Assembly: GCA_020630695.1 (NCBI GenBank)
Contig: JAHDIS010000002.1
Location: forward strand, 1-64,000
DNA length: 64,000 nt
Origin: Paracoccaceae bacterium
Lineage (GTDB): Bacteria; Pseudomonadota; Alphaproteobacteria; Rhodobacterales; Rhodobacteraceae
Direction of reading: 5' to 3'
The position numbers were made by a program, and so were the translations under genes. Positions within the stretch are counted from its first letter, which is position 1; each line of letters begins with the position of its first letter. The notes below the pieces were generated by a model. The model worked only from the letters and a program-made list of their open reading frames with translations. It searched no databases and was not told the DNA's origin. Of the stretch, positions 1 to 64,000 are shown piece by piece.

Positions 1-1
1 C

Positions 2-1465
2 TGCAAAGCCGTAGAACACGCGAATTTTCCGATCATTCTGACCAACGCCATACAAGCCGCTGAAACAAAGCTAGGTCTTCCAAGACCCCTATTCTCAACC
101 AGCGAAATCCTGACCCGCGAAGTGGTGGATGAAACCGGGAAACGCTTCAAACTTCGCATCGGCGTTATTGGCTTGTTGCCGCCCGAAGTCATGATGGGGC
201 TGCAGCACCGCACCAACTCGTGGCTCGAACTCCAAGACTGCATGCACGCAACACGGGAAACCGCTGGCAAGCTGCGGGCAGAAGGCGCAGATATTATCGC
301 GGTACTGGCCCACACCGGGATCGGCGCAAACCGACCTCAGGAAAACTCCAATTCGCTGGCAAACCAGTTGATTGGGTCCCCTGAAATTGACGCTGTAATT
401 CTCGGTCACAGCCACGAAGTCTTTGCCCAATCCGGCACCCAACTCGGCAGAGTCGCCATCCAGGCCGGGCATAGCGGATCTCATCTGGGGTTAATCGATC
501 TGCACCTGCATGGCACAGAGGGCGCGTGGAACCTTGTTTCGGCGCAGGCGAGTGTTCGGCCTTCATCTACAGCCTTTAGGCCTGAAGAGGTAAAACCATC
601 AAAAGCCTTTGCAGCCCAATTCGCGACCGCTCACCGGGCAACCGCTGCATTAATGCGCCAAGTGGTGGGTCAAACGACACGCCCTTTGCACAGCTACTTC
701 TCGCGGATCACCAGTGCTTTGCCGGAACGGTTGATTGGACAGGTTTTGCGGGATTACACCGCGCGCCGCCTATCAGACATCAACGCCGATGGGGTTCCAG
801 TCCTCGCGGCCGTCCCCCCGACCAAGTGCGGCGGCCCTGACGGCTCTGAACATTTTTGCGATGTCCCCCCCGGGCCAGTTTCCCTTCGGCATTTGCTGCA
901 ACTTTATCCCTACCCAAATAGATTTGCCGCCGTTCACCTGACCGGCGATGACCTGCGCACTTGGCTGGAGCGTTCCGCGCAGACATTTCTGACCGTTCGG
1001 CGTGGGCAAACGCGGCAGACGTTGCTGAATCCCGCAACGCCTGGCTATCTCTGCGACAGCCTTGAAGGGTTGACCTATGCCATCGATATTTCGCGGCCGG
1101 TTGGCGAACGAATTTCGAGCATCCAACATGCAGGCAAACCAGTTTTACCCGATGACGTGTTTATCGTGGCTATGTCTGATTTTCGTGCTTTTGGTGGCGG
1201 AGGGTATTTGGGTTCCGACCGCAACATCGTGATATTTGAACCCGAAACCGATGTGTTTTCGTTGTTACAAAGTCACATCGCGGAATTTGGCAGCAACCGC
1301 ATCCCGGACCAGCCAACCTGGCGGTTTTCCCCGCTTCCCGGCACCTCCGCTGTTTTCGAAACAGGAAAACATGCCCGCAACTACGCCCGGCTGGATTGCC
1401 TTCCTGAACTGAATGACCTTGGCGATAGTTCCAATGGCTTTGCTCGCTTTGAACTGATGCTGTAA
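2..1465 (+). CDS. cpdB: Bifunctional 2',3'-cyclic-nucleotide 2'-phosphodiesterase/3'-nucleotidase, 5' end cut by window
   Basis: The reading frame is open from base 2 with no start, so the gene begins upstream of the window; 487 residues of the C-terminal part are present. Family knowledge: CpdB enzymes are periplasmic metallophosphoesterases that hydrolyse 2',3'-cyclic nucleotides and 3'-nucleotides for phosphate and nucleoside scavenging. Seen here are the late metallophosphoesterase metal motifs (VLAHTGIG, then the GHSH of AVILGHSHEVF). They are followed by a 5'-nucleotidase C-terminal domain ending in the glycine-rich FGGGGYLG substrate loop. The internal GTG at 122 lies inside the domain and is not the true start. 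The choice between CpdB and a plain 5'-nucleotidase (UshA-like) rests on overall layout and is less certain than the superfamily. Confidence 0.85.
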   Translation, partial: CKAVEHANFPIILTNAIQAAETKLGLPRPLFSTSEILTREVVDETGKRFKLRIGVIGLLPPEVMMGLQHRTNSWLELQDCMHATRETAGKLRAEGADIIAVLAHTGIGANRPQENSNSLANQLIGSPEIDAVILGHSHEVFAQSGTQLGRVAIQAGHSGSHLGLIDLHLHGTEGAWNLVSAQASVRPSSTAFRPEEVKPSKAFAAQFATAHRATAALMRQVVGQTTRPLHSYFSRITSALPERLIGQVLRDYTARRLSDINADGVPVLAAVPPTKCGGPDGSEHFCDVPPGPVSLRHLLQLYPYPNRFAAVHLTGDDLRTWLERSAQTFLTVRRGQTRQTLLNPATPGYLCDSLEGLTYAIDISRPVGERISSIQHAGKPVLPDDVFIVAMSDFRAFGGGGYLGSDRNIVIFEPETDVFSLLQSHIAEFGSNRIPDQPTWRFSPLPGTSAVFETGKHARNYARLDCLPELNDLGDSSNGFARFELML

Positions 1466-1517
1466 GACTGACGCGCACCGCTCCTTTGGCGGAACCACGT
1501 TTAGAAATGAGTAACCG

Positions 1518-1856
1518 ATGTTCAAATTCCTGTTCGGCATGGCAACAATGGCTGCATTGGCGGCCTACGTCACAAACCCCACGCAAGAAGACGCCGAGGC
1601 CGAGATGCGTGTGCAACTGATGACTGCCTTGGCCAATGAAGACCTGAAAGGCAAAAACGGGGCCGAAACCGCCGCACTTCTGGGATGCCGGCTTAATCCG
1701 GACACCTGTTATGACTTGTTGCGCTCAGGCATCGAAATGACCTTTGAGGACCGTCACCTCTATTCCAAGCTGGAGTTGGAAGGCTTTGAAAGATCGGCAA
1801 ACTGCTATGGCCTGTACACAAGGTTCATCTGCCCGGGCGGCCTAAAAAAAGACTGA
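1518..1856 (+). CDS. Hypothetical 112-residue protein with N-terminal membrane anchor or signal and four cysteines
   Basis: I do not recognise the family. Residues 1-20 form a short hydrophobic stretch that could be a signal peptide or inner-membrane anchor. The rest is hydrophilic and carries four cysteines (57, 64, 96, 105) that could form two disulfides if exported. It starts 52 bases after the nucleotidase and points the same way, so the two may be co-transcribed, which would fit a periplasmic location. Base composition and codon use match the neighbours, which supports a real gene. Confidence 0.6.
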   Translation: MFKFLFGMATMAALAAYVTNPTQEDAEAEMRVQLMTALANEDLKGKNGAETAALLGCRLNPDTCYDLLRSGIEMTFEDRHLYSKLELEGFERSANCYGLYTRFICPGGLKKD

Positions 1857-1869
1857 TCCAAACGCTCAG

Positions 1870-2976
1870 TCAGCGAAGCGCGTCAGTCCTGTACAACTTG
1901 ACCGACAACCCACCAAAGGCCACGGGTGGCCCGGCAGGAACAAATGGCAGGCCGGTGGCCTTGGCCAGTCCACCGTCTGATGTAACAATGCCTACGCGCC
2001 AGCCACCAAAGTGCTCTTTCAGAACAGACCCGAGCGAGCCGTAGAGACCAAACAGCAAATTGCGATTGCCGATGCGCGCGCCATAGGGCGGGTTTACCAT
2101 GACCAGACCTGGTGAGCCTTCGGGACGGCGCAGTTCGCTGATCGGCTGGCGTGTGAACGTGCAAAATTCAGCGACGCCCGCCCGTTCGGCATTGGCATGG
2201 CTGTTTCGAATGGCGCCATCGTCCCGATCGTAACCGCGAAACAGCAAACCCTCTTTACCCGGGCTTGGCGTAGCAGCCTTGGTCACTGAAATTCGCTCAG
2301 CAATCGCCAGATCCTCAAATGCAAAGCGGCGGCTTCGGCCCGGATCGAGACCTGCCGCAATTTCCGCCGCTTCGATCACAAATGTTCCCGAGCCGCACAT
2401 GGGATCGATCACAGGTTCCTGCCCCGCATATCCACATTCGCGCAGGAAAAGAGCAGCCAGGGTTTCCCGCATGGGCGCTTTTCCAACCGCTTCTTTGTGG
2501 CCCCGTTTGTGCAGTGGATCGCCCGATGTATCTATGCTGAGCGTCACAAGGTCGTCTTCGATCCGGACCATGATGCGCAGTTCAGCGTCGTTCGACAACG
2601 GTACACCGGCTGTTTCAGCAATCGCGCGCTCTACTCGCTGGCGCGCTGCCCTATCGTGGTAGATCTTGGATTTGCGACAGACCGCTTCGACGCGAACCGG
2701 GATATCCGGGCGCAGCAGTGCGGCCCAATCAACTTTGCGCGCGCGTTTGTCCAGTTGCGCCAGATGGAATGCCCGGAATGAGGCAAACCGAGCCAAGATT
2801 CGCCCCGCTCCGCGCAATTGCACATTGGCGCGGGCAACTTCGTCCCATGAGCCTTGGAAGGTAACACCTCCGGGAACACATACCGGTTCCGCAAAGTGTT
2901 TCTCCAACACTTCCTCGCGCAGTGTTTGCTCGAGGCCCGGAGGAGCGGCGGCGAAAATCTCGAATGCTTCGGTCAT
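1870..2976 (-). CDS. THUMP-domain class I SAM-dependent RNA methyltransferase (RlmL/Trm14-like)
   Basis: Probable RNA guanine-N2 methyltransferase acting on 23S rRNA or tRNA in the cytoplasm. An N-terminal ferredoxin-like/THUMP region (about residues 1-160) precedes a Rossmann methyltransferase domain. That domain has the SAM motif DPMCGSGTFVIEAA and the catalytic NPPYG motif typical of N6-adenine/N2-guanine methylation. It is about 368 residues long, so it matches only the N-terminal half of the large E. coli RlmKL and lacks the RlmK domain. I chose ATG 2976 (MTEAFEIF) because homologous N termini usually begin just before this segment; ATG 2988, four codons upstream, is possible. Confidence 0.85.
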   Translation of the reverse strand: MTEAFEIFAAAPPGLEQTLREEVLEKHFAEPVCVPGGVTFQGSWDEVARANVQLRGAGRILARFASFRAFHLAQLDKRARKVDWAALLRPDIPVRVEAVCRKSKIYHDRAARQRVERAIAETAGVPLSNDAELRIMVRIEDDLVTLSIDTSGDPLHKRGHKEAVGKAPMRETLAALFLRECGYAGQEPVIDPMCGSGTFVIEAAEIAAGLDPGRSRRFAFEDLAIAERISVTKAATPSPGKEGLLFRGYDRDDGAIRNSHANAERAGVAEFCTFTRQPISELRRPEGSPGLVMVNPPYGARIGNRNLLFGLYGSLGSVLKEHFGGWRVGIVTSDGGLAKATGLPFVPAGPPVAFGGLSVKLYRTDALR

Positions 2977-3068
2977 GCCTGCAGCCATATCCCAGCGCCT
3001 GCCAAAGAGCGAGAGCGCAGATCCAAGCCTGCCGTTGCAATCCGCTCAGGCCTGCCTTACATGGATCA

Positions 3069-3166
3069 CCGAGAGGTTGGCGCGGGCAAGCGCCTCGCCA
3101 ACCCGGTCAGGTCCGGAAGGAAGCAGCCGTAACGAGCCCCGCTTGGGTCGATGTCCAGCCTCTCAC
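3069..3166 (+). ncRNA. ffs: Signal recognition particle RNA (4.5S, small bacterial type)
   Basis: The SRP hallmark GGTCAGGTCCGGAAGGAAGC, followed by AGCC, lies at 3105-3128. It forms the symmetric and asymmetric internal loops and GGAA tetraloop that bind Ffh. The ends pair: GAGAGGTTGG at 3071-3080 with CCAGCCTCTC at 3155-3164, giving a single hairpin of about 98 nt as usual for alphaproteobacteria. The RNA and Ffh target nascent inner-membrane proteins to FtsY/SecYEG. End points are set from the stem and could shift by a few bases. Confidence 0.95.
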
Positions 3167-3191
3167 CTTTCTATCCCAGCAGATTCGTACT

Positions 3192-3350
3192 CTAGGGAAC
3201 GATGCGATCTATCGCGCGCATCGCGCCGATGCTTTTATCGTAAACCAAGGTCAGAACACGTTTCTGTCGAAGCGCGATCTGCGGAACGGTGCGTACAGCA
3301 CCGGCGGCAAGCGTTGCCGCGATAAAACCGCGGCGCGTCAGGGCGGGCAT
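3192..3350 (-). CDS. 52-residue protein with Tat-type signal sequence
   Basis: Small open frame starting at ATG 3350 with a good ribosome site (GGAGG about 8 bases upstream). The N terminus reads MPALTRRGFIAATLAAG, a twin-arginine export signal with a hydrophobic core. Only about 30 residues would remain after cleavage, including VLTLVYDKSIGAMRAIDRIVP. I do not know a function. The strong RBS and the coherent export signal argue that it is translated. The signal would be unusual on so small a cargo unless it binds a cofactor or travels with a partner. It lies tail to tail with the SRP RNA. Confidence 0.5.
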   Translation of the reverse strand: MPALTRRGFIAATLAAGAVRTVPQIALRQKRVLTLVYDKSIGAMRAIDRIVP

Positions 3351-3440
3351 GGACAGCCCTCCATTTTGTTGCGAGTGATTCTCATGTGGGGATTGTGATG
3401 TCCAATTGCAACCCGCGCGCGGGCTGGCCATAGTACATCC

Positions 3441-4550
3441 ATGACCGGACCTAGATACCCTGCCCTGATTCAATCCCTCCCGGAAACCGTGCCTTTTGTC
3501 GGCCCCGAAGTTCAGGAAAGGACCTTGGGCCGGCCATTCCGCGCCCGCATTGGCGCAAATGAATCCGTTTTCGGACCATCGCCCAAGGCGATTGCCGCCA
3601 TGCGGGCAGAATCTGCCGAAATCTGGAAATATGCGGACCCGACTAACCACGATCTGAAACACGCATTGGCCGCCGATATGGGATGCTCCACCGACAATAT
3701 CATTGTCGGCGAAGGCATTGACGGACTTTTGGGGTACATTGTGCGACTACTGGTGGAACAAGGGGACACGGTAGTTACGTCCGATGGTGCCTACCCCACG
3801 TTCAATTACCACGTGGCCGGTTTCGGCGGCGTTCTTCACAAAGTGCCTTACAAGGACGATCACGAAGATATCGACGCTCTTTTGTCCAAGGCCGCCGAGG
3901 TGAAAGCCAAACTGGTTTATCTCGCCAACCCGGACAACCCGATGGGCACTTGGTACGACGCGGCGCATATCGAAAAAGCACTGGATCAGATCCCCGACGG
4001 CACCGTCCTTGTGCTTGACGAGGCCTACATAGAATTTGCGCCTGCCGGGACGGCCCCGAAAATCGATCCCGAAGACCCCCGCGTCATTCGGTTTCGCACC
4101 TTTTCGAAGGGGTACGGCATGGCCGGTGCCCGTGTTGGCTATGCCTGCGGTGCCAGTGCTTTGATCCGGGCCTTTGACAAAGTGCGCAATCATTTTGGGA
4201 TGAACCGGGCCGCGCAGGCGGGCGCCTTGGCGGCTCTGGGCGATCCCGAATGGCTGCAAGAGGTTGTTTCCAAGGTCTCCAGCGCGCGCAATGAAATCGC
4301 AAAGATCGCTGCTGGTCACGGGCTAACCGCCCTGCCGTCTGCAACAAATTTCGTGGCGCTGGATTGCGGAAAAGACGGAGACTACGCCCGAGCTGTGCTG
4401 GCAGCCTTGGTCGAATCCGGCATTTTTGTCAGAATGCCGTTTGTGGCCCCACAGGATCGGTGCATCCGTGTCAGCGCAGGGAAACCAGAGGACATTGCTG
4501 CCTTTGCAGAAGCACTACCCGCCGCGCTGGACCGAGCATCAAAGCCTTAA
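3441..4550 (+). CDS. Pyridoxal-phosphate aminotransferase, class I/II, histidinol-phosphate aminotransferase-like
   Basis: 369-residue fold-type I PLP enzyme. Visible landmarks are the ANES segment near residue 40, the NPDNPMGT motif (N167 binding PLP), D193-EAY and the Schiff-base lysine K223 in FSKGYGMAGARVGY, with the phosphate-binding arginine at 231. These fit the HisC branch, which converts imidazole-acetol phosphate to histidinol phosphate but also includes aromatic and broad-specificity transaminases. It stands alone, not in a his operon, so a general role is as likely as histidine synthesis and I give no symbol. Confidence 0.85.
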   Translation: MTGPRYPALIQSLPETVPFVGPEVQERTLGRPFRARIGANESVFGPSPKAIAAMRAESAEIWKYADPTNHDLKHALAADMGCSTDNIIVGEGIDGLLGYIVRLLVEQGDTVVTSDGAYPTFNYHVAGFGGVLHKVPYKDDHEDIDALLSKAAEVKAKLVYLANPDNPMGTWYDAAHIEKALDQIPDGTVLVLDEAYIEFAPAGTAPKIDPEDPRVIRFRTFSKGYGMAGARVGYACGASALIRAFDKVRNHFGMNRAAQAGALAALGDPEWLQEVVSKVSSARNEIAKIAAGHGLTALPSATNFVALDCGKDGDYARAVLAALVESGIFVRMPFVAPQDRCIRVSAGKPEDIAAFAEALPAALDRASKP

Positions 4551-4648
4551 GACGGCAGTCACATTCAGGCTTTTCGCAAAAGTGACCTGACAGACGCAGA
4601 AACTGCGCTATTCTGTCACGGGCAAGGGCACTGCGAAAGGACACTGCC

Positions 4649-4876
4649 ATGATGGACAGCAACCATCCCAAACGGGTCGAGGACTATACGACCGCAAACA
4701 TGGTGCTCTTGTTCGTCAATCTTTTGTGGATATTCGGCGCAGTGTGGACCGCCTGGGGCATCGGGGCCGTCATGGTTCTAGGGGCGATCCTGAACCACGC
4801 CATCACCCGGATCGAAATTGCCCGAAGACGTCACGCAATCTACATCACGTCGCGCGGAAAAAACGCACCAGACTAG
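4649..4876 (+). CDS. Small 75-residue membrane protein of unknown function
   Basis: Hydrophilic N terminus, then a long hydrophobic stretch from about residue 19 to 52, enough for one long or two short membrane helices. A basic tail (IEIARRRHAIYITSRGK) suggests the C terminus is cytoplasmic. An AAGGA ribosome site precedes the paired ATG codons at 4649/4652. Family not recognised. Confidence 0.55.
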   Translation: MMDSNHPKRVEDYTTANMVLLFVNLLWIFGAVWTAWGIGAVMVLGAILNHAITRIEIARRRHAIYITSRGKNAPD

Positions 4877-4882
4877 ACAGCA

Positions 4883-6088
4883 TCAGGTCTGCACGGATTG
4901 CGAAATCGCTGACGCGGCGGCGCTGACGCCCCCCTGTCCGTGTGGAATTTCCAATGCGCCGAGGCCGGCCTCCACAACACCCAGCATGCCCAAAATCATA
5001 TGTGCATTCACATGCCCCATGTGACCAAAGCGGAAAAACCCGGTGCCGTTGGGGTCATCAGGTTCGGACATGCCCAATCCTATCCCCAAAGTCACACCAC
5101 CGTTTTTGTCGGTCCATTCGCGCAGTCGGCTGCCATTGGGCGCGCCAAGGCGCGCGGCGGTCACGGCATGACTGCGATTGACCGGATCCGCGATGTTCAG
5201 CGTCAATGGTCCACCGTCCGCCCAAACATCACATGCGGCCCAAATTGCGCGCGCCAGTGATTCATGGCGCTGCCAGATGGCCTCGATCCCTTCGGATTTG
5301 ATCATGTCCAAGGCAGCACGCAGCCCGAACAGGTGATGCGTGGGCGCAGTTCCATCGAAATACTGGTAGAATACCTCAGGGTTCGCCCGCGGCGACCAAT
5401 CCCAGTACCGAGACACCCGCGGCATCGATTTCCGAACGGCATCAGCTCGATCATTGAAGAAAACGAAGCCAAGACCCGGCGGTGTCATCAACCCTTTTTG
5501 CGAACCGGTGATCATGACGTCCACGCCCCATGCGTCCATCTCAAACCGATCACACCCCAGCGACGCGATGCAGTCCGCCATGAGCAACGCCGGATGCCCC
5601 AATTCGTCCAAAACGGCCCGGAGCGGCGCGATTTCAGAGCGGACCGAGCTGGAGGTATCGACATGAACGGCAAGGACAGCCTTGATTTCATGGTTTTTGT
5701 CCGCAGCCAATGCCGCACGCACCCGTTCCGGATCAATCGGCGTCTTGATCCCGTGATCCAGAATATCGGCCTCGATTCCCATGCCCTCGGCCATGTCCGC
5801 CCAGCCATAGGCAAAACGACCACAGGCAGGCACCAGTACCTTTTCGCCCGGGGCTACCGTATTCGCGAGCGCTGCCTCCCAAACGCCGTGCCCATTTGCA
5901 ATGTAGATCGCAACCTGCCCGCTGGTCCTTGCCACATAACGAAGATCGGGGATCAGGGTCGCGACCATCTCTGGCAACGCGCCTTCATAGATATTCGGGG
6001 CCGCCTGATGCATGGCTTGCAACACGGCATCAGGCATGACCGAAGGACCGGGAATAGCCAGATACTGGCGTCCGTTGGACAATGTCAT
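4883..6088 (-). CDS. Class V aminotransferase, serine--glyoxylate/alanine--glyoxylate type
   Basis: 401-residue PLP enzyme. The start ATG at 6088 is backed by AGGAG eight bases upstream and gives the family N terminus MTLSNGRQYLAIPGPSVMPD; an in-frame extension to 6427 has no such support. The PLP lysine is K198 in ITGSQKGLMTPPGL. Family knowledge: these enzymes move the amino group of serine or alanine to glyoxylate, linking C1/glyoxylate and serine metabolism. No serine-cycle genes are adjacent, so the physiological donor is an inference. Confidence 0.82.
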   Translation of the reverse strand: MTLSNGRQYLAIPGPSVMPDAVLQAMHQAAPNIYEGALPEMVATLIPDLRYVARTSGQVAIYIANGHGVWEAALANTVAPGEKVLVPACGRFAYGWADMAEGMGIEADILDHGIKTPIDPERVRAALAADKNHEIKAVLAVHVDTSSSVRSEIAPLRAVLDELGHPALLMADCIASLGCDRFEMDAWGVDVMITGSQKGLMTPPGLGFVFFNDRADAVRKSMPRVSRYWDWSPRANPEVFYQYFDGTAPTHHLFGLRAALDMIKSEGIEAIWQRHESLARAIWAACDVWADGGPLTLNIADPVNRSHAVTAARLGAPNGSRLREWTDKNGGVTLGIGLGMSEPDDPNGTGFFRFGHMGHVNAHMILGMLGVVEAGLGALEIPHGQGGVSAAASAISQSVQT

Positions 6089-6258
6089 TGCAGGAACTCC
6101 TATGGCGCAAATCACGCCCTGTCTGACGCCCAACCTAGCTATGCGGAACGCGCCGTCAATCGGCGTATTGCAGCTGGCGCCGCGCTTGCCAGCAGGCGGC
6201 TCAGCCTCTAAACCCCGCCTGATGGCTGCGAACGCAGTCAAACCGATAGGATATTGGA

Positions 6259-6969
6259 ATGCTGGCCAAACTCTGGAGCCGGGTTGAACAGGCTGAACGC
6301 CGCTTTCGGCGGTCCTGGGGCAAGGATATAACCTCCCCGTCCGGTCGCCGTTGGGCCCGACTGCACTATCACCTGTTTGACCATGCATTTCTGCGCGTTC
6401 TGTGGACGAATTTCTGGCCCGTGGCACCCGGTGTCTGGCGGTCCAACCAGCCGACGCATGCGCGGTTCGAAAAATATGCGCAAATGGGCATCAAAACCGT
6501 CGTGAACCTGCGCGGCGAAGACAAGCACGCGCACTACCTGTTCGAAAAGGAAAGTTGCGAAGCGCTCGGGCTGACCTTGGTCAACGCCAAGCTGTGGGCC
6601 CGCGAAGCAGCGCCGCGCAGCCGTATCGTCGATGTGATCGAAGCGATCAGAGCCGCAGAACGCCCATTGATGTTCCATTGCAAGTCCGGTGCGGATCGGG
6701 CCGGATTCGTTGCCGCCATGTACCAGTTGGTTTTTGACGGACAGCCAGTAGAAGTCGCCCGCAAACAACTTGGCCTGAAGTACATCCATCTCGACTTTAC
6801 CAAAACCGGTGTTCAGGACTATGTGCTGGACGTCTACGAGGCACGACTGACACAAGGCGATATTGGTTTTGAGCAATGGATCAGAACCGAATACAAAGCC
6901 AAGCATCTTCAATACGGCTGGGACAATAGCCGCCCGGCACTTGAGACAGCCAAGGTCATGATCCAGTGA
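6259..6969 (+). CDS. Dual-specificity-type (cysteine) phosphatase
   Basis: 236 residues with the signature HCKSGADRAG (catalytic C141, phosphate-binding R147) of the protein-tyrosine/dual-specificity fold. The preceding VNLRGED segment is typical of the DSP/PTPMT subgroup, which includes lipid and polyphosphate phosphatases. Its stop codon overlaps the GTG start of the next gene, an MsbA-like exporter, so translation is coupled. That pairing makes a phospholipid or lipid A precursor a reasonable alternative substrate to phosphoprotein, but this is inference. Confidence 0.78.
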   Translation: MLAKLWSRVEQAERRFRRSWGKDITSPSGRRWARLHYHLFDHAFLRVLWTNFWPVAPGVWRSNQPTHARFEKYAQMGIKTVVNLRGEDKHAHYLFEKESCEALGLTLVNAKLWAREAAPRSRIVDVIEAIRAAERPLMFHCKSGADRAGFVAAMYQLVFDGQPVEVARKQLGLKYIHLDFTKTGVQDYVLDVYEARLTQGDIGFEQWIRTEYKAKHLQYGWDNSRPALETAKVMIQ

Positions 6970-8705
6970 CAGAGCCATCCTCAAAAGGTTTACTGCGCTG
7001 GCTTTGGCGCGGGTACCTCAAACGCTATGCCGGGCTCATGGCGATTGCCATGCTCTTCATGGCGATTGAGGGATCCATGTTCGGCATGCTCAGCTACATG
7101 ATGAAACCCATGTTTGACGACGTGTTCGTCGGGGGAAACCGGGACGCACTGGTGTGGGTCGGGTTGATCGTCATGGGCATTTTCGTGACGCGGGCCTTTG
7201 CCAGCGTCATTCAAAAAGTCATCCTCACCCGTGTCTCGCAACTGACAATGGGCGATCTGCGACAGGATATGCTGGCCCACCTGATGCGGTTGGACACCAG
7301 TTTCCACCAGCACTACGGACCCGGCTATCTGATCCAACGCGTCGAAGGCGACGTAAACTCGATCGCCAAGGTCTGGAGCACTTTGATCACCGGCGCAGGA
7401 CGGGATGTCATTGCCCTGATATCACTGTTCGGCGTGGCGCTTTCCATCGATTGGCGCTGGACGCTGGTAGCGCTTCTGGGCGCGCCACTTTTGATTGGTC
7501 CGACGATATTTCTGCAACGTTTTGTCCGGGGCAATGCCCGCACGGTGCGTGATGTTGCTGCCCGCCTGTCCACGCGTCTGAACGAGATTTTCCACGGCAT
7601 CACCGCTGTCAAACTGAACACACTCGAAGATTACCAATCCGAAAAATACGGGGATCTGACGCGCCAGCGCGTGCGTCTTGAAACACGGTCGGCAGCCGGT
7701 CAGGCATCTTTGCCGGGGCTGATCGACGTTATGTCAGGCGTCGGCTTTGTCGGCGTGCTGTTCTATGGCGGCAGTGAAATCCTCGACGGCGATAAAACCG
7801 TTGGCGACTTCATGGCCTTCTTTACGGCCATCGGCCTTGCCTTTGAACCGTTGCGCCGTTTGGGTGCGGTCAGCGGTGTCTGGCAAGTTGCAGCGGCAAG
7901 CATCGAACGCATCAAGGAAGTTCTGGAAACACGCCCGGCCCTCAGGGACCCGTCAGACCCAATGCCAGCACCGAACGGCGTTCCCGAAATCATTCTGGAC
8001 AATGTTGAATTGTCCTACGGCAATGCACCTGTGCTCAATGGTCTGAGCTTTCGGGCGGAAGCTGGCAAAACCACCGCTCTGGTCGGCGCGTCCGGTGCGG
8101 GCAAGACAACCGTTTTCAACTTGCTTACCCGTTTGGTGGACCCCGCAAGTGGCGTGATCGAGGTCGGATCGATCCCGGTTAATCTGATGCGCATCGAAGA
8201 TTTGCGGCAGATGATTTCCGTCGTCAGCCAAGAAGCGTTGCTGTTCGACGAAACGCTTTTGGAAAACATTGTTCTGGGGCGCGAAGTTGAGACGCAGGAT
8301 TTGGACAGTGCCTTGCAGGCCGCCCATGTTTCCGACTTTGTGCCAAGACTGGAGCAAGGTCTTGATAGCCCGGTCGGGCCCAGAGGGTCCAACCTTTCAG
8401 GCGGTCAGCGTCAGCGCGTTGCCATTGCGCGCGCGATCCTGCGCGACACACCAATCCTGCTGCTGGACGAAGCCACAAGCGCTCTGGATGCCAAATCGGA
8501 AACCATTGTGCAGGAAGCGCTCGAACGCCTATCGAAAGGGCGCACAACGCTGGTCATCGCCCACCGGCTGTCCACTGTCCGCAATGCAGACAAGATCGTG
8601 GTGATGGATGCAGGCCGCGTGGTTGATGAAGGCACCCATGATGAGCTTATCGCCCGTGAGGGACCGTACAAGGCGCTCTACGCGTTGCAGTTCAACGACG
8701 AATAG
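6966..8705 (+). CDS. ABC exporter, fused permease-ATPase, MsbA-like (lipid A/lipid flippase family)
   Basis: 579-residue half-transporter with an N-terminal six-helix exporter domain (about 1-330) and a C-terminal ATPase. Walker A GASGAGKTT lies near residue 373, signature LSGGQRQR near 476, Walker B ILLLDEATSALD near 498, and the H-loop in IAHRLSTV. It acts as a homodimer in the inner membrane, flipping a lipid or hydrophobic substrate outward. The GTG start is embedded in the stop of the upstream phosphatase (aGTGA). MsbA is the nearest well-known relative by layout; the actual substrate cannot be read from sequence. Confidence 0.88.
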   Translation: MTEPSSKGLLRWLWRGYLKRYAGLMAIAMLFMAIEGSMFGMLSYMMKPMFDDVFVGGNRDALVWVGLIVMGIFVTRAFASVIQKVILTRVSQLTMGDLRQDMLAHLMRLDTSFHQHYGPGYLIQRVEGDVNSIAKVWSTLITGAGRDVIALISLFGVALSIDWRWTLVALLGAPLLIGPTIFLQRFVRGNARTVRDVAARLSTRLNEIFHGITAVKLNTLEDYQSEKYGDLTRQRVRLETRSAAGQASLPGLIDVMSGVGFVGVLFYGGSEILDGDKTVGDFMAFFTAIGLAFEPLRRLGAVSGVWQVAAASIERIKEVLETRPALRDPSDPMPAPNGVPEIILDNVELSYGNAPVLNGLSFRAEAGKTTALVGASGAGKTTVFNLLTRLVDPASGVIEVGSIPVNLMRIEDLRQMISVVSQEALLFDETLLENIVLGREVETQDLDSALQAAHVSDFVPRLEQGLDSPVGPRGSNLSGGQRQRVAIARAILRDTPILLLDEATSALDAKSETIVQEALERLSKGRTTLVIAHRLSTVRNADKIVVMDAGRVVDEGTHDELIAREGPYKALYALQFNDE

Positions 8706-8711
8706 CCGAAC

Positions 8712-9392
8712 TCAGGACTTGCGGTACGCCGCGGCCAGACGCTCTGGATTGGTTCCGGCAAGATAGCGCAGCAACGTGGTCAGGTTTTTGCCACCTCTGC
8801 GAATCCAGCCCTGTTTTTGGTATTTCTCAGCGGACGTGATCGCCGTTGCATCAAGGGCCCTCAACCGAGGTCGCAAACTGCGCGCCAACGCCACGTCTTC
8901 CATCAAAGGGATATCCGGAATACCGCCAACATCTTGCAGGATTACGCGGGGCAACAAGAGCCCCTGATCACCATAAGGCAAACCAAACAGGCGCGATCGC
9001 ATATTGGCCCAACCGGCGACTGTTCGTGCGGCGAAACCAGGCGCATCAAAGGCCAGCCGGAAATGATAGGCGTCGGGTGCCATCAGGGCCGCTTTCACTG
9101 GCTTGGTCCAACCACTATCCAGAACCGTGTCAGCGTGCAGCAGCAAAACCCAATCGCCCTGCGACGCAGAGACGCCCCGGCGCAGCTGCCCACCACGCGA
9201 TGCCGCACCTGTCACGACTTCGGCCCCGGCGCTGGCCGCGATGCTCAGGGTTTCGTCAGATGAGCCGCCGTCAGACAGGATCAACTCACGGATCAGGCCT
9301 TCTGCGAGACCTTCACCCAACGCGCCCAAACAGGCCGGTAGACGATCTGCTGCATTCAGAGTCGGAATGATAACGGAAATTGGTGCTCGCAT
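8712..9392 (-). CDS. Family 2 glycosyltransferase (TIGR04283-like)
   Basis: 226 residues beginning ISVIIPTLNAADRLPACL, the GT-A nucleotide-sugar fold. The LILSDGGSSDETL stretch and HADTVLD motif are the typical metal and donor-binding parts of the short GT2 subfamily often annotated as rSAM/selenodomain-associated transferase 2. No membrane segment is evident. It ends six bases from the exporter stop, tail to tail. The acceptor is unknown. Confidence 0.8.
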   Translation of the reverse strand: MRAPISVIIPTLNAADRLPACLGALGEGLAEGLIRELILSDGGSSDETLSIAASAGAEVVTGAASRGGQLRRGVSASQGDWVLLLHADTVLDSGWTKPVKAALMAPDAYHFRLAFDAPGFAARTVAGWANMRSRLFGLPYGDQGLLLPRVILQDVGGIPDIPLMEDVALARSLRPRLRALDATAITSAEKYQKQGWIRRGGKNLTTLLRYLAGTNPERLAAAYRKS

Positions 9393-9455
9393 GGGTCTGG
9401 TTGGTCTCCCTGCCCCGGTCTATATGAGAAACAACCAGCGTTGGGGAAACCAAAA

Positions 9456-10193
9456 ATGCACGACGAACGACAAGTCATCCGTGTGGGTGGAGCAGACGCC
9501 CGCGACTTTCTGCAGGGTCTCATCAGCAATGACGTAAACAAGCTGGCAGATGGGCTGGTCTACACGGCGATGCTTACGCCACAAGGCAAACTGATCGCTG
9601 ACTTCTTTTTGGTGCCCTGCGGCGAAAACATCCTGATCGACGTGCACGCCGATTTGGCGGCAGGGCTGCTGCAAAGGCTGACCATGTACAAACTGCGATC
9701 CGCCGTTGATCTGGAAATGACGGATCGCCAAGTCACACGCGGTCTGGGCGAACCCCCGTCAGGCGCGTTTGAAGACCCCCGCCATCCCAGCCTTGGCTGG
9801 CGCGGCTACGATGATCAGCCAGGACAAGATGTAGACTGGGACGCAATCCGGGTCGCAGCCTGCGTGCCGCAATCCGGGATCGAACTGGGACCAGACACTT
9901 TCATCCTCGAAGCCGGGTTTGAACGGCTCAATGGAGTCGATTTTCGCAAAGGCTGTTACGTCGGACAGGAGGTGACAGCCCGGATGAAACACAAGACCGA
10001 ACTGCGCAAGGGTCTGGCAACTGTCACAGTGGACGGCAGCGCCGACGTCGGTACCGAGATCACCGCAAACGACAAGGCGGTGGGCACGCTCTACACGCAG
10101 TCAGGCGGACAGGGGATCGCCTACCTGCGGTTTGACCGGGCGCAATCAGAAATGATGGCCGATGGCGCATTGCTGCGCCTGAACAATACCTGA
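9456..10193 (+). CDS. ygfZ: YgfZ/GcvT-domain folate-binding protein (Fe-S cluster assembly/repair)
   Basis: 245 residues from ATG 9456 (MHDERQVIRVGG); an in-frame TTG at 9441 is less likely. The family signature KGCYVGQEVTARMKHK lies near residue 164 and contains the conserved cysteine in K-G-C-Y-x-G-Q-E. Family knowledge: YgfZ is a tetrahydrofolate-dependent protein that maintains certain iron-sulfur enzymes such as MiaB. It is convergent with the acetyltransferase, with only three bases between the stops. Confidence 0.9.
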   Translation: MHDERQVIRVGGADARDFLQGLISNDVNKLADGLVYTAMLTPQGKLIADFFLVPCGENILIDVHADLAAGLLQRLTMYKLRSAVDLEMTDRQVTRGLGEPPSGAFEDPRHPSLGWRGYDDQPGQDVDWDAIRVAACVPQSGIELGPDTFILEAGFERLNGVDFRKGCYVGQEVTARMKHKTELRKGLATVTVDGSADVGTEITANDKAVGTLYTQSGGQGIAYLRFDRAQSEMMADGALLRLNNT

Positions 10194-10196
10194 TTG

Positions 10197-10664
10197 CTAC
10201 CGAACCAGCGTTTTGTGATGCACCAGAACAGCAGGTGATGCGCCAGCCGAGCGATACAGCTGCTCGGCCTGTTGATTGAAGGCATGATGGCTGACGGCCC
10301 AGCTGCAAAAACCATTGCACGTCATCCAGTCTTCCAAATGCTCGATAAGTGCGCGCGCCAATCCACGCCCGCGCACGCTGGGCGCCACATAGAGATGATC
10401 AATAAAGATACGGTCAGCCTTTTGATGCAACGGGCCTGAAAGGCGGTTTTGCGGAATAACCAATGCATAACTAACCAACCCCCAACCTGCGCAATGTCCA
10501 AAAATGAACGCGCCCCGGCCCGACAGATCTTCCAGTATTTGGAGATATTCATGATCCTGCCCATGCGCGTGAAAGACATGTGGCAATCGCTCGGCATGGT
10601 AAGTGTGGAGCCCCCGGAACAAGGGTAAAACCTGTCGCGGCATCGCATCGACAATCTCAAACAT
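10197..10664 (-). CDS. GNAT-family N-acetyltransferase
   Basis: 155 residues; the acetyl-CoA pyrophosphate-binding stretch VAPSVRGRGLARALIEHLE (motif A, R/Q-x-x-G-x-G/A) is clear. The substrate is unknown. The ribosome site AGGAGG (10672-10677, minus strand) sits in one arm of the terminator hairpin that follows efp, and the T-tract of that terminator forms the RBS-to-ATG spacer. Expression is therefore expected only from terminator read-through or an internal promoter. Confidence 0.8.
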   Translation of the reverse strand: MFEIVDAMPRQVLPLFRGLHTYHAERLPHVFHAHGQDHEYLQILEDLSGRGAFIFGHCAGWGLVSYALVIPQNRLSGPLHQKADRIFIDHLYVAPSVRGRGLARALIEHLEDWMTCNGFCSWAVSHHAFNQQAEQLYRSAGASPAVLVHHKTLVR

Positions 10665-10694
10665 AAAAAAGCCTCCTGGCTGAATGCCGGAGGC
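10665..10694 (-). terminator. Rho-independent terminator of efp, overlapping the RBS of the acetyltransferase gene
   Basis: On the minus strand the stem GCCTCC/GGAGGC, extended by an inner GGC/GCC around a five-base loop, is followed by six T residues. The 3' arm AGGAGGC is also the Shine-Dalgarno sequence of the downstream gene, whose ATG directly follows the T-tract. Confidence 0.85.
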
Positions 10695-10749
10695 TTTCTG
10701 AGATCGATATCCCCCGGCGAATGCACGGGGGAAGGTTCGGCCGCGCGGG

Positions 10750-11313
10750 TTATGCGCGTTCCGAATATTCCATGGTTTCGGTGTTAACGACGATCATCTC
10801 ATCCTGCGCAACAAAAGGCGGCACAGAGACACGTACGCCGTTGTCCAGCACAGCAGGCTTAAAGCTGTTTGCAGCGGTCTGACCTTTGACAACCGGCTCA
10901 GTCTCAACGACCTGGCAAGTCACCTTTTGTGGTAGCGTCGCGTTCAGCGCTTCTGCGTCGTAGAATTCGACGACGATGGTCATGCCGTCCTGCAGGAATG
11001 GGCGACGATCGCCCAGAATCTCCGCGGCAAGCTGCACTTGGTCGTAGGTTTCGGTGTCCATAAAAATCAGCTGGCCAGAGTCTTCATACAGAAACTGCAT
11101 GTCTTTCTGTTCCAGCCGAACACGTTCGACTTTGTCAGCGGAACGAAAGCGTTCGTTCAGCTTTGAGCCATTGCGCAAGTTGCGCAGTTCGACCTGAGCA
11201 AAGGCACCGCCCTTGCCGGGCTTTACGTGATCGACCTTTACAGCCGCCCACAGTCCGTCGTTGTGCTCAAGCACGTTCCCGGGGCGGATCTCGTTTCCGT
11301 TGATTTTAGGCAT
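10750..11313 (-). CDS. efp: Translation elongation factor P
   Basis: 187 residues, the usual length, with a KOW-like N domain and two OB domains. EF-P enters the ribosomal E site and rescues stalling at polyproline. The loop that contacts the P-site tRNA reads VKPGKGGAF with lysine at position 34, the residue modified by EpmA beta-lysylation in many proteobacteria. No epmA or epmB lies in the window. A terminator follows about 55 bases after the stop. Confidence 0.97.
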
Positions 11314-11531
11314 GTGTCAAAACCATGGCAAAAGGTTGATGATTTGTTGTCAGTTCCTATATCTGCCCAGTGTACCCCTGACAAGACAACGAAATATCGT
11401 GCTGCATTTGCAGAAAGATATTCGCTACGCGCATGGGTGCTATGCAATTTGAGGGTATCCGAATCGTTCTGAATCGGTCATAACCCGCGTCACGCCTAAA
11501 AAGACAAGAGCCAAAAAACAAAGGTCAAATC

Positions 11532-11855
11532 ATGAAAGATTTCGTTGACGGCACCGCCTTTAATTCAGAGCAGGGCAACCGCTCCCGCAAGCTTTTTGCG
11601 GCTGTTGTGCTGGCCGCTTTGGATGATGCGATCGCCGACGACAAGAAATACGGCAACGGACCCGAGCAGATTGCTCGTTGGGCCCGCTCTCGTGATGGCC
11701 GTGAAGTTCTGAGCTGCGCCGGGATTGACCCGAACGAACGCGTAGTCAAAGGACTCATGGAATTCGTTGCCAAAGGTGTTCGTACCTCTGTCGCGCTGTC
11801 GCGCGAAGAAAGCGAGCGCCGCAATGCTGCTGCTCAGCAGGCCGAAGCTGCCTAA
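11532..11855 (+). CDS. Conserved small cytosolic protein, possibly the roseobacter DUF6280 family
   Basis: 107 residues, no signal or membrane segment, with an alanine/glutamate-rich C-terminal helix. The region KYGNGPEQIARWARSRDGREV is highly ordered in character and suggests a compact helical protein. I recall proteins of this kind being widespread in Rhodobacterales without a known role; the family assignment is from memory and tentative. It is divergent from efp across about 220 bases and is followed by a strong terminator. Confidence 0.7.
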   Translation: MKDFVDGTAFNSEQGNRSRKLFAAVVLAALDDAIADDKKYGNGPEQIARWARSRDGREVLSCAGIDPNERVVKGLMEFVAKGVRTSVALSREESERRNAAAQQAEAA

Positions 11856-11884
11856 GGCTAAGCAAACGGTTACAACCAATTGAG

Positions 11885-11911
11885 AACGCGCCAGTCTGGC
11901 GCGTTTTTTTT
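11885..11911 (+). terminator. Rho-independent terminator
   Basis: Perfect stem AACGCGCCAG/CTGGCGCGTT with a two-base loop followed by a run of T, 29 bases after the stop of the 107-residue gene. Confidence 0.92.
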
Positions 11912-11914
11912 ATT

Positions 11915-12484
11915 CTAGAAGAACCACAACCACTGGCGCACGACCCAGATTTCCGCGGCCAGCAGCACGACAACCAATATGCGCATGGGCCATGTGGAAA
12001 AGCGCCGAAGCATACCCACCGACAAAACAGTCACCAAAGCGGCTTCTATTGGTGCGACCCATCGGGCGTGATGTTGGCTATCCCAATAGCTGATCGGGCT
12101 TTCGTAGACCCAATTGGTCAAAGGCCAGAAATGCGGGCGTCCATCATCATGATGCAGCGGAAAGTCTAGCAGCAGATGCAGCAACGCAGCGCCTGCAAGA
12201 GCCATCAAGCCCGCTGACTTTTTCCAAAGTCCAACTGCGAACAATGCCCCCCAAATGACAAACGAATTGTCGATGGCAAAGACCGTTTGCCAAGTCGTCG
12301 AGAAATAAAGCGTACCAAATACATGCCCGGGTGGCATGCCAAACAGGAACAGAGCTGCTCCGGCCAAAACGTAAAGAGACAGATCTGGCAACAAGGCGCC
12401 CAATAGGGCCAGCCCGGTTACGCGGCGGTCATCAGGCCGGGCAAATGCAGCAGCGCCAACAATCAAATGCGCAGGCGTGTTCAC
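11915..12484 (-). CDS. Integral membrane protein with YdjM/DUF457-like metal-binding motif
   Basis: 189 residues with about five hydrophobic segments. The N terminus MNTPAHLIVGAAAF, an early GALLPDLSLY with acidic residue, and a histidine/aspartate cluster HLLLDFPLHHDDGRPHFWP resemble the membrane-bound metal-dependent hydrolases of the YdjM class. Similar roseobacter proteins are sometimes labelled cobalamin biosynthesis CobQ, which I consider wrong: nothing here resembles an amidotransferase. Function unknown. The gap to the upstream acidic protein is only 13 bases, so it belongs to that operon. Confidence 0.7.
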   Translation of the reverse strand: MNTPAHLIVGAAAFARPDDRRVTGLALLGALLPDLSLYVLAGAALFLFGMPPGHVFGTLYFSTTWQTVFAIDNSFVIWGALFAVGLWKKSAGLMALAGAALLHLLLDFPLHHDDGRPHFWPLTNWVYESPISYWDSQHHARWVAPIEAALVTVLSVGMLRRFSTWPMRILVVVLLAAEIWVVRQWLWFF

Positions 12485-12497
12485 CCTAGCCTACCAA

Positions 12498-13697
12498 TCA
12501 ATCGTATTCCTGGCTCATCAAGACGCGGTGGATTTCACGGCGTACCAGTTTGCGGACATTGCGGGTGATACGTTCGCCCAAGGCACCCTGCAATTCATGG
12601 CGCACAATTTCAGACACCATATCGCGCAGCATGTCTTCGTCGATCATACCTGCGTCTTCGCTGAACCATGTGGGCGGTGCATCCACAGGCGCGGGTCCAG
12701 ACACTGGCTGATCATTTATGACGGCAGGTTCCTCTTGTTGAGCCGCGTCATCATCCGACTGTTCGCGGTCCTGCCATTCCAGCGTTTCGGCGGGCCGATG
12801 GACAAATGCAGCCTGGGCAGCGCTTACTCCGTCGGCATCGTAGTCTTCGTCTTTCTGGGCAACCATTTGTTCCAAGGCCGCAATCTTGGTCTCCAAAGAC
12901 TGACTTTGTGGTTCATGATTGGCAGGTTCATGATCAGGTTCGGGCATTTCACCGACCGTGTCGTCCGCATTTGCTTGCGGCTCATCCTCGACAACTGCTT
13001 CAGCCACCGCTTGGGCTTCAGGTTCGGCTTCTACTTCCGCTTCTGCGTCAGTCTCGGCTTCTGCATCGATCACAGCAGCTTCAACAATCTCATCGACCGG
13101 AACTTCCTGATCCGGTGCAAAGGCCTCGTCTTCCAGAAGGAACGCAGGTTCAGCGTCTTTCTCCTCCAGAACACGTGAAATCTCTTCCTCAACCAACTGT
13201 GCGAGCACGCCGTTGGCTGAATCTGCCGAACCGGAATCCGCGGCCTCGGCTTGGTCGACATCTCTGGCATCATCGCTCTGCTCGTCATCGGCAGCGGTCA
13301 AATCCAGTCTGTTATCAGTGTCGCCTTTTTCATCGGGAACTTCATCGTCGAGTCGGTCGACGGAATTTAACGTCAGGATACTGGAGCGGGCCGAATCTTC
13401 TGAGTCTGTGCGCGCAACACTGTCCAGCAAGGACTCGGATTCACCGTGATCGTCCGAACCTGTCTCAGGCTCAAACTTTGGCTCGGTCAGCAATACCGGC
13501 CCTGCACTTTGGTCAGCGGCTTCGGAATTGGCCTCTCGCTCTGCGGCATCTTCTTGAACACGAAGCGCCGGCGTCAGCACCAAACGGTCGAGTTTGGGCG
13601 ACGCTGCCTTGGGCTTGGCGCGCGCGTCTTCTGAAACGAGTCTGCGGATTGAGGACAGTACATCCTCGATCTCAACGTTCGTAACTGGATCGGACAT
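12498..13697 (-). CDS. Acidic linker protein with terminal helices; candidate PopZ-type polar organising protein
   Basis: 399 residues. The N terminus (about 8-26) reads VEIEDVLSSIRRLVSED, closely matching the first helix of Caulobacter PopZ (MEEILASIRRIISED). A long low-complexity acidic region rich in E, D, A and Q follows. The last 45 residues form an amphipathic helical block, IDEDMLRDMVSEIVRHEL, ending in RKLVRREIHRVL, analogous to the PopZ oligomerisation helices. PopZ homologues in other alphaproteobacteria commonly lie beside a TolC-type gene and a PIMT gene, exactly the upstream neighbours here (73 bases to the TolC stop). Assignment is by architecture and synteny, not by strong overall identity; a non-polar scaffolding role is possible. 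Confidence 0.6.
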   Translation of the reverse strand: MSDPVTNVEIEDVLSSIRRLVSEDARAKPKAASPKLDRLVLTPALRVQEDAAEREANSEAADQSAGPVLLTEPKFEPETGSDDHGESESLLDSVARTDSEDSARSSILTLNSVDRLDDEVPDEKGDTDNRLDLTAADDEQSDDARDVDQAEAADSGSADSANGVLAQLVEEEISRVLEEKDAEPAFLLEDEAFAPDQEVPVDEIVEAAVIDAEAETDAEAEVEAEPEAQAVAEAVVEDEPQANADDTVGEMPEPDHEPANHEPQSQSLETKIAALEQMVAQKDEDYDADGVSAAQAAFVHRPAETLEWQDREQSDDDAAQQEEPAVINDQPVSGPAPVDAPPTWFSEDAGMIDEDMLRDMVSEIVRHELQGALGERITRNVRKLVRREIHRVLMSQEYD

Positions 13698-13770
13698 TGT
13701 TATTTTCCACTCTCACCTCAGGCAGCATTCTACCCTCCGGGAGAGATTCTCACAACAGATGCTGAAAAAA

Positions 13771-15225
13771 CTAATCTTTTCCAATCGCACGCAAGACACG
13801 GTCCAATTCACGACCCTGTTTCGACAGCTTTGCAGGCGCATCTTTTACCAGATTATAGTACTCGGCGGGATCATACCGCGGCACGTCGAGACCCAAATCA
13901 TCGGCAGTCAACTGACCCAGCGTGAAGAGCACCGCGTACCCGGCGATCATCTCATCAACCTGCGCCGAAACGAGGCTGGCGCGTGCGTCAAGCAATTCCT
14001 GTTCTGCATCCAAAACATCGAGCGTCGTACGTGCGCCCAGTTTCGCTTCTTCGCGAACCCCTCTGAAGGCCACCGTCGATGCGCGAACCTGATCTTCGAA
14101 GGCGTCTCGGCTGGCACTTGCGACCCTGAGTTGGGCGTATGCATTACCCACAGCTTGCGCAATATCGTGACGGGCCGTGTGCAAACTGCCACGAGCCGCA
14201 TCGCGCTCTGCACGCGCCTGCCGAACGGCGGAATTCAACGCGCCACCCGAATAGATTGGGCCCGATGCATTCAATCCGATCGAACCGCCGCGGTTGTAAC
14301 CGCGCGCACCAATGTTTTCCGTGATCCCGTAGCGGCCATCCAATGTGACGGTCGGAGAAACCGCCGCCTCGGCGAGAGCGATTCCCAGTTCATTCGCAGC
14401 CACCAAACGCTGCGCACGCACCATCTCCGGATGGTTCCGCAAAGCAATCGCCTTGGCGTTTTCGACATTGGCTGGCAATCTGGGCAAGCCGCGTGGGGCA
14501 ACCAATTTGCCGGGCTTTCGACCAATTGCCGCACGATATTCTTCAATCGCGATCTGCAACTGGCCTTCGGCAGCAGCCAATGCGCTGCGCGCAGCCGAAA
14601 GCCGCGCGTCGGCCAGAGACACGTCAGTCCGTGTCACTTCACCGACCTCGAAACGGTCCCGCGCGGCGCGCAATTCCTGCCTGATGACCCGCACGTTGTT
14701 CTGGCGCAGAGCGACGGTTTCAATCGCGCGGCGCATTTCCATGAACGCCTGAACGGCGCGGAACATTACCTGCTGTTCCGCCGACACCAGACCGGCGCGT
14801 GTCGCCAAGACAGCTTCTTTGGCTACATCGATTCCCAGCCTGTTGCGGCCGCCATCAAACAGGGTGATTTGCGCCAGAACATTGATGCTGGCCGTGGTTG
14901 ACGCCGATCCAGCCGCCGAAAACTGGCTCGTTGTTACAGGAATGCCCCCGACGAAGGTCGTCGACGGGCGGAACGCACCAGTGACACCAAATGTCCGTGT
15001 CACATCGCCAGCCCAGGACACAACCGGACGAAGAGCCGCGATCGCTTGGGCCACATCCTCATCAGCGGCCCTCAGAGTTGCACGGTTTTGCTCCAGCAAC
15101 CCGCTGTGGCGATAGGCTGATGTCAAGGCATCCGCCAATGTTTCAGCCTGCGCTTGAGCCGATACCGCCACAAGGGTCAAAGCCACAGAAACAGCTTTTG
15201 CAAATCTTCTACCTGCCTGCACCAA
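13771..15225 (-). CDS. tolC: TolC-family outer-membrane efflux/secretion channel
   Basis: 484 residues with an N-terminal Sec signal peptide ending near AQAQA, then ETLADALTSAYRHSGLLEQNRATLRAADE, the usual start of the TolC coiled-coil barrel. The two internally repeated helical halves each contain long alanine/arginine-rich helices (RQELRAARDRFEVGEVTRTDV). It works as a trimeric outer-membrane duct with inner-membrane exporters encoded elsewhere. It lies 41 bases downstream of the PIMT gene in the same direction. Confidence 0.92.
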   Translation of the reverse strand: MVQAGRRFAKAVSVALTLVAVSAQAQAETLADALTSAYRHSGLLEQNRATLRAADEDVAQAIAALRPVVSWAGDVTRTFGVTGAFRPSTTFVGGIPVTTSQFSAAGSASTTASINVLAQITLFDGGRNRLGIDVAKEAVLATRAGLVSAEQQVMFRAVQAFMEMRRAIETVALRQNNVRVIRQELRAARDRFEVGEVTRTDVSLADARLSAARSALAAAEGQLQIAIEEYRAAIGRKPGKLVAPRGLPRLPANVENAKAIALRNHPEMVRAQRLVAANELGIALAEAAVSPTVTLDGRYGITENIGARGYNRGGSIGLNASGPIYSGGALNSAVRQARAERDAARGSLHTARHDIAQAVGNAYAQLRVASASRDAFEDQVRASTVAFRGVREEAKLGARTTLDVLDAEQELLDARASLVSAQVDEMIAGYAVLFTLGQLTADDLGLDVPRYDPAEYYNLVKDAPAKLSKQGRELDRVLRAIGKD

Positions 15226-15266
15226 TACTACAGCCTCCTGAGCTTGCCCCTATGCCCGATTACATG

Positions 15267-15920
15267 TCAGAGCGCGAATTCATGTGACTTTTCAAATCCA
15301 TCCAAAACCGGCGCGCCTGCGTTGAACGCGTAGCGCCAGGTCACAACACCATCGGACTTGTGCCCGATCCGAACCGTGCCCAACGCGTCATCCATAAAGA
15401 TGCAGACCATACGACCACCATCCTTGAGCTGCGCAATCAGCGACTCGGGCACCTGTTCAACGCCCCCTTCGATGATGATCGCGTCATAGGGGCCATGCTC
15501 TGGCGCACCATCCACAAGGCTCGCCTCGTGCAAAATCACGTTGTCTGCGTGATGTTCGGCAAGAGCCGCCTGCGCTTCGGATACCCGGGCAGGATCGTCT
15601 TCGACGGCGACCACGGCTTCGGCAATCCGAGCGATGATGGCAGAGGAATACCCAAGGCCAGCACCGACATCGAGGACAAGGTCGCCGTTGGAAAGATTCA
15701 ATGCATCCAACATCTTGGCAAATCCACGCGGGTCCAGAACCACGCGATTGCCACCCAGCGGAACGCTGTCACTGGCATAGGCGGCTTCAATGCGATCCCG
15801 CGGCACAAACGCTTCGCGCGGCACGTTCAGCATGGCATCAATGATTGGAAACTCGGTCACGTCAGAAGGGCGCACTTGCGTGTCGACCATCATACGTCGG
15901 CGGGTGGCGAAGTCAGTCAT
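15267..15920 (-). CDS. pcm: Protein-L-isoaspartate O-methyltransferase family protein
   Basis: 217-residue SAM methyltransferase with motif I LDVGAGLGYSSAI and the N-terminal MMVDTQVRPSDVTEFPIIDAML region typical of the alphaproteobacterial PIMT-like proteins encoded next to tolC. The family methylates isoaspartyl residues to start repair of aged proteins. This subgroup diverges from E. coli Pcm, so catalytic activity on isoaspartate is inferred. It is the first gene of the PIMT-tolC-acidic-protein operon. Confidence 0.85.
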   Translation of the reverse strand: MTDFATRRRMMVDTQVRPSDVTEFPIIDAMLNVPREAFVPRDRIEAAYASDSVPLGGNRVVLDPRGFAKMLDALNLSNGDLVLDVGAGLGYSSAIIARIAEAVVAVEDDPARVSEAQAALAEHHADNVILHEASLVDGAPEHGPYDAIIIEGGVEQVPESLIAQLKDGGRMVCIFMDDALGTVRIGHKSDGVVTWRYAFNAGAPVLDGFEKSHEFAL

Positions 15921-16075
15921 GTACTAAACTCATCCGTTCAGAATTGTAGGTTTCGTTGTGCCACACAACAGCCCAGTGAGCAATGACGCCAATCGTCAAA
16001 TTATTGCTCAATCTTGCGTCATTTCGCACCGAAAGCCCTCAAGGTAATGACAGCCCTAAGACGGCAGATAGCTGC

Positions 16076-16104
16076 TTGACGACCCGGCAGATAGGTCCTA
16101 AGCA
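16076..16104 (+). promoter_or_regulatory. Candidate promoter of tRNA-Cys
   Basis: TTGACG (-35-like) is followed after 17 bases by TAAGCA, a weak -10, ending 12 bases before the tRNA 5' end. Only the -35 element is convincing. Confidence 0.35.
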
Positions 16105-16116
16105 GCAGTTCACTTC

Positions 16117-16190
16117 GGCGAGTTGGCGGAGTGGTGACGCAGCGGATTGCAAATCCGTGTACACCGGTTCGATTCCGGTACTCGCCTCCA
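16117..16190 (+). tRNA. tRNA-Cys (GCA)
   Basis: A 74-nt cloverleaf: acceptor GGCGAGT/ACTCGCC, anticodon stem CGGAT/ATCCG with GCA in the loop, T arm with GGTTCGATTCC, discriminator T and encoded CCA. No integrase or repeated 3' end lies nearby, so it is not an obvious integration site here. Confidence 0.95.
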
Positions 16191-16595
16191 AATTCTTTCA
16201 ATGTCTTTGCGGAAATGAACAACACCCGGTTGGGTGTTTAGACTTGTTTTGCGCTCAAGAATTGTTGGACGCATTGACGATCAGCGATGTCGAACGATGA
16301 GTGGCATTCGCGTTCCAGCATGACCCGAGATGAGAGGACGAAACCGACTGCCCGCTCGGTACAATCCAAAAGATGCTCGGTCTGCGGCCGGTGGTTTCAC
16401 CAAAAGATGGTGACGGCTTGTAAAAGAGGTTGCCTATTCGCCGATCGCCGTACCCGGAGCCCAAAGGCAGAGAGCCTACACGCCCAGACTATTGCTTGGG
16501 ATGATCCAAGTGTGGCCTGCGCCGAAAAGGGCGCTTTCTGGATGCCCAATGTCCTGCGGTGATGTCAAAACGCAAAGGCAAAACCACCAAGCCGT
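16191..16595. other. Gene-poor stretch between tRNA-Cys and fbp
   Basis: About 400 bases with no supportable gene. A short stem AACACCC/GGGTGTT at 16221-16238 could end the tRNA transcript, but it lacks a proper T-run. A 91-codon frame at 16287-16562 contains CSVCGRWF and more cysteines. Its composition, rich in arginine and serine, looks like out-of-frame GC-rich sequence, and a competing frame exists on the other strand. I see no recognisable ncRNA. Confidence 0.6.
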
Positions 16596-17573
16596 CTATC
16601 GGTAGCCATCCGCGATAAGGTTGACTTCGCTGGAAGAGCCCAGAACAACAGCAATACGCTGGTGCGGTCCTTGGGGTTCAATGTCCAGAATGGGCGCAAT
16701 GCCGTCCGTGGCAGCGCCACCGGCGGCTTCGGCGATCATCGCCATTGGAATAGCTTCGTACATCAGGCGCAACTTTCCGCCCTGAGATCGGTTTTGCGCA
16801 TCCGCAGGGTAAAGGAAGACCCCGCCCCGCGTCAAAATACGGTGCACATCCGCAACCATGGACGCGGTCCAGCGCATGTTGAACGTCTTGGCACGCGGCC
16901 CCTGTTCACCTGCAATGCAGCCTTCGACATAGTCTGTGACGGCGTCATCCCAATGCGCCTGCCGAGATGCATTTATGGCAAACTCACTGGTTTCAGGCGG
17001 GATCTTCAGATTGGGATGCGTGAGAACGAAATCATCCGCATCTTCGTCCAGCGTAAAGCCATTGACCTGTCCGTTCAGCGCCAGCACGAACATCGTGCTT
17101 GGGCCATAGACCGCATAGCCTGCACAGCGCAGGCTGCGACCGGTCTTCAGCACCGTTCTGTCACCGTCATTGGCAACCTGTCCAACGGCAAAGATCGTCC
17201 CCACCGAAAGATTGGCGTCCAGATTTGAAGACCCGTCGAGCGGGTCACAGGACAGGGTGAAATCTCCACGCTTAGGCGCCTTCATCCATATGACTTCACC
17301 GACCTCTTCCGACAGGACAGCCGCCACCTGCGGGCACTGTCCCAGCGCGCGGAAAAATTCGTCATTGGCCAGAATATCCAAAGGCTTTTGATCTTCGCCC
17401 TGTACGTTCTGGCAGTTGGTCGTACCAAGGTTGCCGTCCAGCGCTGCTTTTCTGACAATCCGGCTGATGGACCAGCAGGCACTGGCCACAGCGTCGACCA
17501 GTGCCCCGAGATGCGGATCATCCTGTTCGTCCGCGATGAACGCGGTCAGTGATACGCGTGTCTGCCCTGTCAT
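16596..17573 (-). CDS. fbp: Fructose-1,6-bisphosphatase, class I
   Basis: 325 residues. The metal/substrate motif CDPLDGSSNLDANLSVGT (D110, D113) and the upstream acidic pair SEEVGE (89-90) are diagnostic of class I FBPase; the C-terminal GGKLRLMYEAIPMAMIAEAAGG helps bind substrate. It converts fructose 1,6-bisphosphate to fructose 6-phosphate in gluconeogenesis or the Calvin cycle. Its ATG overlaps the TGA of the dihydroxyacetone kinase gene (ATGA), so it is the last gene of the transporter/kinase operon rather than of a Calvin-cycle cluster. A class II FBPase (glpX) is also present at 41.3-42.3 kb. Confidence 0.95.
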   Translation of the reverse strand: MTGQTRVSLTAFIADEQDDPHLGALVDAVASACWSISRIVRKAALDGNLGTTNCQNVQGEDQKPLDILANDEFFRALGQCPQVAAVLSEEVGEVIWMKAPKRGDFTLSCDPLDGSSNLDANLSVGTIFAVGQVANDGDRTVLKTGRSLRCAGYAVYGPSTMFVLALNGQVNGFTLDEDADDFVLTHPNLKIPPETSEFAINASRQAHWDDAVTDYVEGCIAGEQGPRAKTFNMRWTASMVADVHRILTRGGVFLYPADAQNRSQGGKLRLMYEAIPMAMIAEAAGGAATDGIAPILDIEPQGPHQRIAVVLGSSSEVNLIADGYR

Positions 17574-19192
17574 GAAGCCAACTGTTCAAACAGACGTGCC
17601 ACCGCTTCGGCGCCGGGATCCACGTGTCCACTTAACTGTTCCGCACTGATATAAGACGCACGGCCAGCCTTGGCCTTTGTGATCGTCGCAGTAAAGGCCG
17701 CGCCCTGCCGCGCCGCGCTGGCGGCTTCGGCAAAGCCCTTGGCGTCCAGTTCATCCAAGGCAGGCTTGAGCGCATCAACCATCGTCCGGTCGCCCAGCTC
17801 CGCGCCGCCGATCTGCTGCATACGCGCCAAACCTTCTTTCAATGCGGCCACCATGCTGAGACCACTGGATGCCGCATCCCCTGCCGCAGTAAAGAAGATT
17901 GCCAGCAGGACGCCCGATGAGCCGCCCATGGTTTGGGTCAGCTCTTGCCCGATTGCACGGTAGAGTTGGGTGTGATCCGCCAAAGGCAGCCGGTCCAACG
18001 CACCGATCAGCGCACGAGCTGCACCTGCAAGGGTCGAACCAGTATCGCCATCACCCGATTTGGCATCCAGCGCGTTCAGGTCTGCTTCGGCTTCGATCAG
18101 GATCTGGCAACATTTGGTCAAGAAAGCCGCCGTGTCCTTGTGCTCTGATGGAATTGGCTGAATGGGACGCAGCCCATCTGGCAACTCTTCGATACGAACA
18201 GGCGCAATTGCCTTGCAACCGGGCCAGGCCGAGGGACCGCAGGGCGCAGACAACCAAGCGTGATCTTCGGCGGTGAGCGGGTAAACCGAAATCGAGAAAC
18301 CGCGCATATCCAGCGATGTCATCATGGCTGCGGGCCCGACAATCAGTTTGAGGTTTTTCGAGATCGACGACTTTGCCAATTCGTTCGCGAGGATCGACAT
18401 CTCAAGAACTGAAGCGCCGCCAAGATTGTTGAGCAGGGCAACATGGGGCTTGTTCTGCATCACCGCCGCCAGCTTGGCGCAGGTCGCGGCCATGGCTTGT
18501 TCGGCATTGTGATAGTCGATCTGCTGCACACCAGCCTCGTTGTGAATACCAAGACCCAGTTCTGCCTTGCCTTCACCGATCCGCATTTCCTTGGGTGATC
18601 CGGGGACCGTACAGGTGTCCAGCGACATACCTATGGATTTCGTTCCGCCGATAACCCGTTCAGCCGCAACGGTAATGTCTTCGAGGCTTGCACCGCTCTC
18701 GGCCATGGCCCCTGCGATTTTGTGCACGAACAACGTGCCCGCGACACCACGCGGCTGCGGCAGATCCGGCAGGGCAATGTCGTCGTCCACGATCACCATG
18801 TTGACCTTCAGACCAAAGGCGCGCGCGCGTTCTGCCGCCAAACCAAAGTTCAGACGATCGCCCGTGTAGTTCTTGACGATCAGCAAACAGCCGGCAGGGC
18901 CTGTGACCGCCAGGATACCGGCCAAAACGGCATCCACCGAAGGCGCCGCGAAGACATCTCCGCAAACAGCAGCTGTCAGCAGACCTTCCCCGACAAAGCC
19001 CGCATGGGCAGGTTCATGCCCGGATCCACCGCCAGAAACCAAAGCCACCTTGGATTTGTCCCAGTCGGTGCGCACAACGACGCGAATGTGGGGATAGCCG
19101 TCTAGCCGGGCAAGATCGCCGCCTGATGCCTGCAATACCCCATCGATGGCTTCTGTTACTGCCGTGGTTTTATCATTGATGAATTGGGCCAT
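17570..19192 (-). CDS. Dihydroxyacetone kinase, single-chain DhaK-DhaL (ATP-dependent type)
   Basis: 540 residues. The N-terminal DhaK domain (about 1-330) has the substrate loop SGGGSGHEPAHAGFVG and the histidine of GIHNEAG that forms a hemiaminal with the ketose carbonyl. The C-terminal DhaL domain carries the nucleotide/metal motif SGDGDTGSTLAGAARAL. It phosphorylates dihydroxyacetone, or a close ketose such as erythrulose, with ATP. Together with the downstream FBPase and upstream importer it suggests uptake of a triose or tetrose precursor and direct entry to gluconeogenesis. Known DAK paralogues act on L- or D-erythrulose, so the exact sugar is open. Confidence 0.92.
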   Translation of the reverse strand: MAQFINDKTTAVTEAIDGVLQASGGDLARLDGYPHIRVVVRTDWDKSKVALVSGGGSGHEPAHAGFVGEGLLTAAVCGDVFAAPSVDAVLAGILAVTGPAGCLLIVKNYTGDRLNFGLAAERARAFGLKVNMVIVDDDIALPDLPQPRGVAGTLFVHKIAGAMAESGASLEDITVAAERVIGGTKSIGMSLDTCTVPGSPKEMRIGEGKAELGLGIHNEAGVQQIDYHNAEQAMAATCAKLAAVMQNKPHVALLNNLGGASVLEMSILANELAKSSISKNLKLIVGPAAMMTSLDMRGFSISVYPLTAEDHAWLSAPCGPSAWPGCKAIAPVRIEELPDGLRPIQPIPSEHKDTAAFLTKCCQILIEAEADLNALDAKSGDGDTGSTLAGAARALIGALDRLPLADHTQLYRAIGQELTQTMGGSSGVLLAIFFTAAGDAASSGLSMVAALKEGLARMQQIGGAELGDRTMVDALKPALDELDAKGFAEAASAARQGAAFTATITKAKAGRASYISAEQLSGHVDPGAEAVARLFEQLAS

Positions 19193-19203
19193 GGTTTCCT
19201 CCC

Positions 19204-20199
19204 TCAGGCCAGTCGCGCGCCGGAGGCGTCGAAATAGAACGGGTTATGGGGGCGTATCTGAACGATGTCGCCCGATTTCAGTTCGGTGTGCGCATCCGTG
19301 ACGGTTATGATGTCATGCGACTTGAACGTCAGATGAAGACGGGTTTGATCTCCCAGATGTTCGACCCTTTGCACGAAACTGTCTTCACCTTCCCCTTGGA
19401 TGATTTGTTCGGGACGCAGCCCGATATTGAGCGCGCCAGACGGCGCACCGCCGAAAATGTCTGCCGGCAGTACATTGATCCGTGGCTGACCCAAACGGCT
19501 GGCGGCATAGATGCTGACGGGGTTTTCGTAGATTTCCCTTGGCGCGCCGAATTGAACCAGCGATCCGTTGTCCAGCACGCCGACATGGGTTGCCATGGTC
19601 ATCGCCTCGATCTGGTCATGCGTCACATAGAGAAGAGTCGCACCCGAGTCGGCCTGAATTGATTTCAATTCCACCCGCAAATCAGCCCGCAGCTTGGCAT
19701 CCAATGAACTCAGCGGTTCATCCATGAGATAAACGGAAGGATCACGAACCAGAGCGCGCCCGATGGAAACACGCTGCATCTCACCACCTGAAAGGGCCGT
19801 CGCCTTGTTGTTCAGCTTGTGAGAGATCTGCAATATTTCAGCCGTTTCTTCGACCTTGCGGTCTATGTCCGCCTGCGGTGTTTTCAGCAGCGGAGACTTA
19901 AGTGGAAATTCGAGGTTCTGACGCACGGTCAAATGCGGATAGAGCGAATACTGCTGAAACACCATCGCGACATTCCGCTGCGCGGGTGTCAGCCCTGCCA
20001 TATCACGTCCGCCGATCGAAACCTGGCCTGTGTCCGGCTTGTCCAGTCCCGACACCATGCGCAGTGTTGTGGTTTTTCCGGCGCCGGTTGGCCCCAAAAG
20101 AACAACAAAGGACCCATCCGGGATCGTCATAGTCACGTTATTCAACGCGACATCAGGACCAAAGGTTTTGGTCACACCCTTCAACTGCACTTCAGCCAT
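19204..20199 (-). CDS. Carbohydrate ABC importer ATPase, second of a pair
   Basis: 331 residues: Walker A LLGPTGAGKTTTLRM, signature LSGGEMQRVSIGRA, Walker B VYLMDEPLSSLDAK and H-loop YVTHDQ, with a C-terminal MOP/TOBE regulatory domain of the UgpC/MalK type. It overlaps the other ATPase gene by eight bases. Two distinct ATPases in one importer is the arrangement of the rhizobial glycerol transporter (GlpS/GlpT), pointing to a heterodimeric motor. Confidence 0.9.
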   Translation of the reverse strand: MAEVQLKGVTKTFGPDVALNNVTMTIPDGSFVVLLGPTGAGKTTTLRMVSGLDKPDTGQVSIGGRDMAGLTPAQRNVAMVFQQYSLYPHLTVRQNLEFPLKSPLLKTPQADIDRKVEETAEILQISHKLNNKATALSGGEMQRVSIGRALVRDPSVYLMDEPLSSLDAKLRADLRVELKSIQADSGATLLYVTHDQIEAMTMATHVGVLDNGSLVQFGAPREIYENPVSIYAASRLGQPRINVLPADIFGGAPSGALNIGLRPEQIIQGEGEDSFVQRVEHLGDQTRLHLTFKSHDIITVTDAHTELKSGDIVQIRPHNPFYFDASGARLA

Positions 20200-21289
20200 G
20201 GGTCAACACTCCTTCGTTGGCCTGCGAACGCAAGGCATGTCCATGATCGTTTTCGAACACCGTGATCGTGCGTTCGTCAAAGGCCAATCCGGTCGCAGCC
20301 CCCACACGGATCTTGTCTGAACTGGGAACCCGCGCCTTGACCATGCCGTTCGCTGTATCCAGCGTCACGATCTGCGTAGTGCCCAGATATTCTGTGGCCA
20401 GAACCCTGCCGCGGTAGGGTGCGCCGTCATCCAGTCTGATGTGCTCAGGACGCACGCCCAAAGTCAGTTTGCCATTGGCTCCGTCGATGCTGTCCGGCAC
20501 CCTGATCGAGACCTCATTCAGCCGAACTTCGTTGTGGCCCGCGCCAATCATCCCGTTGAAATCAAGAAAGTTCATGGGAGGAGATCCAATGAACTGGGCC
20601 ACGAATTTTGTCGCGGGCCAATCATAGATATCCTGAGGCACACCGAACTGTTCCACCACTCCATGGTTCATGACCACGATCTTGTCGCCCATTTGCATGG
20701 CTTCCAACTGGTCGTGCGTCACGTAAACAGTCGTGGCCTCCATGCGGTCGTGCAGCGCGCGTAATTCTTCGGACATGTGTTCCCGAAACTCGGCGTCCAA
20801 GGCACCCAGAGGCTCATCCATAAAGAAAGCTTTGGGATCCCGCACAATGGCGCGGCCAAGAGCAACCCGCTGGCGGTCACCGCCAGACAAACCGCCGACG
20901 GGTCGGTCCAGAATATCCGTGATCCCTAGGATTTCAGCGACTTCGCCCACCTTGGCCTTGATCTGGGACGCGCCCATGCCCTGGCTCTTGAGTGGATAGC
21001 TGATATTGCCGCGCACATTCATGTGCGGGTAGAGGGCAAACATCTGGAACACAAAGGCGATGTCACGCTGGCTGGCTGGCTTTTGGCCCACCTCTTCACC
21101 GTCGATATATATCTGGCCCGATGTTGGCAGTTCCAATCCCGCCATCATGCGTAGCGTGGTCGTCTTGCCACAGCCGGATGGACCAAGAAGCATAAAGAAT
21201 TCGCCATCCTCAATCGTAAAGCTGGACGACTGAACCGCGGTAAACGCCCCGAATTCCTTGCGCACGTTTTCAATTCTGATCTGTGCCAT
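20192..21289 (-). CDS. Carbohydrate ABC importer ATPase, first of a pair (UgpC/MalK-like)
   Basis: 365 residues: Walker A LLGPSGCGKTTTLRMM, signature LSGGDRQRVALGRA, Walker B FFMDEPLGALDAE, H-loop YVTHDQ, and a TOBE-containing C-terminal domain (LGVRPEHIRL). The aspartate after LSGG is unusual, most relatives having glutamine. It is encoded directly after the small membrane protein and before its partner ATPase. Confidence 0.9.
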   Translation of the reverse strand: MAQIRIENVRKEFGAFTAVQSSSFTIEDGEFFMLLGPSGCGKTTTLRMMAGLELPTSGQIYIDGEEVGQKPASQRDIAFVFQMFALYPHMNVRGNISYPLKSQGMGASQIKAKVGEVAEILGITDILDRPVGGLSGGDRQRVALGRAIVRDPKAFFMDEPLGALDAEFREHMSEELRALHDRMEATTVYVTHDQLEAMQMGDKIVVMNHGVVEQFGVPQDIYDWPATKFVAQFIGSPPMNFLDFNGMIGAGHNEVRLNEVSIRVPDSIDGANGKLTLGVRPEHIRLDDGAPYRGRVLATEYLGTTQIVTLDTANGMVKARVPSSDKIRVGAATGLAFDERTITVFENDHGHALRSQANEGVLTHG

Positions 21290-21293
21290 TGGG

Positions 21294-21482
21294 TTACTCC
21301 GGGAAGTGGCTGACGATGATGAACATGACTGTTCCGATCAGCGTGATGATGAACGAATAGGTGTAGAGGGCGATTGCAAAGGGTTGCATCAACATGATCA
21401 CGCCCAACGCAATGAGGATCGAAGCGACCATTTCCCAAGGACCGCGGCGAAACCGCAGCAAACCGGTGATGAAGCTGCTCAT
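21294..21482 (-). CDS. 62-residue membrane protein embedded in the ABC operon
   Basis: Basic N terminus followed by two hydrophobic segments (about 18-34 and 38-58). Its ATG overlaps the upstream permease stop (ATGA) and its stop is four bases from the next ATPase, so it is under strong selection to be translated with the transporter. The rhizobial glycerol importer operon also has a small membrane protein (GlpU, DUF2160) at a comparable place, but I cannot show sequence kinship. It is a possible accessory subunit of the permease. Confidence 0.75.
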   Translation of the reverse strand: MSSFITGLLRFRRGPWEMVASILIALGVIMLMQPFAIALYTYSFIITLIGTVMFIIVSHFPE

Positions 21483-22417
21483 TTACGTACTGCTCCGAAT
21501 GTGATCCCGCGCAGCAGATGCTTGCGAAGCAGGATGGTGAAGACCATGACAGGCAATAGGAAGATGGTGGCACCTGCGGCCACGGCGGGCCAATCCTTGC
21601 CGCCGACTCCGATGATCGTCGGGATGAACGGTGGTGCGGTCTGGGCTGTCCCAGAGGTCAGCAGAACCGCAAAGGCGTATTCATTCCATGCAAAGATCAG
21701 GCAGAAGATTGCGGTCGAGGCGATGCCTGTGGCGGCCTGAGGCAAGACCACTTTGTAGAAGGCCTGGAACCGTGTGTAGCCATCAATCAAGGCAGCTTCT
21801 TCGTACTCAATCGGGATCTCGTCGATGAAGCCTTTCAACAACCAGACCGACAGGGAAAGGTTCACCGCCGTGTAAAGTAGGATCATGCCCAGATGGGTGT
21901 CGTTTAAACCAAGCTGGCGGAACATCAGGAAGATCGGAATGGCGACCGCGATCGGCGGCATCATCCGGGTGGACAGAATAAAGAACAGCAAGTCGTCCTT
22001 GAGCGGCACGCGGAACCGGCTGAATGCATAGGCGGCCGCGGTGCCAAGGATCATGCAAAGCGCGGTCGATCCAAAGCCGATAATCACCGAATTCAGGAAC
22101 CGCTCGCCATAGCGCGATGGTCCGTTGATAATGGTGCCCTGCTCGCGGGCGATCTTGTCATACCATGTTTTTGGCTCGCCGGCGGCCTCCAACATGTCCT
22201 GCGTGGCGCGCGTCCGGTCAGTGAACAGGTTCACGTATCCTTCCATCGATGGCTCAAAGAACACCTTTGGCGGATAGGCAATCGAGTCAGGACCAGATTT
22301 GAAACCGGTCGCGATGATCCAGAGTAGCGGCGCAATGGTGATCAGCGCGTAACCAACGACAAGCACACCGGCGAACCACTTGGTTCCCTTGGTGGGTTCT
22401 GTGACGGAAAAGCTCAT
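21479..22417 (-). CDS. Carbohydrate ABC importer permease, MalG/GlpQ type
   Basis: 312 residues from ATG 22417 (MSFSVTEPTKGTKWFAG); an upstream in-frame start at 22519 would overlap the preceding gene heavily. Six membrane helices are expected. The EAA loop that contacts the ATPases reads EEAALIDGYTRFQAFYKVVLPQA. It has a large periplasmic insertion after the first helix. ATGA overlaps at both ends give tight coupling. Confidence 0.88.
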   Translation of the reverse strand: MSFSVTEPTKGTKWFAGVLVVGYALITIAPLLWIIATGFKSGPDSIAYPPKVFFEPSMEGYVNLFTDRTRATQDMLEAAGEPKTWYDKIAREQGTIINGPSRYGERFLNSVIIGFGSTALCMILGTAAAYAFSRFRVPLKDDLLFFILSTRMMPPIAVAIPIFLMFRQLGLNDTHLGMILLYTAVNLSLSVWLLKGFIDEIPIEYEEAALIDGYTRFQAFYKVVLPQAATGIASTAIFCLIFAWNEYAFAVLLTSGTAQTAPPFIPTIIGVGGKDWPAVAAGATIFLLPVMVFTILLRKHLLRGITFGAVRK

Positions 22418-23361
22418 CTCTCTTTTACCTTGTTGAGGGCTTTGACGTAGATGGATGCAAGGCCAAAGACGGTAACGAACAGGATTACGGCGTAGGCTGA
22501 GGAGTATCCCGTCCGCCATTTTTCAAACGCTTCACGCTTGAGATCGATTGAGGTCAATGTGGTCGTATTGCCCGGACCACCGCCGGTCAGCTGGACGACG
22601 AGATCAAACATCTTGAAGTTCTCGATGCCGCGGAACAGCACAGCCAACATCAGGAACGGAAGAACCATCGGAATGGTAATCGTCCAGAACTGGCGCCATT
22701 TACTGGCACGGTCGCATTCAGCAGCTTCGTAGATACTGTCGGGAATAGACCGCAGTCCCGCCAGACAAATCAGCATGACAAAAGGCGTCCACATCCAGGT
22801 GTCGGCAATCACGATTGCCCACGGCGCAAGATGCACGTCCCCGATCATCGAAAAGCTTGCGGGATCGGCGCCCGAAAAGAAGGCAACGACGTAGTTAAAC
22901 AAACCGATCTGAGGCTGATAAAGAAAGGTCCAGAAGTTCCCGACGACCGCAGGCGACAACATCATCGGGAAGACGATGATCGTCGTCCACATGTCGTTGC
23001 CTCTGAATTTCTTGTTGATCAGGAATGCCAGGGCAAAACCGATCAGAACCTGCAGCACGATCGTCCAGATGAGGAAATGCGCGGTGGCCTGCATTGTCGC
23101 CCAGATGTCCGGGTCCGACAAAATGCGTTCATAATTGCGCAGCCCCACCCATTCCACATCGCGGTTTGGTCGGTTCACGCGATAGTTCGTAAAGCTCAGC
23201 CGGATCGTCCAGATCAGTGGAAAGATGTTGACGGCCAGCAACAGGAAGATTGTCGGCGCCACAAATATCCAGGCGATTGTACGATCCGACAAGCCGCGAA
23301 TGCGGCGCGCCATTGTCTCTGGCGTGGCCTTTGCGACCTTGTCGACGGGTGTGTCAGTCAT
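22414..23361 (-). CDS. Carbohydrate ABC importer permease, MalF/UgpA/GlpP type
   Basis: 315 residues with six predicted helices and the EAA motif YEAAECDRASKWRQFWTITIPM near the C-terminal third. The cytoplasmic N terminus of about 30 residues is hydrophilic. It is separated from the binding-protein gene by 120 bases containing a 10-bp stem-loop, which would let the binding protein be made in excess. Confidence 0.88.
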   Translation of the reverse strand: MTDTPVDKVAKATPETMARRIRGLSDRTIAWIFVAPTIFLLLAVNIFPLIWTIRLSFTNYRVNRPNRDVEWVGLRNYERILSDPDIWATMQATAHFLIWTIVLQVLIGFALAFLINKKFRGNDMWTTIIVFPMMLSPAVVGNFWTFLYQPQIGLFNYVVAFFSGADPASFSMIGDVHLAPWAIVIADTWMWTPFVMLICLAGLRSIPDSIYEAAECDRASKWRQFWTITIPMVLPFLMLAVLFRGIENFKMFDLVVQLTGGGPGNTTTLTSIDLKREAFEKWRTGYSSAYAVILFVTVFGLASIYVKALNKVKER

Positions 23362-23415
23362 TGTATTGCCTCATGGCGCCCGGATGACCCGGTTGTTTGG
23401 TATTCTATGGAAAGG

Positions 23416-23445
23416 CTCCTGGCGGACGATGATCGCCGCCAGGAG
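23416..23445 (-). terminator. Intercistronic stem-loop between binding-protein and permease genes
   Basis: Perfect 10-bp stem CTCCTGGCGG/CCGCCAGGAG with a ten-base loop. No T-run follows on the minus strand, so it is more likely an mRNA-stabilising hairpin or partial attenuator than a strong terminator. Confidence 0.6.
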
Positions 23446-23481
23446 AAGTGCGGGTTTTGTCGAAACCCACCAGGAAGAAGC

Positions 23482-24804
23482 TTAGAGCTTGCCTTCGTCC
23501 TCGAAGACTTCGGTCCAATCGCGGACCAGGCCATCCAGAGCTTCTTTGGCGGTTCCTTCGCCAGCGATGACGAAGTTGTGCACGCGCTCCTGCATAGGCA
23601 GCAAAAGATCCGCATAGGCCGGTTCAGCCCAGAAATCTTTCACGATTGCCATGCTGTCGAGGAAGGTCTGAGCATAAGGTTGGCTTGCCGCAAAACCCGG
23701 ATCTTCAACAACTGCTTTCAGAGCGGAATAGCCACCCAGTTCCCACCAACGGGACTGAATTTCAGGCTGCGCGAACCACTGAATGTATTCCAGCGCAGCT
23801 TCCTGCTTTTCCGAGTAGGCAACAACGGAAATGCCCTGACCACCCAACTGAGCGAACTGGCCCGATGGACCCGCTGGGTTTGGGAAGTAGCCAGACTTGC
23901 CGCCGCCAACATTGGGGTCTGCTTCGACACCAGGCCAGATGAAGGCAAAGTTCATCTGCAGAGCAACCTGACCGGATTTATAGGCGTCAATGTTTTCGCC
24001 CATGTACCAGTTAGAAGAACCCGGAGGTGTCGCTGTGTCGTAGAGTTCTTTGTAGAATTCCAGACCTGCGATGGCACCGTCAGAGTTCACAAAGCCTTCG
24101 AGATCGTAAGCCTTGTCAGGGTTTTCATAGAGGAAACCATAGTTATAGAGCGCGTTGGTAACCCCCATGGTGATCCCTTCGGACCCACGCTCTGTATAGA
24201 TCGCTGCGCCGTAGACAGTTGTGCCGTCGATGTCGCGACCCTGGAAGAACTGCGCGATGTCCTTGAGTTCTTCGAGTGACGCAGGAACCGCAAGGTCGCG
24301 GCCGTATTTTTCCTTGAACTCAGCCTGAATCTCAGGACGCTCGAACCAGTCTTTGCGATAGGTCCAGCCAACAACGTCGCCAAATGCGGGCAAAGCCCAG
24401 TAGTTCGGCGTATTCTTGGGCCATTCGGAATAGCCGGTCACTGTTGCCGGGATGAAGTCGTCCATAGTGATGCCGTTCGCATCAAAAAAGCCGTTCAGCT
24501 TCACGTAGTGACCATTTTCAGCGCCTGCGCCGATCCACTGGCTGTCGCCGATCATCAGATCGCACAGCTGGCCGCCGGAATTCAGCTCGTTCAGCATACG
24601 GTCAGCAAAATTCGGCCAAGGCACGAATTCAAAGCTCATGTCGTGCCCGGACTTTGCTTCAAAGTCTTTCGACAGCTCAACCAGAGCATTCGCCGGATCC
24701 CATGCTGCCCAGCAAAGGGTCAGGTCTTCGGCAGCTGCGCTGCTGGCCACGCCCCCCGCAACAAGCGCCGATACGGCCGCTGACATAAGGTGTTTGGTTT
24801 TCAT
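23482..24804 (-). CDS. ABC importer periplasmic substrate-binding protein (family 1)
   Basis: 440 residues with a Sec signal peptide (about 1-25, ending SSAAAE). The mature protein starts DLTLCWAAWDPANALVELSKDF and is rich in aromatic residues typical of polyol or sugar sites (WPKNTPNYWALPAFGDVVGWTYRKDWF). It captures the substrate in the periplasm for the two permeases and two ATPases encoded downstream. The operon's kinase suggests glycerol/dihydroxyacetone-like or four-carbon substrates, but the binding protein does not reveal this. First gene of the operon, behind the twin palindromes. Confidence 0.88.
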   Translation of the reverse strand: MKTKHLMSAAVSALVAGGVASSAAAEDLTLCWAAWDPANALVELSKDFEAKSGHDMSFEFVPWPNFADRMLNELNSGGQLCDLMIGDSQWIGAGAENGHYVKLNGFFDANGITMDDFIPATVTGYSEWPKNTPNYWALPAFGDVVGWTYRKDWFERPEIQAEFKEKYGRDLAVPASLEELKDIAQFFQGRDIDGTTVYGAAIYTERGSEGITMGVTNALYNYGFLYENPDKAYDLEGFVNSDGAIAGLEFYKELYDTATPPGSSNWYMGENIDAYKSGQVALQMNFAFIWPGVEADPNVGGGKSGYFPNPAGPSGQFAQLGGQGISVVAYSEKQEAALEYIQWFAQPEIQSRWWELGGYSALKAVVEDPGFAASQPYAQTFLDSMAIVKDFWAEPAYADLLLPMQERVHNFVIAGEGTAKEALDGLVRDWTEVFEDEGKL

Positions 24805-24870
24805 TTGGAGTTCCTCCCGATTGGTCCACTGCGACCCTCCTGCCGCAGCTTGACTGGCAAAATAGGTAAA

Positions 24871-24886
24871 TGAGGTACGTACCTCA
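24871..24886. promoter_or_regulatory. LacI-type operator, copy 1 (perfect 16-bp palindrome)
   Basis: TGAGGTACGTACCTCA. On the minus strand it lies just downstream of TTGAAC (24892-24887), a candidate -35 of the transporter operon, and would fill the 17-base spacer before a weak -10. Bound repressor would then block that promoter directly. Confidence 0.85.
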
Positions 24887-24900
24887 GTTCAAGCATTTTT

Positions 24901-24916
24901 TGAGGTACGTACCTCA
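24901..24916. promoter_or_regulatory. LacI-type operator, copy 2 (perfect 16-bp palindrome)
   Basis: Identical TGAGGTACGTACCTCA, 30 bases centre to centre from copy 1 and about 70 bases before the regulator's start codon. It probably serves autoregulation and co-operative binding. Confidence 0.85.
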
Positions 24917-24985
24917 TTTTTGTTTGCCCTTGAGGTCAGAAGCGGAGATGATAGGCTAGTTTCTCTCAGTAAATCAGGGCTTTTC

Positions 24986-26014
24986 ATGCCAATGAGACCA
25001 ACGACAAAAGATCTCGCCAAAGCAGCTGGTGTTAGCCTTGCTACCGTTGACCGTGTGCTCAATGGGCGCACGGGCGTGAGGGAAAAGACCGTAAAGGCCG
25101 TCAACGAGGCGATCGAAAGAATCGGTTTCGAACGCAATCAGGTTGCCGCGACATTGGCCCGTCAGCGTGGCTATCGGTTTGTCTTTGCCCTGCCCCGCTC
25201 GGGCGACGAATTTCTGGAAGAAATTGTCGATCGCATCCGCGAATTCGACAAAGCCGGTCGCGCCGAAATGATCGAAGCCGACGTCATTCGAATTGATGAC
25301 CACGATCCCCACCGCGCCGCCCGCACTCTTTCGCGCCTCTCGCCCGAAGATCTGGATGGCATCGCGATCATGGCGCCGGAAACACCCCAGATTCGCGATG
25401 CCCTGCACAGAATGCGTGAACGTGGCATTCGTACGATTCCGTTTGTCGCCAACCAACAGGAAGAGGGCGAAGAAGGCTTCGTCGGTATCGAAAACCGTGC
25501 CGCAGGCGCGACCGCCGGTCGTTTAATGGGGCGTTTTCTCGGTGGGAGGTCAGGATCAATCGTCGCGCTGACCGAAACCACCCAGTCCAGGGACAGCCTC
25601 GAACGCCGCTTGGGCTTTGATCGCATCATAAACCGTGACTACCCTGATCTGCGGATACTGCCCACGCTCGAAACACACGGGGACCCCGGGCGCGCACAAC
25701 ATGTTCTTCGCAATGCTTTGAAAGCCCATGATGATGTCGTTGGACTGTACTTTATGGGTGCCGAAGCCCGCGTCCCGATCGAGGTCGCACGCGTCCTCAA
25801 TGCCACCGAAGGGCGCGTTACCATCGCCCATGAACGCACACCCTCGACAGAAAACGCCCTAAAGGATGGCACGGTCGACGCCGTTATCCACCAAGACCCC
25901 GGACATCTGGTGCGCAGCGCCGTGCGAATTTTACGAGCGAAATGCGAGAACCGGACAACGCTTGCATCCCAAGAACGCATCCGCACAGAAATCCTGATCG
26001 CAGAAAATATTTGA
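24986..26014 (+). CDS. LacI-family transcriptional regulator of the divergent transporter/kinase operon
   Basis: 342 residues from ATG 24986 (MPMRPTTKDLAKAAGV). The N-terminal LacI helix-turn-helix and hinge helix read KDLAKAAGVSLATVDRVLNGR. The rest is a periplasmic-binding-protein-like effector domain (about 65-340). The recognition helix SLATVDRVL differs from the SPMTVSRAL and SRMTVSRAL of the two GntR-like regulators further right, matching the different operator found here. It is divergent from the binding-protein gene, with two copies of its presumed operator between them. The effector is probably the imported sugar or its phosphate. Confidence 0.9.
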   Translation: MPMRPTTKDLAKAAGVSLATVDRVLNGRTGVREKTVKAVNEAIERIGFERNQVAATLARQRGYRFVFALPRSGDEFLEEIVDRIREFDKAGRAEMIEADVIRIDDHDPHRAARTLSRLSPEDLDGIAIMAPETPQIRDALHRMRERGIRTIPFVANQQEEGEEGFVGIENRAAGATAGRLMGRFLGGRSGSIVALTETTQSRDSLERRLGFDRIINRDYPDLRILPTLETHGDPGRAQHVLRNALKAHDDVVGLYFMGAEARVPIEVARVLNATEGRVTIAHERTPSTENALKDGTVDAVIHQDPGHLVRSAVRILRAKCENRTTLASQERIRTEILIAENI

Positions 26015-26031
26015 CCGCCGCAGCGGATCGT

Positions 26032-27039
26032 TCAGCTGGATCCACCGCGTATCAGCGTCGGGGTTAACTGTAGGTTTATCGGCGTGGAATCCCCGTCTGC
26101 CTCCAATACCGACTGAACCAGTCGCCCAAGTTCTGTGCCGATGCGGTCTGCGCCCACGTCCACAGTTGTGATCGTCGGATTTGAAAGACCCGCAACCTCG
26201 AATGCACCGAACCCGGTAACTGCAATGTCCCCCGGCACCGATACGCCCAATCGGGTCAGGGCAGAAATCGCGCCAAAGGCCACAGGATCAGACACGCAAA
26301 TCAGCGCGTCCAATTCCCGGATGTCTCGTGCAAACCGTTCGACGGCTTGCGCGCCAGCTGTCATCGAAATCGGCGCTTCGCAGGCCTCAAGCACTGTCAC
26401 GTCGGGCAGCCCCAAAACTTTGACTGCATCCAAGACACCACGGCGGCGTTCCGCGCCGCGCCGGTCACTGTCACCGATGGCGCCAAGGTACCCGAATTTT
26501 TTCCGACCCGTTTCGGCCAGATGCTCAACGATCATGGTCATTGCGTCCGCGTTCGAGAACCCGACGACGTGGTCGATTGGATCATGTGGCTGATCCCAGA
26601 TTTCAAAAACCGGCCCGTCCATGGACTGCAGCAGTTTTCTGGTTGCCTCGGTGTGGTGCCCCCCGGTCAAAACAATCGCCTCGGGTCGCCGCGCCAGCAA
26701 TTGGCGCACAAGACGCTCTTCCTCATCCAGCCGATAGTTGGTGACCCCAAGAAGCAGCTGCAATTCCGTGTTGGCCAGCGAAAGGGTCAGCGCGCGATGC
26801 GTCGCTGCGAAATTCGCGTTGTTGATTGAGGGCAGCGTGACCGCAAGAAAGCCGCTGCGCTGCGCACGAAACGCCTGTGCTGTACTGTCATAGACATAGC
26901 CCAGCTGCTCGGCGGCATCGCGCACAGCTGCACGCGTGGCGGCGTTCACGCTGCCATCATGCTTGAGCGCGCGCGACACCGTCATCGGCGACACACCCGC
27001 CTGACGGGCGACATCGCGCATCGTTACCCGTCCGCGCAT
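26032..27039 (-). CDS. LacI-family regulator, GntR-like (gluconate regulon)
   Basis: 335 residues with helix-turn-helix MRDVARQAGVSPMTVSRALKHDGSV and a ligand domain resembling E. coli GntR in layout (LVRQLLARRPEAIVLTGGHHTEATRKLL; GFSNADAMTMIVEHL). It is the last gene of the gluconate dehydrogenase/kinase operon and is expected to read TGTTACCGGTCACA-type operators at 29579-29606. ATG 27021 is an alternative start. Its stop is 17 bases from that of the other LacI gene, tail to tail. Confidence 0.88.
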   Translation of the reverse strand: MRGRVTMRDVARQAGVSPMTVSRALKHDGSVNAATRAAVRDAAEQLGYVYDSTAQAFRAQRSGFLAVTLPSINNANFAATHRALTLSLANTELQLLLGVTNYRLDEEERLVRQLLARRPEAIVLTGGHHTEATRKLLQSMDGPVFEIWDQPHDPIDHVVGFSNADAMTMIVEHLAETGRKKFGYLGAIGDSDRRGAERRRGVLDAVKVLGLPDVTVLEACEAPISMTAGAQAVERFARDIRELDALICVSDPVAFGAISALTRLGVSVPGDIAVTGFGAFEVAGLSNPTITTVDVGADRIGTELGRLVQSVLEADGDSTPINLQLTPTLIRGGSS

Positions 27040-27054
27040 CCTTCCCCCTGTTTC

Positions 27055-27387
27055 TCAGCCTGCGTAAGCGTTCAGTTGTGTGACGTGATGATGAATACGG
27101 CCGTCAAAGTATTGCGCAACAATCTCACCCGTCACCTCTTTGGACTGAAATCGAGCCGGGCACTCTAGCGCAGCATTCATAACATCCAGATCCGGATAAC
27201 TGATTGCAAGGATCAAAGGAAACTCGGGCGCGCCTTCATCGCGGTCTTGGCCAAACATGACACGGACATCGGTGTTCCCGGGAAACTGCCTCCAAAGCGG
27301 GACGAGCCGTTCGAGAACTGCGTTGCGAAATTCTTTGGTCTGCCCTGGCTTCACAGACCCCTCGAACAATGCAAATCGGGTTATCAT
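27055..27387 (-). CDS. Dimeric alpha-beta barrel (Dabb/EthD-like) small protein
   Basis: 110 residues beginning MITRFALFEGSVKPGQTKEF, with a mid-protein FPLILAISYPDLDVMNAAL and a histidine pair near the C terminus. The pattern of two short beta-alpha-beta repeats fits the dimeric ferredoxin-like barrel fold. It overlaps the upstream oxidoreductase by ATGA and lies in the gluconate operon. No catalytic role is assignable; a sugar-acid isomerase/mutarotase-like or stress-linked function is possible. Confidence 0.6.
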   Translation of the reverse strand: MITRFALFEGSVKPGQTKEFRNAVLERLVPLWRQFPGNTDVRVMFGQDRDEGAPEFPLILAISYPDLDVMNAALECPARFQSKEVTGEIVAQYFDGRIHHHVTQLNAYAG

Positions 27388-28271
27388 GATGCTATCTCCT
27401 GCTTGGTTCCTTGAAAATATTCCATCACGGCCGCCTGATCTTCTCCGCCGAGTCCGGCAGCCGTCAGCATTCTGTGAATTTCTGCGCAGAGCGCCGTCAT
27501 TGGCATCGACGTTCCCGTTCCGCGCGCCAAGTCCGCTGCCATGTTCAGATCTTTGACCATGTTGTCGATCCGCCCGGTCCGGCGATAGTCACGGCTGGCC
27601 ATACGCGGCATGTATTCCTGCAAGAGCGCACTGTCAGCACGACCGCCGGCAAGCGCTTGGGGGATTTTGGAAGCATCCACACCGGCATCCTGCGCCAGTT
27701 GCGTGGCTTCTGCGATCGCCAGAAACCCCAATCCACACAAGACCTGATTGATGATTTTCGTTGTCTGGCCAGCGCCCGGCCCACCCATATGCGTGATGTT
27801 CGAAGCCACATCACCCAGCACCTCACGCGCTTGTTCAACGTGGTCCGGTAGGCCACCCATCATCAGGGTCAGCTCGCCAACCAAAGCCTTGGGCGCACCG
27901 CCTGACAGAGGACTATCGACCCAACCAAGCCCCTGCTCCTCAGCCATCCATGCGAATTTTCGTGTCGCTTCAGGATCGATCGACGACATGTCGATGATGA
28001 GCGTCCCCGGCGCGGCGCCATCACTGATCCCGTCTTTGCCAAAGGCAGCCAACCCAACGATTTTCGAAGCATTCAGACTGGTGATAACGGCGCGAGCACC
28101 CTGCGCAGCCTCAGCGGCAGACTTGGCCGGGCGCGCGCCTTTCGCGACCAGCGCCGCCACCCGTTCTTGGTCCAGATCGAAAACAGTCAGACTGCGCCCG
28201 ACTTCCAGCAATCGCTGACCGATTGCACCGCCCATGGCGCCTGCCCCGACCAAGGCAATTGAATCGCTCAT
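27384..28271 (-). CDS. NAD(P)-dependent beta-hydroxyacid dehydrogenase (3-hydroxyisobutyrate/tartronate semialdehyde reductase family)
   Basis: 295 residues: Rossmann start IALVGAGAMGGAIGQRLL, substrate motif DSPLSGGAPKALVGELTLMMGG and catalytic lysine in GAGQTTKIINQVL. The family oxidises or reduces three- and four-carbon beta-hydroxyacids, including tartronate semialdehyde and L-threonate; some members act on sugar acids. Operon context suggests a sugar-acid substrate. ATGA overlaps on both sides couple it to gntK and to the Dabb protein. Confidence 0.85.
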   Translation of the reverse strand: MSDSIALVGAGAMGGAIGQRLLEVGRSLTVFDLDQERVAALVAKGARPAKSAAEAAQGARAVITSLNASKIVGLAAFGKDGISDGAAPGTLIIDMSSIDPEATRKFAWMAEEQGLGWVDSPLSGGAPKALVGELTLMMGGLPDHVEQAREVLGDVASNITHMGGPGAGQTTKIINQVLCGLGFLAIAEATQLAQDAGVDASKIPQALAGGRADSALLQEYMPRMASRDYRRTGRIDNMVKDLNMAADLARGTGTSMPMTALCAEIHRMLTAAGLGGEDQAAVMEYFQGTKQEIAS

Positions 28272-28768
28272 ATCATTGTCTCCTTCACATAACTTTCCGT
28301 CTGCCCAATCACCGACGGATAGGACTGCGCGATGTTGATCCGCGCACCGAGCTCTCCGGCGGCCAGCCCCTCAAGCGCATCGAACTGGCTTTGCAGCAGC
28401 GAGACGGGCATGAAGTGACCCCGGCGCGCATTGACCCGCGCCTGAAGGATTTCAGGGCGTGCATCGAGATGCAGGAACCGGACCGGCTCTGGAACGCGGT
28501 TTCTGATCACGTCACGATAGCGGTGTTTCAATGCGGAACAGCCGATCACGACCGGGCCCGGTGTGTTTGCAAGCGTATCCCCCACGATGGCCAGCCAAGG
28601 CATCCTGTCCTGATCGGTCAGCGCGTGGCCAGCGGCCATTTTCTCTACGTTTTCTTGTGGATGCAGGTCATCCGCATCGATGAACGTCATATTGCACAGC
28701 ACGGACAAAGCGCGCCCGACCGAGGACTTGCCGCACCCCGATACCCCCATCAGAACATAACACCGCAT
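28268..28768 (-). CDS. gntK: Gluconokinase
   Basis: 166 residues, the usual size of the P-loop GntK family. Walker A is GVSGCGKSSVGRAL, followed by FIDADDLHPQENVEKMAAGHALTDQDRMPWL, the gluconate-binding part characteristic of GntK, and CSALKHRYRDVIR. It makes 6-phosphogluconate for the Entner-Doudoroff or pentose phosphate route. Its ATG shares a base with the upstream dehydrogenase stop (TAATG). Confidence 0.95.
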   Translation of the reverse strand: MRCYVLMGVSGCGKSSVGRALSVLCNMTFIDADDLHPQENVEKMAAGHALTDQDRMPWLAIVGDTLANTPGPVVIGCSALKHRYRDVIRNRVPEPVRFLHLDARPEILQARVNARRGHFMPVSLLQSQFDALEGLAAGELGARINIAQSYPSVIGQTESYVKETMI

Positions 28769-29526
28769 TACAGGGATGCCGTGATTCCACCGTCAACGAA
28801 CAACGTGTGTCCGTTCACGAAACTGGAGGCGTCCGAGGACAGAAATACGGCTGCGCCGACCAGTTCTTCGACATTGCCCCACCGTCCGGCTGGCGTGCGC
28901 TGTTCCAGCCATGCGCTGAATTCCGGATCAGCAACCAAAGCCGCGTTCAGTGGAGTGTCGAAATAGCCCGGCGCGATTGCATTGCATTGCAAACCCAGCC
29001 TAGCCCAATCCGTCGCCATTCCTTTGGTCAGATTGGCGACCGCGCCCTTGGTCGCGGTATACGGTGCGATTCCGGGGCGGGCCAAAGCCGTCTGAACCGA
29101 TGCAATGTTGATGATCTTGCCGCACCCGCGCTCGATCATGTGCCGCGCAACCGCTTGGCCCACATGAAAGACGCTGGCGATGTTTGTTTGCAGCAGGCGT
29201 TCGAAGGCATCGGCGGGGAAATCCTCAAGCGCTGTGCGATGTTGCATGCCGGCGTTATTGATCAGGATATCGATCGGGCCGCTTTCCTTTTCGAACCGGT
29301 CAACGGCGTTTCGAACTGCGTCATGGTCCGTGACATCAAAAGCAAGGGTTTCTGAACCCGGGATCAGCCCGGACGCAGCTTGCAGTTTCGCTGCATCCCG
29401 GCCGTTCAAAACGATCTTTGCACCGGCATTGGCCATTCCCTGTGCAAGCGCAAATCCAATACCCTGTGATGACCCCGTAATCAGCGCTCTGCGGTCCTTG
29501 AGTGAAAACAACGATAGATCGCTCAT
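28768..29526 (-). CDS. SDR oxidoreductase, gluconate 5-dehydrogenase-like
   Basis: 252 residues from ATG 29526, backed by GGGAGG about eight bases upstream. Features: TGSSQGIGFALAQ cofactor motif, NNAGMQHRT, catalytic S in IASVQTALARPG and Y/K in YTATKGAVANLTKG. The NNAGMQHR and YFDTPLNAAL patches are typical of IdnO/gluconate 5-dehydrogenase, which interconverts 5-ketogluconate and gluconate. First gene of the operon with gntK, divergent from the 2-ketoacid reductase across tandem GntR-type operators. Confidence 0.88.
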   Translation of the reverse strand: MSDLSLFSLKDRRALITGSSQGIGFALAQGMANAGAKIVLNGRDAAKLQAASGLIPGSETLAFDVTDHDAVRNAVDRFEKESGPIDILINNAGMQHRTALEDFPADAFERLLQTNIASVFHVGQAVARHMIERGCGKIINIASVQTALARPGIAPYTATKGAVANLTKGMATDWARLGLQCNAIAPGYFDTPLNAALVADPEFSAWLEQRTPAGRWGNVEELVGAAVFLSSDASSFVNGHTLFVDGGITASL

Positions 29527-29578
29527 TGGCAGCCTCCCCATGCTTCAGCGCAAGCGGATCACCCCTTGCGCTTGTAAA

Positions 29579-29592
29579 TGTTACCGATACCA
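29579..29592. promoter_or_regulatory. GntR-like operator, imperfect copy
   Basis: TGTTACCGATACCA, directly abutting the better copy at 29593. It is close to the E. coli GntR box (ATGTTACCGATAACAT). Confidence 0.7.
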
Positions 29593-29606
29593 TGTTACCG
29601 GTCACA
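29593..29606. promoter_or_regulatory. GntR-like operator TGTTACCGGTCACA
   Basis: Identical to the copies at 38069 and (inverted) 38092. It lies 27 bases before the 2-ketoacid reductase ATG and 67 bases before the SDR start, so it can control both divergent operons. Confidence 0.85.
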
Positions 29607-29632
29607 TAAATTGTCAACAAGGATTCGCAGAT

Positions 29633-30580
29633 ATGTCTAAACCGGTGATCTTGCAGGTGGGCCCTTATCCCGAATGGGATCAGGAACCGATCGATTTTGC
29701 CTTTGAATCCAAACGCCTGTTCGAAGCAGAGGATTACCAATCCTACTTAAAAGAACACGGGCCAAGCATTCGCGCAATTGCCACTCGGGGTGAATTGGGC
29801 GCCGACTCAGACATGATCAATGCCTGCCCTACTCTGGAACTGATCAGTGTCTACGGGGTCGGCTATGACGCGGTTGATCTGGAAGCCTGCAGGAAACGCG
29901 GTATTCGCGTGACCAACACGCCAGATGTGCTCACAAACGATGTTGCCGACTTGGGTATTGCGATGATGCTCTGTCAGTCTCGCGGAATGGTTGGCGCAGA
30001 AAAATGGGTCCGCGACGGATCGTGGGCCGATCAAGGCCTATACCCATTGCAGCGCCGGGTTTGTGGTCGCCGTGCAGGTATCCTTGGGCTTGGCCGCATC
30101 GGCTTTGAAGTCGGCAAACGTCTGGTCGGCTTTGACATGCAAATCTCTTACTCAGACATTTCCGCCAAAGCTTACGCCCCGGACTGGACCTTTGAACCGG
30201 ATCCGGTAGCACTCGCCCAGACCAGCGATTTTCTTTTTGTGACACTGGCAGCGTCTGCCGAAACAAGGCACATCGTCGGCAAAGAAGTGATCGAAGCCGT
30301 CGGACCAGATGGTATGATCATCAACATCTCGCGCGCATCCAACATCGACGAAGACGCATTGATTGCGGCCTTGTCCAACAAATCGCTGGGCTCTGCCGCT
30401 CTGGATGTCTTTGAAGGCGAGCCCGCGCTCGACCCTCGGTTTCTTGAGCTGCCAAATGTTCTCTTGCAGCCGCACCATGCAAGTGGCACCGTCGAAACAC
30501 GGCGCGCCATGGGTCAGCTATTGCGGGATAACCTGACCGCACATTTCCAAGGCCACCCGCTGCCAACCCCAGTTCTGTGA
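29633..30580 (+). CDS. D-isomer-specific 2-hydroxyacid dehydrogenase (2-ketogluconate/glyoxylate reductase-like)
   Basis: 315 residues from ATG 29633. NAD(P) motif GLGRIGFEVGKRL; catalytic triad R in INISRASNID, E in GEPALDP and H in LQPHHASGT. Operon context points to reduction of 2-ketogluconate (or 2,5-diketogluconate) to gluconate or idonate, as for GhrB/KguD, though glyoxylate/hydroxypyruvate reduction is the alternative. The stop lies eight bases before idnD. Confidence 0.88.
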   Translation: MSKPVILQVGPYPEWDQEPIDFAFESKRLFEAEDYQSYLKEHGPSIRAIATRGELGADSDMINACPTLELISVYGVGYDAVDLEACRKRGIRVTNTPDVLTNDVADLGIAMMLCQSRGMVGAEKWVRDGSWADQGLYPLQRRVCGRRAGILGLGRIGFEVGKRLVGFDMQISYSDISAKAYAPDWTFEPDPVALAQTSDFLFVTLAASAETRHIVGKEVIEAVGPDGMIINISRASNIDEDALIAALSNKSLGSAALDVFEGEPALDPRFLELPNVLLQPHHASGTVETRRAMGQLLRDNLTAHFQGHPLPTPVL

Positions 30581-30588
30581 GAACCGCC

Positions 30589-31620
30589 ATGAAAGCAATC
30601 GTTGCACACGCCGCCAAAGATCTCAGGCTGGAAGATCAGGAAATGCCAAGCCCGGGGCCTGGCGAAGTTCTGATCCGGATGGAGCGCGGCGGGATATGCG
30701 GCTCGGACCTGCACTACTACAATGATGGTGGGTTCGGCACGGTCCGTTTGAAAGAACCGATGATCCTCGGCCATGAGGTGTCCGGAACCATTGAGGCGTT
30801 GGGGGCTGGTGTTGAAACCGTCCAGATTGGCGATCTGGTGGCCGTATCGCCCTCGCGGCCCTGCTACACCTGCGCCTATTGCCAGAAGGGCATGCAGAAC
30901 CACTGCATGGACATGCGCTTTTATGGCTCGGCGATGCCGTTTCCGCATATTCAGGGCGCCTTTCGCGAATACATGGTAGCGGATGCACGACAATGCGCCC
31001 CGGCCGCCGGTCTCAGCGCGGCAGAGGCCGCGATGGCGGAGCCTCTTTCGGTTGTCTTGCACGCGAGCAAACGCGCGGGCGATCTGATGGGGAAACGCGT
31101 ATTGGTGACAGGCTGTGGCCCAATTGGACAGTTGGCTGTTCTGGTGGCGCGCGCCTGTGGCGCCGTCGAAATCGTTGCAACTGATGTGGCCCCCTTCACG
31201 CTGGAAATGGCTCAAAAGATCGGAGCAGATTCCGTTCACAACGTTGCCGAAGATCCGGGCGCCCTCGACCAATATGCACCCAACAAAGGCAACTTTGACG
31301 TCTTGTTTGAATGCTCTGGAGTGGCTGCTGCCCTTGCCGCAACGATCCCTGCCTTACGGCCCGGCGCGGTTATCATGCAGCTTGGGCTGGGCGGCGACAT
31401 GACGCTACCCGTTCAGGCCATGACAGCCAAGGAGATCGAACTGCGGGGGTCTTTCCGATTTCATGCCGAGTTTTTTGAAGCGGTTGAAATGATGCAGGCC
31501 GGACGGTTGAACGTTAAGCCGCTGGTCACCCACGCACTTGGTCTTGAAAATGCCGTGGAAGCCTTCGATCTGGCATCCGATCGGTCGCAAGCAATCAAGG
31601 TGCAGATTCAGTTCTCGTGA
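30589..31620 (+). CDS. idnD: L-idonate 5-dehydrogenase (zinc-dependent MDR)
   Basis: 343 residues from ATG 30589. Catalytic zinc site C-G-S-D and GHE (GGICGSDLHYY, ILGHEVSG); structural zinc cysteines in CYTCAYCQKGMQNHCMDMRFYG; Rossmann GCGPIGQLAVLVARA. The short second cysteine cluster with MRFYGSAMPFPHIQGAFREY is characteristic of IdnD. It oxidises L-idonate to 5-ketogluconate, which the divergent SDR reduces to gluconate for GntK. An in-frame GTG at 30577 overlaps the previous stop and is less likely. Its end overlaps the converging heme-binding gene by 13 bases. Confidence 0.9.
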   Translation: MKAIVAHAAKDLRLEDQEMPSPGPGEVLIRMERGGICGSDLHYYNDGGFGTVRLKEPMILGHEVSGTIEALGAGVETVQIGDLVAVSPSRPCYTCAYCQKGMQNHCMDMRFYGSAMPFPHIQGAFREYMVADARQCAPAAGLSAAEAAMAEPLSVVLHASKRAGDLMGKRVLVTGCGPIGQLAVLVARACGAVEIVATDVAPFTLEMAQKIGADSVHNVAEDPGALDQYAPNKGNFDVLFECSGVAAALAATIPALRPGAVIMQLGLGGDMTLPVQAMTAKEIELRGSFRFHAEFFEAVEMMQAGRLNVKPLVTHALGLENAVEAFDLASDRSQAIKVQIQFS

Positions 31621-32033
31621 CCGTTTGCCCCGACGACAGCCAGAGCAGCACGCGCAACCGCGATGTCCTGCTCTGGCGAGCCTGATCCAACGCCGATTCC
31701 ACCAACCAGCACACCTTCGACAATGATTGGCAGTCCCCCCCCGAGCCCGGTGACCTGGCCCTGTGTTGCGGCTGCAATCTGATCACGCACATGCTCTGGG
31801 ATTGCATCGGACGGCGCCCCGATAGACGCCGCTGTCCGCGCCTTGGACAACGCGCTGCGACGCGACAAAAACTTGGACCGGCACATGCGGATTTCGCCCA
31901 GTGGCTCACCACTGGCGTCCACGATGACGATACATTGCGGTTGACCAATGTCTTCTGCCTTGGCCACGGCAGCCTGCAACATCGCCAACACGCCGGTATG
32001 GGTCAAAGACCGGGTTTCCACGACGAAATTCAT
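31608..32033 (-). CDS. GlcG/HbpS-family heme-binding-like protein
   Basis: 141 residues from ATG 32033 (MNFVVETRSLTHTGVLAML). The GDPxG-like core VIVDASGEPLGEIRM and late GGGLPIIVEGVLVGGIGVGSGSPEQD are the family signature. Members occur in glycolate and diol operons, and some bind heme or corrinoid. Here it ends an importer operon that also encodes a b-type cytochrome. ATGA overlap with the gluconolactonase stop. No signal peptide, so cytosolic; function in the pathway unknown. Confidence 0.8.
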   Translation of the reverse strand: MNFVVETRSLTHTGVLAMLQAAVAKAEDIGQPQCIVIVDASGEPLGEIRMCRSKFLSRRSALSKARTAASIGAPSDAIPEHVRDQIAAATQGQVTGLGGGLPIIVEGVLVGGIGVGSGSPEQDIAVARAALAVVGANGHEN

Positions 32034-32953
32034 AGCGGAGAGACACCGTTCACGCTGAGATAGACCGAATAGAGCGAGGTGGTGCCACAAATGAACAACC
32101 GGTTCAGCTTGGGCCCGCCGAAACAGACATTGGCCACCAATTCCGGGATCAGGACCTTACCGATCAAACGACCATCCGGCGCGTAACAGTGCACACCATC
32201 GGCAGCGGAACTCCAGATGCGCCCATCTCGGTCCAGACGAAAACCGTCAAACAAACCATTGGTACATTCCGCAAAAATCTCACCGCCCGACAACGTCCCA
32301 TCCGGATGCACAGCGTGACGGCGGATATGTTTCGGGCCATTTTCGTGGTGGGTCGCGCCGGTGTCGGCGATATAAAGCAGGCTTTCATCCGGCGAAAATG
32401 CCAGGCCGTTTGGCTTGAGATAGTCATCGGCCACGATTGACAGGGTTCCGTCCGGAGCAATCCTGTAGACATGGCACGCGCCGATCTCGCTTTCGGCACG
32501 ATCACCTTCATAGTCCATGAGAATGCCATAGCTGGGATCGGTAAACCAAACCGACCCGTCCGATTTCACCACAACATCATTGGGGGAATTAAGCCGCTTG
32601 CCCTGATACTGATCCGCAAGAACAGTGACAGAGCCGTCGTGCTCCGTTCGGGTCACCCGGCGCGCCAAATGCTCGCAGGACACCAGCCGCCCCTGCCGAT
32701 CAACGGTATGGCCATTCGAATTGTTGGACGGCGCGCGGAACGTGGAAACCGATCCATCTGTTTCATCCCAGCGCAAAATGCGGTTGTTCGGGATATCTGA
32801 CCACAGCAGATACCGACCGGCGGCAAACCAGACCGGGCCCTCGGACCAACGCGCCCCGGTCCACAAACGTTCAACACGGGCATGCCCAATCACGCAGGCT
32901 TCGAAATCTGGCTCGATCACTTCAAAGCCGGTTCCTTCAATCACCCCGTACAT
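32030..32953 (-). CDS. SMP-30/gluconolactonase family lactonase
   Basis: 307-residue six-bladed propeller enzyme. Metal-binding glutamate in RWSEGPVWF, asparagine/aspartate in LNSPNDVVVK and the aspartate in FDGFRLDRDGRIW. It hydrolyses sugar-acid lactones such as D-glucono-1,5-lactone to gluconate. No signal sequence is seen. Its 5' end overlaps the cytochrome b561-like gene by 17 bases. Confidence 0.88.
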   Translation of the reverse strand: MYGVIEGTGFEVIEPDFEACVIGHARVERLWTGARWSEGPVWFAAGRYLLWSDIPNNRILRWDETDGSVSTFRAPSNNSNGHTVDRQGRLVSCEHLARRVTRTEHDGSVTVLADQYQGKRLNSPNDVVVKSDGSVWFTDPSYGILMDYEGDRAESEIGACHVYRIAPDGTLSIVADDYLKPNGLAFSPDESLLYIADTGATHHENGPKHIRRHAVHPDGTLSGGEIFAECTNGLFDGFRLDRDGRIWSSAADGVHCYAPDGRLIGKVLIPELVANVCFGGPKLNRLFICGTTSLYSVYLSVNGVSPL

Positions 32954-33656
32954 GTTTGCCCCCTTGCCTCATTCGCCGAATGCCCCATCCAATGGGAACA
33001 CGCCTGTTGCCCGGATGCGAAGGATCCGGCCCCCAGATTGCCTGATAAGTATCGACTGCGCGTCCCCGCCTTTGCAGGATAACAAAGCTGACGAACAACG
33101 CCAGCCACCACGCGGCGATCGTCAACCACATCCAGTTTGGCGCATTTGCCTGCCAAAGCCCCAGCACGATGGCTGTCATTCCCAGCAAAACTGCTGCGTA
33201 TCCCAGTATCTTGTGGCTCCATTCGAACATGATCCGCCACGGTGTCATGTCATAGTGATCCCCGCGCAGGCTGCCATCCTCTGCGGGCGCTGTAGGCCCG
33301 CCCTTGGTGCCACGGAAAACACCCAAAACCACCTGAATAACCAACAGACCAAGCACGGCATACCCGACGCGCCCGTGCATTCCATCGCCCGTTGCAGAGC
33401 CAAGAACCAGCGCAAGTCCTAGAACAGACAACAGCACGACACCGACCTGACCCATCCAGTGGCTTCGCCACCAGACTTGGTTGTCCAACTCCTTTGGCCA
33501 GTCTTGCCCCGGAAGCACTTTGAAAAACCGTGCAGCAATCACGGCCAGTGGCGCCAGCACTCCCCAGGCCAAAGTCATGACCCGTGCGTGCCAACTGATG
33601 GCAAACCCGACCTCATGCGCGCGCGCCGGGTCAAAGGGGGCAAGCAGCCAATCCAT
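32937..33656 (-). CDS. Cytochrome b561-type membrane protein within the sugar operon
   Basis: 239 residues with about five hydrophobic segments. Conserved-looking histidines H23 (SWHARV), H66 (RSHWMG), H94 (GMHGRVGY) and H148 (EWSHKILGY) sit in or at the ends of membrane helices, as in cytochrome b561/ferric-reductase-like diheme proteins. The start ATG 33656 shares its A with the permease stop (TGATG); the frame is open further upstream but that part is shadow sequence of the permease. Its place between an importer permease and a lactonase suggests electron transfer from a sugar dehydrogenase or ferric/heme chemistry. Confidence 0.78.
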   Translation of the reverse strand: MDWLLAPFDPARAHEVGFAISWHARVMTLAWGVLAPLAVIAARFFKVLPGQDWPKELDNQVWWRSHWMGQVGVVLLSVLGLALVLGSATGDGMHGRVGYAVLGLLVIQVVLGVFRGTKGGPTAPAEDGSLRGDHYDMTPWRIMFEWSHKILGYAAVLLGMTAIVLGLWQANAPNWMWLTIAAWWLALFVSFVILQRRGRAVDTYQAIWGPDPSHPGNRRVPIGWGIRRMRQGGKHVRGD

Positions 33657-34591
33657 CAGCCTTTGACCGCCCCTGCCGTCATACCGGTGATGATCTGGCG
33701 GCTGGCCAAGAGCGTGAAGATGATGGGCGGGATCGCCAGCAACATACCCGTCGCCATGATGACACCCCACTCCACGTTGAATTCCGACATGTTGTTCACG
33801 ATCAGAATGGGCACCGTTTTTGTGTTTCTGTCCGACAATGCCGAGGCCAACAGGTATTCGTTCCACGCGATGCGAAACGTAAAGATTGCTGCAGCCGCAA
33901 GACCGGGTTTGATCAGGGGCAGGACCACTTTGAAAAACACCTGAAACGGGCCCGCCCCATCCACGCGCGCGGCCTCTTCGAGTGATTTGGGCACCTGCAC
34001 GATGAAGCTCTGCAAAATCCAGATGACGAAAGGCAGGTTCATGGCAACATAGATCAGGATGATGCCGGAATGCGTCCCAGCGAGGCATACATCACCCCGT
34101 CCGCCGAAAGCATCGCGGATTGCGCCGCCGATCAAGCCGTCTTTGTCGAGACAGAATTCATTGTTCCAAAGCCCAAATACCGGAACCAGCAAAACCGCGG
34201 GCGGCACCATGCGCACCATGAGCGTCGTCAGGCTGACGGTATCGCGTCCCATAAAGCGGAAGCGAACGAGCGCGTAGGCGGCCATACAGCCGATCACCAG
34301 TGTCAGCATGGTCGAAACCAGCGCGATAATCAGAGAGTTGATAAAGGCCCCGCCGAACTTCAGAGAGCAGAAATCAAGGTGTTCCGGTTCGTACCAAAGC
34401 ACATCGCACAATGCGGTTTCATAGTTCTGGATGGTCGGCAGGAACAGTAGGCCAGATGTGCCAGAAATAATGTCAACGTCCAGCTTAAAGCTGTTGATGA
34501 ACATCAGCAGCACCGGGCCAACGGACATGAAGACCAGCAAGGCAATGACCGCATAGAATGCCGGGTTTTGTTTTTCGTATGACTGACTCAT
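33656..34591 (-). CDS. Carbohydrate ABC importer permease, MalG-like, with cysteine-bearing periplasmic insertions
   Basis: 311 residues with six predicted helices; the EAA motif is EEAARVDGAGPFQVFFKVVLPLI. Compared with ordinary MalG proteins two periplasmic loops are longer and each carries a cysteine pair: 62/75 (LCDVLWYEPEHLDFC) and 147/169 (FCLDKDGLIGGAIRD...GDVC). Disulfides there could brace a docking surface for the binding protein. ATGA overlap with the upstream permease. Confidence 0.87.
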   Translation of the reverse strand: MSQSYEKQNPAFYAVIALLVFMSVGPVLLMFINSFKLDVDIISGTSGLLFLPTIQNYETALCDVLWYEPEHLDFCSLKFGGAFINSLIIALVSTMLTLVIGCMAAYALVRFRFMGRDTVSLTTLMVRMVPPAVLLVPVFGLWNNEFCLDKDGLIGGAIRDAFGGRGDVCLAGTHSGIILIYVAMNLPFVIWILQSFIVQVPKSLEEAARVDGAGPFQVFFKVVLPLIKPGLAAAAIFTFRIAWNEYLLASALSDRNTKTVPILIVNNMSEFNVEWGVIMATGMLLAIPPIIFTLLASRQIITGMTAGAVKG

Positions 34592-35499
34592 TGGTCATCC
34601 TCCGAAGCAGCCCGGATCCGGGCGGCGCGTGCTTCTTGCCAGCGGGTAAAGGCAAACATCGCCATGGTCAGAAGAAGCAGCAGGATCAGCAGGTAATTCG
34701 ACATGGCGGCGGCAACGCCCAACTCGCGGAACTCGGTGGCGGTACGACTGATGCGCAGAGCCAGAATTTCTGTGGACAGCCCCGGACCGCCCTCGGTCAG
34801 GACAAGGATCACTTCAAGTACCTTGAAGGCATCGATAAGCCGCAGCAGCCCTGTCACGATCAGAACTGGCATCATCAGAGGCAACTTGATGTGCCAAATC
34901 TGCTGCCACGCCGTCGCCCCATCGATGCGTGCGGCCTCCAGCGCGGATCGCGGCAATGATTGCAGCGCCGCCAATGACAGAATGAAGATAAAGGGCGTCC
35001 ATTGCCAAATGTCCGCAATGATAACACTGAGCAATGCGTGTTGGCCCAACCAGTCAACGGTCGGCAGCCCAATGCTTTCAAGCGTTCGGTTAAACGTGCC
35101 AACCGTGGGGTGGTACATGTACCGCCACATCAGACCAACAACGACCGGCGCGATCATCATCGGCAAAATGAACATGGTCCGCAGCAGTGACATGCCCCGT
35201 ATGTCGCGATCCAGCAGCAGCGCCAGACCGACGCCAATCACCATTTCGACAACCACGACAACAAAGGCAAATCTCAACGTGACACCCAGACTTTCGCGGA
35301 AGTTCGGGTCGTTCCAAAGCGTGACATAGTTTTTGAGACCGACGAATTCGGCTTCGCCGATGGTCTGGCTTGGATCCCAGGCCCGGAAGCTACCCCAGAT
35401 CATGTAACCCAAGGGGTATATCAAGGCGATTGCCATGATGACCGCCGCTGGGGCGAGGAACATCCACGGTGTCAGGCGATTGGCCCTAGCAAGAGACAT
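34588..35499 (-). CDS. Carbohydrate ABC importer permease, MalF-like
   Basis: 303 residues with six helices and EAA motif LEAARIDGATAWQQIWHIKLPLM. It lies downstream of a strong terminator that follows the binding-protein gene, so expression should be lower than that of the binding protein. Confidence 0.88.
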   Translation of the reverse strand: MSLARANRLTPWMFLAPAAVIMAIALIYPLGYMIWGSFRAWDPSQTIGEAEFVGLKNYVTLWNDPNFRESLGVTLRFAFVVVVVEMVIGVGLALLLDRDIRGMSLLRTMFILPMMIAPVVVGLMWRYMYHPTVGTFNRTLESIGLPTVDWLGQHALLSVIIADIWQWTPFIFILSLAALQSLPRSALEAARIDGATAWQQIWHIKLPLMMPVLIVTGLLRLIDAFKVLEVILVLTEGGPGLSTEILALRISRTATEFRELGVAAAMSNYLLILLLLLTMAMFAFTRWQEARAARIRAASEDDQ

Positions 35500-35556
35500 G
35501 GGTAAGGCTCCGGTGGTGGGTAGAATGCTGTCTCGGCCCGACCTGTGTGTCGGGTC

Positions 35557-35587
35557 AAAAAACCGGGGCGATCATACACCGCCCCGG
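35557..35587 (-). terminator. Rho-independent terminator/attenuator between binding protein and permeases
   Basis: Minus strand: stem CCGGGGCG/CGCCCCGG with a nine-base loop followed by TTTTTT. A second small hairpin (CCCGAC/GTCGGG, 35538-35554) follows. Partial termination here would skew expression toward the binding protein. Confidence 0.85.
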
Positions 35588-35598
35588 CAAGGAGGAAC

Positions 35599-36915
35599 TT
35601 ACTGCCAGGTGTAGTAACCGGCCTCTTCCATCACGGCTTTGGTGCGTTCTGCCACGCCATCCAGAGCGTCCTGAATGTCCAGATCTTCGGTCAAAACCTT
35701 GGACAGGGTTGTGCCCAGATCCGCATTGATCTTGCCCCATACAGGGATGATCGGACGCCAGTCAGGATCGGCATGCTTGAGCGCCTCGCCGAAAGTGGCC
35801 ATATGCGGGAACTTGGCATTTACGTCCGCGTCCGCATGGGTCGAGAACCGCGATGGGTTTCCGCCTGCTAGCGCAACAAGCTTGTCGCCCTTCTTGGATG
35901 TCAGCCACTGCATCAGCAGAAAGGCAGCTTCCTTGTTTTCCGCGTTGGCCGGAATACCAATCCCGAAACCACCTGTCTGGCTGCCGCGGCGAACACCCTC
36001 TGGATGCAGCGCCCAACCGACTTTGCCCACAACTTTGGACTTGTCCGGATTGTCGATCTGGCCGGCAACAACCGTGGTGTCGAGGAACATCGCAGTGTCC
36101 CCATTCAGGAAGGCACCCAGCGCCTCACCAAAACCAAAGTTTGTCGCGCCTTCAGGGCCACAATCCACAATAGTCTTGAGCGCTTCCGCCGCTTTCACAC
36201 CGGCCGCATTGTTCACGATCGGGTTCCAGCTATCGTCAAACACGCGTCCACCCAAAGGCGCAAGGTGTAGCAAGAATGCATGCGACGCGTGATGGCCCGA
36301 TGCAGCCCGTGACGACAATCCGCCCATTCCCGGCTCGAGCTCAGGAATTTTGCAGGCGATGTCGAGCATTTCGTCGTAGGTCTGCGGAACGTCGAGACCG
36401 TGCTTGTCAAAGATATCCTTGCGGTACCCCAAAACGGAGGTTTCCGAACCGTACGGAATGCCGAAAAGAGACCCGGTTTTACCCTCAAGGTAGCCTTTGT
36501 TCCCACCGGCAAAACCGATGTTGTACACGTAGCCATCGATCAGATCGTCAGCATCATAATTTGGATCGCTGAGCTTGGGATTCATCACGTATTTAGCAAG
36601 GTTTTCAAGCTGATCTGCATAGACATAGTCAGCCTTGGAAAACACCACATAGGCGATGAGGTCGTATTCACCCTCTTCCTGACCCAACTCAAGCGTCTGG
36701 CGTTCGCGCATCTTGAGATAAGGCAACTGGTCAACTTCGACTTCGATGCCGGTTTCCTTGGTGAATTCCGGCAGGATTTTCATCACCGCGTCATAGTGCG
36801 GATGCGCCGGGAAATTCACGATAAGCGTCGTTCCCTCGTAGTCGGCATATGGATTGGCAAAAGCCGTCCCTGCCATGAGTGTCGCCACGACACTGGCCTT
36901 GATTGTCTTGAGCAT
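35599..36915 (-). CDS. ABC importer periplasmic substrate-binding protein of the gluconate/idonate regulon
   Basis: 438 residues from ATG 36915, preceded by GGGAGG at good spacing; signal peptide 1-20 (MLKTIKASVVATLMAGTAFA). A family-1 extracellular solute-binding fold is indicated by VNFPAHPHYDAVMKILPEF, YDLIAYVV and the C-terminal GKINADLGTTLSKVLTEDLDIQDALD. With the surrounding enzymes the ligand is probably a hexonate, ketogluconate or aldonolactone; this is inference from the operon. Confidence 0.87.
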   Translation of the reverse strand: MLKTIKASVVATLMAGTAFANPYADYEGTTLIVNFPAHPHYDAVMKILPEFTKETGIEVEVDQLPYLKMRERQTLELGQEEGEYDLIAYVVFSKADYVYADQLENLAKYVMNPKLSDPNYDADDLIDGYVYNIGFAGGNKGYLEGKTGSLFGIPYGSETSVLGYRKDIFDKHGLDVPQTYDEMLDIACKIPELEPGMGGLSSRAASGHHASHAFLLHLAPLGGRVFDDSWNPIVNNAAGVKAAEALKTIVDCGPEGATNFGFGEALGAFLNGDTAMFLDTTVVAGQIDNPDKSKVVGKVGWALHPEGVRRGSQTGGFGIGIPANAENKEAAFLLMQWLTSKKGDKLVALAGGNPSRFSTHADADVNAKFPHMATFGEALKHADPDWRPIIPVWGKINADLGTTLSKVLTEDLDIQDALDGVAERTKAVMEEAGYYTWQ

Positions 36916-36936
36916 TCTATCCTCCCATTTCATGCT

Positions 36937-38025
36937 TTAGATTGCGATTTCGGATTGTTGATCGAACAGATGAACCCGCTCAGGGTTCACTGCGAATGTC
37001 AGCGTTTCGCCAATGGCCATGGGCGTTTCTGAGTTCACCTCGACGGTCACCCGGCCCGGCCCGGCCTTGCAGAGCAAGACGGATTGGGCGCCGACGTATT
37101 CGGACACTTCGACCCCCAGTTGCAGCGCCTGATCCGATGGCGCGGCACTGTCGAAAGTCAGGTCCGACGGCCGCACCCCAAGGACCACGTTGCGCGAAGA
37201 ATGGGCGCGGGCGACAGCGGCTTTGGCGTCAGACAATCGCAGATCGAAACCCGCTCCCTGCACAAAAACCGCACCGTCACGCTCGGACAGTTCCCCGTTG
37301 AGAAAGTTCATCGGCGGCATGCCAAGGAATCCGGCTACAAACTTGTTTACCGGACGTTTGAACAACTCTTCCGGTGTGCCCTGTTGCTGGATGTATCCGC
37401 CATGCATAACGACAATCCGATCAGCCAGCGTCATGGCCTCGATCTGGTCATGCGTGACGTAGATCATGTTTTTCTCAACGCGGGCCGACATGAGGGCCAA
37501 TTCTGCCCGCATTTGCCCCCGCAGCTTGGCATCGAGGTTGGACAGCGGTTCATCGAACAGAAAAATGCTGCTGTCTTTCGCAAGCGCCCGCGCCATGGCA
37601 ACCCTCTGGCGCTGCCCGCCGGACAGGGCACCCGGTTTGCGGTGCAGGAAATCAGTCAGGCCGACCATCTCCGCCACTTCACGCACCTTGGCATTGATTT
37701 CGGCCTTGGGCCGGCGGGCCAGACGCAGCGCGAACGAAATGTTCTGCGCGACATTCATATGCGGGTAGAGCGCGTAGTCCTGAAACACCATCGCGAGGTC
37801 GCGATCCTTTGGCTCGAGATGGCTGACCGGCTTGCCGTCGACAAAAATCTCGCCGTCCGAAACATCTTCGAGCCCGGCGATCATTCTCAGCGTGGTCGAT
37901 TTCCCGCAACCAGATGGCCCGACAAGAACGGTAAATTCATTGTCTGCCATCTCAAGCTCCACGCCGTGCAGAACTTCGACTTCGCCATAACGTTTGACCA
38001 GTTTATCCAGACGTATTTCTGGCAT
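36937..38025 (-). CDS. Carbohydrate ABC importer ATPase (UgpC/MsmK-like)
   Basis: 362 residues: Walker A LVGPSGCGKSTTLRMIAG, Q-loop VFQDYALYPHM, signature LSGGQRQRVAMARA, Walker B IFLFDEPLSNLDAK, H-loop YVTHDQ, C-terminal TOBE region VLGVRPSDLTF. First gene of the seven-gene importer/lactonase operon. Unlike the 19-21 kb system only one ATPase gene is present, so a homodimer is expected. Paired operators lie 44-80 bases upstream of the ATG. Confidence 0.92.
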   Translation of the reverse strand: MPEIRLDKLVKRYGEVEVLHGVELEMADNEFTVLVGPSGCGKSTTLRMIAGLEDVSDGEIFVDGKPVSHLEPKDRDLAMVFQDYALYPHMNVAQNISFALRLARRPKAEINAKVREVAEMVGLTDFLHRKPGALSGGQRQRVAMARALAKDSSIFLFDEPLSNLDAKLRGQMRAELALMSARVEKNMIYVTHDQIEAMTLADRIVVMHGGYIQQQGTPEELFKRPVNKFVAGFLGMPPMNFLNGELSERDGAVFVQGAGFDLRLSDAKAAVARAHSSRNVVLGVRPSDLTFDSAAPSDQALQLGVEVSEYVGAQSVLLCKAGPGRVTVEVNSETPMAIGETLTFAVNPERVHLFDQQSEIAI

Positions 38026-38068
38026 GCTTCCTCCCTATTCCGGCACGAATATGCCGGCAAAGCAGCTT

Positions 38069-38082
38069 TGTTACCGGTCACA
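38069..38082. promoter_or_regulatory. GntR-like operator TGTTACCGGTCACA, left half of a pair
   Basis: Exact match to the 29593 site. With the copy at 38092 it forms a large inverted repeat in the importer operon's upstream region. Confidence 0.88.
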
Positions 38083-38091
38083 TTGCTATAT

Positions 38092-38105
38092 TGTGACCGG
38101 TAACA
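38092..38105. promoter_or_regulatory. GntR-like operator TGTGACCGGTAACA, right half of a pair
   Basis: Exact reverse complement of the 38069 site, centres 23 bases (about two helical turns) apart, with an AT-rich TATA stretch between. Two dimers could bind the same face of the DNA. Confidence 0.88.
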
Positions 38106-38157
38106 CAAGAAAAATTCGCTGCCCCTAGAACTGCAGGGACGACACTCAATTTCAGTA

Positions 38158-39198
38158 TTATTTCAGTTGCTTGGTGCTTTTGCGCAGCTCTGGGACGACG
38201 GGAATATCAATTCTTTTCTTGGTCCCGATCGCCTCTGGGGAGGCCAGTAATGCCCCAATCAAGCGGCCTGCTTCTGTGCCGATTCGTTTCGGATCAACGA
38301 TCACTGTGGAAATTGTCGGTTCAGAAAACCGAGACACTTCAAAGTTACCAAAACCGGCCACCCCGATCTCGTCCGGCACGCTGATCCCTTTGGCCTTCAA
38401 TGCCGACAGCACACCAAAGGCAGGCGCATCCGAGACGCAGAAAATACAGTCCGTATCCGGAAACCGGTCCAGCAGCTCCTGCACGGCCCCGGCACCGTCT
38501 TCGATAGACATGGGTGGCTTACCTGCCTGAACAATCCGATGGCTTTTCAACCCGGCACTGTCCATCGCCGCAAGAAAACCGGCGCGCCGTTCCGATCCGC
38601 GCGTCCAATCATCAGCCGCTTCGCCCAGAAACGCGATGTTCTGATAGCCAAGATCGATCAGGGCCCGCGTCATGTCGCCCGCCGCCTGAAAATTCGAAAA
38701 CCCGATGGTATGGCCAATTGGCTCGTCGGGACGTTCCCAAAGCTCGACAACCGGAATACCAGCGTCGCTCAGAAGGCTCCGGGTTCGCTCCGAATGGCCG
38801 TCGTAGGACAGCACGATGGCTTCGGGTCGCCTGCGCAACATGACTTGCACCAGATCTTCTTCTCGATCGGCTGAATAGTCCGTGTGTCCGAGCAGGATTT
38901 GCAGACCCAGAGTCTCAAGCTCTTCGGTCAGCGATTGGACCGTTTCGGCAAAGTGAAGGTTGTTCAAAGACGGAACCAGCACGGCAACGAAACCAGTCTT
39001 GCGCGTCGTGAGGCTGCCAGCCACCTGATCCGGCACGTAATTCATATCACGCACGACCTGCAAAATACGGTCGCGTGTTTCCTTGGAAACAGGACTGTCT
39101 TTTTTAAGCGCACGCGAAACCGTCATCCGGGACACACCGGCAGCACGGGCAACATCCCGCATGGTCACAGATCTCGATGGTTTATCCGTATGGGACAC
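38158..39198 (-). CDS. LacI-family regulator, GntR-like (importer operon)
   Basis: 346 residues from GTG 39198, which has GAGG six bases upstream; ATG 39162 is the alternative. Helix-turn-helix TMRDVARAAGVSRMTVSRALKKDSPV is nearly the same as that of the 26.0 kb regulator, so both may read the same operator. Ligand domain: VLRRRPEAIVLSYDGHSERTRSLL and GFSNFQAAGDMTRALIDLGYQNIAFLGE, as in GntR. An operator copy just upstream (39213-39226) indicates autoregulation. It lies 130 bases upstream of the importer ATPase gene, same strand. Confidence 0.88.
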   Translation of the reverse strand: MSHTDKPSRSVTMRDVARAAGVSRMTVSRALKKDSPVSKETRDRILQVVRDMNYVPDQVAGSLTTRKTGFVAVLVPSLNNLHFAETVQSLTEELETLGLQILLGHTDYSADREEDLVQVMLRRRPEAIVLSYDGHSERTRSLLSDAGIPVVELWERPDEPIGHTIGFSNFQAAGDMTRALIDLGYQNIAFLGEAADDWTRGSERRAGFLAAMDSAGLKSHRIVQAGKPPMSIEDGAGAVQELLDRFPDTDCIFCVSDAPAFGVLSALKAKGISVPDEIGVAGFGNFEVSRFSEPTISTVIVDPKRIGTEAGRLIGALLASPEAIGTKKRIDIPVVPELRKSTKQLK

Positions 39199-39212
39199 GC
39201 AGGCCTCGTTGA

Positions 39213-39226
39213 TGTTACCGATCACA
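39213..39226. promoter_or_regulatory. GntR-like operator TGTTACCGATCACA in front of the lacI-type gene
   Basis: Differs by one base from the 29593/38069 sites. It lies 14 bases upstream of the chosen GTG start and would be inside the coding region if the frame began at 39255, which supports the later start. Confidence 0.8.
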
Positions 39227-39332
39227 ACTTTCGCCCAGCAGGCGTGCCGTTGCAAGGCTCAGCCAAAGCAGAACACAAGGCACAAGTGATTCAGCGCGAA
39301 AAAGCTCGGTCGTGTCTGGGAAAAAACCAAGG

Positions 39333-39407
39333 TGGCAGCCCGTAGGGGAATCGAACCCCTCTTTCCAGGTTGAAAACCTGGCGTCCTAACCGATAGACGA
39401 ACGGGCC
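39333..39407 (-). tRNA. tRNA-Glu (TTC)
   Basis: 75-nt cloverleaf on the minus strand: acceptor GGCCCGT with ACGGGCT, anticodon stem CCAGG/CCTGG with TTC in the loop, T arm GGGGTTCGATTCCCC, discriminator G and encoded CCA. Confidence 0.95.
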
Positions 39408-39546
39408 ATCCTTGGCGTGAGCCGCGTTCTATGAAATGCCGGGGCTGCTTGCAAGTGCAAAGTTACGATTTTCGCACGGTTTTCGCGATGTTTTTCACAA
39501 CGGGAATACAGGCTGCATTCCCAATGTTTCTCAGAACCTTAGCAGA

Positions 39547-41310
39547 TCAATCAGAGGTTTTGGCAGCGTCTTCCAGTCGTAATTGTACCTGACGGCGGCC
39601 ACCCCATTCGTTGATTTCCAACCGCCCGGCCAAGTGAAACCGGCTGCCGCCGTGATTCACGAGGGCTGAACCAAGCGGTCCGTCGAATGCGCCAAAGGCG
39701 ATCCCATCCAATCCTGCGCCCATCCCATCGTCACAGCGAAGCTTCAAATGACCGGTTCCCACCTGCTTGGCAAACGAGATCCGCGCGTCAGCAATCGCAA
39801 AGCGTGGACCCGGTGCGCCCTGACCGAACGGACCCGCCCGCTCCAACTGCTCAAGCAGATCAACCGTCGCCGCGCCAGGCATCAACATGCCGTCCAGCTT
39901 GAGATCAGCTGCACCACCCTGCCCGGCCCCTTGCTTGGCCAGTAACTCCGAAAGCCGCTCCATCGCAGGTTCAAGCTGATCAGCGGCGACCGTCAGACCC
40001 GCCGCCATTCTGTGACCACCGCCCTTGATCAGCAAACCTTCGGCCGCAAGACGTTGCACAGATGCGCCCAGATCGACACCGCCAACAGAACGACCCGATC
40101 CCTTCCCTTCGTCCCCGTCCAATCCGATTACGACTGCGGGGCGCCCGGTTAGTTCCTTGAGCCGCGAAGCCACAATCCCAACCACGCCCGGATGCCATCC
40201 GGCTCCGGCCGCCCAAACCAATGGTGCGTCCAAACCACGCTCTTCAGCTTGGGCCAGTGCAGCAGCGCGCACCGATGCCTCGATTTCGCGGCGCTCAGTG
40301 TTCAAGGCATCCAGCCGTTCAGCCATGGCACGCGCTTCGTGGGGGTTGTCGCTTGCCAACAGGCGCGCGCCCAAATCCGCCTGACCAATGCGGCCACCCG
40401 CGTTCACGCGCGGGCCCAGAACAAACCCCAGATGATAGGATGACGGTGCGGTTTCCAGACGCGCCACGTCAGAAAGCGCCACAAGACCCGGCCGCTGACG
40501 GCCTGCCATTATGCGCAGTCCCTGCTGAACCAAGGCGCGATTGACACCGCGCAGCGGCGCCACATCGGCCACAGTTGCCAGCGCAACCAGATCCAGCATC
40601 TGCATCAGGTCCGGGCCTTTTTGACCGGCCTCACGCATCTGCCGGCCTGCCTCGACCAGCATCAGGAACACCACGGCCGCCGCGCAAAGATGGGCTAGAC
40701 TGCCGTCTTCATCCTGTCGGTTGGGGTTCACGACCGCCAAGGCATCTGGCAGAGTTTCGCCGCCAAGATGGTGATCAAGGATCACGACATCGGCCTCTTT
40801 GGCCGCCGCGATGGCGTCATGGGAAAGGGTTCCACAATCGACGCAAACGATCAGATCGTGGTTTGCGGCCAGTTCGCGCATCGCTGTTGGATTGGGCCCA
40901 TAACCCTCATCAATCCGGTCCGGCACATACAGTGTCGCGGGCAAGCCCATCTGGCGAAGCCAATCAATAAGCAACGCCGCCGAAGTTCCACCATCCACGT
41001 CATAGTCGGCAAAAATCGCAATTTTCTGGCCAGACGTCACAGCGGCTACAAATCGGCCAGCCGCGGTTTCCATATCCCGCAGAACCCGGGGATCAGGCAG
41101 AAGGTCCCTCAGCTTGGGCTCAAGATAAGTCTGCGCCTCTTCGGCTGGCACACCCAACCGGGCCAGAACCGCACAGAGCGCACGCGGCAACCCGCTGCGC
41201 TGCGCCATGGCCTCGGCTTGCCGCTCAATTTCAGTAGAAGGGCCGACCCAGCGCCGCCCCGTCAAACTTGTTTCGACACCCAGATAGGCCAATGCGCCCT
41301 GCGCGATCAC
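39547..41310 (-). CDS. recJ: Single-stranded-DNA-specific exonuclease RecJ
   Basis: 587 residues. DHH phosphoesterase motifs: ADYDVDGGTSAALL near residue 101, VDCGT, and DHHLGGETLPDALAVVNPN; later the DHHA1 motif GGGHRMAAGLT. It degrades single-stranded DNA 5' to 3' in recombination and mismatch repair. The GTG start overlaps the glpX stop (GTGA); a TTG seven codons in is possible. Confidence 0.93.
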   Translation of the reverse strand: MIAQGALAYLGVETSLTGRRWVGPSTEIERQAEAMAQRSGLPRALCAVLARLGVPAEEAQTYLEPKLRDLLPDPRVLRDMETAAGRFVAAVTSGQKIAIFADYDVDGGTSAALLIDWLRQMGLPATLYVPDRIDEGYGPNPTAMRELAANHDLIVCVDCGTLSHDAIAAAKEADVVILDHHLGGETLPDALAVVNPNRQDEDGSLAHLCAAAVVFLMLVEAGRQMREAGQKGPDLMQMLDLVALATVADVAPLRGVNRALVQQGLRIMAGRQRPGLVALSDVARLETAPSSYHLGFVLGPRVNAGGRIGQADLGARLLASDNPHEARAMAERLDALNTERREIEASVRAAALAQAEERGLDAPLVWAAGAGWHPGVVGIVASRLKELTGRPAVVIGLDGDEGKGSGRSVGGVDLGASVQRLAAEGLLIKGGGHRMAAGLTVAADQLEPAMERLSELLAKQGAGQGGAADLKLDGMLMPGAATVDLLEQLERAGPFGQGAPGPRFAIADARISFAKQVGTGHLKLRCDDGMGAGLDGIAFGAFDGPLGSALVNHGGSRFHLAGRLEINEWGGRRQVQLRLEDAAKTSD

Positions 41311-42272
41311 GCGGTGGGGTTGCGATAGACCATCCGGCGCAACGAACCGGTTTTGGACCGCATCAACAGAGTTTCGACTGTCAGCCAGCCCACTTCGCGC
41401 TTGATGCCCGGCAGGAGCGATCCGCTGGTCACGCCCGAGGCCGCAAAGATGACGTTGTCTGTAACCATTTCGTCGCGGGCGTAGATTTTGTTCAGATCTG
41501 TGATACCCGCCTTGGCAGCGCGGCCGCGTTCATCGTCATTTCGGAAAAGCAACCGGCCGAAGATCTGGCCGCCCATACATTTGAGTGCCGCAGCAGCAAG
41601 GACACCTTCCGGCGCGCCGCCCTGCCCCATGTACATATCGATTCCGGTCACGTCCGGTTCAGCGCAGTGCATGACACCGGCCACATCACCATCCGTGATC
41701 AGGCGAATGCCGGCACCTGTTGCGCGTACTTCGGCAATCATGTCTTCGTGGCGAGGGCGTTCCAGAATGCAGACAGTGATGTCACGCGGCGTGCAGCCCT
41801 TGGCCTTGGCCAGCGCCTCGACCCGTTCGGTCGGCGTCATGTCCAACGAAACAACACCGGCGTCATACCCAGGTCCAATGGCAAGTTTGTCCATGTAAAC
41901 ATCAGGCGCGTGAAGCATTGTGCCGCGCGGCCCCATGGCAATCACGGTCAACGCGTTCGGCATGTCCTTGGCGGTCAGCGTTGTGCCTTCCAGCGGATCA
42001 AGCGCGATATCCACGCCCGGACCTGTGCCGTTGCCGACCTCTTCACCGATATAGAGCATCGGTGCTTCGTCGCGTTCTCCTTCACCGATGACAACCACGC
42101 CGGAAATGTCGAGCTTGTTCAGCTCTTCGCGCATCGCGTTCACGGCGGCCTGGTCGGCGGCTTTCTCATTCCCGCGTCCAACCCAGTCTGCGCTTGCGAT
42201 GGCGGCCTGCTCGGCAACCCGGGCGAGACCAAGAGAAAGCATACGGTCGTTGAAATCGATTGGCGAGGTCAT
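41307..42272 (-). CDS. glpX: Fructose-1,6-bisphosphatase, class II
   Basis: 321 residues. Class II signatures: VVVIGEGERDEAPMLYIGEEVG, ALDPLEGTTLTAKDMPNA (metal site near 92-97) and GQGGAPEGVLAAAALKCMGGQ. In many Rhodobacterales this is the housekeeping FBPase of gluconeogenesis and lies between hom and recJ as here. The class I enzyme at 16.6 kb is a second, operon-linked copy. Confidence 0.95.
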   Translation of the reverse strand: MTSPIDFNDRMLSLGLARVAEQAAIASADWVGRGNEKAADQAAVNAMREELNKLDISGVVVIGEGERDEAPMLYIGEEVGNGTGPGVDIALDPLEGTTLTAKDMPNALTVIAMGPRGTMLHAPDVYMDKLAIGPGYDAGVVSLDMTPTERVEALAKAKGCTPRDITVCILERPRHEDMIAEVRATGAGIRLITDGDVAGVMHCAEPDVTGIDMYMGQGGAPEGVLAAAALKCMGGQIFGRLLFRNDDERGRAAKAGITDLNKIYARDEMVTDNVIFAASGVTSGSLLPGIKREVGWLTVETLLMRSKTGSLRRMVYRNPTA

Positions 42273-42412
42273 GTCAGGGGTCCTTGCGAGGTAAATAAGC
42301 TTGGCTGCGGTTTAACGTGACCCTAGCCATCACGGCAAGGGCACGCAGACAAACGATCAGGGATTATGGCCAAACGGCATGTTTCGTTGTGCGCCCAGGC
42401 AAATGGCGGATT

Positions 42413-43711
42413 TCACACTTGCTCGATCCGAAGCGCCACAGGGTCGCCGTCAACAACTCCGGTCTGTGTCATTCCGACAAGTGCCTGCTCCAGCGCGGCA
42501 CGTGTCGTTTTGTGCGTCACGATCAAGACCGGAGCGGTATCGTCGCTATGATCATACTGGCGCATACGGTTGATCGAAACGCCTGCTTCACCCAGGACGC
42601 TTGCGACCTTGGCCAGTGCACCGGGTTTGTCGAACAGGGCAAGCCGCAGATAATAGGGGGCAGGCGTGGTTGCCTTGGCTGCCGGAACGGATTTCAAAGT
42701 GCCTGCCGGCTGTCCGAACGTGGTCAGGCGCGTGCCGCGCGCGATGTCGAGGATGTCGCCCAAAACAGCACTGGCTGTCGGCCCTTCACCAGCACCAGCG
42801 CCACGCAATACGATTTGCCCAACCTGATCGCCTTCGATGACAACCATATTGGTTCCGCCGACCAACTGCCCCAAAGGCGAGGTCGCCGGAACAAGACAGG
42901 GTGCCATACTTTGTTCGAGCCCTCGGCCCGTCAGACGCGACACGCCAAGCAGTTTGATCCGGAAACCCATATCCGCCGCCTGACGAATATCCTCGATGCT
43001 GACGCGGCCAATGCCTTCCAGTTCTACCGCGTCGAAGTTCACCTGCGTTCCGTAGGCAATCGAAGCCAGCAAAGACAGTTTGTGCCCAGCATCAATGCCG
43101 CCCACATCGAGGTTTGGATCAGCTTCCAGATATCCAAGGCCATCCGCTTCGGCGAAAGCTTCATCATAGCTCAGGCCTGCGTCTTCCATGCGGGTCAGGA
43201 TGTAATTGCATGTCCCGTTCATCACGCCCATGACGCGATCGATTTCATTCCCTGCCAGACCTTCGGTCAACGCCTTGATTACAGGGATCCCACCCGCGAC
43301 GGCCGCTTCAAAGCGCAGAACAGCGCCATTTGCCTCGGCCAGCTCCGCCAGAACTTGCCCATGATGTGCCAGCAGGGCCTTGTTTGCGGTTACCACATCC
43401 TTGCCCGCGCGCAGTGCAGCTTCGGTCGCCGCTTTGGCAGGGCCATCACTGCCGCCCATCAATTCCACAAAGATGTCCACGTCGTCGCGCTTGGCCAGTG
43501 CGACAGGATCGTCTTCCCAAGCATAGGCATCAAGATTGACACCGCGATCCTTGTCGCGGCTCCGTGCCGATACGGCGGAAATTTCGATGGATCGCCCCGT
43601 CCGCTCGGTCAGCAAAGCAGCCTTTTGACGGACGATTTTGACCACTCCGGCGCCCACTGTACCCAGACCGGCAATTCCGAGGCGCAGGGGGCTGGGGTTC
43701 TGGTTGGACAT
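42413..43711 (-). CDS. hom: Homoserine dehydrogenase
   Basis: 432 residues from ATG 43711 with AGGAG upstream. NAD(P) motif LGIAGLGTVGAGVVK; catalytic region VAGGIPVIKALTEGLAGNEIDRVMGVMNGTCNYILTRM; C-terminal ACT domain (about 350-425; LRLALFDKPGALAKVASVLGEAGVSINRM) for threonine feedback. It reduces aspartate semialdehyde to homoserine for threonine and methionine. The glpX gene follows after 140 bases in the same direction. Confidence 0.95.
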   Translation of the reverse strand: MSNQNPSPLRLGIAGLGTVGAGVVKIVRQKAALLTERTGRSIEISAVSARSRDKDRGVNLDAYAWEDDPVALAKRDDVDIFVELMGGSDGPAKAATEAALRAGKDVVTANKALLAHHGQVLAELAEANGAVLRFEAAVAGGIPVIKALTEGLAGNEIDRVMGVMNGTCNYILTRMEDAGLSYDEAFAEADGLGYLEADPNLDVGGIDAGHKLSLLASIAYGTQVNFDAVELEGIGRVSIEDIRQAADMGFRIKLLGVSRLTGRGLEQSMAPCLVPATSPLGQLVGGTNMVVIEGDQVGQIVLRGAGAGEGPTASAVLGDILDIARGTRLTTFGQPAGTLKSVPAAKATTPAPYYLRLALFDKPGALAKVASVLGEAGVSINRMRQYDHSDDTAPVLIVTHKTTRAALEQALVGMTQTGVVDGDPVALRIEQV

Positions 43712-43841
43712 GGCGCGGCTCCTTTGGCGCAAATTCTGATCGTGCATCCGTTATCGGGAATGCGGCTGCCGTGCAACGCCAAGGCGCGCGCGCTGCGCAC
43801 TTTGCCGTGCTGCGGTGTCGCTGTTGGAACTGTTTGCCGAA

Positions 43842-44171
43842 TTATTGTTCGCGCAGGGCAGCCGCCTTTTGGCGCAGGCGCTTTATTCTTTGATCAATGC
43901 CCACTGGCCCGACACTCTGTGCCTGAAGCCGTGCAGCGCGTGCGCGCAAGCCGGCCACACGCCCGGTGACCTGTCCAATTTGTTCGATGGTCGCCCGCGG
44001 CTCCGGTCCCTTCAGCAGCTCATCCATCGGCAACAGCTTGGGATAAGGCGCATCCTCCAGACCCGGGGTCTGAACGGCATCCAATTCTGGAAACTGGGTG
44101 CATCCCGAAAACGCGCTGGCCAAGACCAAGGCGGCAATCGGAACCCAATGCGGACGGCGGACACACAACAT
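43842..44171 (-). CDS. Small lipoprotein of unknown function
   Basis: 109 residues from ATG 44171. A basic N terminus, hydrophobic core and lipobox-like FSGC place the acylated cysteine at residue 24. The mature part is short, proline-rich first (TPGLEDAPYPKLLPMDELL), then helical and arginine/alanine/glutamine-rich (RVAGLRARAARLQAQ), probably a coiled coil. It is divergent from a TetR regulator with a palindrome between, so it may be regulated by it. Confidence 0.7.
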   Translation of the reverse strand: MLCVRRPHWVPIAALVLASAFSGCTQFPELDAVQTPGLEDAPYPKLLPMDELLKGPEPRATIEQIGQVTGRVAGLRARAARLQAQSVGPVGIDQRIKRLRQKAAALREQ

Positions 44172-44220
44172 GATGGTCTTGTGCCGCAAGCGTCGCGCGG
44201 GGGCAAGCATTGCGCTTGAT

Positions 44221-44236
44221 CTGAACGCATGTTCAG
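44221..44236. promoter_or_regulatory. Candidate TetR-type operator
   Basis: CTGAAC-4 nt-GTTCAG inverted repeat between the lipoprotein start (44171) and the tetR-type ATG (44250). Confidence 0.6.
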
Positions 44237-44249
44237 TTACGATCCGCTC

Positions 44250-44837
44250 ATGGCAAGAACACAAGGCAGTCACGCTCAGATCACCGGCCCGCGCATTCGC
44301 GAGGCGGCACTTCATCTGTTTGCGGAACATGGGTTTGCCGCGGTTTCCATGCGCCAGATCGCGGCAAAGGTCGGCGTTCAGGCCGGTGCTTTGTATAATT
44401 ACACGCCGGACAAACAGGCCCTGCTTTTTTCGCTTCTCAAGGGCCATATGGATGAGCTGCTTTCCGCCGCTCCGGATCAAACCACCGCTTCTCCGCAGGA
44501 CCGGCTAGAGACATTTGTGAAGTTTCACATCGAGTTTCACCTGCAGAGGCATGAGGCTGTTTTCATCTCCTACATGGAACTGCGCAACTTGACGGCCCAG
44601 AATTTCGAAGTGATCGAGTCCCTGCGCCGCGCTTATGAAAACCGGCTTGAGACAATCCTTCGCGATGGGGTCGCTGCTGGTGTGTTTTCGGTTCACGACA
44701 CAAAGCTGACCACGATGGCAATCATCGCAATGCTGACCGGGATTACCACGTGGTACAGGGATGGCGGCCGATTGTCGGCAGACGAGGTCAGCGCAACCTA
44801 TTGCGACATGGTTCGAAAGGCCGTTGGCGCCCTTTGA
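44250..44837 (+). CDS. TetR/AcrR-family transcriptional regulator
   Basis: 195 residues from ATG 44250. The N-terminal helix-turn-helix is LHLFAEHGFAAVSMRQIAAKVGVQAGALYNYTPDKQALL. The C-terminal ligand domain is helical (YMELRNLTAQNFEVIESLRR), reminiscent of fatty-acid/acyl-CoA responsive members, but the effector cannot be read. An in-frame ATG at 44229 lies inside the palindrome and is less likely. Confidence 0.9.
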   Translation: MARTQGSHAQITGPRIREAALHLFAEHGFAAVSMRQIAAKVGVQAGALYNYTPDKQALLFSLLKGHMDELLSAAPDQTTASPQDRLETFVKFHIEFHLQRHEAVFISYMELRNLTAQNFEVIESLRRAYENRLETILRDGVAAGVFSVHDTKLTTMAIIAMLTGITTWYRDGGRLSADEVSATYCDMVRKAVGAL

Positions 44838-44942
44838 AACCAGGCAACTGGCCCATCATGCAAAATCCAAGGTTCCCCTCGCCCGTCCCTTCCGGTAATC
44901 GGGTGATCAAACCTGAAAAGACGACCCTTCAAGGCGACGCAA

Positions 44943-46655
44943 ATGGCACGGCATCTAATTACTTCGGCAATCCCTTACATCAACGGGATCAAACACCTCG
45001 GAAACCTCGTCGGCAGCCAGTTGCCCGCCGACCTGTATGCCCGCTACTTGCGCGCCCGCGGTCACGAGGTTCTGTTCCTTTGCGCAACCGACGAACACGG
45101 CACGCCCGCAGAACTGGCGGCCGCAAAGGCCGGCAAGCCTGTTGCGGAATACTGCGCCGAGATGTGGGAAGTACAAGCCAAGCTTGCAGATGGCTTTCGC
45201 CTGTCCTTTGATCACTTTGGGCGATCATCGAGCACGCAAAACCACAAGCTGACCCAGCATTTCGCAGGTGTCCTGGCCGATCAGGGACTGATCCGCGAAG
45301 TTTCGGAAACGCAGATGTATTCCAAAGCCGACGGTCGTTATCTGCCCGACCGTTACATTGAAGGCACCTGCCCGAACTGTGGCTTTGACAGTGCCCGCGG
45401 CGATCAGTGTGACAACTGCACCAAGCAGTTGGACCCGGTTGATCTCATCAACCCGCATTCGACCATTTCCGGCAGCACCGATCTGGAAATGCGCGAGACA
45501 AAGCATCTCTATCTGCGACAGTCCGAAATGAAAGACCAACTCGAGGAATGGATCGACACCCGCGAAGGCTGGCCGGTTCTGACGACCTCGATTGCCAAGA
45601 AATGGCTGAACGATGGCGACGGGCTTCAAGACCGTGGCATCACGCGCGACCTTGATTGGGGTGTTCCGGTACAGCGAGGCGACGAACCTTGGCCCGGCAT
45701 GGAGGGCAAGGTTTTCTATGTCTGGTTCGATGCGCCCATCGAATACATCGCCTGTTCACAGGAATGGGTCGAAGCGGGCAAGGGCGACGACTGGGCTCGT
45801 TGGTGGCGTACCGACAAGGGCGCAGACGACGTGCGGTATACTCAGTTCATGGGCAAGGACAACGTGCCGTTTCACACGCTCAGCTTCCCGGTGACCATTC
45901 TTGGCTCGGGCGAGCCGTGGAAGCTGGTCGATTACATCAAATCGTTCAACTACCTGAACTATGACGGCGGCCAGTTCAGCACCTCGCGCGGACGGGGCGT
46001 CTTTATGGATCAGGCGCTTGAAATTCTGCCTGCCGATTACTGGCGTTGGTGGCTACTCAGCCATGCGCCGGAAAGCTCGGACAGTGAATTCACTTGGGAG
46101 AATTTCCAAATCTCCGTGAACAAGGATCTTGCCGACGTGCTGGGCAATTTCGCCAGCCGTGTGACCAAGTTCTGCCGCTCCAAATTTTCAGAAGCCGTGC
46201 CAGAGGCTGGCACTTATGGTCCCGACGAAGATCGGCTGATCGCCGCCCTTACGGACAAGCTGCGCGAATACGAACAGCACATGGAAACTATCGAGGTTCG
46301 TAAAGCCGCCGCCGCGTTGCGCGCGGCTTGGGTGCTTGGAAACGAATACCTGCAGGAAGTCGCTCCGTGGACCACCTTCAAGACAGATCCGGACAAGGCC
46401 GCAGCGCAAATCCGCCTCGCCCTTAACCTGATCCGCCTCTACGCTGTGGTTTCTGCGCCCTTCATCCCCGATGCGTCCAAGCAATTGCTGGACGCCATGC
46501 AAACTGATGACCGCAACTGGCCCGATGACGTTCCGAGCGCACTGGCTGCTTTGCCCGCTGGCCATGCCTTTGCCGTGCCCGAGGTGACTTTCAGAAAGAT
46601 CACCGATGACGAACGCGCAGAGTGGCAAGAGCGCTTTGCCGGAGTGCGGGAGTAG
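44943..46655 (+). CDS. metG: Methionyl-tRNA synthetase
   Basis: 570 residues. HIGH motif variant HLGN (18-21), zinc-binding [17 protein letters not shown], and the KMSKS-loop variant FSTSRGRG near residue 345, followed by an anticodon-binding helical domain ([19 protein letters not shown], then [18 protein letters not shown]). No C-terminal dimerisation (tRNA-bind) domain, as is common in alphaproteobacteria. It charges initiator and elongator tRNA-Met. Confidence 0.95.
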
Positions 46656-46715
46656 CGAAACAAGAGAAACAGCCCGTGTAGACATTTTGTGCGATTGGGC
46701 TGAGCACTTTCCAGA

Positions 46716-47315
46716 TCAATGCCTCAGGGCGGCAAATACCATTGCCTCAATGCTTGCCATCAGCATGTCCGGCTTGCTGGCGTCGATCGACCCTCTTGCA
46801 GCAGCGCCTTCTATCAAGTCAAGAATGAGGTCGGCGGTGCTCGTATCGACAATGGAAGGTCCAAAATCCTTGCTCTCGACGCCCTTGAAGAGCAAGGATG
46901 TCAGCGCCTCGGCAAGTGTAGAGCGCGCCTGTAGAAAACGCTCTGCGATATCGGGCTCTCGCATCGCTTCTGCCGCGATATCTAGGTACAAAATTGCCGC
47001 GTCATGATCCGAACAGTGTTGAAAATATGCCCGGGTGAATTCCCGCAGACAAACTGAAGGCCGCACATTTCGCATCAGCATTTCGACAAACGGGTCAACA
47101 GATGACAGTTCCAACTCGGCCAGACCAATCAACATGTCATGTTTGCTAGGAAAGTGATTGTAGAGATTTCCCAAACTGACGCTTGCGCGTTTGGCAATCT
47201 CTCGCATGCCCGTCTGATGAAAGCCTCTTTCAACAAAGCAGGCTGCAGCCGCATCCAAGACCTGCTCGCGGCGCTTTCGAGATGCGATTTCGCGATTGTT
47301 CAGAGGGCTATCCAT
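46716..47315 (-). CDS. TetR-family regulator, co-transcribed with the amine oxidase
   Basis: 199 residues with helix-turn-helix ACFVERGFHQTGMREIAKRASVSLGNLYNHFPSKHDML. It starts nine bases after the stop of the permuted amine oxidase, same strand. The presumed operator is the 22-bp palindrome at 48593-48614 ahead of the oxidase, giving autoregulation of both genes. Confidence 0.9.
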   Translation of the reverse strand: MDSPLNNREIASRKRREQVLDAAAACFVERGFHQTGMREIAKRASVSLGNLYNHFPSKHDMLIGLAELELSSVDPFVEMLMRNVRPSVCLREFTRAYFQHCSDHDAAILYLDIAAEAMREPDIAERFLQARSTLAEALTSLLFKGVESKDFGPSIVDTSTADLILDLIEGAAARGSIDASKPDMLMASIEAMVFAALRH

Positions 47316-47324
47316 TCTTCTTGG

Positions 47325-48560
47325 TTATCCGGCAATACCATATGCTTTCAAGAGTGTATGGAGCGCCTTCTCAACAACAGCCTCATCCGTTTCCGACGAC
47401 AGTTCGAGCGCGACCGGTCCGCCGTTAAACGCAACCAAAACCGGAATTTTCGCGATCGGATACAGATTCACCCACGTATTGAAATACCCCGGTGGCAAGT
47501 CGTTAAATGGCGTGACGAGAAAATGAGCGTCACGATCCCAAAAATCGTCTTCGAACTGAAGATAGATCTTATCCAGCGTACCAAATCCAAGTTTTGAAAT
47601 CGCTGTTTGGTGACGTGTTGGCAGAGCAGGCGTGAATTGAATGTGATCGGACTTCAGAACACCAAGCGGTACGGTGACAACCACCGCATCGAAGGCCGAA
47701 TTGCCTCGTGTCGAGGCGACCCGCACTTCAGTACCGCTGTAGTCGATGTTCGTAACCACTTCCTTTAGCGAAGTAACGTAGTCACCTTCATAATTTTGCA
47801 GGACTTGATCGTACCCATCAGGGAACAGATATTCGTCACCCGAATAGTCTGATCTGAGCAAATAACCCCAAGTGTTTAACGACCCCGCTCCGGTTCCCGC
47901 ATGATTGTTGAAAAGAGCGATCTCCTCGAACCAGTCTGGCAACTCATCGGCGTTCAGGAGCGCCCCATCGCGCCGTATAGCCAAAGAGTCTTCTAGCGAT
48001 ATCGCGCGGTGCATGCCGGCACGTTCAATCTCGGGCACAAGCGGATTGCCATCGGAGCCATGCAACCAACTTGCGCCAAGATCGGCAGAAAATCCTAGTT
48101 TACGGTCGGTATGAATTCGACCCCCAATCCTGTTTCGGGCCTCAAGAACCTCAACGTCGCGCCCTGCCTCGCTCAGAAGCTGAGCGGCTACAAGCCCTGC
48201 AATACCGGCACCAATGATGCCAATCTTCCTGTGGGTGTGATCCAGCAACTTGGCCGCAACCTGACGACCCGATTCAAGCGCCGCATGCACTGAACTGTTG
48301 CGATCTGGGTTCACCGCTTCGCCTGCAAAAAATACTCTGTCGGATACTGGCGTGCCCAAGTGCCTATGGTGTTTACTCCAGGCCCCGCGCGCTAAATGAG
48401 AATACGATCCAAATGAATAGGGGTCGCGGCTCCAGTTCGTTCTCAGATAGCCGACGGGCTGTGGATAATTTTGACTTTGTGACAACGCAGGCCAGGCTGA
48501 AAATCCAGCAAACGCTGAGCTGGCGGCGCCACCAATCACGGTTCTGCGTTTCACAAGCAT
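47325..48560 (-). CDS. Tat-exported flavin amine oxidase with circularly permuted domain order
   Basis: 411 residues from ATG 48560 (GGAG upstream). Residues 1-30 are a twin-arginine signal (VKRRTVIGG). Residues 33-106 (PQPVGYLRTNWSRDPYSFGS; RVFFAGEAVN; SSVHAALESGRQVAAKLL) are what normally forms the extreme C terminus of monoamine oxidases. Only then, at 113-122, comes the FAD Rossmann start KIGIIGAGIAG with E140 and RIGGR 144-148, normally the N terminus. The rest runs in normal order (ADLGASWLHG, VVVTVPLGVL, LGFGTLDKIYLQFE) and stops at LHTLLKAYGIAG, just where the moved segment would join. It probably oxidises an amine in the periplasm with FAD; substrate unknown. Confidence 0.85.
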   Translation of the reverse strand: MLVKRRTVIGGAASSAFAGFSAWPALSQSQNYPQPVGYLRTNWSRDPYSFGSYSHLARGAWSKHHRHLGTPVSDRVFFAGEAVNPDRNSSVHAALESGRQVAAKLLDHTHRKIGIIGAGIAGLVAAQLLSEAGRDVEVLEARNRIGGRIHTDRKLGFSADLGASWLHGSDGNPLVPEIERAGMHRAISLEDSLAIRRDGALLNADELPDWFEEIALFNNHAGTGAGSLNTWGYLLRSDYSGDEYLFPDGYDQVLQNYEGDYVTSLKEVVTNIDYSGTEVRVASTRGNSAFDAVVVTVPLGVLKSDHIQFTPALPTRHQTAISKLGFGTLDKIYLQFEDDFWDRDAHFLVTPFNDLPPGYFNTWVNLYPIAKIPVLVAFNGGPVALELSSETDEAVVEKALHTLLKAYGIAG

Positions 48561-48592
48561 CTCGAATCTCCGACAAAACAAATCACAAGAAA

Positions 48593-48614
48593 AATGAACG
48601 ATCGTTCGTTCATT
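48593..48614. promoter_or_regulatory. Candidate TetR-type operator ahead of the permuted oxidase
   Basis: Perfect inverted repeat AATGAACGA, 4-base spacer, TCGTTCATT, 33 bases upstream of the oxidase ATG. On the minus strand it is adjacent to TTTACA, a possible -35. Confidence 0.78.
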
Positions 48615-48736
48615 GTAAAGATCAACCTATCGCAAAAGACGACTTGCCCGGCTCGAGCCGACTTGTTTGTATTTCAAGTGAGGTTTCTAGAACTTCAGTC
48701 TTGGGATCTCAGCTTTTGCCAGGGGTCATTCAACCG

Positions 48737-49312
48737 CTACGTAGAGATCTCATTGTGTCGCACAAACACCGCTGGCTGCCGTTCGGCCTTGAGTGCCCAT
48801 TCCATCTGTGCGTCGGTTTCAATAGCGCAGGGCCGAACACTGCGAAGACGGTCCAGCGCCTCATCAGGTGCCTCACCGGCTTCGATCATCAGGCGCAGGG
48901 CAACCATTCCCGACCGACCACACCCGCCCCGGCAATGCACCAGAACACGTCCACCGCCCAGCATGGCACGCCGCGCCCGATCACTGATCTCGGGCCATTG
49001 TTCTTCGAACTCCGGCCCCGGCACGCCGTAATCCTCAATCGGCAGATGCGCCCAGCGCGTGCCCTTGTCCTGAATATGCTGACCCAAATCCTGCGCGCCG
49101 ACAGCGACCAGTTCGACCTGTGTCACAAGCGAAATGACACAAGCCGGTGTCCAGCTGGAAATATGCTCCAGATCCCCGGAAAAATCACCGCCACAGCCGG
49201 GCAAAGGTGAAAGCGCCAGAATGCCACCGCCCACCGGCAGCGCATGAATTACAATCGTTGTGGCATCGCCGGACAGACTAGAGCTGACGGGCTCGGAATG
49301 TGTCACAAGCAT
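48737..49312 (-). CDS. Protein-tyrosine/dual-specificity-type phosphatase
   Basis: 191 residues with the P-loop VHCRGGCGRSGMVALRLM (catalytic C, then R six residues on) and upstream general-acid region LPIEDYGVPGPEF. It resembles the cyclin-dependent-kinase-inhibitor-3/DSP-like bacterial phosphatases. A GGGGGA ribosome site precedes ATG 49312. Its first 35 bases overlap the end of the zinc peptidase gene in another frame, so translation of the two is linked. Substrate unknown. Confidence 0.82.
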   Translation of the reverse strand: MLVTHSEPVSSSLSGDATTIVIHALPVGGGILALSPLPGCGGDFSGDLEHISSWTPACVISLVTQVELVAVGAQDLGQHIQDKGTRWAHLPIEDYGVPGPEFEEQWPEISDRARRAMLGGGRVLVHCRGGCGRSGMVALRLMIEAGEAPDEALDRLRSVRPCAIETDAQMEWALKAERQPAVFVRHNEIST

Positions 49313-50114
49313 TCATATCCCCCAATTCATAGCCTCTGGCGAACCATCTGGACCGTTGCTCAGATGTGCCATGCGTAAATGTATGCGGCTGCGGGAAGCG
49401 CCCGGCGCGCCGCTGCAAATGGTCGTCTCCAATCTTGCGGGCCGCGTTCAGCGCTTCCTCCAGATCGCCCGGCTCCAGCAGGCCGCTCACGTTCCGGGCC
49501 CAAACCCCGGACAAACAATCCGCCTGCAATTCCAGGCGGACCGTCAACGCATTGGCCTCCACCTTGGAAACCTGCTGGCGCATGCGGTTTACCTCACCCA
49601 GAATACCGACTTCGTTCTGCACATGGTGGGCCACCTCATGCGCAATCACGTAAGCCGCCGCAAAGTCGCCGCGTGCGCCAAGGTTTTGCGACAACGTCGC
49701 GAAAAACTCTGTGTCGAGATAAGCTTTCTCATCGGCCGGGCAGTAAAACGGACCGGTGGCCCCGGATGCACCCCCACATGGCGAAGAGGTCTGACCAGAA
49801 AACAGAACCAGCACTGGTGGCTCATAAGGACGACCGAGTTGATCCGGAAAAACCTGTCCCCATACCTGTTCGGTCGTGCCCAAAACCCGTGACGTGAATT
49901 CCGCAGCGCGCTCTTCTTCCGCGGTCAAAGGCCCCGCAGACGTCTGGTCTTGTGGCAAACCCTGTTGAAGCAGTGGCGTAACATCAATGCCGGCAAAATA
50001 ACCGACAGCCAGAACGAGCAACAAACCCACCCCACCGATTTTGGCACCGCCTCCGCCATTCGAACGGCGGCGGTCCTCAATATTACGGCTACCGCGCAAA
50101 CCACGCAGTTTCAT
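49278..50114 (-). CDS. Neutral zinc metallopeptidase, YpfJ family
   Basis: 278 residues from ATG 50114 (GGGAGGG upstream). N-terminal glycine-rich region, then one membrane anchor GVGLLLVLAVGYFAGI (about 28-45). The catalytic zinc motif is HEVAHH in AAYVIAHEVAHHVQN; CGGASGATGPFYCPADEKAYLD precedes it as in the family. Membrane-anchored with the active domain probably periplasmic. Role unknown. Confidence 0.88.
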   Translation of the reverse strand: MKLRGLRGSRNIEDRRRSNGGGGAKIGGVGLLLVLAVGYFAGIDVTPLLQQGLPQDQTSAGPLTAEEERAAEFTSRVLGTTEQVWGQVFPDQLGRPYEPPVLVLFSGQTSSPCGGASGATGPFYCPADEKAYLDTEFFATLSQNLGARGDFAAAYVIAHEVAHHVQNEVGILGEVNRMRQQVSKVEANALTVRLELQADCLSGVWARNVSGLLEPGDLEEALNAARKIGDDHLQRRAGRFPQPHTFTHGTSEQRSRWFARGYELGDMNACDTFRARQL

Positions 50115-50198
50115 TGGTCCCTCCCAGATGGTCCGGAGGAAAGGATACACATCACGGCGCAAAGGCCAACGATTCGCCACTTTCACCGATTGCTTGGT

Positions 50199-51725
50199 TC
50201 AGACAACCTGCCCCGGATATTTCATGGCCCAGTCGCGCAGAAACTCTGAAATATCGGCCCGACCGGCGTTCTGAGCCGTTCGCCGGGGCAAGGCCACGCC
50301 CGCCGTCAGAGCCAGACGCAGACATTCCAGATAGTCGCGGCCCTGCCTGCTGGGATTGTTTTCCGAGCCATGAATGATCGTCGAAAGCAACGTGCCGCCA
50401 TAACCGTTCACATGGGACAGATCAGCCTGCAGATTGATGAAGTATTGCATGACCTCGGGCAAACCTTCCCAGCCTGCGACATGCAAAGGCGTCAGCCCTT
50501 CGGAATCAGGAGCATCAAATGGCAAACCCAGCGCCACCAGCCTTTTGACATGGCCCAGACGCCCGGGCAGATGCAGAATTTCCCGGATCAGATGCTGGTA
50601 TGCCTCTGGCAGCTTGGCTGGATCGATAAACTGACCCGGACTTTCAAGGCCATCCGCAGCCCGGGCAAGCAATACCTCTTCCGGCGTCAGTTCGGCTGTA
50701 GCACCCATCGCCTCGATCGCTCGGGAAACTGCGCGATTGCCATGAACCCGCGCGAAACCATAGGCGTTGGCGCCGCGATAGACGCGGTTTGGATCCGCCC
50801 CCGCCTGTAATAACAGGTCAGTCATCCGAGCATCGGATGACCGCCGAGCGGCCTGATGCAGCGCAGGGCATACCCATGGTTGCTCACCGCCGATTTCGGC
50901 ATCGTTGAAATCATCCGCTTGGGCACCATGCGCGATCAGCATCTCAACCGCGGTGTGATCGTGGAAATCCATCGCCCGCAAAAGCGCGTTGGTTCCATGC
51001 GGGTTTGCCCCCGCCTCAAGAAGCATGCGCAAACCATCATGATGCCCAAGCTCCGTAGCATGATACAGGGATTCCCCATCATTTGGGTCCGCACCGTTGT
51101 CCAGCAACCAACGTCCCAAAACCATATTGTCCGCGTGCCCGATGGCACCGTAGAGCGCTGACAGCAGATGATCATCGCCTTGTTGGAACGGATATCCGTC
51201 GTTGACGTCCGCGCCATTTGCCAAAAGCATATTGGCCACCGAAACCATGTTTTCCTGCAGATCTGGCCGCGCCTTGTGCCACCGCGAGAAAGCCAGATGC
51301 AAAATTGGCCGCCTTGGTCCGATCTGCCGCGTCGCGTAACCCGGATCATCCGCTAGCATCCGCGCCACTTCGCTCTGATCGTACAAGGCGCACGACAGGC
51401 CAAAGGCCCCCTTGTTCAGATCTGGATACTGATCCAGCAGCGCCGAAACCTTTTCGTTCTGACCGTGGTATAGCGCAAACTTCAGCCGTTGTTGCGCAGC
51501 GGCGCGATCCAGCCCAAGTGTCTCTGAGGCCTTTACCAAGGCAGGCCAGCTTTCGAAAAGCGTTTCACGGGCTACAACATGCAACGCATCTGCCAGCTTG
51601 ATCTCTGCCCTCGCTCCGAGATGGCTTTCCACTCGGTGTCGGGCGGCGGCCTCACCGGTATCAAACGCCTTTTTCAAACGCTTGGCATCACGGCGCAATT
51701 GTTCTGTTGATTGGGATTGGGTCAT
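50199..51725 (-). CDS. Ankyrin-repeat protein
   Basis: 508 residues from ATG 51725 (GGAG upstream); the longer in-frame extension to 52376 runs into the dnaX start region and is not credible. A helical N-terminal part (1-100; EQLRRDAKRLKKAFDTGEAAARHRV) precedes about eight ankyrin-like repeats, for example VANMLLANGADVNDG, LGRWLLDNGADPNDG, LRMLLEAGANPHG, MTDLLLQAGADPNRV and TPLHVAGWEGLPEVM. No signal peptide, so cytosolic protein-protein binding is expected. Partner unknown. Confidence 0.85.
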   Translation of the reverse strand: MTQSQSTEQLRRDAKRLKKAFDTGEAAARHRVESHLGARAEIKLADALHVVARETLFESWPALVKASETLGLDRAAAQQRLKFALYHGQNEKVSALLDQYPDLNKGAFGLSCALYDQSEVARMLADDPGYATRQIGPRRPILHLAFSRWHKARPDLQENMVSVANMLLANGADVNDGYPFQQGDDHLLSALYGAIGHADNMVLGRWLLDNGADPNDGESLYHATELGHHDGLRMLLEAGANPHGTNALLRAMDFHDHTAVEMLIAHGAQADDFNDAEIGGEQPWVCPALHQAARRSSDARMTDLLLQAGADPNRVYRGANAYGFARVHGNRAVSRAIEAMGATAELTPEEVLLARAADGLESPGQFIDPAKLPEAYQHLIREILHLPGRLGHVKRLVALGLPFDAPDSEGLTPLHVAGWEGLPEVMQYFINLQADLSHVNGYGGTLLSTIIHGSENNPSRQGRDYLECLRLALTAGVALPRRTAQNAGRADISEFLRDWAMKYPGQVV

Positions 51726-52013
51726 TCGGGTCTCTCCTCGCAAGCCCGATGGTCCGTTAAACCAGGCAGGAAAGCCGAATATGATAATCGTTCGGACTTC
51801 AGGCAGGTGCGTATCCACGCTTTCCACGGACCAGGCAGCCCCCTGCATTGGGCTAGGCCAGCGTAGCAAAGGCTGGCCTGCGGAACAAGCGTCCGTACAG
51901 GCGATCTTCTTCGCAAAAAAGGGCCGCAACCCGACTTGGTGATCGCTTTGGGCGGTGGACGCGTCTTGCCCCCCGGCGTAGGCTATGTGGGTTCTGACTC
52001 GCAAAGGCATCGC

Positions 52014-53774
52014 ATGACCGACAGTCCTCAATATCAGGTTCTCGCGCGCAAATATCGCCCGGAAACCTTTGCCGATCTGGTCGGACAAGAAGCAATGGTG
52101 CGCACCCTGCGCAACGCCTTCAAGGCTGACCGCATTGCGCAGGCCTTTGTGATGACAGGCATCCGGGGCACCGGTAAAACGACAACAGCGCGGATCATTG
52201 CCAAGGGCATGAACTGCATCGGCGCAGATGGTACCGGCGGGCCGACAACGGATCCCTGCGGTCAATGCGAACATTGCGTCGCCATCATGGAAGGCCGACA
52301 TGTCGACGTGATGGAAATGGATGCCGCGTCCCGAACCGGCGTGAATGACATCCGCGAAATTATCGACAGCGTGCACTACAGGGCGGCCTCAGCACGGTAC
52401 AAGATTTACATCATCGACGAAGTGCATATGCTTTCGACCAGCGCGTTCAACGCATTGCTCAAAACGCTCGAAGAACCCCCCGCGCACGTCAAGTTCATCT
52501 TTGCCACGACCGAAATTCGCAAAGTGCCGGTCACCGTCCTGTCGCGATGCCAGCGTTTTGATTTGCGCCGTATCGAGCCCGAAGACCAAATCGCCATGTT
52601 GCGCCGCATCGCAACGGCCGAAGGCGCTGAAATTTCGGACGAGGCATTGGCGTTGATTACCCGCGCCGCCGAAGGGTCCGCTCGCGATGCGACCTCACTG
52701 CTGGATCAGGCGATCAGCCATGGCGCCGGAGAAACCGGGGCAGACCAGATCCGTGCCATGTTAGGCCTTGCCGACCGGGGGCGGGTCATGGACCTGTTCG
52801 AGCATATCATGCGCGGCGATGCCGCCACCGCGCTGAGCGAGCTTTCGTCGCAATACGCCGATGGTGCAGATCCTCTCGCCGTCCTGCGCGATCTTGCCGA
52901 ACTGACACATTGGATTTCGGTGGTCAAAATCACGCCTGACGCCGCCGAAGACCCGACGATCGGCCCCGAAGAACGCGACCGCGGTCTGGCCTTCGCAAGC
53001 GGCCTTGGTATGAGGCCCCTCAGCCGCATGTGGCAAATGCTGCTCAAGGCCATCGAAGAAGTCAGCGCAGCGCCCAGCGCGATGATGGCCGCGGAAATGG
53101 CTGTCATCCGCTTGACCCATGTGGCCGAACTACCCTCACCCGAGGAATTGGTGCGCAAACTCAAGGACAGCCAGCCGCCCGCCGGTCCCGGCCCATCTGG
53201 TGGCGGCCTTTCACAGGGCGGTCACTCCGGCGTACAGGCGACCAGCAGCACCCTGCCCGCTCCGACACATACGGTTCCCTCCGGCCCCACAGCCGTCACC
53301 GGAGCACAAGCCGCGACCGCCATTGCCACGGATCAGGCCCTCGCCCGTTACCCGACCTTCGAGCACGTGATCGACCTGATCCGGGCTGGCCGGGACGTCA
53401 AGTTGCTGGTCGAGGTGGAAACCGGACTGAGGCTTGCGGCCTATCAACCCGGGCGCATCGAATTCACGCCTACCGAAAATGCAGCCGCCGATCTCGCTCA
53501 GCGCCTCGGCTCTGCTCTGCAAAGGTGGACCGGCAATCGCTGGGGTATTTCAGTTGTGGGCGATTGCAATGCCCCGACGATCGCCGAAGTGCGCGATGCC
53601 GAAAAAAACGCACTGCATGCCGAGGCCGCAGAACATCCAATGGTAAAGGCTGCGATGCAGGCGTTCCCCAAGGCGCAGATCAAGGAAATCAGGACCGCAC
53701 AGGACCTTGCCAACGAAGCCGAGGCCGAAGCTCTGCCCGAGGTGGAGGACGAATGGGATCCATTCGAGGAATGA
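52014..53774 (+). CDS. dnaX: DNA polymerase III subunits gamma and tau
   Basis: 586 residues from ATG 52014. Clamp-loader AAA+ domain: Walker A GIRGTGKTTTAR (49-60), zinc cysteines 68, 82, 85, 88, Walker B IIDEVHM, sensor 1 FATTE, then domain III to about 400. A proline/glycine/serine-rich linker (about 403-460) leads to the tau-specific C-terminal domain. An A7 run at 53602-53608 (codons GAA AAA AAC) sits near the end of tau. Its stop overlaps the next start (ATGA). Confidence 0.96.
   Translation: MTDSPQYQVLARKYRPETFADLVGQEAMVRTLRNAFKADRIAQAFVMTGIRGTGKTTTARIIAKGMNCIGADGTGGPTTDPCGQCEHCVAIMEGRHVDVMEMDAASRTGVNDIREIIDSVHYRAASARYKIYIIDEVHMLSTSAFNALLKTLEEPPAHVKFIFATTEIRKVPVTVLSRCQRFDLRRIEPEDQIAMLRRIATAEGAEISDEALALITRAAEGSARDATSLLDQAISHGAGETGADQIRAMLGLADRGRVMDLFEHIMRGDAATALSELSSQYADGADPLAVLRDLAELTHWISVVKITPDAAEDPTIGPEERDRGLAFASGLGMRPLSRMWQMLLKAIEEVSAAPSAMMAAEMAVIRLTHVAELPSPEELVRKLKDSQPPAGPGPSGGGLSQGGHSGVQATSSTLPAPTHTVPSGPTAVTGAQAATAIATDQALARYPTFEHVIDLIRAGRDVKLLVEVETGLRLAAYQPGRIEFTPTENAAADLAQRLGSALQRWTGNRWGISVVGDCNAPTIAEVRDAEKNALHAEAAEHPMVKAAMQAFPKAQIKEIRTAQDLANEAEAEALPEVEDEWDPFEE
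53602..53608 (+). other. A7 run in dnaX forming a -1 slippery heptamer (A AAA AAC)
   Basis: The run is in the phase X XXY YYZ relative to the dnaX frame. The -1 frame is open from here through 54211, that is, into the following gene. I see no clear stimulatory hairpin or internal Shine-Dalgarno, so use in vivo is unproven. Confidence 0.3.
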
Positions 53775-54211
53775 TGGGTTTGATTTGCCAGCGGGATGGT
53801 GGGCGGGGCGACGGCGCAGCCGAGCGGCGCGCAGCATCCCTTGCGGCTGGCTTGATCCTGCTTCCCGGGGCGGCGGCTGCAGAGGTTTGCGACAAGACAC
53901 GCCCGGACTGGGACGGAACCCCGCAAAGCATGATCTCCGAAGCCATTGGCCTGTTCCTGTCTCCGGCAGGGCTGTTCTTGTGCGCCGCCATGGCAATGGC
54001 ACTGGTCTTCCGGCACGCCATGGGAACCGCAATCGTAGCGCTGCTCTGGTCGTTCTTTATCACCGCTTTGGTCATGGGGCTTGATGATCCCATCCGCGCG
54101 GCAGCCGTGAACGAAGGATGCGTTGCGCCTCCGACCTTGTTCATCGCGGCTTCGACTGCAATATGTCTTGCAGCCGTGACTTACACATTCCGCCGCGAAA
54201 AGCGGCTTTGA
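53771..54211 (+). CDS. Small membrane protein of unknown function between dnaX and ybaB
   Basis: 146 residues from ATG 53771, overlapping the dnaX stop; a second ATG follows at once. A basic N terminus and hydrophobic segment ending GAAAAEVCDKT look like a signal peptide. Three more hydrophobic stretches follow (about 62-80, 85-100, 125-140) and the tail RREKRL is cytoplasmic-like. Two cysteines (CDKTRP and NEGCVAPP) may pair outside. Family not recognised. Confidence 0.65.
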   Translation: MMGLICQRDGGRGDGAAERRAASLAAGLILLPGAAAAEVCDKTRPDWDGTPQSMISEAIGLFLSPAGLFLCAAMAMALVFRHAMGTAIVALLWSFFITALVMGLDDPIRAAAVNEGCVAPPTLFIAASTAICLAAVTYTFRREKRL

Positions 54212-54229
54212 TACAAACAGGAGTAGACG

Positions 54230-54574
54230 ATGCTGAAAGGTCTGGGAAATCTTGGCGACATGGCCAAGATGATGAAATCGGCACAGGAAATGCAGGGCAA
54301 GATGATGCAACTGCAGGAAGACCTCGCCGAAATGATGGTCGTCGGTGAATCCGGAGCGGGCCTCGTCAAGGCAACTGCAACAGCCAAGGGTGAATTGAAG
54401 GGCCTCGATATTGATCCTTCCATTTTCAACGGTGACGACAAGGAAGTCGTGGAAGACCTCATCCTTGCTGCCATCAAGGACGCGCAGACCAAGGCCCAGG
54501 ATCGCAGTCAGGAAGAGATGCGAAAACTGACAGATTCAATGGGTCTGCCGCCGGACATGAAGCTGCCATTCTAA
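54230..54574 (+). CDS. ybaB: YbaB/EbfC nucleoid-associated protein
   Basis: 114 residues: MLKGLGNLGDMAKMMKSAQEMQGKMMQLQEDL, a methionine/lysine/glutamine-rich helix, then GAGLVKATATAKGELKGLDIDPSIF, the family beta core. It binds DNA as a dimer. The dnaX-ybaB-recR linkage is conserved widely in bacteria. Confidence 0.95.
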   Translation: MLKGLGNLGDMAKMMKSAQEMQGKMMQLQEDLAEMMVVGESGAGLVKATATAKGELKGLDIDPSIFNGDDKEVVEDLILAAIKDAQTKAQDRSQEEMRKLTDSMGLPPDMKLPF

Positions 54575-54581
54575 TTCGATC

Positions 54582-55544
54582 ATGATGTTTCTTCCCGGAT
54601 CCAAGGGCTTTTTCCGTGTTGGGCCCATTGCGCTGTTGCTGGCCTTGGTCGCAGCGGTTTTCTACCTGGTCCGGGTCGGAAACATTGCGCCTGAGCGATC
54701 AACACAAGAAGCCTTCTTTGTCGGCACGTTGATCGCCAATTCCGCTGCGGCCCTGTTTTTGGCTGGCGCTTTGGGGCGACAGGTTGGCGGCTTTTTCGAA
54801 ATGATGTCGCCCGGCAGCGGCGGGCCGGTACTGGACCGCATTTTCAATCAGCGCGGAAACCTCGTGATCGCGGCAATCCTGACCTTGCTGATCGCCGGAT
54901 CAGTCTGGTCCATCGCGCCATGGTCGGCCGAAGCCTACGCCAAGCCGGGATTGAACGGCCCACTGGTTATCCTGCTCTTGCTTGTGAACGTTCCGATCGG
55001 GCTCGCTGTCGGGGCGCTCGTTCACTATTGGTGGGAAGCCTATCGCGCGTGGACCGGCGAAGATCTGCGGATCTTCCCTTTGCCGCGCAAAAAGCTCGTC
55101 CGCTACACCATGATCAACACGACAACCACCGTGACCGCCGCGGTGATCGCCTGCTCCACCTTTCTGGGCCTGCGCGTTTCTGTCTTGCAACCCGATCTGG
55201 CTATTATCGTCTTTTCAGTGGTCTCGCTGATGTTGGTCGGCGCAACCTATGTCGTCCCTCTGTTCAGCCTGTCGACGCGGTTGCACCTTTCCAAACATGA
55301 CCTTCTGGGTGAGATCGAAGAAGAACTGGCGCATTGTTTTCAGGCCCAACACGCGGACGATCTGCAAGGCAAAGGCGATCAGGTACAATCCCGGGTCGAT
55401 GGTCTGCTGGCCTACCGCGAAACTGTTCGAAACATGTCGACCTTTCCGCCAAATGGCGAATACTCTTTCACGACAGCCGCTGGCGTTGTGATCTTGGCAT
55501 TGCTGCCTGCCTTTATTGACTACATACTGTCACAAGGCCTTTGA
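54582..55544 (+). CDS. Integral membrane protein of unknown function
   Basis: 320 residues with about seven hydrophobic segments (near 12-30, 45-62, 92-112, 125-148, 175-195, 205-228, 295-315). A hydrophilic loop of about 60 residues (LHLSKHDLLGEIEEELAHCF) lies between the last two. Family not recognised. It sits between ybaB and recR in the same operon, seven bases after ybaB. Confidence 0.75.
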   Translation: MMFLPGSKGFFRVGPIALLLALVAAVFYLVRVGNIAPERSTQEAFFVGTLIANSAAALFLAGALGRQVGGFFEMMSPGSGGPVLDRIFNQRGNLVIAAILTLLIAGSVWSIAPWSAEAYAKPGLNGPLVILLLLVNVPIGLAVGALVHYWWEAYRAWTGEDLRIFPLPRKKLVRYTMINTTTTVTAAVIACSTFLGLRVSVLQPDLAIIVFSVVSLMLVGATYVVPLFSLSTRLHLSKHDLLGEIEEELAHCFQAQHADDLQGKGDQVQSRVDGLLAYRETVRNMSTFPPNGEYSFTTAAGVVILALLPAFIDYILSQGL

Positions 55545-55581
55545 ACGGCGCGGCCAGCACAGCCCCAAAGAGCGGTGAGCC

Positions 55582-56175
55582 ATGAGCAGAAACGACCCCA
55601 TCGCAGCCCTGATTGATCTGATGGCTCGACTTCCCGGATTGGGTCCACGATCCGCGCGGCGGGTTGTTCTGCATCTCATTCGAAAACGCGGCGCATTGCT
55701 GCAACCCCTGGCCGATGCCATGCAGGCAGTCGCACGGTCTGCCCGCGAATGTTTGAATTGCGGCAACGTGGGCACTTCTGACATCTGCGAGATTTGCGAG
55801 AGCGAGGCTCGGGCAACCGGCCTTTTGTGCGTCGTCGAGGACGTTGCAGACCTTTGGGCCATGGAACGGTCCGGTGTCTTTCGAGGGCGCTATCATGTTT
55901 TGGGAGGAACCTTGTCTGCCCTGGATGGTGTCGGACCAGACGACCTGCGCATCCCGCAACTCAAATCCCGCTTGGCCAGCGAGGGGATAACAGAGGTGAT
56001 CCTCGCCCTGAACGCGACAATCGATGGCCAGACAACCGCCCACTATATCGCTGACGAACTGGGCAGCGCTGTTTCGGTGACGTCCCTCGCGCAGGGGGTG
56101 CCGATTGGTGGCGAGTTGGACTATCTGGACGACGGAACCATCACGGCGGCTTTGAACGCGCGAAAGGCCTTTTGA
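55582..56175 (+). CDS. recR: Recombination mediator protein RecR
   Basis: 197 residues: helix-hairpin-helix [19 protein letters not shown]-like segment near residue 15, four-cysteine zinc finger (57, 60, 69, 72), Toprim domain [14 protein letters not shown], and Walker-like C-terminal [16 protein letters not shown]. It helps RecO/RecF load RecA at gaps. A downstream SDR gene begins at or just after its stop. Confidence 0.96.
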
Positions 56176-56176
56176 C

Positions 56177-56950
56177 ATCGGTATTACAGAAAACAGACGC
56201 GTCGTTATAACCGCCGGAGCCTCTGGACTGGGCAGAGCCATGGCCGAAGCCTTTCTGCGCGCCGGGGACAAAGTCGCAGTTTGCGACGCCGACCCCGATG
56301 CGGTAACAGCAATAGCCCAAGACATCCCCGAAATTCGGGCAGTGGTCGCGGATGTTACGGACAAAACCGCGATGGACGCGTTCTTTGCCGGGATCGAAGA
56401 CGACTGGGGCGGAGCAGATGTTGTTTGCTCGAACGCCGGAATTGGCGGGCCCGCAGGGCATATCGAGGATCTGGACTTTGAAGATTGGCGCCGCTGCGTT
56501 TCAGTCAATCTCGATGGGGCTTTTCTGACTTGCCGCTGGGCCGCGCGGGTGATGCGCGCCCAAGGACACGGATTGTTGCTTCTGACCAGTTCGACATCCG
56601 GCCTTTTCGGGTTTCCGCAACGCTCACCCTATGTCGCTGCCAAATGGGGGATCGTGGGGATGACCAAGGCGCTGGCATCTGAATTGGGTCCTGCCGGCGT
56701 GCGCGTGAACGCGATTTGCCCCGGCGCTGTCGAAGGCCCGCGCATGGATCGCGTCATCGAAATGGAAGCACAGGCACGGGGCGTTGATCGAGACGACGTG
56801 CGCCGCGGCTTTTCCGAAGGTGCAGCCCTGCGGCGCTTTGTAACCGCCGAAGACGTCGCGGCCATGGCGCTCTTTCTCGCTTCTCCCGGCGCATCATCCA
56901 TCACCGGTCAGGCCATGGCCGTGGACGGCCACACAGAACGATTTGTCTGA
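56177..56950 (+). CDS. SDR-family oxidoreductase with apparent non-canonical start codon
   Basis: The cofactor motif ITAGASGLGRAMAEAF begins upstream of the first ATG (56240), so translation must start earlier. The in-frame codons between the last upstream stop (56153-56155) and the motif contain no ATG, GTG or TTG. ATC 56177 (AAAGG nine bases before it) or ATT 56183 (giving M-T-E-N-R-R-V-V) are the best candidates. Further motifs: NAGIGGPAG, SSTSGLFGFPQRSPYVAAKWG (S, Y, K triad) and PGAVEGPRMDRV. About 257 residues. It may be coupled to recR. Substrate unknown. A sequencing error is an alternative explanation of the start. Confidence 0.78.
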   Translation: MGITENRRVVITAGASGLGRAMAEAFLRAGDKVAVCDADPDAVTAIAQDIPEIRAVVADVTDKTAMDAFFAGIEDDWGGADVVCSNAGIGGPAGHIEDLDFEDWRRCVSVNLDGAFLTCRWAARVMRAQGHGLLLLTSSTSGLFGFPQRSPYVAAKWGIVGMTKALASELGPAGVRVNAICPGAVEGPRMDRVIEMEAQARGVDRDDVRRGFSEGAALRRFVTAEDVAAMALFLASPGASSITGQAMAVDGHTERFV

Positions 56951-57031
56951 TACGGCGTAAACTAACTGTGCGGCACTGCACCTGCTAAGGCTTTGGCCAC
57001 AGATCCACACCACTCAATCGAGAAGACAAAG

Positions 57032-57059
57032 AAAAACCCCTGCCGGCTGGCAGGGGTTT
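57032..57059 (-). terminator. Rho-independent terminator of rplY
   Basis: Stem AACCCCTGCC/GGCAGGGGTT with a four-base loop; on the minus strand it is followed by a T-run. It also has T's on the plus side and may end the recR/SDR transcript as well. Confidence 0.85.
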
Positions 57060-57086
57060 CCATCAGGTTGCCGATTGGCGAACTGA

Positions 57087-57728
57087 TTATTCTTCGGCTG
57101 CGGGTGCTGCCTCTTCGGCCTCTGCCTCATCGTCTTCTTCGTTCTCTGCAGAACGCAGACCGGACGGAGCCGAAATGTTCGCGATCACGAAATCCCGATC
57201 AATGGTCGGCTTGGCGCCGCTCGGCAAATCAACCGAGGAAATCGTCACGGTGTCGCCGACTTCCAGACCGGTCAGATCGACCTCGATCTTTTCAGGGATG
57301 TCACCGGCTGTAACGCGCAGTTCGACTTCTGGACGAACGATGGTCAGAACGCCACCTTTCTTGATGCCGGGCGCGGCTTCTTCGTTCAGGAATTCAACCG
57401 GAATGAAGAGGTTCACCTTTGAGGTGCGGCGCAGGCGCATCAGGTCCAGGTGCGTTGGCAGGTCTTTTACGACGTCACGCTGAACATCGCGGCAGATCAC
57501 GCGCACATCGTCGTGGCCTTCAATCTTGAGATTGAAAAGCGTCGACTTGAACCGTCCGGCCTTCAGGCGCTTGAACAGCGTGTTGAACGGGATGTTGATG
57601 GGAAGCGGGTCTGCGTCGCCACCAAATACAATGCCAGGAACCATGCCGTCGCGGCGTGCTTGACGAGCGGCGCCCTTGCCTGTCCCCGTCCGTTCCGTAG
57701 CTTCGAGATCAGGAATCTCACCAGCCAT
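57087..57728 (-). CDS. rplY: 50S ribosomal protein L25, Ctc form
   Basis: 213 residues from ATG 57728 (GGAG seven bases upstream). N-terminal L25 domain ([34 protein letters not shown]) binds 5S rRNA; the C-terminal Ctc domain ([21 protein letters not shown]) follows. The last 25 residues are almost all D, E and A, an unstructured acidic tail. Confidence 0.95.
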
Positions 57729-57873
57729 GATATATCTCCAATTTGTCTGTCGGGGTGCCTCCAAGGCTGTCACCCCGCGTGAAGCCGTGCGCGTAGACCG
57801 GATTGGCCCAGATGGCAAGCAGATTCGCGCAATTTGGCTGGACCGGAACCCCAATGCGTGGCACTCGGCACCC

Positions 57874-59025
57874 ATGACGATGCTGCGTGATCTTTACACA
57901 AGCCGCGGGCCTGCGGCGGCCTTTGCTTCGGTTGGGCTATACTGGGGTGCGTTCGGCGCGCTGGTCCCGGATCTCAAGCCGCAGGTCGGGCTGAGCGATG
58001 GCGCTTTCGGGCTGGCCATGTTGGTGTCCACCTTCGGCGCTCTGTTGGCCATGTGGCTGGCGCCCCGAGTTGAACGCGCGCTTGGGATCAGAGTTTTGCC
58101 GGTGCTGGCCTTCGCCATGCTGCTTGCCTTTCTGACACCCGGTCTGAGTTGGAACGGCGTTACCTTTGCCATCGCGATGACGCTTGCGGCCATGGCATCT
58201 GGCACGTTGGATGTTTCCATGAATGCGCGCCTGTCTATCCTCGAAGGGCGGCTGGGCGTATCATTGATGAACCTGAACCATGGCGTCTTTTCCGTCGCCT
58301 ATGCCTGCTCGGCCCTTACCACCGGATTGGCCAGAGAAGCCGGCTGGACGCCCTTCGCAGTCTTTGCCACGCTTGGCCTTGCGACCCTTGCCCTGATGAT
58401 CCAGATGGTCGCCGCGCCCGTGCAAGATGCCCGGGCGGACAGCGACGCCCCGCCCCCGGCGCGGCTATCCCCGCTGTTGTTGATCCCGGGAGGGCTGATC
58501 ATCCTGATCGCGTTTCTGGCCGAACAGGGCACGGAAGGCTGGTCCGCCCTGCATCTCGAACGCGGCTTGGGTGCAGGCGCGGCACAAGGTGCGTTAGGAC
58601 CGGCTATTCTGGGTATCACGATGGCGATTGGCCGGCTTTCCGGCCACGTCGTTGCGCACCGCGTTTCCGAAGCAATTGTGATTGGTCTTGCTTCTGCACT
58701 ATGTGCCGCCGGTGCCTTCATCGCGGCGTTTGCTAGCGGTTTGCTAGTGGCATACCTCGGTTTTGCCATGCTGGGCTTGGGCGTTTCCGTGGTCGCGCCG
58801 ATGGCTTTTTCATGGGTCGGTCGTCTGGTGCCAGAAGACCGCAAGGCGCTCGCAATCAGCCGGATCGCGGTTCTGGGATATGCCGGGTTCTTCGTTGGCC
58901 CGCCCATGATGGGCGGCCTGTCCGAAGCCTTTGGCCTGCATATGTCCTTTGCAGCCGTTGGCGCGCTCGTACTGATAATCCCGCTTGTTTTGGTGCCGGT
59001 TCTATCCCGGCAAAAATCTGCCTGA
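57874..59025 (+). CDS. MFS transporter
   Basis: 383 residues from ATG 57874 with about 12 hydrophobic segments. The pattern [32 protein letters not shown] and the inter-helix [26 protein letters not shown] resemble the YbjJ/FucP-like branch of the major facilitator superfamily. Substrate unknown. Divergent from rplY, 145 bases apart. Confidence 0.85.
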
Positions 59026-59112
59026 GCCCTGACCTCCCCCTCAATGGAATCCGCCTTACGCTGTACGCTGGTGGTCGCTATAGTCGACGCTGTAACTCAG
59101 CGAAGTGGCAGG

Positions 59113-60057
59113 ATGCGCAGCAAATCTCATTGTCTTGGCTTGATTGTGGCAGGCGCCCTGATCTGGGTCTCGCCCCCGAGTGCCGAGGCCTGCGCGTTCC
59201 ATGGCTATACCCCAAATCCGACGTTGGTTGATATCCTGTTGGCAACCGAACAGGCTGTGATTGCTGTTCCGGATGCCGCCAATCCCAATGTCTACAGACC
59301 TGTAACAACACTGTCCGGACCCAGTGTATCCGAGCTTCCGATCCCGCCCAGCCAAGGATTTTTGCTGCAGGTGGTCGGTCGCCCGGACGCCAGTGTGTTG
59401 TTGGCACGCGACGGCGCCTACGGCCCATGGCTGGAAGTTGCCGTTCTGGACGACCGCTATCGCGCCTTGATCGAATTGATCATGCAAAGGCAATCAGCAT
59501 GGCTTTATGGCGACGAAAAAGCCCGCCTCGCGACCTTTGCCAAGCGTGTCAACGATCCCAGCCCCGGAATACGCCGCCTCGCATTGCGGGAACTTGACCG
59601 TGCACCCTATGGATCGCTCGATCAGGTGCGTGTCCCAAAAATCAAAACACTGCGCCAAGATCTGCAAACCGGCAACGCAGACCTGAGGCCCATTCGCATT
59701 TTGCTTGCAGGTCTATCAGGCGATCGCAGTTTCACGCCCTTGCTGTTGGATGGGTTGGACAAGGCTATTGCAAAGGACAAGGCCTATCTCGGCGCTTACG
59801 CAACCGCCTTGATCGAGCTTGAAGGCAAATCCGCGGTGAACGACATCATCGCCCGCCACCTTCAAAACGACGCTTTGCCTAGTCAGGTTCAGGCAAAACT
59901 GCTCGAAGCTTTGGCCATCCAGTACAAAACAGCGCCTGCCGCGCTCAGACGATACATCGCCCGTGAGGCTGCAAAACTCGTGCGTGCCAAACCAGAACTC
60001 GCGGATATGGCGGCCCAAAAATTCGGATTCTCGGACGGCTGGCGGATCACCAAATAG
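59113..60057 (+). CDS. Secreted protein with HEAT-like helical repeats, unknown function
   Basis: 314 residues from ATG 59113; the frame is open from 59044 but the signal peptide starts here (MRSKSHCLGLIVAGALIWVSPPSAEAC). Residue composition after cleavage is helical from about 140 on, with repeat-like units (FAKRVNDPSPGIRRLALREL; LSGDRSFTPLLLDGL; NDIIARHLQND) that suggest HEAT repeats. A cysteine lies right after the predicted cleavage site. Family not recognised. Confidence 0.7.
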   Translation: MRSKSHCLGLIVAGALIWVSPPSAEACAFHGYTPNPTLVDILLATEQAVIAVPDAANPNVYRPVTTLSGPSVSELPIPPSQGFLLQVVGRPDASVLLARDGAYGPWLEVAVLDDRYRALIELIMQRQSAWLYGDEKARLATFAKRVNDPSPGIRRLALRELDRAPYGSLDQVRVPKIKTLRQDLQTGNADLRPIRILLAGLSGDRSFTPLLLDGLDKAIAKDKAYLGAYATALIELEGKSAVNDIIARHLQNDALPSQVQAKLLEALAIQYKTAPAALRRYIAREAAKLVRAKPELADMAAQKFGFSDGWRITK

Positions 60058-60108
60058 AAAAGACCCTGATCGTAAAGGGCTGCGTTTCGTCCTGATCAGA
60101 AGCGCATG

Positions 60109-60140
60109 AAAAAAGCCGGACACCTTGCAGCGCCCGGCTT
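60109..60140 (-). terminator. Rho-independent terminator of the inositol-type ABC operon
   Basis: Minus strand: stem AAGCCGG/CCGGCTT with a 14-base loop followed by TTTTTT, 25 bases after the ATPase stop. Confidence 0.82.
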
Positions 60141-60164
60141 TGCTAAACTTGGTGCTGTTCTTGC

Positions 60165-60947
60165 TCAGGCCGCGTCTTCGTAGCCTTCTTGTGTCTTAGC
60201 ACCCGTGATATAGGCCACCACGTCTTCGCCCGTGACATCTTCGTTCTTGATATCAAGATTGGCGCAAATGCGGCCACGGCGGAACACGACAACCCGATCC
60301 ACCAAGTCAAAAACCTGACGCATGTTGTGGCTGATCAGGATCAGCGGCTCTCCGTCCGCCTTGAGCTGGCGAACGATGTTTTCCACCTGCGCAGTTTCCT
60401 GCACACCCAACGCTGCTGTCGGCTCATCCATGATCGTCAGCTTTGAGTGGAAGGACGCCGTACGCGCAATGGCCACACACTGCCGTTGCCCACCTGACAT
60501 ATATTGGATCGTGTTGCGGATGTTGGGGATCTTTACCCCTGTCTTTTGCAACGCATCCAGCGTGTCCTGCCGCATCGCCTTGTAGTCGAGAAAGCGAAAC
60601 GGCCCCAACCAGTTCCATTTTGTTTTCTCACGGCCAAGAAACAGGTTGTCGGGAACATCCAGATGGTCTGCCAAGGCAAGCGTCTGGAACACTGCCTCGA
60701 TGCCTGCTTCGCGTGCATCAAGCGGTCCGGCAAAGTTGACGGGCTGGCCATCAAAAATGACCTCACCGCGTGTGCGTTGTTCCACGCCTGTGATCTGGCG
60801 GACAAAGGTGGATTTACCTGCGCCATTGTCCCCCATGATCGCCACATGCTCGCCCTTGCGCAGGACAAAGTTGGCATCTTCCAAGGCATGCACGCCGCCG
60901 TAGTGCTTGGTCAGCCCACGGGTTTCGAGAATGATATCGTCACTCAT
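60165..60947 (-). CDS. Sugar ABC importer ATPase, single-domain (FrcA/ribose-inositol class)
   Basis: 260 residues with one ATPase domain: Walker A IMGDNGAGKSTFVRQI, signature YMSGGQRQCVAIART (cysteine in place of the usual arginine/valine), Walker B LTIMDEPTAALGV. The D-loop aspartate of the usual ALD is glycine here (AALGV), as in several FrcA-like proteins. Carbohydrate class 2 importers often have a double ATPase; this single form dimerises. Last gene of the operon. Confidence 0.88.
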   Translation of the reverse strand: MSDDIILETRGLTKHYGGVHALEDANFVLRKGEHVAIMGDNGAGKSTFVRQITGVEQRTRGEVIFDGQPVNFAGPLDAREAGIEAVFQTLALADHLDVPDNLFLGREKTKWNWLGPFRFLDYKAMRQDTLDALQKTGVKIPNIRNTIQYMSGGQRQCVAIARTASFHSKLTIMDEPTAALGVQETAQVENIVRQLKADGEPLILISHNMRQVFDLVDRVVVFRRGRICANLDIKNEDVTGEDVVAYITGAKTQEGYEDAA

Positions 60948-60961
60948 GATCTGTTGCCCCT

Positions 60962-62047
60962 CTATGATCGCGCCGAAGCGCTACGCTGACGCCATTGGTC
61001 AAGTACAACCGCGCCGATGATGATCCCACCCATGGCCATAAGCTGATAGAAAGCATCGAGCTTGATATAGGTAAAACCGGACTGGATCACGCCAAAGACC
61101 ATCGCCCCCAGCACCGTACCGATGATCGACCCACGGCCGCCGGTCAGGCTCACGCCGCCAATGACGGCCATGGCAATGGCGAACAATTCATAGAACTGTC
61201 CCATGCCTGTCTGTGCCGTCAGGTTCTTCGAACTCAGGATGATCGCCGCAAAGGCCGCCAGCATGGACGCGATCATGTAGACCATGACCTTGTGGCGTTT
61301 GACGTTGATCCCCGACATACGCGCTGCAGCCTCGTTGGAACCGATGGCATAGGTGTGTTTACCATAAACCGTATATTTCAGAACAACGTGGAACAGCAGC
61401 GCCAACAGCAGGAACCAGAAGACCGGCATCATACCAGATCCGAGCCAGGCAAACTGATCGGTCGGAAATGAAACAGGCTGGCCACGTGTCCACCACTGCG
61501 CGATACCGCGGCAAATCAGGAACATGCCCAGCGTCGCAATGAACGGTGGAATCCCGGTGAATGCGATGAGCGAGCCGTTTATGAGCCCGATAAAGGCCCC
61601 GAATAAAAGCCCGACTAATATGGGAACCAGAACAGGCAGATCGAAGGCCCAGGCCCCGAACACCGCTTTTGGATTCGGGTTTCCGTTCACCAATTCCGTT
61701 TGGGCAAACGACATAACGATCATCGCCGCGGCGCCAACCAAAGGCCCGGAAGACAGATCGATCCCGCCCGAAATGATGACCTGCGTTACGCCCAGCGCGA
61801 TGATCCCGATGATTGAGACCTGCAAGATAATGATCTTGATGCGCGCAATGTTCAGGATTGTACCATCCCGCTTTGTGTTGAAATCGAACAGCATCGACTG
61901 GCCCTTCATGTAGGGCAAAAGCTGTCCGAGCGCTTCGAAGACCAACACGATGATGATCAGCGCAAAGAAGATGTTTAGTTCGTTTGGCCAGGCTTTTTTG
62001 GATTTGTCATATTTCAATCCACCGATGCCGTCGGAATGATTGGACAT
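60962..62047 (-). CDS. Sugar ABC importer permease (RbsC/FrcC class)
   Basis: 361 residues with about ten hydrophobic segments. Class signatures: VIISGGIDLSSGPLVGAAAM, GIPPFIATLGMFLICRGIAQWWT, YAIGSNEAAARMSGINV and MAVIGGVSLTGGRGSIIGTVLGAMV. It forms the inner-membrane channel with the ATPase encoded 14 bases downstream. Confidence 0.92.
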   Translation of the reverse strand: MSNHSDGIGGLKYDKSKKAWPNELNIFFALIIIVLVFEALGQLLPYMKGQSMLFDFNTKRDGTILNIARIKIIILQVSIIGIIALGVTQVIISGGIDLSSGPLVGAAAMIVMSFAQTELVNGNPNPKAVFGAWAFDLPVLVPILVGLLFGAFIGLINGSLIAFTGIPPFIATLGMFLICRGIAQWWTRGQPVSFPTDQFAWLGSGMMPVFWFLLLALLFHVVLKYTVYGKHTYAIGSNEAAARMSGINVKRHKVMVYMIASMLAAFAAIILSSKNLTAQTGMGQFYELFAIAMAVIGGVSLTGGRGSIIGTVLGAMVFGVIQSGFTYIKLDAFYQLMAMGGIIIGAVVLDQWRQRSASARS

Positions 62048-62085
62048 ATTTGCACTCCTTGCGTCAGGGCATGTCCGCGTTGATC

Positions 62086-62116
62086 AAAAAGGCAGAGCGG
62101 TCGAAACCGCTCCGCC
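62086..62116 (-). terminator. Terminator/attenuator between binding protein and permease
   Basis: Minus strand: stem GGCGGAGCGGT/ACCGCTCTGCC (one mismatch) with a TTCG tetraloop followed by TTTTT. Partial termination would raise the ratio of binding protein to permease. Confidence 0.85.
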
Positions 62117-62135
62117 CGATTTTTCAGAACTCAGC

Positions 62136-63080
62136 TCAGTTCTTGTTGAGGAAATCCGCAACGTTGCCAGGTGTTACCAGCTTGAACGGAATGTAGACTT
62201 TCTGGTCCAGCTCTTCGCCGCGCGACAGCGCCAGCGCCGCATCAACAGAGCCGGAACCCTGACCGAATGCGTCCTGGAACACGGTCACGTCCAGATCACC
62301 CGCCTGCATCGCAACCAGCGCGTCCTGCGTTGCGTCAACACCGCCGACCTCGACATCAGCCATATCGATGCCCGAAGCCTTCATCGCCTGAATTGCACCA
62401 ATCGCCATTTCGTCGTTGTTGGCGATGACGAAATCAAAGTCTTCGCCGGACGACAGCCAGTTGGTCATCAAATCCTGCGCCTTGTCGCGGGACCATTCGG
62501 CAGTCTGACGGTCGATGATGGTCATGAAGTTACACATGTCCATGCCGATCACGTCGTCGATGTCCTTGGTACGCTGGACTGCGGCCTGGTTGGAAAGCTG
62601 GCCCATCAGGATGTAGCCCTTGGCGCCGCCCGCTTTGCCTGCGGCACGCAGATTGCGGCAGATCTGGAAGCTTTCCAGTGTGCCGGATTCGATTTCGTTG
62701 GATGCAACGAAAGCCTGATTGTCTGGCAGTTCGTTAACGTTGATTGGCTCACGGTTGACGTAAACCAGCGGAACACCGGCTGCTTCTGCTGCGGCGGTCA
62801 TCGCCTGCGTGGCCGATGTATCAACAGCGTTGACGATGATCGCGTCCACACCGGATGCAACGAAGTTGTTGATCTGGTCCAGCTGCTTGGCAACGTCGTC
62901 CTGGGCATCTTCGACCTGCAGATCAACACCATCGAGGGACGCGGCGTGATCTGTCATGCCGTTGCGCATGACGGTCAGAAAGTTGTCGTCAAAACGCGCA
63001 ATCGAAACCCCAATGGTTTCCGCCATTGCAGTTGTGCCCATCAAGGCGCTCAGGCCTGCAGCGACAAGAATTTTCTTCAT
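62136..63080 (-). CDS. Periplasmic sugar-binding protein, inositol/rhizopine (MocB/IbpA)-like
   Basis: 314 residues from ATG 63080 (GGGAGG upstream); signal peptide 1-20 (MKKILVAAGLSALMGTTAMA). Class B periplasmic-binding fold: IGVSIARFDDNFLTVMRNGM, NNFVASGVDAIIVNAVDTSA, VNREPINVNELP and the late VGGVDATQDALVAMQAGDLDVTVFQD. The FDDNFLTVMRNGM and CRNLRAAGKAGGA patches recall rhizopine and myo-inositol binding proteins; fructose or ribose are alternatives. The neighbouring IolI/MocC-like gene supports inositol-type substrates. Confidence 0.85.
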   Translation of the reverse strand: MKKILVAAGLSALMGTTAMAETIGVSIARFDDNFLTVMRNGMTDHAASLDGVDLQVEDAQDDVAKQLDQINNFVASGVDAIIVNAVDTSATQAMTAAAEAAGVPLVYVNREPINVNELPDNQAFVASNEIESGTLESFQICRNLRAAGKAGGAKGYILMGQLSNQAAVQRTKDIDDVIGMDMCNFMTIIDRQTAEWSRDKAQDLMTNWLSSGEDFDFVIANNDEMAIGAIQAMKASGIDMADVEVGGVDATQDALVAMQAGDLDVTVFQDAFGQGSGSVDAALALSRGEELDQKVYIPFKLVTPGNVADFLNKN

Positions 63081-63159
63081 GGTAGTCCTCCCAATCGGGT
63101 GCCGGCTCACCCTTGTACACATGCCGGATGCCCCCACAGGGGCGGGTTGAAAGCCCCTC

Positions 63160-63978
63160 TCAGAAAGCATTGACCTTCAGAGAGTTGCGGATGAAATCGA
63201 ATGAAGCGGCCAGTGATTTTTCTGGATCGCTCAGGGTATGAATGCTGGGTGCAAACGCCTCGACCGAGATTGGTCCGGTATAGCCGCCGTCAATCAGAGC
63301 CGTGATTTGCTGGATATTGCCGAGCCGGTCCTTGGCATCCACCAAAACGCGATTTTCGTCTTCCAGCAGGTCTGCCGGCACCACGTGATCTGTCACACCC
63401 GAGATATGAACCAGCTTCGTATGCTGCGGAAAAAACTGGTCCTCTTCGGCCAGAAAGTGGTGGAAAGTGTCGTGCACAATTCCAAAGTGGTCCGTGCCGC
63501 CAACAGCTTCGATTGCATCCACCGCTTCGGTTTTGAACCGCAGCGACGAACGTGGGAACCCCAAAGGTTCGACCAACGCCGTCATCTCTGCTTCCTCAAG
63601 CAACGGACGAATTTCTCTGAGCGCGATACGAAGATTGGCCTGCCGTTCGCCGTTGCCCTGACCCGATCCGTCATTGCGAGGGATCAGGCTGATTGTTTCG
63701 GCGCCGATTGCCTTGGCGATCTTGATCAATGCGCGCACTTCAGCGGCCATTGCATCGGACCAAACGTTAAAAGGGTAAATCTGGCTCAGCCCCAAGACGC
63801 GCAGTCCCATTTCCTCGGCACGCGTTGCGACATCACGAAAGGAAGAGCCATCAAACAAAGGGCGCCCAAGATCATTGCGGAACTCGACGCCCGCGCAGCC
63901 AAGCGACTTGGCAAGATCGAGCACGTCCTGCCAACGCAGGGAAGGCACCGACATATGATTGATTGCGAAAGGCACCAT
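63160..63978 (-). CDS. TIM-barrel sugar isomerase-like protein (IolI/MocC family)
   Basis: 272 residues from ATG 63978 (MVPFAINHMSVPSLRWQDVL); ATG 63996 is possible. Xylose-isomerase-like barrel: GCAGVEFRNDL, ETISLIPRNDG, ALVEPLGFPRSSLRF, GIVHDTFHHFLA, HISGVTD, GYTGPISVEAFAP, with metal-binding E, D, H and E typical of IolI (2-keto-myo-inositol isomerase) and of rhizopine catabolism protein MocC. Transcribed toward the binding-protein gene, 79 bases apart. The window ends 22 bases upstream, so the operon's beginning is not seen. Confidence 0.85.
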   Translation of the reverse strand: MVPFAINHMSVPSLRWQDVLDLAKSLGCAGVEFRNDLGRPLFDGSSFRDVATRAEEMGLRVLGLSQIYPFNVWSDAMAAEVRALIKIAKAIGAETISLIPRNDGSGQGNGERQANLRIALREIRPLLEEAEMTALVEPLGFPRSSLRFKTEAVDAIEAVGGTDHFGIVHDTFHHFLAEEDQFFPQHTKLVHISGVTDHVVPADLLEDENRVLVDAKDRLGNIQQITALIDGGYTGPISVEAFAPSIHTLSDPEKSLAASFDFIRNSLKVNAF

Positions 63979-64000
63979 GCCTTTTCGTCCCCCCATTTGG

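Follow-up and report, generated by a model that had tools for sequence, protein, structure and literature searches.

In this Paracoccaceae bacterium the predicted intrinsic terminator of efp, the gene for elongation factor P (EF-P), carries within its 3' arm the Shine-Dalgarno (SD) sequence of the next gene, which encodes a GNAT acetyltransferase, and this overlap has been conserved in roughly twenty genera within a single bacterial family. On balance, we lean towards the view that the arrangement is a dual off-switch, an attenuator of both transcription and translation made from the operon-internal intrinsic terminator of efp. The overlap, its conservation, covariation in the stem and the absence of a consensus promoter between the two genes are established by sequence; termination, SD occlusion, switching and a bias by ribosomes at the efp stop are the steps that we infer.

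Predicted terminator, Shine-Dalgarno sequence and start codon

All coordinates refer to the window, the whole 64,000-nucleotide stretch of DNA that was analysed. The features of the overlap, all on the minus strand, are as follows.

10753..11313, minus strand: efp, elongation factor P, 187 aa, with its stop codon TAA at 10752-10750 (NCBIfam TIGR00038)
10686..10694, minus strand: segment 3 (GCCTCCGGC), terminator 5' arm (sequence, fold and covariation)
10671..10680, minus strand: segment 4 (GCCAGGAGGC), terminator 3' arm, holding the SD GGAGG at 10676-10672 (sequence, fold and covariation)
10665..10670, minus strand: T-tract TTTTTT, the U-run of the terminator and the spacer from SD to start (conserved in 20 genomes)
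10197..10664, minus strand: GNAT acetyltransferase gene, 155 aa plus stop, with its start ATG at 10664-10662 (PF00583 and N-termini of relatives)

Both genes were identified well above the cut-offs of their models (efp, TIGR00038, 237.6 bits against 185.8; GNAT, PF00583, 49.6 bits against 20.7). The position of the GNAT N-terminus agrees within a few residues among 13 genomes, that of the window included, and the proteins have the usual GNAT N-terminus, so that a wrong start call is unlikely. The GNAT profile matches solved GNATs of different kinds (best 3jvn, 8e-15; diamine acetyltransferase 2, 2.4e-9). A search of the genome contigs with the GNAT protein gave one match of 17 residues (L032), which was spurious.

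A gap of 55 nt separates the efp stop from the stem GCCTCC-GGC-ATTCA-GCC-A-GGAGGC (10694-10671), which is followed by six T and the GNAT ATG; the minus-strand letters from 10697 to 10662, AAAGCCTCCGGCATTCAGCCAGGAGGCTTTTTTATG, cover this whole stretch. The initial annotation had read AGGAGGC, six T and the ATG of the acetyltransferase in that order, and re-reading confirmed its letters and coordinates, with the three at 10677-10671, 10670-10665 and 10664-10662, respectively; its further claim, that the same arm serves as efp terminator and as acetyltransferase SD, is supported as anatomy and by conservation in relatives. The hairpin has the GC-rich stem and immediate T-run of an intrinsic terminator and also a feature of the pT181 repC type, an SD within the terminator 3' arm at workable spacing, since GGAGG lies entirely within that arm, 7 nt upstream of the ATG; such an SD was found in 20 genomes. 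The 61-nt fold is predicted at -22.9 kcal/mol, compared with -13.4 +/- 2.4 in shuffled sequences (z -3.9; 0 of 200 shuffles equally low). The hairpin was missing from the output of a simple consensus scanner, whose loop limit of 8 is the likely cause. The pattern GCCTCC-N-GGAGGCTTT has a single site in the window and in the entire genome, both strands considered. Two other candidates were set aside: read on the plus strand, the hairpin has merely a short T-run, and four other GGAGGC...ATG sites of the same genome (L035, L036, L037 and L039) showed no terminator by inspection.

A separate promoter in the loop region had been named in the initial annotation as what would speak against its reading, as had a lack of the overlap in relatives, which in fact share it. 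Such a promoter, or cleavage of the RNA within the hairpin, would yield a GNAT message that lacks the 5' arm, with a free SD and an inconsequential overlap. We consider this very unlikely: a consensus scan gave no promoter-like site between efp and GNAT, the nearest on the minus strand being at the start of efp (11331-11303), the spacer between the terminator and a second hairpin upstream of it is poorly conserved, and the positions needed for a -10 box coincide with the C-rich 5' arm. No positive support for a separate start was found, although consensus scans overlook non-sigma-70 promoters.

Conservation and covariation in the family

The first sample comprised 295 family genomes, one per genus, and the best 110 efp loci by efp score, among the 289 genomes with efp and including that of the window, were examined. 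GNAT adjoins efp in 14 of these loci, with the overlap in 13 and without it in L099. A covariance model built from 12 overlap leaders and run over the 295 genomes recovered its 12 sources plus G309 and G326, with a gap between the weakest of these (E 2.5e-5) and the next match (E 1.7e-4), which lacked efp. L042 (G053) keeps the overlap and lacks the upstream hairpin, and reached only 16.9 bits with the model. In all, efp, hairpin, T-tract and GNAT were found in register in 15 of the 295 genomes, each of another genus. In a search of the same genomes with the GNAT profile, these 15 were the top 15 (13 of their GNATs being themselves members of the profile), followed by weaker relatives. Among the 30 of 41 profile matches whose loci were examined, efp was next door in 19, and 15 of the 19 showed the terminator overlap. 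Five more genomes (L249-L253), absent from the first set, came from a scan of 394 family genomes; all five had efp upstream and stem, T-tract and ATG in register, and four had a full-length GNAT. In the remaining one, L250 (G430), leader and start are intact and the GNAT frame ends after 15 codons, i.e., the leader outlived the gene.

Outside the family, a class scan (240 genomes) gave four genomes besides G000 that reached E 0.001; their five loci (L254-L258) had no efp match and resemble plain terminators, so the element was found here solely in this family. Similarly, those family matches at E 1e-4 to 0.1 that were examined (L163-L178) had no efp match and resemble ordinary terminators. In an efp tree, 14 of the 15 genomes fall in one region and L056 stands apart (a single-gene tree with weak support).

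GNAT identity to the protein of the window is 24-40% among overlap genomes; despite this divergence, the stem core is mostly invariant (CCTC-GGC, GAGG) in a 12-row alignment. Across relatives the core is predicted at -11 to -21 kcal/mol. In 19 aligned leaders, 93.4% of cells of the terminator stem (hairpin 2) were paired and three pairs had changed in both arms. Over the structure as a whole, the share of paired cells, the both-sided changes and the covariation score each exceeded 500 of 500 shuffles, a result favoured by the fact that the alignment was fitted to the covariance model; the covariation score was also above all slid controls, and the number of further pair types was not above chance (68 of 500 shuffles as high). 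In L062, for example, CCTCT/AGAGG replaces CCTCC/GGAGG, compensated on both sides. When the 5' and 3' arms (3:4) of 20 sequences were swapped among leaders, their own pairing energies were matched by 1 of 5000 permutations. The 14- and 19-row counts and the model leave out L042, which has no upstream hairpin, and L194, which has no T-tract.

The background was assessed in 800 kb of G221, a GNAT-positive relative. A finder with widened loop gave 80 terminators, one of which had an SD-like 3' arm, and this was efp-GNAT itself. Among 544 SD-plus-start candidates in the same 800 kb (ATG or GTG start, ORF of at least 100 aa), a single one combined a completely paired SD with five T in the next 9 nt, and it was not a terminator; the efp-GNAT case of G221 lies outside the 544 because its start is TTG.

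These figures bear on the idea that the overlap is a by-product of gene placement, in which family terminators often end TTTTT(C/G)ATG, the CCTCC/GGAGG stem supplies a chance SD, and purifying selection then does no more than conserve two ordinary functions. Consistent with this idea, the T-tract after efp runs nearly into an ATG with no apparent gene start in L053, L060, L066, L067 and L068, and such T-tracts could help new genes to start next to terminators. Also, in L093 (G290) the terminator of efp likewise serves an unrelated ORF of 131 aa, which has a signal-peptide-like start and whose SD lies in CCTCCC...GGGAGG-A-T7-ATG, which makes it an independent case of terminator/SD overlap. We nevertheless regard a by-product as unlikely, given the rarity of SD-like stems among the G221 terminators, the long retention of the overlap across genera while GNAT diverged, and a relative, L194, that has an SD hairpin and no terminator.

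L194 (G232) is one of four efp-adjacent GNATs without terminator overlap, a group absent from the initial annotation. It has no T-tract, and its SD lies within a perfect 11-bp stem (CAATCCTCGGC/GCCGAGGATTG) in the efp-GNAT gap, which suggests that SD hiding matters by itself. The other three showed neither an SD in a terminator nor an SD hairpin by inspection: in L207 (G160; same place as L099) a hairpin is present and the SD is open, in L203 (G333) the efp-GNAT gap is short, and in L196 (G230) GNAT starts 3 nt past the efp stop. The built-in attenuator proposed in the initial annotation is supported by the anatomy of the overlap and by its conservation, with these four relatives on the other side; the observation stands, and as regulation the reading is putative.

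Eight distant GNAT homologues (L197-L200, L204-L206 and L208) are located just 3' of a gene for a membrane protein ending ...LLQL(L/F)GNRE, which we take to be of the BAX-inhibitor-1 type. They are mostly behind the terminator of that gene, with no SD overlap.

Upstream hairpin and possible alternative pairings

A second conserved hairpin and possible alternative pairings upstream of the terminator are features absent from the initial annotation. Three further segments are involved.

10741..10746, minus strand: segment 0 (GCGCGG), just past the efp stop, with predicted partner CCGTGC in segment 1 (predicted pairing)
10723..10731, minus strand: segment 1 (CCCCCGTGC), 5' arm of hairpin 1 (covariance-model alignment and folds)
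10711..10718, minus strand: segment 2 (GCCGGGGG), 3' arm of hairpin 1, with an alternative 8-bp pairing with segment 3 (predicted pairing)

The model placed hairpin 1 (10731-10711 in the window) upstream of the terminator in 19 overlap genomes and not in the twentieth, L042; the hairpin is weak in L048 and L252. These segments possibly form, together with the terminator arms, a five-segment switch, in which the upstream region has the predicted anatomy of an attenuator. The predicted energy of the pairing of segment 2 with segment 3 (2:3, GCCGGGGG with GCCTCCGGC) ranges from -10.6 to -20.3 kcal/mol in 19 leaders and is -7.2 in L194. The pairing lacks covariation (own -15.74, cross -15.79; 20 sequences), both segments being nearly invariant. 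The own-versus-swapped signal of hairpin 1 (1:2) was marginal (288 of 5000). For 0:1, none of 5000 permutations was as good (20 sequences); the signal was gone within classes (A, 374 of 5000; B, 4123 of 5000), so few evolutionary events underlie it. Three versions of this pairing were seen, GGGG/CCCC, GCGCGG/CCGTGC and GAGGGC/GCCCTC, the last in L253. Covariation appears to back two of the four helices of the candidate switch, with none for 2:3 and, for 0:1, a signal only between classes.

When leaders were folded as prefixes up to segment 3, 18 of 19 had that segment bound, 11 of them with segment 2 as its partner and 7 with segment 0. Masking of the first 15 nt, to imitate a ribosome on the stop codon, left hairpin 1 alone and segment 3 free in 11 of 19; with 27 nt masked, 2:3 formed in 18 of 19. 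The direction of any ribosome effect therefore depends on the assumed footprint. The outcome was also sensitive to the cut: L043 gave 2:3 with one cut and 0:3 when the prefix ended one base earlier. Full leaders folded into the form with 1:2 and 3:4 (OFF) in 13 of 14 cases, so that an ON form would need kinetics or a factor. An upstream duplex at or below -15 kcal/mol was present in 13 of 15 leaders, which are mutually related, compared with 16 of 80 background terminators of G221; a stricter prefix measure of upstream pairing gave 7 of 15 and 15 of 80, respectively.

The terminator is located 44-64 nt and hairpin 1 11-24 nt from the efp stop, the latter distance being 18-24 nt in 18 of 19 leaders; for L045, which had been trimmed to an inner TAA about 50 nt past the real efp stop, it is not genuine. 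This recurrent spacing, as well as the persistence of 0:1 in three sequence versions, argues against a fixed set-point, in which an ordinary terminator with constant read-through, together with SD occlusion, keeps GNAT at a low, constant level and the upstream hairpins merely stabilise the 3' end of efp. On the other hand, the OFF form wins thermodynamically, 2:3 lacks covariation, and L042 keeps the overlap with neither hairpin 1 nor a strong antiterminator (-10.0). We consider a fixed set-point less probable than a switch.

The two hairpins could also belong to a small RNA derived from the efp 3'-UTR, with GNAT merely starting beyond it. A scan of 10500-11500 against Rfam gave nothing above threshold; sub-threshold matches over the two-hairpin region (10664-10736) were nse_sRNA (RF02270, 33.8 bits) and RcsR1 (18.8 bits). 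The former is the one hint of a small RNA, but its score is far under the gathering value of 75 and its alignment is mostly carried by the terminator stem. Besides, among the 110 efp loci GNAT occurs only behind overlap leaders and in L099. We find a small RNA highly improbable.

Other elements were sought among the leaders by inspection. No conserved ORF for a leader peptide was found between efp and GNAT, and neither in-frame upstream GNAT starts (L044, L048) nor Pro-Pro codons in the read-through frames of the efp stop were recurrent.

Proposed mechanism and known systems

In the dual off-switch that we favour, the majority of efp transcripts would end in the T-tract, just 5' of the GNAT start codon. 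In read-through RNA the terminator stem would mask the GNAT SD, and because the same stem covers it, GNAT would be made solely when segment 3 is held elsewhere, with segment 2 as the likely competitor, its place being taken by segment 0 in certain genomes. The ON form would consist of 0:1 and 2:3 (or 0:3) and the OFF form of 1:2 and 3:4, and ribosomes at the efp stop may bias the choice between them.

Ribosome-mediated transcription attenuation of the trp/pyrBI type uses mutually exclusive helices, with the ribosome affecting which of them forms. Such exclusive helices and a possible ribosome effect are what this type and the DUF1127 uORF attenuator of S. meliloti, as described in the available part of PMC12218461, would share with efp-GNAT; both types differ in that efp-GNAT has no leader peptide, efp being the frame that would be translated. 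According to the available text of PMC4824070, repression of an E. coli terminator by a ribosome at a stop codon is limited to distances of up to about 27 nt. Given the distances of 11-24 and 44-64 nt, a ribosome finishing efp could act on hairpin 1 and not on the terminator.

A more specific proposal is that the leader senses EF-P activity via translation of efp itself, in which case GNAT would respond to a failure of EF-P or of transcription-translation coupling. The EF-P of the window has only one Pro-Pro (VPPFV), whose first Pro is residue 165, 23 residues from the C-terminal end. When EF-P is scarce, a ribosome would stall at VPPFV and leave segment 0 free, 0:1 and 2:3 (or 0:3) would form, the terminator would fail, and GNAT would be made from an open SD. 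When EF-P is ample, a ribosome at the stop would cover segment 0, hairpin 1 would form, and the terminator/SD lock would close. EF-P is reported, in the part of PMC5021804 available, to maintain transcription-translation coupling at polyproline sites. A Pro-Pro near the C-terminus was found in 112 of 113 efp sequences of the family, including all 15 overlap genomes, where it is their sole Pro-Pro; since it occurs whether or not GNAT is there, it offers a means for EF-P sensing and not evidence of it. We regard this proposal as a long shot.

The nearest parallel is repC of the Staphylococcus plasmid pT181, in which, according to the available text of PMC5435934, the 3' half of an intrinsic terminator carries the RBS AGGAG, and use of the native RBS took repression from 85% to 98%. 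Common to both systems would be one hairpin able to limit transcription and translation, as well as an upstream sequence that can bind the terminator 5' arm, which is predicted for efp-GNAT. According to the same text, pT181 repC has a dedicated 5' leader with a cis-encoded antisense RNA and an SD-to-start spacing of 12 nt; in contrast, efp-GNAT would use the terminator of a chromosomal translation-factor gene, with a spacing of 7 nt. In E. coli frd-ampC and B. pseudomallei nlpD1-penA, expression of the downstream gene is attenuated by the terminator of the gene or operon that precedes it (PMC6045580, available part), as it putatively is in efp-GNAT. Unlike in efp-GNAT, the penA terminator lies 25-73 nt 5' of the start codon, with no terminator/SD overlap described in that part of the source, and ampC has its own promoter within the last frd gene.

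With pT181 repC and ampC/penA on record, the general kind of control is already known, including a terminator that doubles as RBS, and the conserved chromosomal efp-GNAT form looks new. No report of an efp-GNAT attenuator, of its conservation or of its predicted five-segment leader was found in the titles and abstracts searched, subscription papers being largely outside that search. By analogy, efp-GNAT is probably best likened to the dual attenuator of pT181 repC, derived here from an operon-internal terminator.

Natural variants in which the T-tract, the upstream hairpins or the overlap is absent would help to separate the share of termination from that of SD hiding, and in the efp context a simple reporter could test for a link to ribosome traffic. 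If the dual off-switch is true, the terminator of a housekeeping gene would have come to gate the next gene at two levels, an arrangement retained in about twenty genera, and would represent a compact natural equivalent of synthetic dual-control regulators.
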